Below, piece by piece: positions 1-30,513 of a DNA stretch of 30,513 bases. The first letter of the stretch is position 1; each line of letters opens with the position of its first letter. Source of the DNA: a virus; IMG/VR virus record IMGVR_UViG_3300021960_000331, positions 1-30,513 of that record. One strand, given 5' to 3'. The notes beneath the pieces are model-generated. The model saw only the letters and a program-made list of their open reading frames with translations, made no database searches and was not told where the DNA came from. Both the position numbers and the translations under genes were made by a program.

Positions 1-963
1 GATCCCAATGATATGTTACGGCAGGGCTTACACCATAACTTTATGAATGCTTGGTGGGCCTCTAGTATTTATACACCATCAGGTGTCCTTAACTTAACCG
101 ACAACCTTGAGAAATTAATTACTCGGAAAAAAGTAGAGTCAATTCCTTACCCTTGGACTGGCTTAAACGAAAAGCTTTATGGGATGAGAAGAGGCGAGCT
201 TGTTACTATAACAGGGGGTACGGGTTTAGGTAAGTCTAGTATTACAAGAGAGCTAGAGCACTGGATTCTTAATGAGACAGAAGATAATGTAGGCATCATT
301 GCTCTTGAAGAAAACTGGCAGCGTACCGCCGATGGTATTTTATCTATCGAAGCTAACGAGAAGTTATACATTGAGCAGATAAGAGAACAGTATGGCGACG
401 AGCAATACGCAAATCTTGTTAATAAAGTTTTTACTGGCGGAAATGAAAACCGCCTTTGGATACATGCTCACTATGGGGCAACCGACTTTGATGATATCTT
501 ATCTAAGATTAGATACATGATTATTGGATGCAATTGTAAATGGATTGTTGTAGATCACTTACACATGCTAGTTATGAGCGCTGCCTTTGGCGATGAGAGA
601 ACTACTATTGATAATATTATGGGTGCACTTAGCCGACTTGTTAACGAAACAAATGTAGGCATGATATTAGTATCACACCTCCGTAGAATTGAAGGTAACA
701 AAGGACATGAACAAGGCGTTAGTGTAGGCCTCTCGCACCTCAGAGGGTCTGCAAGTATAGCTCAAATATCTGACTGTGTTATTGGCTTGGAACGCAATCA
801 ACAATCAGATGATCCCCAAGAAGCAAACACAACACATCTTCGCATACTTAAGTCTAGATATACAGGTGATGTAGGGATGGCAACTCACTTGCTTTATGAT
901 AGAGATACTGGTAGACTTAAAGAAGTATTCATAGAAGAAGAAACTAGCGAGTTAGAATTATGA
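1..963 (+). CDS. T7 gp4-like replicative DNA helicase, 5'-truncated by window edge
   Basis: This is the C-terminal helicase part of a T7 gp4/DnaB-type hexameric helicase, which unwinds DNA ahead of the phage polymerase using NTP. The frame is open to base 1, so the true start, and any primase domain, lies to the left; the first internal ATG is at 13. Counting from that ATG, the Walker A loop GGTGLGKS is at residues 68-75, a probable catalytic Glu pair LEE at 98-100, and Walker B WIVVDH at 177-182. A C-terminal stretch resembles T7 gp4 closely: SHLRR, then LRGSASIAQISD, then LERNQQ, then ILKSRYTGD, which covers the sensor and arginine-finger region. The stop overlaps the polymerase start as ATGA, so the two are probably translationally coupled. 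The family call is firm. Whether a primase is fused upstream cannot be seen. Confidence 0.95.
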   Translation, partial: DPNDMLRQGLHHNFMNAWWASSIYTPSGVLNLTDNLEKLITRKKVESIPYPWTGLNEKLYGMRRGELVTITGGTGLGKSSITRELEHWILNETEDNVGIIALEENWQRTADGILSIEANEKLYIEQIREQYGDEQYANLVNKVFTGGNENRLWIHAHYGATDFDDILSKIRYMIIGCNCKWIVVDHLHMLVMSAAFGDERTTIDNIMGALSRLVNETNVGMILVSHLRRIEGNKGHEQGVSVGLSHLRGSASIAQISDCVIGLERNQQSDDPQEANTTHLRILKSRYTGDVGMATHLLYDRDTGRLKEVFIEEETSELEL

Positions 964-2705
964 AATCTTTAGTCTTTGATATAGAAACAGATGACTTAAA
1001 AGCTACTAAGATATGGTGTATATCTGCGCTTGACGTAGACACAGAAGTTCAAGTATCTTTTGGACCTTCTCAATTGCAAGAGGGTTTGCAGCTACTTAAA
1101 GATGCAGATAAATTAATTGGGCATAACATTATTGGCTTTGATATACCCGTCATTAAAAACCTAACTGGCGTAGACTTAACAGATAAAAATATAGTAGATA
1201 CTTTAGTTTTATCACGCTTGTTTAACCCAGTGCGTGAAGGCAATCATGGGCTAGAAAGATGGGGCTATGCACTAGGCTCTCCCAAGATTGAGTTTGAGGA
1301 GTACACAAAGTATAGTAAAGAAATGCTTAAGTATTGTGAGCAAGATGTATACCTTAACTATAAAGTATATGAAGCTTTGAAAAAAGAATCTAAAGGTTTC
1401 TCTAGAGAAAGCGTAACGCTTGAGCATGAGACCTGTAAGATCTTAGCTGCTCAAAGAACTCATGGCTTCTTCTTCGATGTTGAAGAAGCGAGTAAGCTGT
1501 TAGCTTATCTAAACAGTAGGACAGCTCATATAGTAAATAAAATAAATGAGGTATTCAAACCCAAGAAAAAAACTAGAAAGATATTTAAAAGATACAGCCC
1601 TAAAGGACGGCTGTTAAAAACAGGGATTGATAATTTTAATAAGGGTACAAGATTAACTGATGAAGAGTATGCAGTTATAGAGCGTACAAATTTTGTAGAA
1701 AGAATATATACACAAGAGTTTAACCCCGGATCAAGACAACAGATAGGCGAGTACTTAAAAGATTTTGGTTGGAAGCCTGTTGAATATACACCTACAGGTC
1801 AGCCTAAAGTAGATGAAAAAATTCTTTCTGAAATTAAAGGTATACCAGAAGCAGAAGTAATAGCTGAATACTTAATGCTACAAAAAAGAATAGCTCAAAT
1901 TAATTCTTGGTTTAAAGAACTAGACGAAGACTCTAACAGAGTACATGGTTTTGTAAATCATAATGGTACTATCACAGGAAGAATGACACACCGTAATCCT
2001 AACATGGCACAGATACCCAGCACTAACTCTAGCTACGGCAAAGAATGTAGGGCTTGTTGGACTGTACCTAAAGGATATAAACTTGTAGGCATTGATGCGT
2101 CTGGACTAGAGCTAAGAATGCTTGCCCATTACATGAACGATGAGGACTATACAAATGAAATTCTCAATGGAGACATACACACCACTAATCAAAAGCTTGC
2201 AGGACTTGAATCAAGAAATCAGGCTAAGACTTTCATCTATGCCTTACTATACGGAGCAGGAGATGCTAAACTTGGAACAGTGGCTGGAGGAGGTAAAAGT
2301 ACTGGAAGGAACCTTAGAAAATCATTTATTAGTAATCTCCCATCATTTAAGGCTGTTAAAGATAGAGTCGCTAGAGCAGCAACACGCGGCTACCTTAAAG
2401 CATTAGACGGCCGTAAGTTGTATGTAAGATCAGAGCACAGCGCCCTTAATACTTTACTACAAGGAGCAGGAGCTATTGTAATGAAGCAGGCATTGGTTAT
2501 ACTAGATAAGAAAATCAAACATTTAGATGCGCACTTTGTTGCTAACGTACACGATGAATGGCAGATAGAAGTCCGACAAGATCAAGCTGATGAGGTAGGT
2601 AGGCTAGGTGTTGAGGCAATCATTGAAGCTGGTAAGGTTCTTAAACTTAACTGCCCCCTCGACGGGGAATATAAAGTAGGAGATAACTGGAGTGAAACAC
2701 ATTGA
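960..2705 (+). CDS. Family A DNA polymerase, T7-like, with 3'-5' exonuclease
   Basis: This is the replicative DNA polymerase. The proofreading exonuclease is at the N-terminus: Exo I FDIET (D7, E9), Exo II with D61 in IIGFD, and Exo III YCEQD (Y125, D129). The polymerase domain has motif A GIDASGLELR (D379, E384), motif B R419-K423-Y427-Y431 in RNQAKTFIYALLYG, and motif C VHDEW (H531, D532, E533), all close to T7 gp5. Y427 aligns with E. coli Pol I F762; Tyr or Phe here has been linked to virulent phages. The protein has 581 residues against about 704 in T7. The thumb insertion that holds thioredoxin in T7 is replaced by a short, very basic stretch (about 197-245). The start ATG overlaps the helicase stop (ATGA). 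Confidence 0.97.
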   Translation: MKSLVFDIETDDLKATKIWCISALDVDTEVQVSFGPSQLQEGLQLLKDADKLIGHNIIGFDIPVIKNLTGVDLTDKNIVDTLVLSRLFNPVREGNHGLERWGYALGSPKIEFEEYTKYSKEMLKYCEQDVYLNYKVYEALKKESKGFSRESVTLEHETCKILAAQRTHGFFFDVEEASKLLAYLNSRTAHIVNKINEVFKPKKKTRKIFKRYSPKGRLLKTGIDNFNKGTRLTDEEYAVIERTNFVERIYTQEFNPGSRQQIGEYLKDFGWKPVEYTPTGQPKVDEKILSEIKGIPEAEVIAEYLMLQKRIAQINSWFKELDEDSNRVHGFVNHNGTITGRMTHRNPNMAQIPSTNSSYGKECRACWTVPKGYKLVGIDASGLELRMLAHYMNDEDYTNEILNGDIHTTNQKLAGLESRNQAKTFIYALLYGAGDAKLGTVAGGGKSTGRNLRKSFISNLPSFKAVKDRVARAATRGYLKALDGRKLYVRSEHSALNTLLQGAGAIVMKQALVILDKKIKHLDAHFVANVHDEWQIEVRQDQADEVGRLGVEAIIEAGKVLKLNCPLDGEYKVGDNWSETH

Positions 2706-2884
2706 TAGGACAACTAGATTTGTTTGAAGAAACATATGTTTTATATGGAAAGATGTACGCTAGTGATGGTGTATATATTCCAGATATAATTTGTACAGGA
2801 GTTTATGAACATTGTAAAATGATTGAGGAATCAGACCCTTGGGATGAATACCTTTACACCTATATAGATTTTTATTCCGACTAA
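2702..2884 (+). CDS. Small acidic protein of unknown function
   Basis: I do not recognise this 60-residue protein. It is acidic and rich in Tyr (about nine), with a C-terminus ending DFYSD. It has no signal peptide, membrane segment or known motif. The start is a TTG that overlaps the polymerase stop as TTGA. The next in-frame ATG would remove 17 residues, so the TTG is preferred because of the tight coupling. A GGAG lies upstream at the end of the polymerase gene. It sits between the polymerase and a nuclease, so an early or replication-accessory role is plausible but not shown. Confidence 0.6.
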   Translation: MIGQLDLFEETYVLYGKMYASDGVYIPDIICTGVYEHCKMIEESDPWDEYLYTYIDFYSD

Positions 2885-2897
2885 AGAGGAACTTGAA

Positions 2898-3206
2898 ATG
2901 AAACCAACTAAAATAACAAACACCAAACCAAGGCATGAGCCTAACAGATTAGGTGATATGGCAGAACACTACGCTATCACTTGGTTATGGGACAACGGTT
3001 ATCATGTCTTTAAAAACTGTGGTTGCACCGGACCTATAGACATTGTTGCTTTAGATCCCCAAGGAAAAGTAACATTGATAGATGTTAAGTCTTACAAGGA
3101 TGGTAGACTAGCAGCAAAGACACCGCTTCAAAAAAAACTTAACGTACAGTACCTCCACTATAACTCCCTCACACGCAAATGTAGATTCGTAAGGCATCGC
3201 ACATGA
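2898..3206 (+). CDS. Small PD-(D/E)XK nuclease, resolvase/VSR-like fold
   Basis: This 102-residue protein has the core of the PD-(D/E)XK nuclease fold. An N-terminal helix reads LGDMAEHYA with E23, a catalytic Asp lies in GPIDIVAL (D48), and the D-x-K pair lies in LIDVKS (D62, K64). This layout matches small Holliday-junction-resolvase-like and YraN-like endonucleases. It probably acts on DNA during replication, recombination or host DNA breakdown; the true substrate cannot be read from the sequence. The start has a good Shine-Dalgarno (AGAGGAACTTGAA before ATG). The stop overlaps the next nuclease gene (ATGA). Family membership is fairly sure, specific activity is not. Confidence 0.8.
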   Translation: MKPTKITNTKPRHEPNRLGDMAEHYAITWLWDNGYHVFKNCGCTGPIDIVALDPQGKVTLIDVKSYKDGRLAAKTPLQKKLNVQYLHYNSLTRKCRFVRHRT

Positions 3207-4051
3207 ATATAGTAGAAGATATATATAAAAAACTAGACACCTTAAATGACGGACCCCTAGATCTTTCCGATAAAATTATAGATGACTTTGGCCTAGCCAT
3301 GAAGGAAGCCATTAGGTCTTGGGCGACCCCTCAGAAAAAAGACAATAAATTTTATTTAAGAATGTCTAACATTGGTAAGCCCGCTAGAAGATTGTGGTAT
3401 GATAAACAAACAGAACTTGAAAACAAAAGACTTGAACCTTCTTTGTTCATTAAGTTTTTATACGGCCACTTACTAGAAGAAGTTATTCTTTTGTTAGTCA
3501 GACTCTCGGGCCATAAGGTAACAGACGAGCAAAAAGAAATTGATATTGAAGGTATTAAAGGACACATGGATTGTAAGATTGATGACATTGTTGTTGATGT
3601 AAAATCTGCTTCCGGTTTTTCCTTTAGTAAATTTAGGCAGGGCATCCTAAGAGAAGATGATCCTTTTGGTTACATTGCCCAGCTAACAGCATATGAAGAA
3701 GCAGAAGGGACGACTGACTCAGGGTTTTTAGTTATTAACAAAGAGACAGGCGAGCTTTGTTTTCATCAACCCGATGAGTTAGATAAGCCTAACATTAAGA
3801 ATCATATTAAAGATCTTAAAAAGAAACTAGACTTGAAAACTCCACCTGAATTATGTTATGATCCAATACCAGAAGGTAAGTCAGGTAACATGAGGATTGC
3901 TAAGAACTGCATGTACTGTCCTCATAAAAAAGAATGCTTTAAAGATTCTAATAATGGTAAAGGGTTGAGAGCCTTTAGATATGCAAAAGGATTAACATAC
4001 TTTACTAAGGTTAAAGTTATGCCAAAGGTAGATGAAATTTATGAATGGTAA
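3203..4051 (+). CDS. Cas4/RecB-like PD-(D/E)XK exonuclease
   Basis: This 282-residue nuclease belongs to the Cas4/RecB/lambda-exo-type superfamily. Motifs in order: SNIGKPARRLWYD (55-67, the helix that in Cas4-like enzymes carries a Cys), YGHLLEE (87-93), GHMD (D123), VVDVKS (D132, K134) and QLTAYEEA (160-167, the conserved Q..Y motif). Near the C-terminus come C218, C236, C239 and C245, a pattern that resembles an Fe-S cluster site. The first Cys seen in Cas4 and AddB is replaced by the KPAR segment, so any cluster would have to use C218. In T7-like phages a 5'-3' exonuclease in this part of the map degrades host DNA and primes recombination, which is the likely job. The start ATG overlaps the preceding stop (ATGA). 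Confidence 0.88.
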   Translation: MNIVEDIYKKLDTLNDGPLDLSDKIIDDFGLAMKEAIRSWATPQKKDNKFYLRMSNIGKPARRLWYDKQTELENKRLEPSLFIKFLYGHLLEEVILLLVRLSGHKVTDEQKEIDIEGIKGHMDCKIDDIVVDVKSASGFSFSKFRQGILREDDPFGYIAQLTAYEEAEGTTDSGFLVINKETGELCFHQPDELDKPNIKNHIKDLKKKLDLKTPPELCYDPIPEGKSGNMRIAKNCMYCPHKKECFKDSNNGKGLRAFRYAKGLTYFTKVKVMPKVDEIYEW

Positions 4052-4274
4052 ACGATCAAAAAAAATTAACAAGAAAGCAAAAGAACTAACTATAGAATGG
4101 TTAAAGACTTTGCTTAACGAAGAGGAAGCAGCTAAGATAACTAAACTTCCTCCTAATAACTTAGTGTATAACCGCAAAGGAACTGCTATGTCTATGCCTT
4201 ATTCTTATAAAGGAATAAAAAGAAAATTAAAAAAATTAAAAAGTATAGAGCACTTAACTCTTAAGGATATTTAG
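4032..4274 (+). CDS. Small basic protein of unknown function
   Basis: I do not recognise this protein of up to 80 residues. It is strongly basic, with Lys/Arg-rich ends (GKRSKKINKKAK near the start, KGIKRKLKKLKK near the end) around a short helical stretch, ELTIEWLKTLLNEEEA. It may bind nucleic acid. Two starts are possible: ATG at 4032, which overlaps the upstream nuclease by 20 bases, or ATG at 4041 (MNGKRS), which overlaps by 11. An AAGG at 4025-4028 is better spaced for the second. The stop overlaps the GTG of the next gene (TAGTG). Reality of the gene is likely; its function is unknown. Confidence 0.65.
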   Translation: MKFMNGKRSKKINKKAKELTIEWLKTLLNEEEAAKITKLPPNNLVYNRKGTAMSMPYSYKGIKRKLKKLKSIEHLTLKDI

Positions 4275-4780
4275 TGGCTGCAAAAATAAAATCGGGCTTG
4301 CGTAAACGTAGAGTAAAAAGACCTGTGGAAAAAAAAAGCTACGATCGTAGTCTTAAAGGCTACGATTCTAATTGGGAGTATGAATTACACACAGGTATTT
4401 TAAAAGACTGGGACATCCATACAGATACAGTTGATTATATTGTGGAGCATACATACCACCCTGATTTTATTAAAAAAATTAAAGGGACTACAATTTTCTT
4501 AGAGGCAAAGGGCCGCTTTTGGGATCACGCAGAACACAACAAATATGTATGGGTAAAGAAAGCATTGCCTAAAAAGATAGAACTCGTGTTTTTGTTTGCC
4601 GACCCCGCAGCCCCGATGCCCGGAGCAACGCGGCGCAAGGATGGTACTAAAAGATCACACGCAGAATGGGCTGAGCGTAACGGCTTTAGATGGTACAGCG
4701 TGTACAACATACCCAAAGAATGGATTGATTCATCGACGCGACTTGAAATAAACCCTGACTATCCGGAGGAACAAGAGTGA
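4274..4780 (+). CDS. T7 endonuclease I-like Holliday junction resolvase
   Basis: This 168-residue protein resembles T7 gp3 (endonuclease I), a structure-selective nuclease that cuts four-way and branched DNA. The core reads HTYHPDFI with catalytic D64, then FLEAKGRFW with E77 and K79, matching the D55-E65-K67 set in T7. E35 or E37 in DSNWEYEL corresponds to T7 E20. The C-terminal part (WAERNGFRWYSVYNIPKEWID) matches the T7 layout ending in PAEWI. A very basic N-terminal tail (residues 4-21) could bind DNA. It starts with GTG, overlapping the previous stop by one base (TAGTG), and its own stop overlaps the next gene as GTGA. Confidence 0.92.
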   Translation: MAAKIKSGLRKRRVKRPVEKKSYDRSLKGYDSNWEYELHTGILKDWDIHTDTVDYIVEHTYHPDFIKKIKGTTIFLEAKGRFWDHAEHNKYVWVKKALPKKIELVFLFADPAAPMPGATRRKDGTKRSHAEWAERNGFRWYSVYNIPKEWIDSSTRLEINPDYPEEQE

Positions 4781-5043
4781 AACAAAACACAAAGAAAAAA
4801 CTTAATGACGCGACACCCGAAGAGTGGGATAATGTATCCAAGCCAGCCCACTATAACAGCGGAGACATTGAGTGCATCGACGGAATAGAAGCCATGTTAA
4901 CAAGAGACGAGTTTATAGGTTACTTGCGCGGAAACAGCATGAAGTATCGCTGGAGATTCCCGTACAAAAACGGAACAGAAGATCTGAAGAAAGCAGAGTG
5001 GTACGAGAAAAGACTACTAAGGATTCTGGAGAGTAATGGATAA
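4777..5043 (+). CDS. DUF3310 protein, T7 gp1.7-like
   Basis: This 88-residue protein carries the DUF3310 signature: SKPAHYNSGDIECIDGIEA, then a Phe-containing FIGYLRGNSMKYRWR, then KAEWYEKRLL. The same signature occurs in T7 gp1.7, which has been described as a nucleotide monophosphate kinase, though many DUF3310 proteins are short and untested. Its position directly upstream of a ribonucleotide reductase fits a role in nucleotide supply. The GTG start overlaps the resolvase stop (GTGA) and has a strong GGAGGAA ribosome binding site. The family call is sure; the enzyme activity is inferred from the T7 relative. Confidence 0.9.
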   Translation: MKQNTKKKLNDATPEEWDNVSKPAHYNSGDIECIDGIEAMLTRDEFIGYLRGNSMKYRWRFPYKNGTEDLKKAEWYEKRLLRILESNG

Positions 5044-5218
5044 GAATTATGTAGACAGGAAGGCTGAGCGTAGGGATAAGTACAACAAGAAACGCAAAGG
5101 CAAGGTTACTAAAGATCATAAGAACTTTAAGAGTATTAGGCTTGAAGAAATAAAAAATTTTGAGGACATAGAGGATTTAAAAAATGGATCAATATCAACA
5201 GTACATTCACAAGAGTAG
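5036..5218 (+). CDS. Small charged protein of unknown function, overlaps nrdJ start
   Basis: This 60-residue ORF is basic in its first half (RKAERRDKYNKKRKGK) and acidic in its second (LEEIKNFEDIEDL). I recognise no family. The ATG has GGAG a few bases upstream and overlaps the DUF3310 gene by 8 bases. Its 3' end overlaps the start of the reductase by 35 bases, which is longer than usual in this phage, so the last residues are read from bases that also encode the reductase N-terminus. The overlap could couple translation of the two. It could be a genuine small regulator or accessory protein; existence moderately supported. Confidence 0.6.
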   Translation: MDKNYVDRKAERRDKYNKKRKGKVTKDHKNFKSIRLEEIKNFEDIEDLKNGSISTVHSQE

Positions 5219-7055
5219 GTACGCACGTTACTTAGATGAGGAAGGACGTAGAGAAACGTGGGCTGAGACAGTCAACCGTTATCTTTCTTTCTTTGTAGAA
5301 CGTAATCAACTAGGTGCGTCAGAAGCCGAAGAACTTTTCAATGCTATTGCTGATCAAAAGGTAATGCCGTCTATGCGTTGCATGATGACAGCAGGCCCAG
5401 CTTTACACCGTGACAATGTTGCAGGCTTTAACTGCTCCTACCTCCCTATCGATAGCCCCCGTTCTTTTGACGAGCTTATGTATATCTTGTTGTGCGGCAC
5501 AGGCGTAGGCTTTAGTGTAGAGCGGGACTACGTAAGCAAACTACCAGAGGTGGCCGACAGCTTCCATGAGACCGACTCTACGGTTGTTGTATCTGACAGT
5601 AAAGTAGGATGGGCCAGTGCTTTCAGAGAGCTTATAAGCCTGCTGTACGCCGGTAAGATTCCTAAGTGTGACTTAACTAGGGTACGTCCTGCTGGAGCTA
5701 GACTGAAGACCTTTGGCGGTAGAGCCAGTGGACCACAGCCTTTAGCAGATCTATTTAACTTTACTGTTGATCTGTTTAAAGCTGCTACAGGCCGTAAGTT
5801 AACGTCACTAGAGTGTCACGACTTGGTATGCAAGATAGCTGACATCGTTGTTGTAGGCGGTGTACGGCGCTCTGCTTTGATCTCATTAAGTAATGTAACC
5901 GATAACCGCATGGCTAATGCTAAGAATGGTGAGTGGTATTTAAGCAACGGGCAGCGAGCCTTGGCTAACAACAGTGCTGTTTATTCTGAGAAGCCTGACT
6001 TTGATACCTACTCTTCTGAGATGAAGCGTTTGTATGATTCTAAGTCTGGTGAGCGTGGTATCTTTAGCCGCATTGCAGCTCAGAAAGTAGCTGCGCGTAA
6101 CGAACGGCGGGACGCTACACATAAGTTTGGTACTAATCCTTGCAGTGAAATTATTCTCAGGCCCTACCAGTTCTGTAATCTATCAGAGGTTATTGTTAGA
6201 GCAGATGACACTGAGGATACCCTTATAGAAAAGGTACGGGTTGCTACAATTTTAGGAACTCTTCAATCTACTATGACTGACTTCCGTTACCTACGTAACA
6301 TCTGGAAAAAGAATACAGAAGAAGAAGCATTGTTGGGTGTGTCTATGACAGGCATTATGGATTGCAAACTAACTAACGGCTCAACTGGTGATGAAAATTT
6401 AGGGCGGCTCTTAGAAAACCTTAGAGACGTTGCGATACTTACTAACAAAGAATGGGCAAATAAACTAGGGGTTAATCCTTCTGCTGCTATCACTTGCGTT
6501 AAGCCTAGTGGTACTGTTTCACAGTTAACTGATAGTGCTAGTGGTATTCACCCACGCTTTAGTGAGTATTATATTAGGACTGTAAGAGCTGATAAGAAAG
6601 ATCCATTAGCTACAGCAATGATTGACAAAGGCTTTCCGCACGAAGAAGACGTAATGAATAACTCTAACTGGGTATTTAGTTTTCCTCAAAAGGCTCCTAA
6701 CAAAGCGGTAACTGTAGAAAGCATGGGGGCTATGGAGCAGTTAAAGCTGTGGAAGATCTATCAAGATAGCTGGTGTGAGCATAAACCCTCAATGACTTGT
6801 TACTATAATGATGATAACTTCTACTCTGTTTGTCAGTGGATCTGGGAAAACTTTGATAGCGTCAGTGGCATTAGCTTTCTTCCTGAAGCAGAGCACGTAT
6901 ATAAACAAGCTCCGTACCAGAAGATAGATAAGGATACGTATCAAAAGCTTTTAAAAGATATGCCTAAAGATATGGAGTGGGACATTGAAGAATCAGATGA
7001 TAACACTGAAGGTACACAAACTCTAGCCTGTGTTGCAGGAGTATGTGAGATATGA
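5184..7055 (+). CDS. nrdJ: Class II (adenosylcobalamin-dependent) ribonucleotide reductase
   Basis: This 623-residue enzyme reduces ribonucleotides to deoxyribonucleotides for phage DNA synthesis, using coenzyme B12 to make the thiyl radical. The N-terminus SRYARYLDEEGRRETW is typical of the monomeric class II type. Key residues by alignment with the Lactobacillus enzyme: C84 in GFNCSY and C331 in QFCNLSEV as the redox pair, C320 as the thiyl radical Cys and E322 in NPCSEI, and a C-terminal relay pair C616 and C621 in ACVAGVCEI. The loop CVKPSGTVSQL (438-448) is the substrate-phosphate-binding type. The usual NPCGE reads NPCSE here. No small radical subunit gene is present nearby, as expected for class II. 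The ATG at 5184 has GAGG upstream. The stop overlaps the next ATG (ATGA). Confidence 0.95.
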   Translation: MDQYQQYIHKSRYARYLDEEGRRETWAETVNRYLSFFVERNQLGASEAEELFNAIADQKVMPSMRCMMTAGPALHRDNVAGFNCSYLPIDSPRSFDELMYILLCGTGVGFSVERDYVSKLPEVADSFHETDSTVVVSDSKVGWASAFRELISLLYAGKIPKCDLTRVRPAGARLKTFGGRASGPQPLADLFNFTVDLFKAATGRKLTSLECHDLVCKIADIVVVGGVRRSALISLSNVTDNRMANAKNGEWYLSNGQRALANNSAVYSEKPDFDTYSSEMKRLYDSKSGERGIFSRIAAQKVAARNERRDATHKFGTNPCSEIILRPYQFCNLSEVIVRADDTEDTLIEKVRVATILGTLQSTMTDFRYLRNIWKKNTEEEALLGVSMTGIMDCKLTNGSTGDENLGRLLENLRDVAILTNKEWANKLGVNPSAAITCVKPSGTVSQLTDSASGIHPRFSEYYIRTVRADKKDPLATAMIDKGFPHEEDVMNNSNWVFSFPQKAPNKAVTVESMGAMEQLKLWKIYQDSWCEHKPSMTCYYNDDNFYSVCQWIWENFDSVSGISFLPEAEHVYKQAPYQKIDKDTYQKLLKDMPKDMEWDIEESDDNTEGTQTLACVAGVCEI

Positions 7056-7261
7056 TTGAAGGCAACTTACTTTCTTTTAGAATTTTTATAGACAAGAAAG
7101 GTAAAGTAGTTACAGAGTTGAGTGGCCTACCTGAAAATAAAATTAATACTGTATTTAAAGATGAGTACACTCGCTCTTATATACGTACCATATTAAGGGA
7201 AGGACACAGTAAACTAGATGGTTTACATGCTCACTTAGAAAATCAAATAGGGGCTTTATAA
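7052..7261 (+). CDS. Small protein of unknown function
   Basis: I do not recognise this 69-residue protein. It begins with a beta-rich stretch (LLSFRIFIDKKGKVVTEL) followed by a probable helix-turn-helix-length helical part (DEYTRSYIRTILREGH). There is no membrane segment or metal motif. It is tightly coupled on both sides: its ATG overlaps the reductase stop (ATGA) and its stop overlaps the next start (TAATG). It belongs to the same + strand operon and may be an accessory early protein. Confidence 0.7.
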   Translation: MIEGNLLSFRIFIDKKGKVVTELSGLPENKINTVFKDEYTRSYIRTILREGHSKLDGLHAHLENQIGAL

Positions 7262-7470
7262 TGGACGATATATTTTTCACACCCGAAACAAGGCTAGCAA
7301 CTGTCCTAAGAATTAACTCAGAAATTATTTCATCACTAGCCAGCGTAGAACTAATGGAGGAAAACATTGAAGTCCTTACACGGCTTCTAGATGCTCACTC
7401 AAACTTTGTACTGTCTGTCTCTGATAAAGTTATACAATCAGAACGGTTAGATATTAAGTCGGTTAAGTAA
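7261..7470 (+). CDS. Small helical protein of unknown function, last gene of + strand block
   Basis: This 69-residue protein is mostly helical and mildly acidic, with a long predicted helix from about residue 10 to 60 containing Leu/Ile/Val at coiled-coil-like spacing (RLATVLRINSEIISSLASVE). I recognise no family. Its start overlaps the previous stop by one base (TAATG). Its TAA ends at 7470 and directly abuts the stop of the convergent - strand gene at 7471, so no terminator separates the two transcription units. Confidence 0.7.
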   Translation: MDDIFFTPETRLATVLRINSEIISSLASVELMEENIEVLTRLLDAHSNFVLSVSDKVIQSERLDIKSVK

Positions 7471-7761
7471 TTACCACTTAGCTTTGTCGGCCCAGTAAGC
7501 AGCAGACATCTTTCCTTTTTTAATGTTTTTAGCATGTCTGGCTTTAAATGATTTACGCTTTGCTTTCATGCGATCAGACTCCCCGGCTTTAGGTTTACCT
7601 GCTGTGCTAGCTCCCTGCTCCCCGAAGCGAATAGTTTTAACTTTATCGCCTTCTTTGGCTACAACAACATGAGATTTTTTAGGATGCTTAGGGGTTCTTT
7701 TAGGTTTATTATAACCACTAACTCCTGCTCGTTCTAATCTAGGGTCTTTACCTTTTGTCAT
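7471..7761 (-). CDS. Small Lys-rich basic protein (DUF6321-like)
   Basis: This 96-residue protein is very basic. Order of features: DPRLERAGVSGYNKPKRTP (6-24), HPKKSHVVVAKEGDKVKTIRFG (25-46, split around a beta hairpin), a Gly/Ala-rich linker, then RKSFKARHAKNIKKGKMSAAYW (about 69-90) ending in DKAKW. From memory this matches a family of small proteins in many phages, catalogued as DUF6321; the family name should be checked. Function is unknown; the charge suggests DNA or RNA binding or packing in the virion. The start has a strong AGGAG site. It is the last gene of the - strand late block. Confidence 0.85.
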   Translation of the reverse strand: MTKGKDPRLERAGVSGYNKPKRTPKHPKKSHVVVAKEGDKVKTIRFGEQGASTAGKPKAGESDRMKAKRKSFKARHAKNIKKGKMSAAYWADKAKW

Positions 7762-7834
7762 TTAAAATCTCCTCTTCCTTCTTAGTCAACCAAGATAATA
7801 CAAACAATAAAAATGTCACACCAATAAAGCGCAT
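7748..7834 (-). CDS. 28-codon membrane mini-protein
   Basis: This ORF is too short for usual gene calling but fills the apparent gap between two genes. It starts with ATG overlapping the stop of the upstream gene (ATGA) and ends 14 bases inside the next one. The product is one hydrophobic segment (about residues 3-16, FIGVTFLLFVLSWL) followed by a charged tail TKKEEE. This is the layout of a single-pass inner-membrane peptide with its charged end in the cytoplasm. It might be a small holin, an antiholin or a lysis helper, given the endolysin nearby. The 3' half also holds the Shine-Dalgarno of the next gene, so part of the sequence is constrained for that reason. Confidence 0.5.
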   Translation of the reverse strand: MRFIGVTFLLFVLSWLTKKEEEILNDKR

Positions 7835-8079
7835 CATACCTTTCTATGCTTTCTAGTTTTAGCTGCAATCTTTTTAGGTTGCTTGCTGTGCTGCTTACCA
7901 GCCTTAGTATCCTTACGTTTCTTTGCGCTTGTCTGAGCGTACTCAGCAGAGCTTAGAGACTCCCTAGCCTTTTTAGGTAGGTAGCGTTCTCCTGTTTCAC
8001 TAGACTTCTTACCAGACTTAGTACCCCAGTCCTGTTTTGTCCAAGCCTTTAAAGACTTCTGAGGTTTCTTGATAGCCAT
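7834..8079 (-). CDS. Small basic protein resembling the C-terminal half of DUF5872-like viral proteins
   Basis: This 81-residue protein is extremely basic. The visible motifs are LKAWTKQDWGTKSGKKSSE (10-28), GERYLPKKARESLSSAEY (31-48) and a Lys-rich tail KQHSKQPKKIAAKTRKHRK. From memory the same WTKxxWxTK...GxRYLPxKAR pattern forms the second half of small basic proteins (DUF5872) in large DNA viruses of algae and in marine phages. The upstream gene carries what I recall as the first half, in the same order, and the two overlap as TAATG. Function is unknown; nucleic-acid binding or virion packing is likely from charge. Confidence 0.8.
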   Translation of the reverse strand: MAIKKPQKSLKAWTKQDWGTKSGKKSSETGERYLPKKARESLSSAEYAQTSAKKRKDTKAGKQHSKQPKKIAAKTRKHRKV

Positions 8080-8258
8080 TACTTATACCCTCCACCCTTA
8101 GCCTTGTATTCTTTAGCTAACATCTGAGCCTTACGAGCCGACCACTGACCAGCCTTACCACCTTTAGTCCCAGCTTTAATCTTATTAAAAAGATTTTTAC
8201 GCATAGTAGGCTTAGTATAATTACCCGCTTTATTAACAGTAGATTTTTTATCAGTCAT
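8079..8258 (-). CDS. Small basic protein resembling the N-terminal half of DUF5872-like viral proteins
   Basis: This 59-residue protein is basic and Gly/Lys-rich. Its core reads IKAGTKGGKAGQWSARKAQ and then KEYKAKGGGYK, a pattern I recall from DUF5872-like proteins of large eukaryotic DNA viruses and marine phages. The start chosen is ATG at 8258 (MTDKKS): a longer reading from 8288 would add ten residues but would overlap the upstream membrane gene much further and begins with a hydrophobic stretch unlike the family. The stop shares a base with the next start (TAATG), and the partner half follows immediately. Function unknown. Confidence 0.82.
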   Translation of the reverse strand: MTDKKSTVNKAGNYTKPTMRKNLFNKIKAGTKGGKAGQWSARKAQMLAKEYKAKGGGYK

Positions 8259-8403
8259 TTTTATTATTCCATAAATCAAATAAGACACGAATCTTTTCTT
8301 TTATTGTTTCTATATCGCCGTGCATTTTAGCAAGCACAATTACAAGCGTAACAAAGCCCATCATAATGGGCCACGTAGCGTTTACAAATTCTACTGAGGT
8401 CAT
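8251..8403 (-). CDS. 50-residue single-pass membrane protein, holin-like
   Basis: This short ORF fills the gap downstream of the endolysin. Its ATG directly follows the endolysin stop (TAAATG) and has GGAG seven bases upstream. The product has a short N-terminus, one hydrophobic helix (about 12-26, PIMMGFVTLVIVLAK) and a charged amphipathic C-terminal helix (DIETIKEKIRVLFDLW) ending NNKND. This size and order, next to an endolysin, fit a small holin or a membrane partner of lysis. I also recall similar small proteins of unknown function in marine phages. It overlaps the next start by 8 bases. Confidence 0.75.
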   Translation of the reverse strand: MTSVEFVNATWPIMMGFVTLVIVLAKMHGDIETIKEKIRVLFDLWNNKND

Positions 8404-8769
8404 TTAATAACTCCACACCCAAGGCCTCGGCCTGCTTTCGCTCCACTCTAAATCGTCAAGATGAATAAAACGGCCAGTCCCTTTTTGTTTTACGCCTATT
8501 CCACTTAGGCCCATGCTTAGTGCAGCTTCTAAAAGCCTGTGAGCTTGGTTACCAGACACCGCTATGTCTATAGCCCTCCCGGATACATGCGCCCCTACGG
8601 CCTTCTTACGAGCTTCTATGGGGTGTTCAGCACACCTGTATGCCGAAGTAACTACAAAAGGAAAGCCTAACTCATATCGAAGAGCTTCTATTTTCTCCAT
8701 GAAATCAGCATTCATCTTGTACTCACCACAGTGCTGACACTTTAATTCCTCTTCTGTAAAATATTTCAT
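8404..8769 (-). CDS. Peptidase M15 (M15_3) endolysin
   Basis: This 121-residue zinc peptidase most likely cuts the peptide part of peptidoglycan to release or admit phage. Motifs: an N-terminal FTEEELKCQHCG with a C11-C14 pair, VTSAYRC (40-46), then the zinc and catalytic residues H61 and D68 in HVSGRAIDI, and H103 in FIHLDD. The length is typical of stand-alone M15_3 proteins. A longer reading from 8835 would overlap the upstream gene by 65 bases with unrelated sequence; the start at 8769 follows the upstream stop by one base and begins exactly where the family does (MKYFTEEEL). It has no signal peptide, so it would need a holin. The adjacent membrane gene could supply that. Confidence 0.93.
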   Translation of the reverse strand: MKYFTEEELKCQHCGEYKMNADFMEKIEALRYELGFPFVVTSAYRCAEHPIEARKKAVGAHVSGRAIDIAVSGNQAHRLLEAALSMGLSGIGVKQKGTGRFIHLDDLEWSESRPRPWVWSY

Positions 8770-8770
8770 A

Positions 8771-9379
8771 TTAAATATCCGTATTGTGTGGTATAAACAA
8801 GGATGCTTTTTTAACTCCCTCATTAATGATATCAAGCTCAGTATTAATATCTGAGTTAACAGCCGTTACAATGCCAGCAGTAGTTATGCTAGGTTCTGCA
8901 AACTTAGCGGCTACAGCAGTGGCAATAGCATCCACATCAAGAGCTGATTGTGTTTGAACTACACGCACCAAGTTACTTACAGTGATTGGATAAATTGCCG
9001 TACCAACAAAGTTATAATAAGGAGTATCAAAATCATCTGAATATAATACACCGTCAACTTTTGTTTTAGTGACATCTATATATAACTTCCAGCCGTTAAT
9101 AAGAAAGTAAATATCCCCACTAAACTCCCCGCCACCTACGGCATCACCGCCTGTAGCCCGTATAGCAGGAACAAAAGCAGAATTTGTTTCGTACTGTGTC
9201 CATTCTTTCCATCCAGAATAAAGATCTGTCTTAATGTTAATAGAAGTTTCATTTTCATTAACGTATATGAGCTTGTTGACACCATCAAAAGTTAACTTCT
9301 GATTACCCCAACGCCCATTAGCAGGATCATAATCCGACCAAAATTCAACATGCCCGTAATTGAGAACGATGCTAGGCAT
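8771..9379 (-). CDS. Tail-associated structural protein of unknown function
   Basis: This 202-residue protein lies at the end of the tail gene run and is probably a minor virion component. The start at 9379 shares a base with the upstream stop (TAATG); a start at 9400 would add seven residues inside the upstream gene. The first two thirds look beta-rich with aromatic residues (SGWKEWTQYETNSAF, DIYFLINGWKLYIDV). The last third turns helical and Ala/Val/Ile-rich (VDAIATAVAAKF, IVTAVNSDINTELDIINEG), as in trimeric fibre or baseplate parts. I do not know a named family for it with certainty. Confidence 0.75.
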   Translation of the reverse strand: MPSIVLNYGHVEFWSDYDPANGRWGNQKLTFDGVNKLIYVNENETSINIKTDLYSGWKEWTQYETNSAFVPAIRATGGDAVGGGEFSGDIYFLINGWKLYIDVTKTKVDGVLYSDDFDTPYYNFVGTAIYPITVSNLVRVVQTQSALDVDAIATAVAAKFAEPSITTAGIVTAVNSDINTELDIINEGVKKASLFIPHNTDI

Positions 9380-11592
9380 TATTGAATACGCTCTTTCCAA
9401 TTAAGCGCAATATTTAATTTGGTGTCAGTAGTCGGTGCCACAAAATGACCGACCATAAACGTCCAAGCTGACCGTGATGGGGGTGTACCTTCTATGTCAC
9501 CATCTGCTGCCGCACCAGCCCAACCAGATCCGTCAACTGCACCCAGCGTAGTCTCATAGTCTCGTGGGAATGTAGCAGTCTGAAGCGCCACGCTGGTCAC
9601 ATTTCCTGACCCGCCACTGGTAGTAGTGAATGAACTACTGGCAAGGCCTACGTCTAACAGCGCATCTGTTCTACCTTTTACGCTTGCTACGCTTGCGTTT
9701 AAGGCCGTGATAACCGCTGTGCCTGCACCACTAACCGTTATGGTATCGCCGACAACAACATTGGTTGTACTATCCAAGGTAAGTTCTCGGACAACCCTGT
9801 CATTATCAAGCGCCGCCAAAGAAGTGTACAGTATTGCTGAATTGCCGCCAGTGAATGCCAGATAAACAGTGGTATTGTTTAAAGCATTTGGCCCAGTCTG
9901 ACTTACTCCTTTAATCATTACGTCGTTACGATCATCAAACAAGTGCCTGTTTTGGCCTGTAATAGGATTAGTACCTAAAGTTAAAACCGCAGGATTTGCA
10001 GCCGTAATAGACGAAATAGGTTGTTTACGAACGCTTGTTGTTGTTTCAGCATTGACCTTTAACGTGCCTTCTTGAATAGTATTAAAGAATTTAGTTAGAT
10101 CAATTTCGCCATCACCTTTAATCGTTGCCTCTAAGATCTGTTCACCATGTGCGAGATGCTCTGCATCCTTATCAAATTCCACTGTGGTGTATGTTTCTTG
10201 ATTGTAATTTTCGCCTCGCAAGATACATCGGCCATAAGCCCTGACCTCAACCCGACGATCAGTTTCGGCGCTGGCTGCATCAAAAGCAGTCAATTGCAAT
10301 TTCTTAGGCAGATATAAGCTGTGATTTTCCAGCCCGTTAATCTGCTCAACAGGCCTTGCCGAAAACACATACTTAGCACCAGTTAATGCGCCGTCTAAAG
10401 TATGGCTCCTGTCGTACAATTTCAGAGCGCCTTCTTCCATTATGTCCGCATCGGACTCAGTATAAACAGCAGCGCCATAGGCATACATAAACTTATTGCC
10501 CGTGTACTGTGTACCATCAAGACATTTAAGCGCCCAGCAAATTGGCCTGTTTGGATTACTTACAGCGTTATGGCTGGCTTTGTTCTCCATGTACATTTCA
10601 TGACATACCAGACGTTCGCCTTGGTAGTAAACACCCCAGCGAATCCGTCCACCACCAAGATGCTGATAATCAATCCAATACAAGTTGGATTTGGTCACAT
10701 CCAAAGTCATGCCAGAAGAACCTGACCCATCCAATTTATCTTTATTCCAACTGGACTGTGGAATTGGGTCGTTTGTAGTTGCACCTTCAAATGTTTTTCG
10801 ATGAACTACATTCAAAGTGCTGCCATTTTGCTGAAAGAAGAAACCATCGGTAGCATCAAATGCTCCCCAGTTCTGAACCAAACCCGTTTGGGTTTTTGTG
10901 TCCAGCCGAGTAGCAATGGTGAAAACAGTGGATCCGCCAGCCAACGCAGGATGATATAAATTACTTGTGTGAGTTGCTTGATCGTTGGCCGTATCGCCAA
11001 CAAGTAATTTTACCGCTTGAAAAGTAGGCTCATGAGTTACAGTCGCCGTTCCAATCAAAGCATTACTAAATGCTGCTGGCCTAGTATCTTTCAGAAATAA
11101 ATATTCAGCAATCAACTTCTGATTACTTACTCGCAACTGATTGAACGCAGATAATTCTGCTGGGCCTTCACCAAATCTAACTTGACCCGACCCAAAACGG
11201 TCAATATTCCAACCGTATTCAGGGTTATCCCATCCCATTATATTTTGAGCGGGAATATAAAGATCATAGATATTCGCCGTTGTAGTCGCTACTGTCGTAA
11301 GGCCATCAGGATCGGTTAATGTTTGTCCTGCAATAGGCTCAACATTATTAAGTCTATCAGCTTTAGAATAGTGAACAGATAAGATACCCGTAGTTCCATT
11401 ATCCTGTACACCGTGGAGGTGGACCATCATAGTAGGCCCACTGTTTCCACTGATGGTATACATCCCGCCTATTTTCCAGTTATAGCTATTATCGTTTTGA
11501 TTCTCAAAACCTATTTCAGCAGTGTGAATCATATAGACTCTATCACCAGTAGACTCAGGAGGAATCCGTGTGTACCTTTTTTCTCCAGCCAT
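9379..11592 (-). CDS. Large tail or fibre structural protein
   Basis: This 737-residue protein is Gly/Thr/Asn-rich and beta-rich, as expected of a tail or baseplate component. Recognisable segments: FGEGPAELSAFNQLRV (about 142-157) and a middle domain with IPQSSWNKDKLDGSGSSG and LYWIDYQHLGGGRIRWGVY, a pattern I recall from phage baseplate or fibre proteins where it resembles a carbohydrate-binding beta-sandwich. The end (FMVGHFVAP ... NIALNWKER) is again beta-rich. The ATG has a clean AAGGAG site. It is flanked by other structural genes in the same - strand block. The exact role (nozzle, fibre or receptor binding) is not determined. Confidence 0.8.
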   Translation of the reverse strand: MAGEKRYTRIPPESTGDRVYMIHTAEIGFENQNDNSYNWKIGGMYTISGNSGPTMMVHLHGVQDNGTTGILSVHYSKADRLNNVEPIAGQTLTDPDGLTTVATTTANIYDLYIPAQNIMGWDNPEYGWNIDRFGSGQVRFGEGPAELSAFNQLRVSNQKLIAEYLFLKDTRPAAFSNALIGTATVTHEPTFQAVKLLVGDTANDQATHTSNLYHPALAGGSTVFTIATRLDTKTQTGLVQNWGAFDATDGFFFQQNGSTLNVVHRKTFEGATTNDPIPQSSWNKDKLDGSGSSGMTLDVTKSNLYWIDYQHLGGGRIRWGVYYQGERLVCHEMYMENKASHNAVSNPNRPICWALKCLDGTQYTGNKFMYAYGAAVYTESDADIMEEGALKLYDRSHTLDGALTGAKYVFSARPVEQINGLENHSLYLPKKLQLTAFDAASAETDRRVEVRAYGRCILRGENYNQETYTTVEFDKDAEHLAHGEQILEATIKGDGEIDLTKFFNTIQEGTLKVNAETTTSVRKQPISSITAANPAVLTLGTNPITGQNRHLFDDRNDVMIKGVSQTGPNALNNTTVYLAFTGGNSAILYTSLAALDNDRVVRELTLDSTTNVVVGDTITVSGAGTAVITALNASVASVKGRTDALLDVGLASSSFTTTSGGSGNVTSVALQTATFPRDYETTLGAVDGSGWAGAAADGDIEGTPPSRSAWTFMVGHFVAPTTDTKLNIALNWKERIQ

Positions 11593-11604
11593 TATTTAAC
11601 TCCT

Positions 11605-13200
11605 TTAAGTATTACTATAGTTACGTTCTTGTGCTGGGTTAACGCTAATAGTCTGTCCAATTGCACTTGTAATTTTATAGTCTGTTTTGACCCATTGACC
11701 ACCACTTAAGCCAATACCAATTACAGTAACATCTTGGTCCCCATCTGTTCCGTTACCGGCTCGCCCAGCTTGATTGTTTGATGTATAAGCAAATGACCAG
11801 TTTACAGGCGATCCTGAATAAGTTCCAGTAATATCTGCATTGTCTTTATCGTCAACAAGAACTGCTGTGGCAGTACCATAAGCATCTTGAGAAGTATTTC
11901 TAAAGAACATCCAGAACTTAAAGTCTCCTGATCCAGCGTTGGCCCCGAACACAATAGTTCCTGAAGCAATTGTCGGATAATTAATTGCAGGGGTCGTGGT
12001 TCCAAACTCTAAATACGTAACACTTGGATACTGGTTTGCATTTAATCCATCAATAACAGTACCAGCAAGACCATTAAGAGTATCACCAATAAAGAAAATA
12101 AGAACGTCAGCAGTTTTACCAGTTACTGTCCCTGCCCCAGAATCAATATCTGTAGCTTGACGCATTAGGTATTGCATTTTTTCATAAATTTGAGCAACCG
12201 TAGCATTACCTGAAGCATCTGTAATAATGTAACGATAGTTTTCATTTACAGTATCTTCATTAATATCTCTAGTTTGATTAGTTCCAAAATATTCTACAGT
12301 AATTAAGCTGTGGATAGAAGCAACAGAGCCACCGCTTGTATAAGATCCGGGATCTGACACAATAGGATAGGTAATAGTATTTACGTCTGTTACACCTATA
12401 ACACCTTGATAGTTATAACCGCTGGGGGTGCTCCCTGTAATACTGACGTAATCACCATCAGCATATCCATGAGCTGTTGCGGTAGCTGTAACAGTACCAG
12501 CTGCCCAAGTAGCAGCACTGATGCTAGTAGAACCACTAATATAAGCATCGGTATTAACAATTTTAAGGTCGGTTGCATTTGATAAAGGATAACGATAAGC
12601 AATGTAGTCTAAGGTGTTAGCACCAATACTGGCGTTAGTACTAGACGAATAAGTTTTACCTTGCTCTCTACAGAAGACTTTAAAGGAAGTAGACCCACCA
12701 GTATAATTAAAGTCTGGAGTACCATCGCCATTAGTGTCCTCATAAATTTTAACAGCTTCGTTTACTTCATCTGGGTATGTAAATGTTACAGGCGCTAGGG
12801 AGTCAAACTGATAGTAGGGCGTTGCGCCTGCGCTAATTGCACCCAAAGAAATAATGTTCATATACTCAGCTGTTTTAAAACCGCCCCCGCTTGGGTCTGT
12901 TTCTCGCCAACCAGCAGAACGAATGAGGTTTCGTGTAGTTGTATCGGCAGGAAGCCAGCCGTTAATAAAGTCAAACTTTTCTGGAGTAATTGCCTCTAAA
13001 GGAAACGGATAAGAAATAAGAGAAGCTTGGGCTTTCCATTCTTCTTTTAAAAATGAATACAAAGCTTGAAGCGTAACGCCCCCAGTAGCGCCAGCAGCAG
13101 TAATATTTGTACCACTAACAAGCTGTATAGTTTTATTAGTTGTGTTAACAACAACATCTGTGTTATAGACAAGAGTATCTGGGTCTGTTACTGTAGCCAT
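11605..13200 (-). CDS. Tail structural protein with calcium-loop-like motif
   Basis: This 531-residue protein is rich in Thr, Ser, Gly and Asn and poor in Cys, typical of phage tail or fibre proteins. Visible parts: an N-terminal helical piece (LQALYSFLKEEWKA, about 44-57), GWRETDPSGGGFKTAEYM (98-114), a calcium-loop-like sequence DTNGDGTPDF (155-164, with acidic or Asn ligands at 155, 157, 159 and 163), and a small beta domain ATATAHGYADGDYVSITG (about 239-256) of a type common in phage structural proteins. GAGGAA precedes the start. It lies between two other large structural genes. The overall role is inferred from composition and context. Confidence 0.8.
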   Translation of the reverse strand: MATVTDPDTLVYNTDVVVNTTNKTIQLVSGTNITAAGATGGVTLQALYSFLKEEWKAQASLISYPFPLEAITPEKFDFINGWLPADTTTRNLIRSAGWRETDPSGGGFKTAEYMNIISLGAISAGATPYYQFDSLAPVTFTYPDEVNEAVKIYEDTNGDGTPDFNYTGGSTSFKVFCREQGKTYSSSTNASIGANTLDYIAYRYPLSNATDLKIVNTDAYISGSTSISAATWAAGTVTATATAHGYADGDYVSITGSTPSGYNYQGVIGVTDVNTITYPIVSDPGSYTSGGSVASIHSLITVEYFGTNQTRDINEDTVNENYRYIITDASGNATVAQIYEKMQYLMRQATDIDSGAGTVTGKTADVLIFFIGDTLNGLAGTVIDGLNANQYPSVTYLEFGTTTPAINYPTIASGTIVFGANAGSGDFKFWMFFRNTSQDAYGTATAVLVDDKDNADITGTYSGSPVNWSFAYTSNNQAGRAGNGTDGDQDVTVIGIGLSGGQWVKTDYKITSAIGQTISVNPAQERNYSNT

Positions 13201-13219
13201 AGTTTTTTTCCTCTAAGTA

Positions 13220-14908
13220 TTAAGTTTTATAATTTCTGTCAAATATTTGACTAACAGGAAAGGAGGAATTAGATGCCCCCAGCTCAAAATTAGCCGCTCT
13301 AAAATAAACATAGTTGATACTATGTACAACAATATCTACAAAAGTAGATGCTTGGTAGGTATATGTATATTGAAACGTAGTTCCGCTATTTTCTATACCT
13401 GCTAATTCTGTAGTAGTTCCTGCAGAATATATACGAACTTCAGAATTAGCCTGAAGTCCCGTTAAAGTTAATGTAACTTGGTTTTCTATTACATTTACAG
13501 TAGCGCCTGTAGTTCTAATAGTAGGTGTAGTTCCGTTAGAGCTTACGCTTATGTCCAAAGTTCCACTGCCTACGTCTACCCATATTGTTTCTTGACCAGT
13601 GCTTCCGTTGGAGGCAGCATACCCAGTCCCTTTGCAGTCCCAAATCATAGAACCTGTACCCAAGCTAGTTAACTTAACGGCGTGTCCCCCTGAACCTCTT
13701 GTAAAAGAGCAATCAGTTAAGTTATTTAAATTTTCTGTTGTGACAGCTTGAGCCCCTGTCGATTCGGTCACAATACACTGGTCTAATACTGCTCCTGTAC
13801 CTAATGTAATAGGGGCACAGTTTACAAAAGAACATTCAGAAGCTGTTGAAGCTGCTACAAAAGACATACCAGAGCAGCCTGAAATACTGTTGCCTTTAAA
13901 GCTGTGCGCTGCAGCGTCAAAACTTAACGTGCCTGTCAGGTTCTCAAGCGAACAGCCGTACCAGTTACCCGTCTCAACATTACCGTCAGAGAAGTCAATT
14001 CCAAAGGTGTAAGAATCGTTTCCTACAATAGAAATTCCGTTACGTCCTCCCGTTGTACTTACTGGCTGTCCTAGCGAAAGGCTGTTAGTCCCAGATCCGC
14101 CGACTACATTTATTCCAGCAAATGTTAAAGGAACAGCATCAACTACACCGCCTTGATAATATAAAGGCTCTGCCGCAAAGATCTTAGAATCTTCGTCTGT
14201 AATCGTTGAAGCTGCCGCAGTTGTATCACCCAGCGTCACAGTCCCAGCAATTTCAATAGAAGTGTTTGAGTCATTCAATGCTCGGACTACGCCATATCTT
14301 TGAGTCGCTTCATTCGTAAGTAACTCATTAAACAAACCAAGCGTTGACGTTCCTGTTACTATTAGACCATTGCCAACATCGCAAGCGTCAAGAATCAAGT
14401 TATCAAATCGAGCCGTAGTACCGCCAACATCAGCGAACACTCCGATGTGCGTTATGTTCGATGTGTTTAACGTACCAGCACCGCCTGATCTAGTTTTAGT
14501 TGGATCAAGAATCATCCTGACCCACCCACCAGCGTAATTATCAGAGCCGTAATAAGTAAACAGCGAGTAATTGCTTGCTGTGGGCGTCCCTGAGCTTAAA
14601 CAAATACCAAAGCCATTCGCCGCTTGAGTATTTAACAAAGATGCCGCTAGGAAGTTGCCCCAAACATAAATCAATTGTCCTGCTTCTGTCGTTGAAAAGT
14701 TCAACGCCGAAGGCAACGCAACAAACATGGCAACGCCTTGCTTGCTCACCTGTACGGTGATTGCAGTTGATCCTTCTATAGAACCATCGGCAGCAGCCGC
14801 ACTTGGCGCGCCACCAGAGCCAGCATATTTAACAATGGTGACAGTATCACTGCCGTTATTAGCAGTAAACTGTCTACCATTACCATCCCATGCGACTGAT
14901 ACAGTCAT
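13220..14908 (-). CDS. Tail or fibre protein with beta-helix-like middle
   Basis: This 562-residue protein is Gly/Ser/Thr-rich. Residues about 260-440 contain irregular short repeats with small and aromatic residues and Cys (SFKGNSISGCSGMSFVA, ECSFVNCAPITLG, DCSFTRGSGGHAVKL), which look like turns of a right-handed parallel beta-helix as in phage tailspikes. The last 85 residues (LTGLQANSEVRIYSAGTT, then ENSGTTFQYTYTY, ending SQIFDRNYKT) form a beta-sandwich-like end that I recall from many marine phage tail proteins. There is no strong ribosome site directly upstream; the start shares a base with the stop of an 11-codon ORF (TAATG), which may feed ribosomes to it. Confidence 0.8.
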   Translation of the reverse strand: MTVSVAWDGNGRQFTANNGSDTVTIVKYAGSGGAPSAAAADGSIEGSTAITVQVSKQGVAMFVALPSALNFSTTEAGQLIYVWGNFLAASLLNTQAANGFGICLSSGTPTASNYSLFTYYGSDNYAGGWVRMILDPTKTRSGGAGTLNTSNITHIGVFADVGGTTARFDNLILDACDVGNGLIVTGTSTLGLFNELLTNEATQRYGVVRALNDSNTSIEIAGTVTLGDTTAAASTITDEDSKIFAAEPLYYQGGVVDAVPLTFAGINVVGGSGTNSLSLGQPVSTTGGRNGISIVGNDSYTFGIDFSDGNVETGNWYGCSLENLTGTLSFDAAAHSFKGNSISGCSGMSFVAASTASECSFVNCAPITLGTGAVLDQCIVTESTGAQAVTTENLNNLTDCSFTRGSGGHAVKLTSLGTGSMIWDCKGTGYAASNGSTGQETIWVDVGSGTLDISVSSNGTTPTIRTTGATVNVIENQVTLTLTGLQANSEVRIYSAGTTTELAGIENSGTTFQYTYTYQASTFVDIVVHSINYVYFRAANFELGASNSSFPVSQIFDRNYKT

Positions 14909-14943
14909 TAGGCATCACTCGTTTCTGTAGCTGTAAACGACAT
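14908..14943 (-). CDS. 11-codon leader-like ORF upstream of the 562-residue tail gene
   Basis: This tiny ORF runs ATG to TAA and encodes MSFTATETSDA. It has a GGGAG ribosome site about ten bases upstream across an AT run, while the next gene has only a weak site of its own. Its stop overlaps the next start as TAATG. That geometry suits translational coupling, where ribosomes end here and restart on the tail gene. It may instead be the residue of an earlier, longer N-terminus. Real translation is not proven. Confidence 0.35.
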   Translation of the reverse strand: MSFTATETSDA

Positions 14944-14953
14944 ATATATATAT

Positions 14954-14958
14954 CTCCC
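14954..14958 (-). promoter_or_regulatory. Shine-Dalgarno GGGAG serving the leader ORF and tail gene
   Basis: The only good Shine-Dalgarno in this interval reads GGGAG on the - strand, followed by an alternating AT run and then the ATG of the 11-codon ORF. No comparable site lies just before the tail gene ATG at 14908. The site therefore decides how ribosomes load on this pair. Confidence 0.5.
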
Positions 14959-14959
14959 G

Positions 14960-15670
14960 TTAAATTTTAATAGTTTTTTGAATTACAAGACCACTAAGAA
15001 CACTGTTCTCAAATCTTTTATAGAATGAATCAACTGCCGCTCCTGAAGGAACAAGCCTATATAAAGTTCCATTAGTATATGTATACTGATATACATCCCC
15101 ATCAGCTATTGTTTCAAGAAGTGTAGGCTCACTTGAATAACCACTAGCATAATCAATCCACTGAAGCTTTGGTTTTCTTGTAGCAGCAGACTCTGCACCA
15201 GTTACATACTGGATTATATTACTAAAAGAAATTGACTCTCCCCAAACACCGGGAGAAACTTCAAAGCATATCGTGTCATCTTTAATCTTGTGTTTAGGCA
15301 TTGGACCCATAGGGCCTTCGGGGCCTTCAGCACCTGCTATGCCTTGTGGTCCTGCAACACCATCAAATCCTTTAGGGCCTTGTGGTCCTATCTCACCTTG
15401 AGGGCCGTCCTTACCATCACGACCTTGTACTCCTGCAGGCCCTTGCTCTCCTTTAGGCCCTCTTTCACCCTGTGGTCCTGCCGGACCTGCAGCGCCTTTT
15501 AAAGCTTTTAAACGACGCTGTTGCGCTTCTAAAGCTTTAGCGTCTTCTGCAGCCTTAGCAATTTTAAAGATTCGTTTAATAGGATCAGAGTCGTTACCGC
15601 CGCCTACAAAGCCTAGACGCTTGAGAGGATCTTTCTCACCAAACCCTAACTTACGTAATGAATCAGCCAT
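14960..15670 (-). CDS. Collagen-like virion protein
   Basis: This 236-residue protein has three parts. Residues 1-58 are a helical basic head with a repeated motif (DPLKRLGF at 14-21, DPIKRIF at 29-35) and a short coiled-coil-like stretch. Residues 59-124 are 22 uninterrupted Gly-X-Y triplets, so this part should fold as a collagen triple helix. Residues 125-236 are a beta-rich tip ([41 protein letters not shown]). Proteins of this build are seen as tail fibre or decoration parts in marine phages, where the collagen stalk is a trimeric rod. The start has AAGGAT and overlaps the upstream stop (TAATG). It shares a DPLxRxxFVxGG motif with the upstream 1590-residue protein. Confidence 0.9.
15299..15496 (-). 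repeat. Collagen Gly-X-Y triplet array, 22 units
   Basis: A 9-base coding period gives 22 consecutive Gly-X-Y triplets (66 residues). GP-x triplets dominate, and Pro, Gln, Glu and Lys fill the X and Y places. The array has no break in phase. Confidence 0.95.
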
Positions 15671-18600
15671 TATCTATCCTTACTTAATAAACTTAAACCA
15701 CCCTTAGCTTTATTTTGTCTTGGGTCTGCTTTATCAAACTTAGAAGCAAAGGTGCTTTTAAATTGTTCAGGGTCAAAAAGAATATATGAATAAGGACTTT
15801 CACCTTTTATTCTTGCCTCTAGTTTATTCTTATACTTAACGCTGTCAAAACCGAAATCCTTTAAAACGCTTTGAAGTTCTTTGTTTACTTTAGCATTATA
15901 AATATTATAGCTTAAGCTATCTTCTAAACCTTCTTGCGACAGCTCCATAACTTTATTTATATACGGAGATACTTTGCGCTTTATAACACTAGAAACAGCT
16001 TCTGAGTTTACACCTTTTTGATTAGCTTGCTTAACAACAGCAGAGACAAAACTATTTAGGTTTTGACTATTTAGTATTTCTATTGCTCCCCAGTTTCCAT
16101 AATCGTCTTCTATAACTAAAGGGTTTTTAACATTTACATATCCTTTAGTAATTGCTTGAGGCGTATCCATTCCTGTCTGTTCTAACGCAGTAAGCATAGT
16201 TTCTTCTGACACTTCTTCTTTTGGTAAAGCATCATACTTTGTAAGTATAGAAGTTGCCTGACCTTTAGAGCCTACGTGAGTTCCAAGCTCTCTGGGCATA
16301 GCAAAACTTAATTCATAGTCAGTATCAAAACCATCAGAAGTTCCTCGATAGACAGGTTCTTTTTCTTTAGAGTCTTTTAAAAATTCTTTTAACGCTTTGT
16401 CTCGATCAACTTCTCTAACTACATCAGCCCGTAAAGGAACATCAGGAACCTTAAAAGATTTTAAAAGCTCTTGTTCTTCTTCGGTTAGCATAGATGCTTC
16501 AAAATCTAAAGTCGTTTTCTCTTGCTTTTTATCAAACATAGGATCTTTAGATTCTTTTACTATTTTTTTCTGTAGTAAAACATCTACTATTTTTTGTTCG
16601 GGTTCCCGCGCTTTTTGTGTTAGACCTTTAGAATCTAAGATATCTTGTATATGGGCTTTTGCTTCGTCCCCAAATTCATCTTCGTACTCGCCAGATAGTT
16701 TATATGTTTCTATTTCATCATCTGTATAGTCCCTAGCTCTGCTAAAGGCTTCCCCGCCTGTAATGTTTCCTTGATCGTCTACAAACTGCGGAAACTTTTC
16801 TTTCAGCTCATCTATGGTTAAATCGTGTTTTTCTTCAAGCAAAGCTTTTGTCTCTAGTTTTATAAAATCCTCAAACTCTGGATCATCTAATTCAGAAGGC
16901 ATATCTGAATCAGTTCTATAGACTTTTAAAATCTCTTCAGCCGCTTCTTCAGCCTCGTCATCTTTAACCATACGTTTACTATAATCTTTAATTACATCTT
17001 TTAAACTCTTCGATATAATTTTAGTTAATCCACCTGCTACAAAATTCATACGTTGTAAAGGATCTTGCCTGTCTTCTATGTCTGTAAAAGCTGTACCAGC
17101 CTGTTGGTTGTAAGGCATACCTGTCATTTTATCTATACGTTGATCAGGCTCAGAAGGAGCGTTAGGTACGTCTAGTACTTCACCGCCTTTAGCTAATTTA
17201 ATTTTAGGTTTTTCACCACGTATAAATTCTTTTTCAAATTGACGAGCGCCCGTCCTAATTTCTTTTCTTGTTTCTTTAGGCAGTGCAGAATAAAAAGGCA
17301 TCATACTTACAAAAGGATCAACAAGAGTGTATCCTTTAGCTGCTGTTAAGGCTTGTCCTACAAAAGGACCAGTAACTCCTGCGACAGGCCCTGCGATAGG
17401 CCCTAAAAATTCTGAAGCTTTTGAAGTTCTTTGAGCAACATCTAAATAAATACCATTACCACCCCAACGAGCCAAACCATCTAGTAATAATTCATTAGGT
17501 TCTTTTTTCTTATATTCAGAATCTTTATTAAAAAGCTCATTTCTTTGATAGTTAAGCATCATAGCAGCGCCCTGCATTGTCAATGCTGTTCCTAACACCT
17601 TACCAGAAGCTCCTATATCACCTTGAGCCACACCCCTTGCAGTACGTCTTACCATATCTTTAAGTATAGTGTTTGTAAAAGCAGCAGGATAAGCACTTAA
17701 TTGAAACAACATAGATGTAAAAGGACTTTTAGATAAAGCTAAAGATTTTATACCTGACTCTCTAGTAGGGTTAAGAATAATTTCATTAGTATATCGGGCC
17801 GCTCCTCGTTCTATTTGATAAATAAAATCATCTTCAATATTTAAATTACCTTTAGTTTTAGCGTGCCAGTTAAGACCCTTTTGAATATCTACATTTAATT
17901 CCAAAAGCTGATCAATCTTTGTTTGTATACGTGCTGTAGGTTTTTTGTCTCCGTGTTGTGCAATAGCCTTTAGATTATCTCTAATAATATCTTTACCTAC
18001 ATTAAAACTTGTAAGCTGCACTGTTTTTGTCCAAGGCTCCAATAAATTTAATCTAAAAAATCCTCTGTTTATTTTTTGTAAAGTAGGATTAGTTACCGAT
18101 TCGCCTGACAATCTTTCTACTTGATCTGCAGCGGCTTGCTCAAAAGCAATTCCAAACCTTTGAAGTTTTCTAAAAGCTTCTGGCTGTGACATGTTATGGT
18201 CTTTCATTACTCTATTTACCATTTTGTAGGTAAGTACTTCCATACCATCTTTAGAGGCTTTAGCAAAACCTTTAACAGTGTTATATACACCTCCCCTAGA
18301 AAGATTTAATAAAACCTCAGTTAAGCTGCTAAAAGTTGCAAGGGGCAACAAAGCTAGCCTATTAACTGTTGTAACGCCATCTACAAATAAATTACTAGCC
18401 GCCACGCCTTCTCCGGTTTGGGCTTTCCAAACTGTTTCAAGATCCTTCATAGCTTTTCTGCTTTCAGAAGCACCTAGTTCTTTTTCTATTTGGGGCTTAT
18501 AAAGCTTTTCAAAATCTTTCCACTGTGTAGCACCGAATACTTTTTTACGTGCCAGTTGTTTACTAATTTGATTATAGTAAGTATTTAATACATTCTGAGC

Positions 18601-20442
18601 ATCGTTGTCTAAAAACTTTTCAAAGGGTGCATCGTCTGTAAATTTAAACTTTCTTTTAGATAAGAAAAAATTACCGCTGCTTCCCTCGTCACCATACATT
18701 TCTTTTTTGTCTAACATGCTAGCAATAATATTACTGGCTTCTGCCCCATCTTTAGCTTCCCCAGATTTTATAAGAAGCTGTGCAAATTCTCTTTCATTCT
18801 TTTCAATAGCTTTACGATTCCAAATACGCGGAAAATAATTCTCTTTAATAAAAGAAGCATCATCATATAAACCCGCAGCTTTTAAGTCTTCTGCAGCTTT
18901 GTCTAAATCTTCTCGGATTTGTTTTGCTGCATTGTCAATAACATTATCCTTAGACTTTTGGCCACGTACAGAATTAGTAAGTTGTCTATAAGCAAGATCT
19001 CTGTTTTTTCCTTGATTAGATACTAAAACAGGATCTATAGCACGTTTCATGCTGACATAATATTCACCCAAAATATCTCCAAGAGTTTCGGCATAGTCTT
19101 GCCCTTCTTGCACACGCTCACCAAAAAAAGTTCTTTGTGCATCATATCTAAATTTACTTTGAAGTCTTCTAATTGTATCTGACTTAGAAGTGTAAGGATC
19201 TAAAAACGTAGATACACGACCACCGTAGTACGCAGGAGCTTGCTGCGCTACTGTTACTACTTTATTTAAAGCTGAAGCTATGCCTCCTTTAGACTTGCCA
19301 GACTCTCTGAAGTTTGCCATAAGGTTTTCTAAAAGTTCTTCTTGACCTTCTTGGCTAATATTATTTTTAGCGGCGTACTTTTTAACAGCTTCGTTAACTG
19401 CAGCTTCGTCATCAATAATTTTAAAAACATCTTCAATAAAAGCCACTGTACTGTCATCTAAACCTAAGCGCTCTTTAGCATATTCAATACCTTCATTGTC
19501 TACAAGCTCGCCTACCATGCCTTGTTCTGCAAGATCCATAGTATCTGTTTCTTGAGGGTCTGCGGCCCTTGCTATATTTTTTTTATCTAATTTAGATATT
19601 ACTATGTCTGTAAGTTTACCAAGTCCTGCGCCTATAGTTGCTCCTGCACCTATAGATGTTAATAAACGTGTTTTATCTATTTCAACAGCTTCTTGTAAAC
19701 CTACTGTAATATCTCTTGTCTGTCGCCCATAATCATCAAGACCTGAAAAAACACCGCCTCCTAAAGCACCGACCTTTGCAGGTGTAGCAAAAGCTTGAAG
19801 CCTAGAAGCTATGTTTCTTTGAACAGTTTGTTTAGCTAGTTGCTGTGCTCCTACCCGTGCAGCCGCACTTGTACCTCCACTAAAAGGTAATGCTAGAAGA
19901 CCTAAAAAATTTACTGGGTCAGTAAAGATATCTGTGGTTATATCCCCGGCAGCGCTTATAAACTCTTCAAAAGATCCTAAATCAGAGTCATCAAAACGCT
20001 GCCGTATGTTTTTATAAGCACGTAATACATTATCAGGTGCATCTTTGTAAAGACCAGCATTAGCAAAAAGAGTAGGTAAACGATAATCTTCGTCTCTAAG
20101 AGCTTCTATAATATCTGTATTAGAAGAAGCCGTAAAAATTTTGCTTAAAGCGCCTCTATTGTTTGCAAGATACTCAAGAACTACCTGACCATCTTGTTGA
20201 AACTGCTCATCATTTCTTAGATCTGAAACAGTTTCTCGTCTTGGGCTTTTAAACGAAGGCTTAGCTTCGCCTGTTATCTCAGCAAAATCTGGATAGCTTC
20301 CTTTATTTATCTCAGAATAATCTGGATAAATTTCTTCTTTTTTTTCTTCATCCTGTTTTTTTGTTTTATCTTCTTCTAGTAAAGATAGAACATAATTAGG
20401 ATTAGAATAAAGCTCTAATTCTTCTTCATCATATATAGGCAT
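15670..20442 (-). CDS. Giant internal/ejection virion protein with C-terminal ADP-ribosyltransferase-like domain
   Basis: This 1590-residue protein is the largest here and sits among internal virion genes, the place of T7 gp16-like ejection proteins. Residues 1-90 are acidic with a tandem YPDYSEINKG/YPDFAEITGE. Residues 160-290 hold Gly/Ala-rich hydrophobic stretches (SIGAGATIGAGLG). Residues 300-680 are charged and helical. Residues 690-1050 are the most hydrophobic part (LFQLSAYPAAFTNTI, FLGPIAGPVAGVTGPFVG), perhaps for crossing the membrane. A linker with AKGGEVLDVPNAPSEPD and DPLQRMNFVAGG follows (1083-1138). Residues 1364-1563 resemble ADP-ribosyltransferases of phage polyvalent proteins: VYRGTSDG, GTHVGSKGQA, GYVNVKNPL, GFDSVKYKN, then SYILFDPEQFKS. 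The end repeats an AKGG tag. The start has AAGGA. Ejection is inferred from context; the fold call needs a profile search. Confidence 0.82.
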   Translation of the reverse strand: MPIYDEEELELYSNPNYVLSLLEEDKTKKQDEEKKEEIYPDYSEINKGSYPDFAEITGEAKPSFKSPRRETVSDLRNDEQFQQDGQVVLEYLANNRGALSKIFTASSNTDIIEALRDEDYRLPTLFANAGLYKDAPDNVLRAYKNIRQRFDDSDLGSFEEFISAAGDITTDIFTDPVNFLGLLALPFSGGTSAAARVGAQQLAKQTVQRNIASRLQAFATPAKVGALGGGVFSGLDDYGRQTRDITVGLQEAVEIDKTRLLTSIGAGATIGAGLGKLTDIVISKLDKKNIARAADPQETDTMDLAEQGMVGELVDNEGIEYAKERLGLDDSTVAFIEDVFKIIDDEAAVNEAVKKYAAKNNISQEGQEELLENLMANFRESGKSKGGIASALNKVVTVAQQAPAYYGGRVSTFLDPYTSKSDTIRRLQSKFRYDAQRTFFGERVQEGQDYAETLGDILGEYYVSMKRAIDPVLVSNQGKNRDLAYRQLTNSVRGQKSKDNVIDNAAKQIREDLDKAAEDLKAAGLYDDASFIKENYFPRIWNRKAIEKNEREFAQLLIKSGEAKDGAEASNIIASMLDKKEMYGDEGSSGNFFLSKRKFKFTDDAPFEKFLDNDAQNVLNTYYNQISKQLARKKVFGATQWKDFEKLYKPQIEKELGASESRKAMKDLETVWKAQTGEGVAASNLFVDGVTTVNRLALLPLATFSSLTEVLLNLSRGGVYNTVKGFAKASKDGMEVLTYKMVNRVMKDHNMSQPEAFRKLQRFGIAFEQAAADQVERLSGESVTNPTLQKINRGFFRLNLLEPWTKTVQLTSFNVGKDIIRDNLKAIAQHGDKKPTARIQTKIDQLLELNVDIQKGLNWHAKTKGNLNIEDDFIYQIERGAARYTNEIILNPTRESGIKSLALSKSPFTSMLFQLSAYPAAFTNTILKDMVRRTARGVAQGDIGASGKVLGTALTMQGAAMMLNYQRNELFNKDSEYKKKEPNELLLDGLARWGGNGIYLDVAQRTSKASEFLGPIAGPVAGVTGPFVGQALTAAKGYTLVDPFVSMMPFYSALPKETRKEIRTGARQFEKEFIRGEKPKIKLAKGGEVLDVPNAPSEPDQRIDKMTGMPYNQQAGTAFTDIEDRQDPLQRMNFVAGGLTKIISKSLKDVIKDYSKRMVKDDEAEEAAEEILKVYRTDSDMPSELDDPEFEDFIKLETKALLEEKHDLTIDELKEKFPQFVDDQGNITGGEAFSRARDYTDDEIETYKLSGEYEDEFGDEAKAHIQDILDSKGLTQKAREPEQKIVDVLLQKKIVKESKDPMFDKKQEKTTLDFEASMLTEEEQELLKSFKVPDVPLRADVVREVDRDKALKEFLKDSKEKEPVYRGTSDGFDTDYELSFAMPRELGTHVGSKGQATSILTKYDALPKEEVSEETMLTALEQTGMDTPQAITKGYVNVKNPLVIEDDYGNWGAIEILNSQNLNSFVSAVVKQANQKGVNSEAVSSVIKRKVSPYINKVMELSQEGLEDSLSYNIYNAKVNKELQSVLKDFGFDSVKYKNKLEARIKGESPYSYILFDPEQFKSTFASKFDKADPRQNKAKGGLSLLSKDR

Positions 20443-20451
20443 TAAAAATCC

Positions 20452-22137
20452 TTAGTGACTAAATCCATTATGTGCTTTTTTAAATACATCGTAATAACTA
20501 TATCCTTTAGCATACTCTATATTTTTAAACTGAGGTGGTAAATTATTAAGTATTACTTCCCTAGCTCTTTTGTCTAAGTTACTAAAAGCATTATAAGATT
20601 CTTTTAAAAGCAACTGTTCTTCACCTTTGGTTATACCAATATTAGAAACGCCGCTGTTTTCTAAACTATAAAAAGCATCAAGAATATGCAAAGAAAGATT
20701 TTCTTTTGCTAAACCTAACCCGTTATTTTTTAAAGGATTTGTTGTAGTACTGTTTAGAAATATAAGACTAGATTTTTTTTCTATTTCACTATCTATACTT
20801 CTGAGCGTCATTGCAGATGCTAGCTCATACGATTGAGAAGGGCTCATACTAATTAAATTTTGGGTAGCTAACTGTCTGCTTAAACCAAATATTCTAGGTG
20901 CTAATGTTGCTTCCATTCCTTCTATATCAGATTCTAAATATGTACCTACTTCAATAGGCTCACCATTTTTTGAAGGCATTGACCTAAGCACGTTGTTAAA
21001 AGAACTAAGAACAACTTTTCTTTGCCCTTCAGTCATTTTTTCAGCAGCTAAACTAGGATCTAATTCAGTTTTAGACTCTGTAGTATTTACAATTTCTACA
21101 CCACTAGTAGTATAGCTTTTAGTAATTAAAGTAGTAACTTGTTGCCCAAGTGCGTTTGTAGTGGTAACAGACTCTTGAACTTGCCCTAATTTACCTTGTT
21201 CTAAAAATTCTCTGCTTCTTTCATCTGTAGGTACAAGTTTAGTTTCTGACCTATTTTTTTCAGGATGCTGAAATACTTTCTTAGTATAAGAAACTGTAAA
21301 AGCTTTGCCGTTAACGGAAAGAGATTTAAACACAGGTTCCGATGAAGCTTCTATCCAGTCTTCTTTATTATATTTTAAGTTATCTAATCTTTCAGCTACT
21401 CCCGCAAGTTCACTAACAGGAGCTTCATACCCTAAGCTTCTACGAGCTTCTAATAAAGAATTCCTAGTTATTTTTTGTTGGTTTATAAGAAGGTTTATTT
21501 TTTCTTCTTGTAAAGCTCGTTTATCTTTACCTGTAAAAAATTTAGACACTCCATCAGCCAGCATTCTTCCCGGAGTTCTTGGTTTAACATCACCAAAAAT
21601 AGCGTTGTATTCTTCAGGGCTTTTTATTTTATAGGCTTTTTCTACTTGAGAACGTAACCTATTTATATTTTGAGCAGTCCATTTTTTAGCTTCTTCTCTT
21701 AAAAGAGTTTCTGCGCTTTCGTCAAATTCTTGTTCATCATAAGTTTGCTTAAAATTTTCAAGAAGCCTTTCGTATCTTTTATTTGCGTAATAATTTTCAT
21801 CTCCTTGCGGATCTAATAAAGCTTGCTCGTTATCTGCAATAATAGTTTGCGCTATTTTATATCCACTTTCTTGTTTTCTTTTTTCAATTAAAGCAGTTTC
21901 AGAATTTAAAAACTCATTATATTTTTTTTCTTCTGGCCCCATGATTAAACTTTCTACGCCGCTTGTTATTAAATTACCCGCACCTTTAAGAAGAGGAGCC
22001 GCTAGGTAACTAAGATATTTATCTTTTCTAGCTTTCCTGCGATATTTATCTTCTTCTTTACGTCTACGGTTGTACTCAGCAGTAGTAGCAGAGCCTAAAA
22101 TAGAATAAGCTTTATACAAGTCGTTGTTGTCAGCCAT
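20452..22137 (-). CDS. Internal virion protein, helical
   Basis: This 561-residue protein has no family I can name. It begins with a short helix, then a strongly basic stretch (RRRKEEDKYRRKARKDK, 24-40) and a hydrophobic Gly/Leu segment (YLSYLAAPLLKGAGNLITSG, 41-60). Most of the rest is charged and predicted helical, with a Thr/Val-rich beta part near residues 320-360 (VTTTNALGQQVTTLITKSY). Size, composition and place between a 181-residue acidic protein and the giant ejection-like protein suggest a core or ejection component. Its ATG directly follows the upstream stop (TAAATG), with GGGAGAA as ribosome site. Confidence 0.78.
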   Translation of the reverse strand: MADNNDLYKAYSILGSATTAEYNRRRKEEDKYRRKARKDKYLSYLAAPLLKGAGNLITSGVESLIMGPEEKKYNEFLNSETALIEKRKQESGYKIAQTIIADNEQALLDPQGDENYYANKRYERLLENFKQTYDEQEFDESAETLLREEAKKWTAQNINRLRSQVEKAYKIKSPEEYNAIFGDVKPRTPGRMLADGVSKFFTGKDKRALQEEKINLLINQQKITRNSLLEARRSLGYEAPVSELAGVAERLDNLKYNKEDWIEASSEPVFKSLSVNGKAFTVSYTKKVFQHPEKNRSETKLVPTDERSREFLEQGKLGQVQESVTTTNALGQQVTTLITKSYTTSGVEIVNTTESKTELDPSLAAEKMTEGQRKVVLSSFNNVLRSMPSKNGEPIEVGTYLESDIEGMEATLAPRIFGLSRQLATQNLISMSPSQSYELASAMTLRSIDSEIEKKSSLIFLNSTTTNPLKNNGLGLAKENLSLHILDAFYSLENSGVSNIGITKGEEQLLLKESYNAFSNLDKRAREVILNNLPPQFKNIEYAKGYSYYDVFKKAHNGFSH

Positions 22138-22683
22138 TTACTTTTCTCCCAACAAAGACCGCTGTGCTGGCGGCTCTACGTTGTCTATCTTATTTGAAAG
22201 CTCTGCAGGAAAATCTTCGTCCATTTGGGGCTTTTGAATTGTATTTAGTTTTTGATTCATAATGGGAAGCTTTGTTTCTTCACCTTCTTCTTCGCCTTCT
22301 TCATCATCATCATCATCTGTAATAACAAAGTCTACGTCAGCTCTTTCTGCTAAGGCAGCTATCATATAAGCAAGAGGCTCAGCAATTAAGATCATCATAT
22401 CAGGATTAAACATTCCATCTTGAAATCCTTGAAACAGTAACACTTTTACAATGTCCATTACTGGAACACCTTCTTCAAGAGAATCTAAAAGGCTTATATA
22501 AGTTTCTTCTTCTGTAAGCATTTCAAAATAGTTTTCTAAAACATCTGTCCTGTCAGTAAACTGAGGAGGCTTTTCAAAAGGCGCAGGGTTTTCCGGATCT
22601 CTTGTTAAAGACTGTCCGGGTATAGGCCTATTAAAAGATGTACCAACTCTAAAAAAAGCATCGTCTAGTTCCTGATTAGCCAT
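22138..22683 (-). CDS. Small acidic virion-associated protein
   Basis: This 181-residue protein is acidic. Residues 88-115 form a hydrophobic helical stretch (GMFNPDMMILIAEPLAYM, then IAALAERA), followed by an acidic run of Asp and Glu (about 122-136, DDDDDEEGEEEGEE) and a Pro/Gln-rich tail. The acid run could be a flexible linker, a metal-binding patch or a DNA mimic. It sits between two internal virion genes and has a perfect GGAGG site. I cannot assign a function; a scaffold, chaperone or minor core protein is possible. Confidence 0.75.
   Translation of the reverse strand: MANQELDDAFFRVGTSFNRPIPGQSLTRDPENPAPFEKPPQFTDRTDVLENYFEMLTEEETYISLLDSLEEGVPVMDIVKVLLFQGFQDGMFNPDMMILIAEPLAYMIAALAERADVDFVITDDDDDEEGEEEGEETKLPIMNQKLNTIQKPQMDEDFPAELSNKIDNVEPPAQRSLLGEK
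22288..22320 (-). repeat. Low-complexity GAT/GAA codon run (Asp/Glu tract)
   Basis: Runs of GAT and then GAA/GAG codons (ATC and TTC triplets on the + strand) encode the acidic run of the 181-residue protein. Such triplet runs change length by slippage, so the run may vary between relatives. Confidence 0.7.
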
Positions 22684-22686
22684 TAC

Positions 22687-23790
22687 TTAACCTCCTTGTC
22701 CTGCATAACGCTGCATGTAACGATTATAAAAATCAACGCCGCCATAGTAGCCTTGTGGATCAGTATTAAGGACCGCCATGTTTTGCTGAGCAAATGCCTC
22801 AAAAGGAATGTTAAAAGCCTCTTGTTGGCTTTGAGCATAATTCCCAGACTGATAAGCATAAGGATTGTTTATAGCCCAAGAAGGGCCTTGCTTATATTCT
22901 TCTGGACCAAGGCCAACGGCTTTAGCTAAGCCTGTTTGAGCAACGCTACTTACTGCTTTTCCGGGGGCTTCTAACAGGCTTTTGTAAGCATATTCTCCAG
23001 CTTTACCCGGAGCAGCTTTTAAGGCCGCGCCTACAGTTGCTTCACCTGTCATTTTTTCAAGACCTTTAGAGAACCAATTTTGATCTTTAACTACCTCTGC
23101 TGGAGGAGCTATTTCAACCGGAGCAGAAGAAAAATTTAAATCTGTTTGAGCTTGTTCCATAAAGCCTGACTTTACCTCTCCAGTAAGCGGGTCTGTTACA
23201 GGGGTTGCACTTTGCACAGCAACACCTTCCGCTGCTTTAGTGCCTCCAAAAGCTGCAAGATCCGCTGCCGTTTTTTCTGCTACAGTCATTAAACCTCTGT
23301 CAGCAAAGTCTGTTGTAGTCGAGTTCCAAAAGTTGCTTGCTTGATCTCCAAGTTTTGAAAAGCTGTCAGTAAGCCGACCAGCAAAGCCCTCACTTCCAAA
23401 AGCTTGACCAAAAGTTTGACTCGTCCCTATTCCTAGCTTACCACCAACATACTTAGCAGTAGTACCAATAAAATCAGTAACAGCACTTGAAACAGTTTTA
23501 AAGCCCTGCCCAATAGTTTTAGCAAATGTACCAGCTTTACCCAGTACCCAACCAGCAGCCTTGCCTATAGAACCCAAGGCACCGCCTGCTAAGGAACTAA
23601 CAACATTACCAAAGCCTGCCATTAAAGCATTACCTATGCCCGGAAGAAGAAAAGACATAGCAATCTGACCTACAATGCCAATCTTATTCATAAACTTTCC
23701 AACTTTTTTAAATACGGATTTAACAGTTTTGCCAATTCTTTTCCAAACTTTGCCAACAGTTTTTTTCCATAGTTTTTTAAAAAACCCCAT
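22687..23790 (-). CDS. Internal virion protein with cationic amphipathic N-terminus and glycine-zipper segment
   Basis: This 367-residue protein starts with about 37 residues that alternate Lys/Arg with hydrophobic residues (FFKKLWKKTVGKVWKRIGK at 3-21, then SVFKKVGKFMNKIG), the make-up of a membrane-active amphipathic helix. Residues 38-115 are hydrophobic and rich in Gly, Ala and Ser at small spacing (LLPGIGNALMAGFGN, SLAGGALGSIGKAAG), like glycine zippers that pack or insert in membranes. The C-terminal third is Gln/Tyr/Asn-rich (YAYQSGNYAQSQQEAF). This suggests a pore or channel part of the ejection apparatus, analogous in role to T7 gp14 but not visibly homologous. AAGGAG precedes the start. 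Confidence 0.8.
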   Translation of the reverse strand: MGFFKKLWKKTVGKVWKRIGKTVKSVFKKVGKFMNKIGIVGQIAMSFLLPGIGNALMAGFGNVVSSLAGGALGSIGKAAGWVLGKAGTFAKTIGQGFKTVSSAVTDFIGTTAKYVGGKLGIGTSQTFGQAFGSEGFAGRLTDSFSKLGDQASNFWNSTTTDFADRGLMTVAEKTAADLAAFGGTKAAEGVAVQSATPVTDPLTGEVKSGFMEQAQTDLNFSSAPVEIAPPAEVVKDQNWFSKGLEKMTGEATVGAALKAAPGKAGEYAYKSLLEAPGKAVSSVAQTGLAKAVGLGPEEYKQGPSWAINNPYAYQSGNYAQSQQEAFNIPFEAFAQQNMAVLNTDPQGYYGGVDFYNRYMQRYAGQGG

Positions 23791-23807
23791 TTATAAATCT
23801 CCTTTAA

Positions 23808-26800
23808 TTAACTTCCGCTAGTTACGTTTCTTAAAAGCCTAAAAATCTCTTCTCTTTTACTAGCCATATTTTTATCAGTCATAAAAGCCTCGTTAGAAAG
23901 TGCTGACTGAATAACAGTTATAAGTCTATCGTCTTGCGCCATGTCTGATCTAAAGTTTCTATCGGCTTCATCTCTTAGGTTTTGCCACATTTGAGTTTGC
24001 TCTGTAACATCCATTTGAAACTCAAAACCTGCTTGCTGTTGATTAGCCGCATTCTGAGCTGCAGTTTCTGCTGTGTTGGTGTTACGTCGCCATGCTAGAT
24101 CTGCTTGTTGAATTGCTTGAGCATTAGCAGCATTCCACTGTTCAGCTTGTGCATCTGCTTGAGCATTAAATTTAGCAACGTCAGCAGTGATTTGAGAATT
24201 ATATTGATCGGCTGCAAGTTGATTTCCTGCGTTTTGAGCAGCAATTTTATTCTGTTCAGCGGTATTAAACTGTGCCATAGCATTAGATTGAGATACGTTA
24301 AACTGGTTTATGTTAGCACTTAAAGAAGCCATAAATTGATTTGTTTGATTCTCTGAAGAAGCATTAAACTGTTTAGCAGCATTAGCAGCTGACTGATCAG
24401 ACAACATTCTTTGTTGTGCTAATTGTTGATCTAATACAATAGCCTGTTGTTTGTTATCTAAATTAGCCATATCCATAGCTAGAAAAGCCTGTGCGTTTTG
24501 AACGGCTAGTTTAGTTCTCTGGTCTACATTAGCTAAATCTAAATTAGCCATAGCTGTTGCATTCTGAATTGCAGCTTGTTGCTCGTTGTTTAAATTAGTT
24601 AAAGTTGCTGTCTGCATAAAAGCACTGTTGGCTAAAGCCATTTGCTGATTAGCATCAAACTGCTTCATATCCATATTGGAGTTAATTTGAGCATTAAACA
24701 TTGCAGCTTGCTGTTTATTATCTAGGTTAGCTAACCCCATCTGCTGGGCTAACTGGGCATTAACCTGTGCAGCCTGCATTTTTTTCTCATAGACCTGAAG
24801 CTCTGCTATGTTTTGAGCACTCATGTTTTCTGAGTCAGCTTGGTTTTTAGCAGAAAGATTAGCTAAAGACATTTTCTCTGCAGCACTTAACTGTGCCATC
24901 TCTGCGTTCTGTCTAAGCTGTTCATTCTTGGACATCACATCAACATAAGTAACGTACTCTTGAAGCTTCATACGATTAGCTTCAGTCATGTTTGCAGAAT
25001 CCGTAGCAGCTCTTTCAGCTAAATTAGCCATTTCCATTTGCTGATCATTGTTAAGATTTGCAAGCTCCATCTGCTGTGAAAGACCTACATTAGTCTTTTT
25101 AAAGTCTACTAAAGTTTGTAGATTAGTAAGGCGCTCTTGATTTTCTGCGCTCATTGTATCTTTAGCAGCGGCATTTTGCTCACTAAGATTCATCATTTCC
25201 ATGCGTAAAGAAGAGTCTAAGTTTGCTTTTTCCATATCTTGATCAAGCTCTGCTTGTCTCATGATACGATTAACTTTGGCTTGGTAGTTTGCTAACTTAG
25301 TTTGTTGTTCAGAAGTTAAGTTTTCTTTTCCTGCTAAGTTCATAGCTTCTAGGTTTGCTAAGTCCATACGACTTCCAGCATCTAAATTAGCTAACGCAGC
25401 TTGCTGACGCTGTGCAGACTCTTGAGACGCTCTCTGTTGAGCGTTTTGAATATTTTGCAGTCGCGTCTGTTGTTGCTGATCCGCAGTGGTCATCTTAGCT
25501 TGCTGCTTAAACTGGCCTTGCTGTACTTTAATTTGCTGTGCCATGTCAGCAGTTTGAGAAGCAGCAGTCTGACGATTAGCCAAGTTCTGCATACGTATCT
25601 GCATAGTATTCTGAGCAGAAGCTAAGTTAGCCTGTTGCTCATTACTTAGGTTTTGTGCTGCACGCTGCTGGAGGGCCTGTGCGTTGCTCTGAGCCATAGG
25701 TAAAGCACTTTGAATAATAGCATTAAACAAAGCATCACGGCCTACTGTGGACGCTGAGAGGCCTCTCTGAGCCATCTGTTGTTCTATAGCAGCTACTGCA
25801 GGCCTAGCCCACAGAGGGGTCTTACCTTCTTCCATACCAGCTAAAAGGTTTTCCATCTGTACCGAAACAAGAGCTTCTTGTGGTAAAGCTGCTACAGCTG
25901 CTACTACTTTAGGGTCTTCTCCAGTGTCTAACTGGGCTTCTACTTTTGCAGGATCTTCAGAGAGTGCTGCAGTTACTTCAGGAGGCATATTACCTACTAC
26001 AGCCAGCATGTCTGCTGCAGCTGCTGTACGTGCCTCTCCTGTAACGGCTTGCATAGAAGATGCAGCCATAGTCGGAACACCACCAATTTGAGAAGAATCA
26101 CCCTGTGGAGCAGTTCCTGTAATGGCTTCACGGCCTTCAAAGTCTACTGAAGGTGCATCACCTAATTGAACAGCAATACCGTTTTTAGCTTCTCCTACTT
26201 GAGCTGTTCTTTTTTCAGCTAGTTTAAATTCAGGTATATCTTCAAGATTAACACCTTCTTTAGAAACAATATTTAAAATATCTTGTTGTTCTCTTTCAGA
26301 AATAGTTTGAGCTATACGAGTAGCTACAGCAGGATCTTCTGCTTCAATAACCGTATATCGCTCATCGCTTAGTATAGCTTCTGCATAATCTTTATATTCT
26401 GGTCTTGTAGCAGCAGTTCCCTGAAGAGCTTCCATCTCTTGCTGTGTCATTGTAGCAGCTTCAGCTTCTTTAGTAAGTCCCGTTATAGGATCTACTTTAG
26501 CAATAGACTCTTCACTTACGGTTCCTTCAGCTGCTGTTGTAGGCCCTACACTTTCTGCCTTATCAGCTGTATAAGTTGCAGCCGTTACTTCGGTAGGTCC
26601 AGCAGCTTGATCTGCGGTAGCCGTTTCAGCAGTTAAAGTATCTGCAGTAATTTCTGTTGCAGTAACATCTGCAGGCCCTGAAACTTTTTGTATGTCGCCT
26701 TCTTGGGTCTGAAGACTAGGATCGTCCATTTGAAAATCATTTAAAGTTTTATTGCTTCCTAAAAGTCCTATCATTTCTTGTGGAGTTTTCTCAACAACAT

Positions 26801-27245
26801 TTGATCCGACAGTTAAAGTATATTTACCTGTTTCAGGATTATAAGTAGCTTGAGCAGTCCCGTCTTTAAAAGCTTGAGTTTCTGATAAAGCTGCATCCAG
26901 TTGCGTGTAATCAAAAGTTTGACCAGCTTTAACAACTTCGGCTTTAGGAGCTACATAAGGTTCTGTAGCTACGACTGAAGTAGTAGAAGGCTCTTGAGTT
27001 GGTTCTTCTACTGTAGGTGTAATAGTAGGTGAAGGCGTAGTCGGTTCACTTTCTTGATTAGGATTGGCACCACCACCGCCGTCCATGTTGTAGTCAGCCT
27101 CAGTATCTATATCTAAAGGGCCGCCATAAAACTTAGAAACCCTTCCACCCTGCTCATAATTAGCACGATTTTTATGATGTCGTTTACGCTTTAAGGCCCT
27201 GACGGCAGCATTTGAACTTCTTTTAGCGGCTGTTTTTTTACTCAT
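23808..27245 (-). CDS. Long hendecad-repeat virion protein
   Basis: This 1145-residue protein has four regions. Residues 1-45 are a basic head (KKTAAKRSSNAAVRALKRKR) with YEQGGRVSKFYGG. Residues 46-260 are Thr/Ala/Pro/Glu-rich and probably disordered (repeats of VTATEITADTLTAETAT type). Residues 261-516 are helical (PLWARPAVAAIEQQMAQRG, then LSASTVGRDALFNAIIQS). Residues 517-1088 are 52 units of an 11-residue repeat, consensus hydrophobic-x-hydrophobic-x-Asn-hydrophobic-x-x-x-Gln-Gln, with no insertion or deletion. It is Gln/Asn/Ala-rich and nearly free of Cys, Pro and Gly in this part. An 11-residue period suits a gently right-handed coiled coil or an amphipathic sheet of helices. Place among ejection-type genes suggests an internal core, tube or tape-measure part. 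Confidence 0.85.
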   Translation of the reverse strand: MSKKTAAKRSSNAAVRALKRKRHHKNRANYEQGGRVSKFYGGPLDIDTEADYNMDGGGGANPNQESEPTTPSPTITPTVEEPTQEPSTTSVVATEPYVAPKAEVVKAGQTFDYTQLDAALSETQAFKDGTAQATYNPETGKYTLTVGSNVVEKTPQEMIGLLGSNKTLNDFQMDDPSLQTQEGDIQKVSGPADVTATEITADTLTAETATADQAAGPTEVTAATYTADKAESVGPTTAAEGTVSEESIAKVDPITGLTKEAEAATMTQQEMEALQGTAATRPEYKDYAEAILSDERYTVIEAEDPAVATRIAQTISEREQQDILNIVSKEGVNLEDIPEFKLAEKRTAQVGEAKNGIAVQLGDAPSVDFEGREAITGTAPQGDSSQIGGVPTMAASSMQAVTGEARTAAAADMLAVVGNMPPEVTAALSEDPAKVEAQLDTGEDPKVVAAVAALPQEALVSVQMENLLAGMEEGKTPLWARPAVAAIEQQMAQRGLSASTVGRDALFNAIIQSALPMAQSNAQALQQRAAQNLSNEQQANLASAQNTMQIRMQNLANRQTAASQTADMAQQIKVQQGQFKQQAKMTTADQQQQTRLQNIQNAQQRASQESAQRQQAALANLDAGSRMDLANLEAMNLAGKENLTSEQQTKLANYQAKVNRIMRQAELDQDMEKANLDSSLRMEMMNLSEQNAAAKDTMSAENQERLTNLQTLVDFKKTNVGLSQQMELANLNNDQQMEMANLAERAATDSANMTEANRMKLQEYVTYVDVMSKNEQLRQNAEMAQLSAAEKMSLANLSAKNQADSENMSAQNIAELQVYEKKMQAAQVNAQLAQQMGLANLDNKQQAAMFNAQINSNMDMKQFDANQQMALANSAFMQTATLTNLNNEQQAAIQNATAMANLDLANVDQRTKLAVQNAQAFLAMDMANLDNKQQAIVLDQQLAQQRMLSDQSAANAAKQFNASSENQTNQFMASLSANINQFNVSQSNAMAQFNTAEQNKIAAQNAGNQLAADQYNSQITADVAKFNAQADAQAEQWNAANAQAIQQADLAWRRNTNTAETAAQNAANQQQAGFEFQMDVTEQTQMWQNLRDEADRNFRSDMAQDDRLITVIQSALSNEAFMTDKNMASKREEIFRLLRNVTSGS
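23982..25697 (-). repeat. 52 consecutive 33-bp (11-residue) coding repeats
   Basis: Residues 517-1088 of the 1145-residue protein split into 52 units of 11 residues in a single register. Examples in phase are MELANLNNDQQ (726), MGLANLDNKQQ (836), MDMANLDNKQQ (924) and MAQFNTAEQNK (990). Position 5 is Asn in most units, positions 3 and 6 are often hydrophobic, and positions 10-11 are often Gln. Divergence at the DNA level is high, so the repeat is kept at the protein level. Confidence 0.9.
24774..25433 (-). repeat. Four 165-bp (55-residue) super-repeats inside the 11-residue array
   Basis: Within the array, residues 605-824 form four blocks of five units each. In each block unit 2 carries (A)NL or AQL, unit 3 starts with Met and has NL, unit 4 has ENLTSEQ, DTMSAEN, ANMTEAN or ENMSAQN, and unit 5 has a (T/A/M/E)xLxx(Y/L) pattern with an aromatic or hydrophobic centre. 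The matching order shows duplication of a five-unit block. A fifth block (825-879) is much weaker. Confidence 0.75.
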
Positions 27246-27250
27246 AAGAT

Positions 27251-27421
27251 CTACTCTTTATCTTTCTTAAAAAGTTTTTGGACGGTATCTGTTTCAACAA
27301 TTCTAATAATAGTCCATACAATACTTAAAGCAGCGGCCACAGCAGGCAGCCAGCCCATAAGGGTTGACACCGTAGTTGTTACTGCTATTACGTCTACTGC
27401 GGCTTTTGCTTCTTCTTGCAT
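27251..27421 (-). CDS. 56-residue holin-like membrane protein
   Basis: This short ORF lies in an apparent gap. Its ATG shares a base with the upstream stop (TAATG). The product has a short acidic and basic head (MQEEAKAAVD), a Thr/Val-rich hydrophobic stretch (11-21), a second hydrophobic helix (WLPAVAAALSIVWTIIRIV, about 24-42) and a charged tail ETDTVQKLFKKDKE. The segment LPAVAAALSIVWTIIRI followed by ET-TVQ is one I recall from small holins of marine phages. It would make holes in the inner membrane and let the endolysin through. The endolysin itself lies some 18 kb away in the same block. Confidence 0.82.
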   Translation of the reverse strand: MQEEAKAAVDVIAVTTTVSTLMGWLPAVAAALSIVWTIIRIVETDTVQKLFKKDKE

Positions 27422-27579
27422 TACTTCTTAGCCTTTCCAATAACTAATGCACCTACTTCTAAAAACTTATAAAGCTTACCGATAATTTTATCGTCTTTTG
27501 GAGTAGGGGTCAAAGCTGTAATAGCGCTACAAGCTGTTACAAGGGCCGTGAGAGCGTTAATATATTCTAATATAATCAT
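27421..27579 (-). CDS. 52-residue membrane-associated protein, holin-like
   Basis: This short ORF shares one base with both neighbours (TAATG on each side). The product has a hydrophobic helix (LEYINALTALVTACSAITAL, about 4-23), a Pro turn with charge (TPTPKDDK), then an amphipathic basic segment (KLYKFLEVGALVIGKAKK). I recall the ITALTPTPKDD...GKLYK pattern in small phage membrane proteins near lysis or tail genes. It probably works with the adjacent holin-like protein, as holin/antiholin or as another membrane partner; which is which cannot be told. Confidence 0.75.
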   Translation of the reverse strand: MIILEYINALTALVTACSAITALTPTPKDDKIIGKLYKFLEVGALVIGKAKK

Positions 27580-27902
27580 TACCAAGGTACTCCTGTTTCT
27601 TGCGTTGGGTTCTTCTGTGCTTCAATGTTAGCAGCCAGTGATGCCTCAATAGCGTCCTTGTCAACACCGTTAGCCCAGCACCAGCCTAAAGCCATGTCCT
27701 CTGTGATGTCGTCATAGGCCACCCAATCGGAGCTGCTAGGATCTGGTGTAAAGCCGCAAGTGCCGTAGTTGGTCGCTAAGTAGGTCACAGCGTCATCGCC
27801 TTCTCCTACGGTCTCTGATGCGTTAGCTCGCCAGTGGGCAACGATAACCCCGTTGTCATCCAGCGTTCGTTCCATTTGGCTTATTTGCCATACTGTTGCC
27901 AT
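27579..27902 (-). CDS. Small conserved tail-fibre-associated protein (DUF7936-like)
   Basis: This 107-residue acidic protein starts MATVWQISQMER and ends NPTQETGVPW. The pattern ISQMER...GVIVAHWR...YGTCGFTPDP...A(L)xANIEAQKNP matches a short conserved phage protein found downstream of tail fibre genes, which I recall as DUF7936; the number should be checked. Function is not known; being next to fibre genes suggests a fibre tip, adaptor or assembly role. The start is preceded by a TTTCTCC complement (GGAGAAA), the same leader sequence as the fibre gene upstream. Stop overlaps the next start (TAATG). Confidence 0.82.
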   Translation of the reverse strand: MATVWQISQMERTLDDNGVIVAHWRANASETVGEGDDAVTYLATNYGTCGFTPDPSSSDWVAYDDITEDMALGWCWANGVDKDAIEASLAANIEAQKNPTQETGVPW

Positions 27903-27974
27903 GTTGTTTCTCCTTTAGGATTCTAGTGCCGCGATACGGGCTGTTAATGCTTCAATGGTGGCTTGTTGTTCTTG
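27898..27974 (-). repeat. Copy A of a ~77-bp direct repeat at the fibre gene boundary
   Basis: This stretch holds the start of the DUF7936-like gene, its GGAGAAA site, the stop of the 542-residue fibre and the codons for the end of its coiled coil. It matches copy B (29539-29616) at all but about six or seven positions. The repeat covers stop, leader and start, so it is not only a protein-level likeness. Confidence 0.85.
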
Positions 27975-29543
27975 GATGGCTTTCAGAAGAACAGGGATAG
28001 TTTCCGTGTACTGCATACCCAGCTTGCCATCAGCGCCGGTGACGACTACAGGGCTGTAATCTACCTCCCAGTCTTGCGCTATAAAACCAATTTTCTTGGC
28101 CTTATTCTCATCTGCGATTAGGTTGTACTCAACGCAGCGGTAGTCCATTACTTTGTCCAGCGCACCTTCAATTTCAACTATATTCTCTTTGACCGTTTCG
28201 TCAGAGATGGCAACCCAAGTGGTGCCTCCATCATTCATGTATACGCCAGTTGTCGCATTATTGATGATGTAGAAAATGTTGGCGTTGTCTACCTCCTGCC
28301 GCCAAAACTTGCCTGCTGTCGCTGCGCTATTACGCATAGCATTATGAGTATTGCCTGAACTGACGGTTGTGATTGTCGCACCGCTTAATGATGCTGTTGA
28401 TCCCAGAATCAAATCACCATTGGCATCGATGCGCATGCGTTCTGTGTCTGCCACACCGCCACCGCCCGTGTTAAATGCGATAATGCCAGAGCCTGCGGTA
28501 GCACCATAACTCCGAATAGTTGTTACGTTACTACCATATTGAAGTACACCTGCGTTAGTTTGATTTTGGCCTAATACTCCTCTAGAAAGAAGAGGCCCAC
28601 CAGCGTCTAAAGTTCCAGAGCCTCCAAACGTATCTGCTGGCGAAGCCACATTAATACCCACGTTCCCGCTGGCATCGATGCGCATGCGTTCGCCGTTGTT
28701 AACAGTAAACAACAGGTCATTACTAGACTCTGATAAGAAAGGACTAAAACCACTAGAAGACTCTAAATAAAATCTTCCACCGTTTTTAACAATAACATGA
28801 CCGCTGGAATCGATGCGCATGGCTTCACCGACGCTAGTCTTAAACACAAGATTAGCTGAGGTATTTCCTGTTGCGATTGTGTTTCCAATACTTGACCAGT
28901 TATTTCTATCTTCGTTATAAAAGCGCAGGCCGTAGGTTGCGTCATAATCGACAGAAATCTCACCACGAACATCTAAAGCTGTTACCGGCGCACTCGTACC
29001 AATCCCCAAATTGCCCGAGGCATCCAGCGTCGCCGCAATTGTCGTAGCTTCTGTGGTGTTGTCGCCGCCAACTAAAAACTGAAGCTGACCTGCGCCTGCG
29101 CCTGTTACAGTAGGTTTGATTCCTGACCTACTTGCTCCCCCAGCAACAGCAGGAAAACCAAGCGTCATAGCGTCATAACCGACAACTTGTGTTTGCCCTG
29201 CGCTGGTTATGCGCATGCGTTCGGTGTCGTTAGTCTTGAAAACCATTGGGCCGTTATCGACATTGACAAGTTGAGCTTCGCCGCCACTAAAGTTTTTAAT
29301 AAGGAAGCCAGACGTATTGCCCGTATGTCTTAGCGTAATTGACGCAGGGTCGGTAGATGTTTCAACAGTAAGCCCATCCGCCGTGACGCTGCCCGTGACA
29401 TCTAAAGCAGTAGAAGGCGCAGCATTATTAATACCGACTCTATTATTAGAAACATCAATATACATTGTATTTGCATCAATGTTAAGATCTATAGAAGCTA
29501 CGTCAGCCGATAGCATTCCTGTAGAGACTTTAGTTAAAGCCAT
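27915..29543 (-). CDS. Tail fibre with C-terminal S74 intramolecular chaperone
   Basis: This 542-residue fibre has an N-terminal attachment-like part, then repeated modules of the type ERMRI..G..GI (TERMRITSAG at 108-116, MRIDSSG near 242, ERMRIDASG at 285-293, ERMRIDANG at 369-376) mixed with GINNAAPSTALDV and GIGTSAPVTALDV repeats, which form the trimeric beta shaft. The last 96 residues are a peptidase S74/endosialidase chaperone: S447-D448 in the AISDETVKENI site with K452, KKIGFIAQDWE, and a terminal coiled coil (EQQATIEALTARIAALES). In this family the chaperone trimerises the fibre and then cuts itself off before the Ser. GGAGAAA precedes the start. Confidence 0.93.
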   Translation of the reverse strand: MALTKVSTGMLSADVASIDLNIDANTMYIDVSNNRVGINNAAPSTALDVTGSVTADGLTVETSTDPASITLRHTGNTSGFLIKNFSGGEAQLVNVDNGPMVFKTNDTERMRITSAGQTQVVGYDAMTLGFPAVAGGASRSGIKPTVTGAGAGQLQFLVGGDNTTEATTIAATLDASGNLGIGTSAPVTALDVRGEISVDYDATYGLRFYNEDRNNWSSIGNTIATGNTSANLVFKTSVGEAMRIDSSGHVIVKNGGRFYLESSSGFSPFLSESSNDLLFTVNNGERMRIDASGNVGINVASPADTFGGSGTLDAGGPLLSRGVLGQNQTNAGVLQYGSNVTTIRSYGATAGSGIIAFNTGGGGVADTERMRIDANGDLILGSTASLSGATITTVSSGNTHNAMRNSAATAGKFWRQEVDNANIFYIINNATTGVYMNDGGTTWVAISDETVKENIVEIEGALDKVMDYRCVEYNLIADENKAKKIGFIAQDWEVDYSPVVVTGADGKLGMQYTETIPVLLKAIQEQQATIEALTARIAALES

Positions 29544-29616
29544 GTTGTTTCTCCTGTTAAGATTCTAGTGCCGCTATACGGGCTGTTAGTGATTCAATGA
29601 TGGCTTGTTGTTCTTT
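29539..29616 (-). repeat. Copy B of the ~77-bp direct repeat at the fibre gene boundary
   Basis: This stretch holds the start of the 542-residue fibre, its GGAGAAA site and the last codons of the truncated fibre. Together with copy A it flanks the whole 542-residue fibre gene in direct orientation. Confidence 0.85.
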
Positions 29617-30513
29617 GAACCCAGCAATGAGCAGCGGGATTAGTTCTGAATACGCAACCCCTAGAAACTCCTCTGGATCATCTAGCGAGACTGTTGATTT
29701 ACTGACGGCTTCTGGTAATACCTTCTCAACATCTTGTGCGATAACAAAAACCCGCCGAACCTGTGGCGCATCTACTTTGTATTTACCAATCACTGTTCGT
29801 AAGGTAAGCAATTTGCTTACTGCATCCGAAATCGGCTCAATAATATCTTTTAAACGCTCATCCGACATTGATGTCCAAGAGGTAGCTCCAGACGCAAGTT
29901 GCACCCCTCCAGTTGCTCCGACTTGTACTTGAAGCGCAGTAGCTGTGCCTGTAGTTAGACCTCCTATACGGGCCGATGCAGAGGCACCCCCATTACAAAA
30001 ATCAAGCGAACCTCCATTAGAGTTTGATGAGTTAATAACTAACTGGTTGCTGTTGGCCTTTGAAAATACGCCCAACCCACTGTTTATAGTAGAAGTAGTC
30101 CCCACCAACAGGTTGCCTGATGCATCTATGCGCATGCGTTCATTTGTGTGACCATTGGTATAAAAACGCATATCCGCGTTTGCTCTGGTCATAAGTGACA
30201 AACCACCAGACGCTCCAGTCCCAGACCCAAGCACGGCAGCGTCTTGAACAAAACCGCCTGTCGTTGTGAAGGAAGATCCTACTGCTTGTAAAAATAAACC
30301 ATCTGATGATGTTGCAGAGTTAGTTATATAAGCGGTTGCTTCTGCTGCTGCTCCTGTGCTGACGTTGTAAAAGTGAGCAAGAACAGGGTCGCCATTTGTA
30401 TCAGAACTAACAGTCAACGCATCCATCGTGGCAGTACCCGTTACGTCGATGCCTGTGGCGGTGGTGGTTAGTTTGGCGGCATTGTCGTAGTAAAGATAAA
30501 CACCTGCATTTTC
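29557..30513 (-). CDS. Tail fibre with S74 chaperone, 5'-truncated by window edge
   Basis: The frame is open past the first internal Met (30426) up to the right edge, giving 318 residues, with fibre-like sequence (YYDNAAKLTTTATGIDVTG) before that Met, so the gene continues outside the window. It has one NERMRIDASGN shaft module. The last 102 residues form an S74 chaperone: the MSDERLKDII cleavage and catalytic site, VRRVFVIAQDVEKVLPEAV, and the same C-terminal coiled coil as the next fibre (LTARIAALES identical). The two chaperones otherwise differ clearly, so the fibres are probably old paralogues or separate acquisitions that share ends. Confidence 0.92.
   Translation of the reverse strand, partial: ENAGVYLYYDNAAKLTTTATGIDVTGTATMDALTVSSDTNGDPVLAHFYNVSTGAAAEATAYITNSATSSDGLFLQAVGSSFTTTGGFVQDAAVLGSGTGASGGLSLMTRANADMRFYTNGHTNERMRIDASGNLLVGTTSTINSGLGVFSKANSNQLVINSSNSNGGSLDFCNGGASASARIGGLTTGTATALQVQVGATGGVQLASGATSWTSMSDERLKDIIEPISDAVSKLLTLRTVIGKYKVDAPQVRRVFVIAQDVEKVLPEAVSKSTVSLDDPEEFLGVAYSELIPLLIAGFKEQQAIIESLTARIAALES

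What the first reader, a model, noticed from the sequence alone, without database searches (positions are those of the whole stretch)
23982..25697. 52 uninterrupted 11-residue repeats in a virion protein
Splitting residues 517-1088 of the 1145-residue protein by 11 keeps Asn at position 5 and Gln near positions 10-11 through about 52 units with no insertion or deletion. Hendecads (3 helical turns) are known in right-handed coiled coils and in apolipoprotein- or LEA-like amphipathic helices, but so long an array without a phase break is unusual. Strict phase means length is under selection, as for a ruler, tube or membrane-lying helix. Its place beside ejection-type proteins raises the idea that it forms the trans-envelope tube or an internal core. 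The Asn ladder at a fixed position could form polar layers in the core.
Basis: seen in the sequence. Interest (0 to 1): 0.75.

Follow-up and report, generated by a model that had tools for sequence, protein, structure and literature searches.

The report
Phage helix protein with quantised length
A family of very abundant marine phages carries a long, glutamine- and asparagine-rich helical protein built from 11-residue steps, and across 226 relatives its length changes only in whole steps (one exception in 226), usually ten at a time, so its geometry is kept by selection; what it does is still a guess, most likely a DNA-delivery tube or core.

Summary
The 1145-aa protein on the minus strand (23808-27245) has an unbroken 11-residue register over about residues 507-1078. 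Its profile score lies about 34 s.d. above shuffles. The window is a fragment of an HMO-2011-type podovirus.

The distance between the two conserved anchors flanking the array takes 17 values between 78 and 782 residues; 225 of 226 proteins are in phase modulo 11, and the exception is a 4-residue deletion. Long members grow in 110-residue steps. A 55/110-residue super-repeat underlies this. The N-terminal half of the same proteins has indels of any size.

The repeat is nearly free of Pro and Cys (12 and 0 in 76,855 residues). Two packed seams separate a charged from an uncharged Gln-rich face, as expected for a helix in a tube or sheet wall. The gene heads a conserved five-gene block.

Function is inferred. 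A phiX174-H-like DNA conduit or core is favoured. A trimeric fibre is the main rival, because three homologues end in an S74 chaperone domain. No sequence relation to T7 or phiX174 proteins was found.

The parts
23808..27245 (-). gene of the hendecad protein (1145 aa)
   Evidence: ORF; no Pfam/PHROG/PDB match
25797..27245 (-). residues 1-483: K/R-rich start then variable, Pro/Gly/Thr-rich region, freely indel-bearing among kin
   Evidence: alignment; pairwise gaps; Pro 6.7%, Gly 8.0% in N-terminal parts of the family
25677..25772 (-). residues 492-523: conserved anchor domain A (A.RGLSASTVGRDALFNAIIQSALPMAQSNAQ)
23982..25697 (-). residues 517-1088: the 52-unit hendecad array; in phase over 507-1078
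24318..24416 (-). residues 944-976: anchor B (QQRMLSDQSAANAAKQFNASSENQTNQFMASLS), where the main hydrophobic seam moves from positions 3/6 to positions 1/4
24018..24140 (-). residues 1036-1076: anchor C (QWNAANAQAIQQADLAWRRNTNTAETAAQNAANQQQAGFEF), end of the clear register
22687..23790 (-). 367-aa neighbour, Gly/Ala-rich with a K-rich amphipathic start
   Evidence: family found downstream in most loci; weak PHROG tape-measure hit E=1e-4
22138..22683 (-). 181-aa obligate partner; found in exactly the same 27 of 50,697 phage records as the hendecad protein
   Evidence: AlphaFold2 pLDDT 79, no PDB fold match
20452..22137 (-). 561-aa gene of the same block
15670..20442 (-). 1590-aa gene of the same block; PHROG 'endolysin' family and a sub-threshold ART-PolyVal C-terminus

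Best explanation
Shown: a long virus-only protein family of HMO-2011-type podoviruses contains an in-register array of 11-residue helical repeats. The number of repeats changes between relatives, but the register is kept: changes are whole hendecads, mostly blocks of ten. Inferred: each chain is a long rod of alpha-helix (3 turns per 11 residues), possibly kinked once or twice per 55 residues. It packs against neighbours on two sides, leaving a charged, variable outer face (positions 2 and 9) and an uncharged Gln/Ser/Asn face (positions 7 and 11). Inferred from the arrangement: several copies form a tube or core wall, held in the particle and used during DNA delivery together with the 367-, 181-, 561- and 1590-aa proteins encoded next to it. 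It would work like the amide-lined hendecad tube of the phiX174 pilot protein H. Adding a helical block lengthens the rod without disturbing side-to-side packing, which explains why only whole hendecads are tolerated.
For: Register unbroken. Phase kept in 225 of 226 homologues, with the B-C distance also 4 mod 11 in all 222 measured. Indels in the array of paired relatives are 110, 110, 121, 121, 110, 110, 11 and 88, while the N-terminal parts gap at any size. About 32 length changes on the partner-gene tree. 12 Pro and 0 Cys in 76,855 repeat residues, against 6.7% Pro upstream. Wheel: positions 3/6/10 and 1/5/8 form two seams about 165 degrees apart; only 2 and 9 are charged and variable; Gly is almost absent at 4, 8 and 10. 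AlphaFold2 gives a continuous 141-residue helix in the C-terminal part, pLDDT about 70-80 over most of it. Block of genes conserved and 27/27 co-occurrence with the 181-aa protein. phiX174 H precedent: hendecads with N/Q/R-lined lumen (PMC7354561); H also shows a lag-11 signal, T7 gp14-16 do not.
Against: No sequence or family link to any ejection protein, and no proteomic proof that it is in the virion. AlphaFold2 of the monomer is low-confidence overall (pLDDT 55.6) and breaks the helix at roughly 55-residue spacing. Gly (4.7-13%) and all 12 prolines cluster at a few phases of the 55-mer, so kinks or hairpins are possible. A fully extended chain of this window's length (about 86 nm at 1.5 A per residue) would not fit straight inside a podovirus head. 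Three homologues end in an S74 trimerising chaperone. In the B-C part only one clear hydrophobic seam (1/4/8) remains.
Confidence: 0.4

Rival explanations
1. It is a trimeric right-handed coiled-coil stalk or fibre of the tail. Three chains wind together through the hendecad core and the S74 chaperone of some members drives the trimer to form; length variation is the usual modular growth of fibres.
For: Pfam Peptidase_S74 at the C-terminus of the CRP-212, CRP-3 and CRP-738 versions, above the curated cut-off. Genes just upstream are fibre genes: S74 fibres in the window and many fibre annotations in HMO-2011. In the B-C part the core is a single seam of Phe and Val/Ile.
Against: Only positions 2 and 9 look exposed and charged; a trimer would leave most of 11 positions exposed. 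Conserved and variable ends are the reverse of a receptor fibre: the N-terminus is hypervariable and the C-terminus conserved. The window protein and most kin lack S74.
Confidence: 0.28
2. It is an internal core protein in which 55-residue arms fold back on each other as antiparallel helical hairpins. A 110-residue step is one complete hairpin, which keeps both chain ends on the same side.
For: Super-repeat of 55 with steps of 110 and no 287, 397 or 507 class seen. AlphaFold2 helix breaks at about 55-residue spacing. Gly at phases 8, 10, 18 and 25, and all 12 Pro at phase 8-9, helix-start positions of the 55-mer.
Against: The 11-residue register runs straight through those sites. Gly is 1.2% and Pro almost absent, unusual for a protein with a turn every 55 residues. 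AlphaFold monomer models of coiled coils are known to bend spuriously (abstract of PMC11676326).
Confidence: 0.22
3. The regular spacing is a by-product of DNA-level repeat expansion and contraction, with no selection for phase.
For: Recombination between 33- or 330-bp repeats would produce multiples of 11 by itself (general knowledge).
Against: Present repeats are only about 0.38-0.47 identical at DNA level at the best lags; Asn-5 uses both codons (20 AAT, 14 AAC); no off-phase indel except one 4-residue change in 226 proteins, while the N-terminal half of the same genes has many; site conservation follows the register.
Confidence: 0.06
4. It is a membrane-lying amphipathic or LEA/apolipoprotein-like protein.
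For: 11/22-residue helical repeats; 22 is the strongest short lag in the window protein.
Against: No Pfam match; two packed seams instead of one hydrophobic face; nearly no Pro (apolipoprotein 22-mers are Pro-punctuated, from general knowledge); N+Q about 30%.
Confidence: 0.04

Closest known systems
phiX174 DNA pilot protein H (PDB 4JPP, 4JPN)
   Same: Hendecad helical repeats rich in Gln/Asn. Table 1 of PMC7354561 gives QKELTKMQLDN and related units; setting its hydrophobic positions 4 and 7 on positions 3 and 6 here puts its Gln 1 and Gln 8 on the Gln-rich positions 11 and 7 (my mapping).
   Different: Three hendecads then heptads, against about 50 hendecads with no heptads here; ssDNA microvirus; no sequence similarity; decameric state unknown here.
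T7 gp14/gp15/gp16 and P22 gp7/gp20/gp16 ejection proteins
   Same: Position in the genome: one small (about 180 aa), one mid-size and one very large gene in a row, downstream of this gene.
   Different: No detectable homology of this protein or its neighbours to T7 gp13-16; T7 proteins show no 11-residue period; P22 was not compared by sequence.
S74-chaperone trimeric phage fibres
   Same: Three relatives carry a C-terminal Peptidase_S74 domain.
   Different: Window protein and most kin lack it; conserved and variable ends are reversed.
Phage tape-measure proteins
   Same: Long helical protein with length variation.
   Different: Podovirus without a long tail; this protein has no tape-measure match.

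Membership tests
hendecad (11/3) helical repeat / coiled coil | sequence period of 11 far above chance and unbroken | tested here: met
hendecad (11/3) helical repeat / coiled coil | hydrophobic positions spaced 3-4-4 | tested here: met
   positions 3/6/10 (Leu, Leu, Gln) and 1/4/8; the third position of each seam is often polar
hendecad (11/3) helical repeat / coiled coil | continuous helix | tested here: inconclusive
   almost no Pro, but AlphaFold2 low confidence with breaks and Gly/Pro clustered at 55-mer phases
hendecad (11/3) helical repeat / coiled coil | right-handed supercoil and a defined oligomer | not testable with these tools
   no multimer prediction available
phiX174 H pilot protein | sequence homology | tested here: not met
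   phmmer and profile searches of the PDB do not return 4JPP/4JPN
phiX174 H pilot protein | amide-rich face along the helix | tested here: met
   positions 7 and 11 Gln/Ser/Asn, low charge
phiX174 H pilot protein | tube that conducts DNA | not testable with these tools
   needs structure and genetics
T7-type ejection proteins | sequence or profile similarity to gp14/15/16 | tested here: not met
   hhalign probabilities under 1%
T7-type ejection proteins | gene block small-middle-large in order | tested here: met
   block described in PMC8954989
T7-type ejection proteins | packaged in the head and ejected | not testable with these tools
   no proteomics found
S74 trimeric fibre | C-terminal S74 domain | tested here: not met
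   absent in the window protein; present in CRP-3, CRP-212 and CRP-738 homologues
S74 trimeric fibre | conserved N-terminal attachment part, variable distal part | tested here: not met
   N-terminus variable, array and C-terminus conserved

The most novel reading that the evidence does not exclude
A length-quantised DNA-delivery tube in dsDNA marine podoviruses. The wall is made of amide-lined hendecad helices, and the 110-residue step (ten hendecads, about 165 A if extended) is a physical unit of the tube, so phages lengthen or shorten it only by whole units. It would be a dsDNA-phage counterpart, evolved independently, of the phiX174 H tube.
Probability: 0.2. Interest if true: 0.85.

Novelty: new variant of a known kind. 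Interest (0 to 1): 0.62.

Why it matters
[quoted passage not shown] The papers found do not describe the repeat. The family is a natural experiment on how selection preserves helical register: 16 in-phase lengths spanning tenfold, one 4-residue exception, and a 110-residue quantum. If it is the delivery tube, it opens DNA entry in SAR11, SAR116 and roseobacter phages to direct test, and it gives long natural designs of helical tubes or bundles.

Tried and rejected
Pfam and PHROG scans of the protein and of 41 members gave nothing. PDB sequence searches gave nothing but a chance KMP-11 hit. hhalign of this family and its neighbours against T7 gp13-16 gave nothing. A suspected kinship of the anchor motif with T7 gp14, recalled from memory, was not borne out.

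AlphaFold2 of residues 484-1145 was too weak for a fold search. The 181-aa partner folded well (pLDDT 79) but has no PDB match; the one strong viral hit (A0A346HW51, 27% identity) has no name in the tables.

A shared 'KGG' motif as a packaging signal was tested and dropped: it is no commoner in this block than elsewhere. The C-terminal domain of the HMO-2011 version was found in no other phage record. Genome collection hits are contigs of metagenome-assembled genomes, probably phage DNA binned with hosts. No proteomics of a relative was found in the papers read.

Full report
What is there. The window is a 30,513-bp viral contig holding replication genes on one strand and a structural module on the other. 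The nearest isolates are HMO-2011-type podoviruses: the hendecad protein is found in 27 of 50,697 phage records (Pelagibacter HTVC103P/104P/115P/033P, Puniceispirillum HMO-2011, the roseobacter CRP phages, Vibrio CHOED, Aeromonas MQM1 and 1233, Pseudoalteromonas Slicky01, Sinorhizobium phiM6, three Rhizobium phages and an unnamed podovirus). In the records I opened it is called 'hypothetical protein' (in one, 'huntingtin'). It has no Pfam, PHROG or PDB relative.

The observation. The ORF is 23808-27245 on the minus strand. Lags 11, 22, 33 and 44 stand out (z 7.7, 8.9, 5.9, 7.0) and the first 516 residues show no such period. With a hendecad profile trained on other members (close kin left out), every 44-residue window from 507-550 to 1035-1078 chooses the same phase, and the array scores 337.5 against -439.5 (s.d. 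22.8) for shuffles. Asn is at position 5 in 34 of 52 units.

Seven relatives at 53-83% identity have no insertion or deletion at all in the repeat, while their N-terminal parts differ widely. To reach further I used two conserved anchors, A (A.RGLS..PIAQ.NA) and B (NQAA.NAA.QFNA.S.NQ), and a third, C (Q.NVQWRR..NTA). In 226 unique proteins the A-B distance takes 17 values: 78, 100, 122, 144, 151, 155, 166, 188, 221, 232, 276, 331, 342, 452, 562, 672 and 782. All except 151 equal 1 modulo 11; the single 151 protein (L080) is a 155-type array with four residues missing, one hendecad turned into a heptad. All 222 B-C distances equal 4 modulo 11. The ladder 122-232-342-452-562-672-782, and also 166-276 and 221-331, moves in steps of 110. 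Longer members show a 55- and 110-residue super-repeat (z above 20 in the 782 class), yet the intermediate 55-steps (287, 397, 507) were not seen.

Selection or DNA mechanics? On a tree of the neighbouring 181-aa gene the length changes about 32 times, at least 14; recombination of the gene between lineages could inflate that number. Pairwise alignments of relatives show single gaps of 110, 110, 121, 121, 110, 110, 11 and 88 in the array (more diverged pairs split into pieces that sum to multiples of 11), while in the N-terminal half gaps have any size (8 of 39 gaps of 11 or more are multiples of 11). Repeats are no longer similar as DNA (best self-identity 0.41-0.47), so slippage between near-identical copies does not explain the pattern. 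Conservation of single sites follows the register (positions 10, 5, 6 and 11 most conserved, 9 and 7 least). I conclude that phase is under selection; blocks are probably added by recombination and kept only if in phase (inference).

Anatomy. The N-terminal part starts K/R-rich and is then Pro/Gly-rich and variable (6.7% Pro, 8% Gly). In the repeats there are 12 Pro and no Cys among 76,855 residues. The consensus of the A-B part is [AMV]-x-[LM]-[AQ]-N-[LA]-[QSN]-[NA]-x-Q-Q. On an 11/3 wheel positions 3, 6, 10 and 1, 5, 8 form two seams about 165 degrees apart; 2 and 9 are charged and variable; 7 and 11 are uncharged Gln, Ser, Asn. Gly is tolerated at 2, 7 and 9 and nearly absent at 4, 8 and 10. 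A helix packed on two sides with two different exposed faces is what a tube or sheet wall needs. After anchor B the strong hydrophobic seam moves to 1/4/8, with Phe at 4. AlphaFold2 on 41 sequences gives one 141-residue helix near the C-terminus (pLDDT about 70-80 over most of it) and otherwise low confidence with breaks at about 55-residue spacing. All 12 prolines and most glycines fall at a few phases of the 55-mer, so kinks or hairpins remain possible.

Neighbourhood. Downstream, in conserved order, come a roughly 370-aa gene (often replaced by a short one), the 181-aa gene, a roughly 560-aa gene and a 1100-1900-aa gene. A consensus of the 181-aa protein finds the same 27 phage records and no others. 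The block has the size pattern of podovirus ejection genes (PMC8954989), but hhalign finds no similarity to T7 gp13-16. The 1590-aa protein belongs to a PHROG called 'endolysin' (E=3e-137) and has a sub-threshold ART-PolyVal match, which hints at a protein delivered into the host.

How it may work. I favour (0.4) a multi-chain helical tube or core used in DNA delivery, by analogy with phiX174 H, whose tube (residues 151-271) begins with hendecads and whose lumen is lined by Asn, Gln and Arg (PMC7354561). The rivals are a trimeric fibre (0.28), with S74 chaperone domains in CRP-3, CRP-212 and CRP-738 as its best support, and a folded antiparallel core (0.22). The steps from sequence to tube are inferred; period, phase and quantised length are shown.

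Novelty. Hendecad repeats and phage helical tubes are known. A family of this length, with length quantised by 11 and mostly by 110, was not described in the papers found (the library is open-access only). I file it as a new variant of a known kind, with an unknown function.

Noticed in passing
15670-20442, residues 1430-1567 of the 1590-aa protein: Sub-threshold match to ART-PolyVal (E=9.6e-4, 20.4 bits against a cut-off of 31.2), an ADP-ribosyltransferase-like domain of polyvalent phage proteins; it may be delivered into the host.
   Followed up: no
L009 (HTVC115P) 13504-13953: A gene annotated 'toxin-activating lysine-acyltransferase' sits directly after the hendecad gene; it could acylate a neighbouring virion protein. 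Seen in one phage only.
   Followed up: no
L025, L023, L024 (CRP-212, CRP-3, CRP-738): The hendecad protein ends in a Peptidase_S74 chaperone domain in this subgroup only.
   Followed up: partly
L010 15937-16161: The HMO-2011 version carries an extra 75-aa C-terminal domain (CWVAREVYG...) found in no other phage record; a similar tail occurs in L097.
   Followed up: partly
window 22138-22683: The 181-aa partner has a confidently predicted fold (pLDDT above 90 over most of residues 31-120) with no match in the PDB.
   Followed up: partly
L080 around the A-B array: The only off-phase member of 226: four residues lost, a hendecad turned into a heptad.
   Followed up: yes
L071, L142, L146, L147, L152-L156, L167, L171: All 12 prolines of the family's arrays lie at one 55-mer site (ANLSPALQ), a helix-start pattern.
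   Followed up: partly
14960-15670: Collagen-like Gly-x-y protein (236 aa) directly after the block.
   Followed up: no
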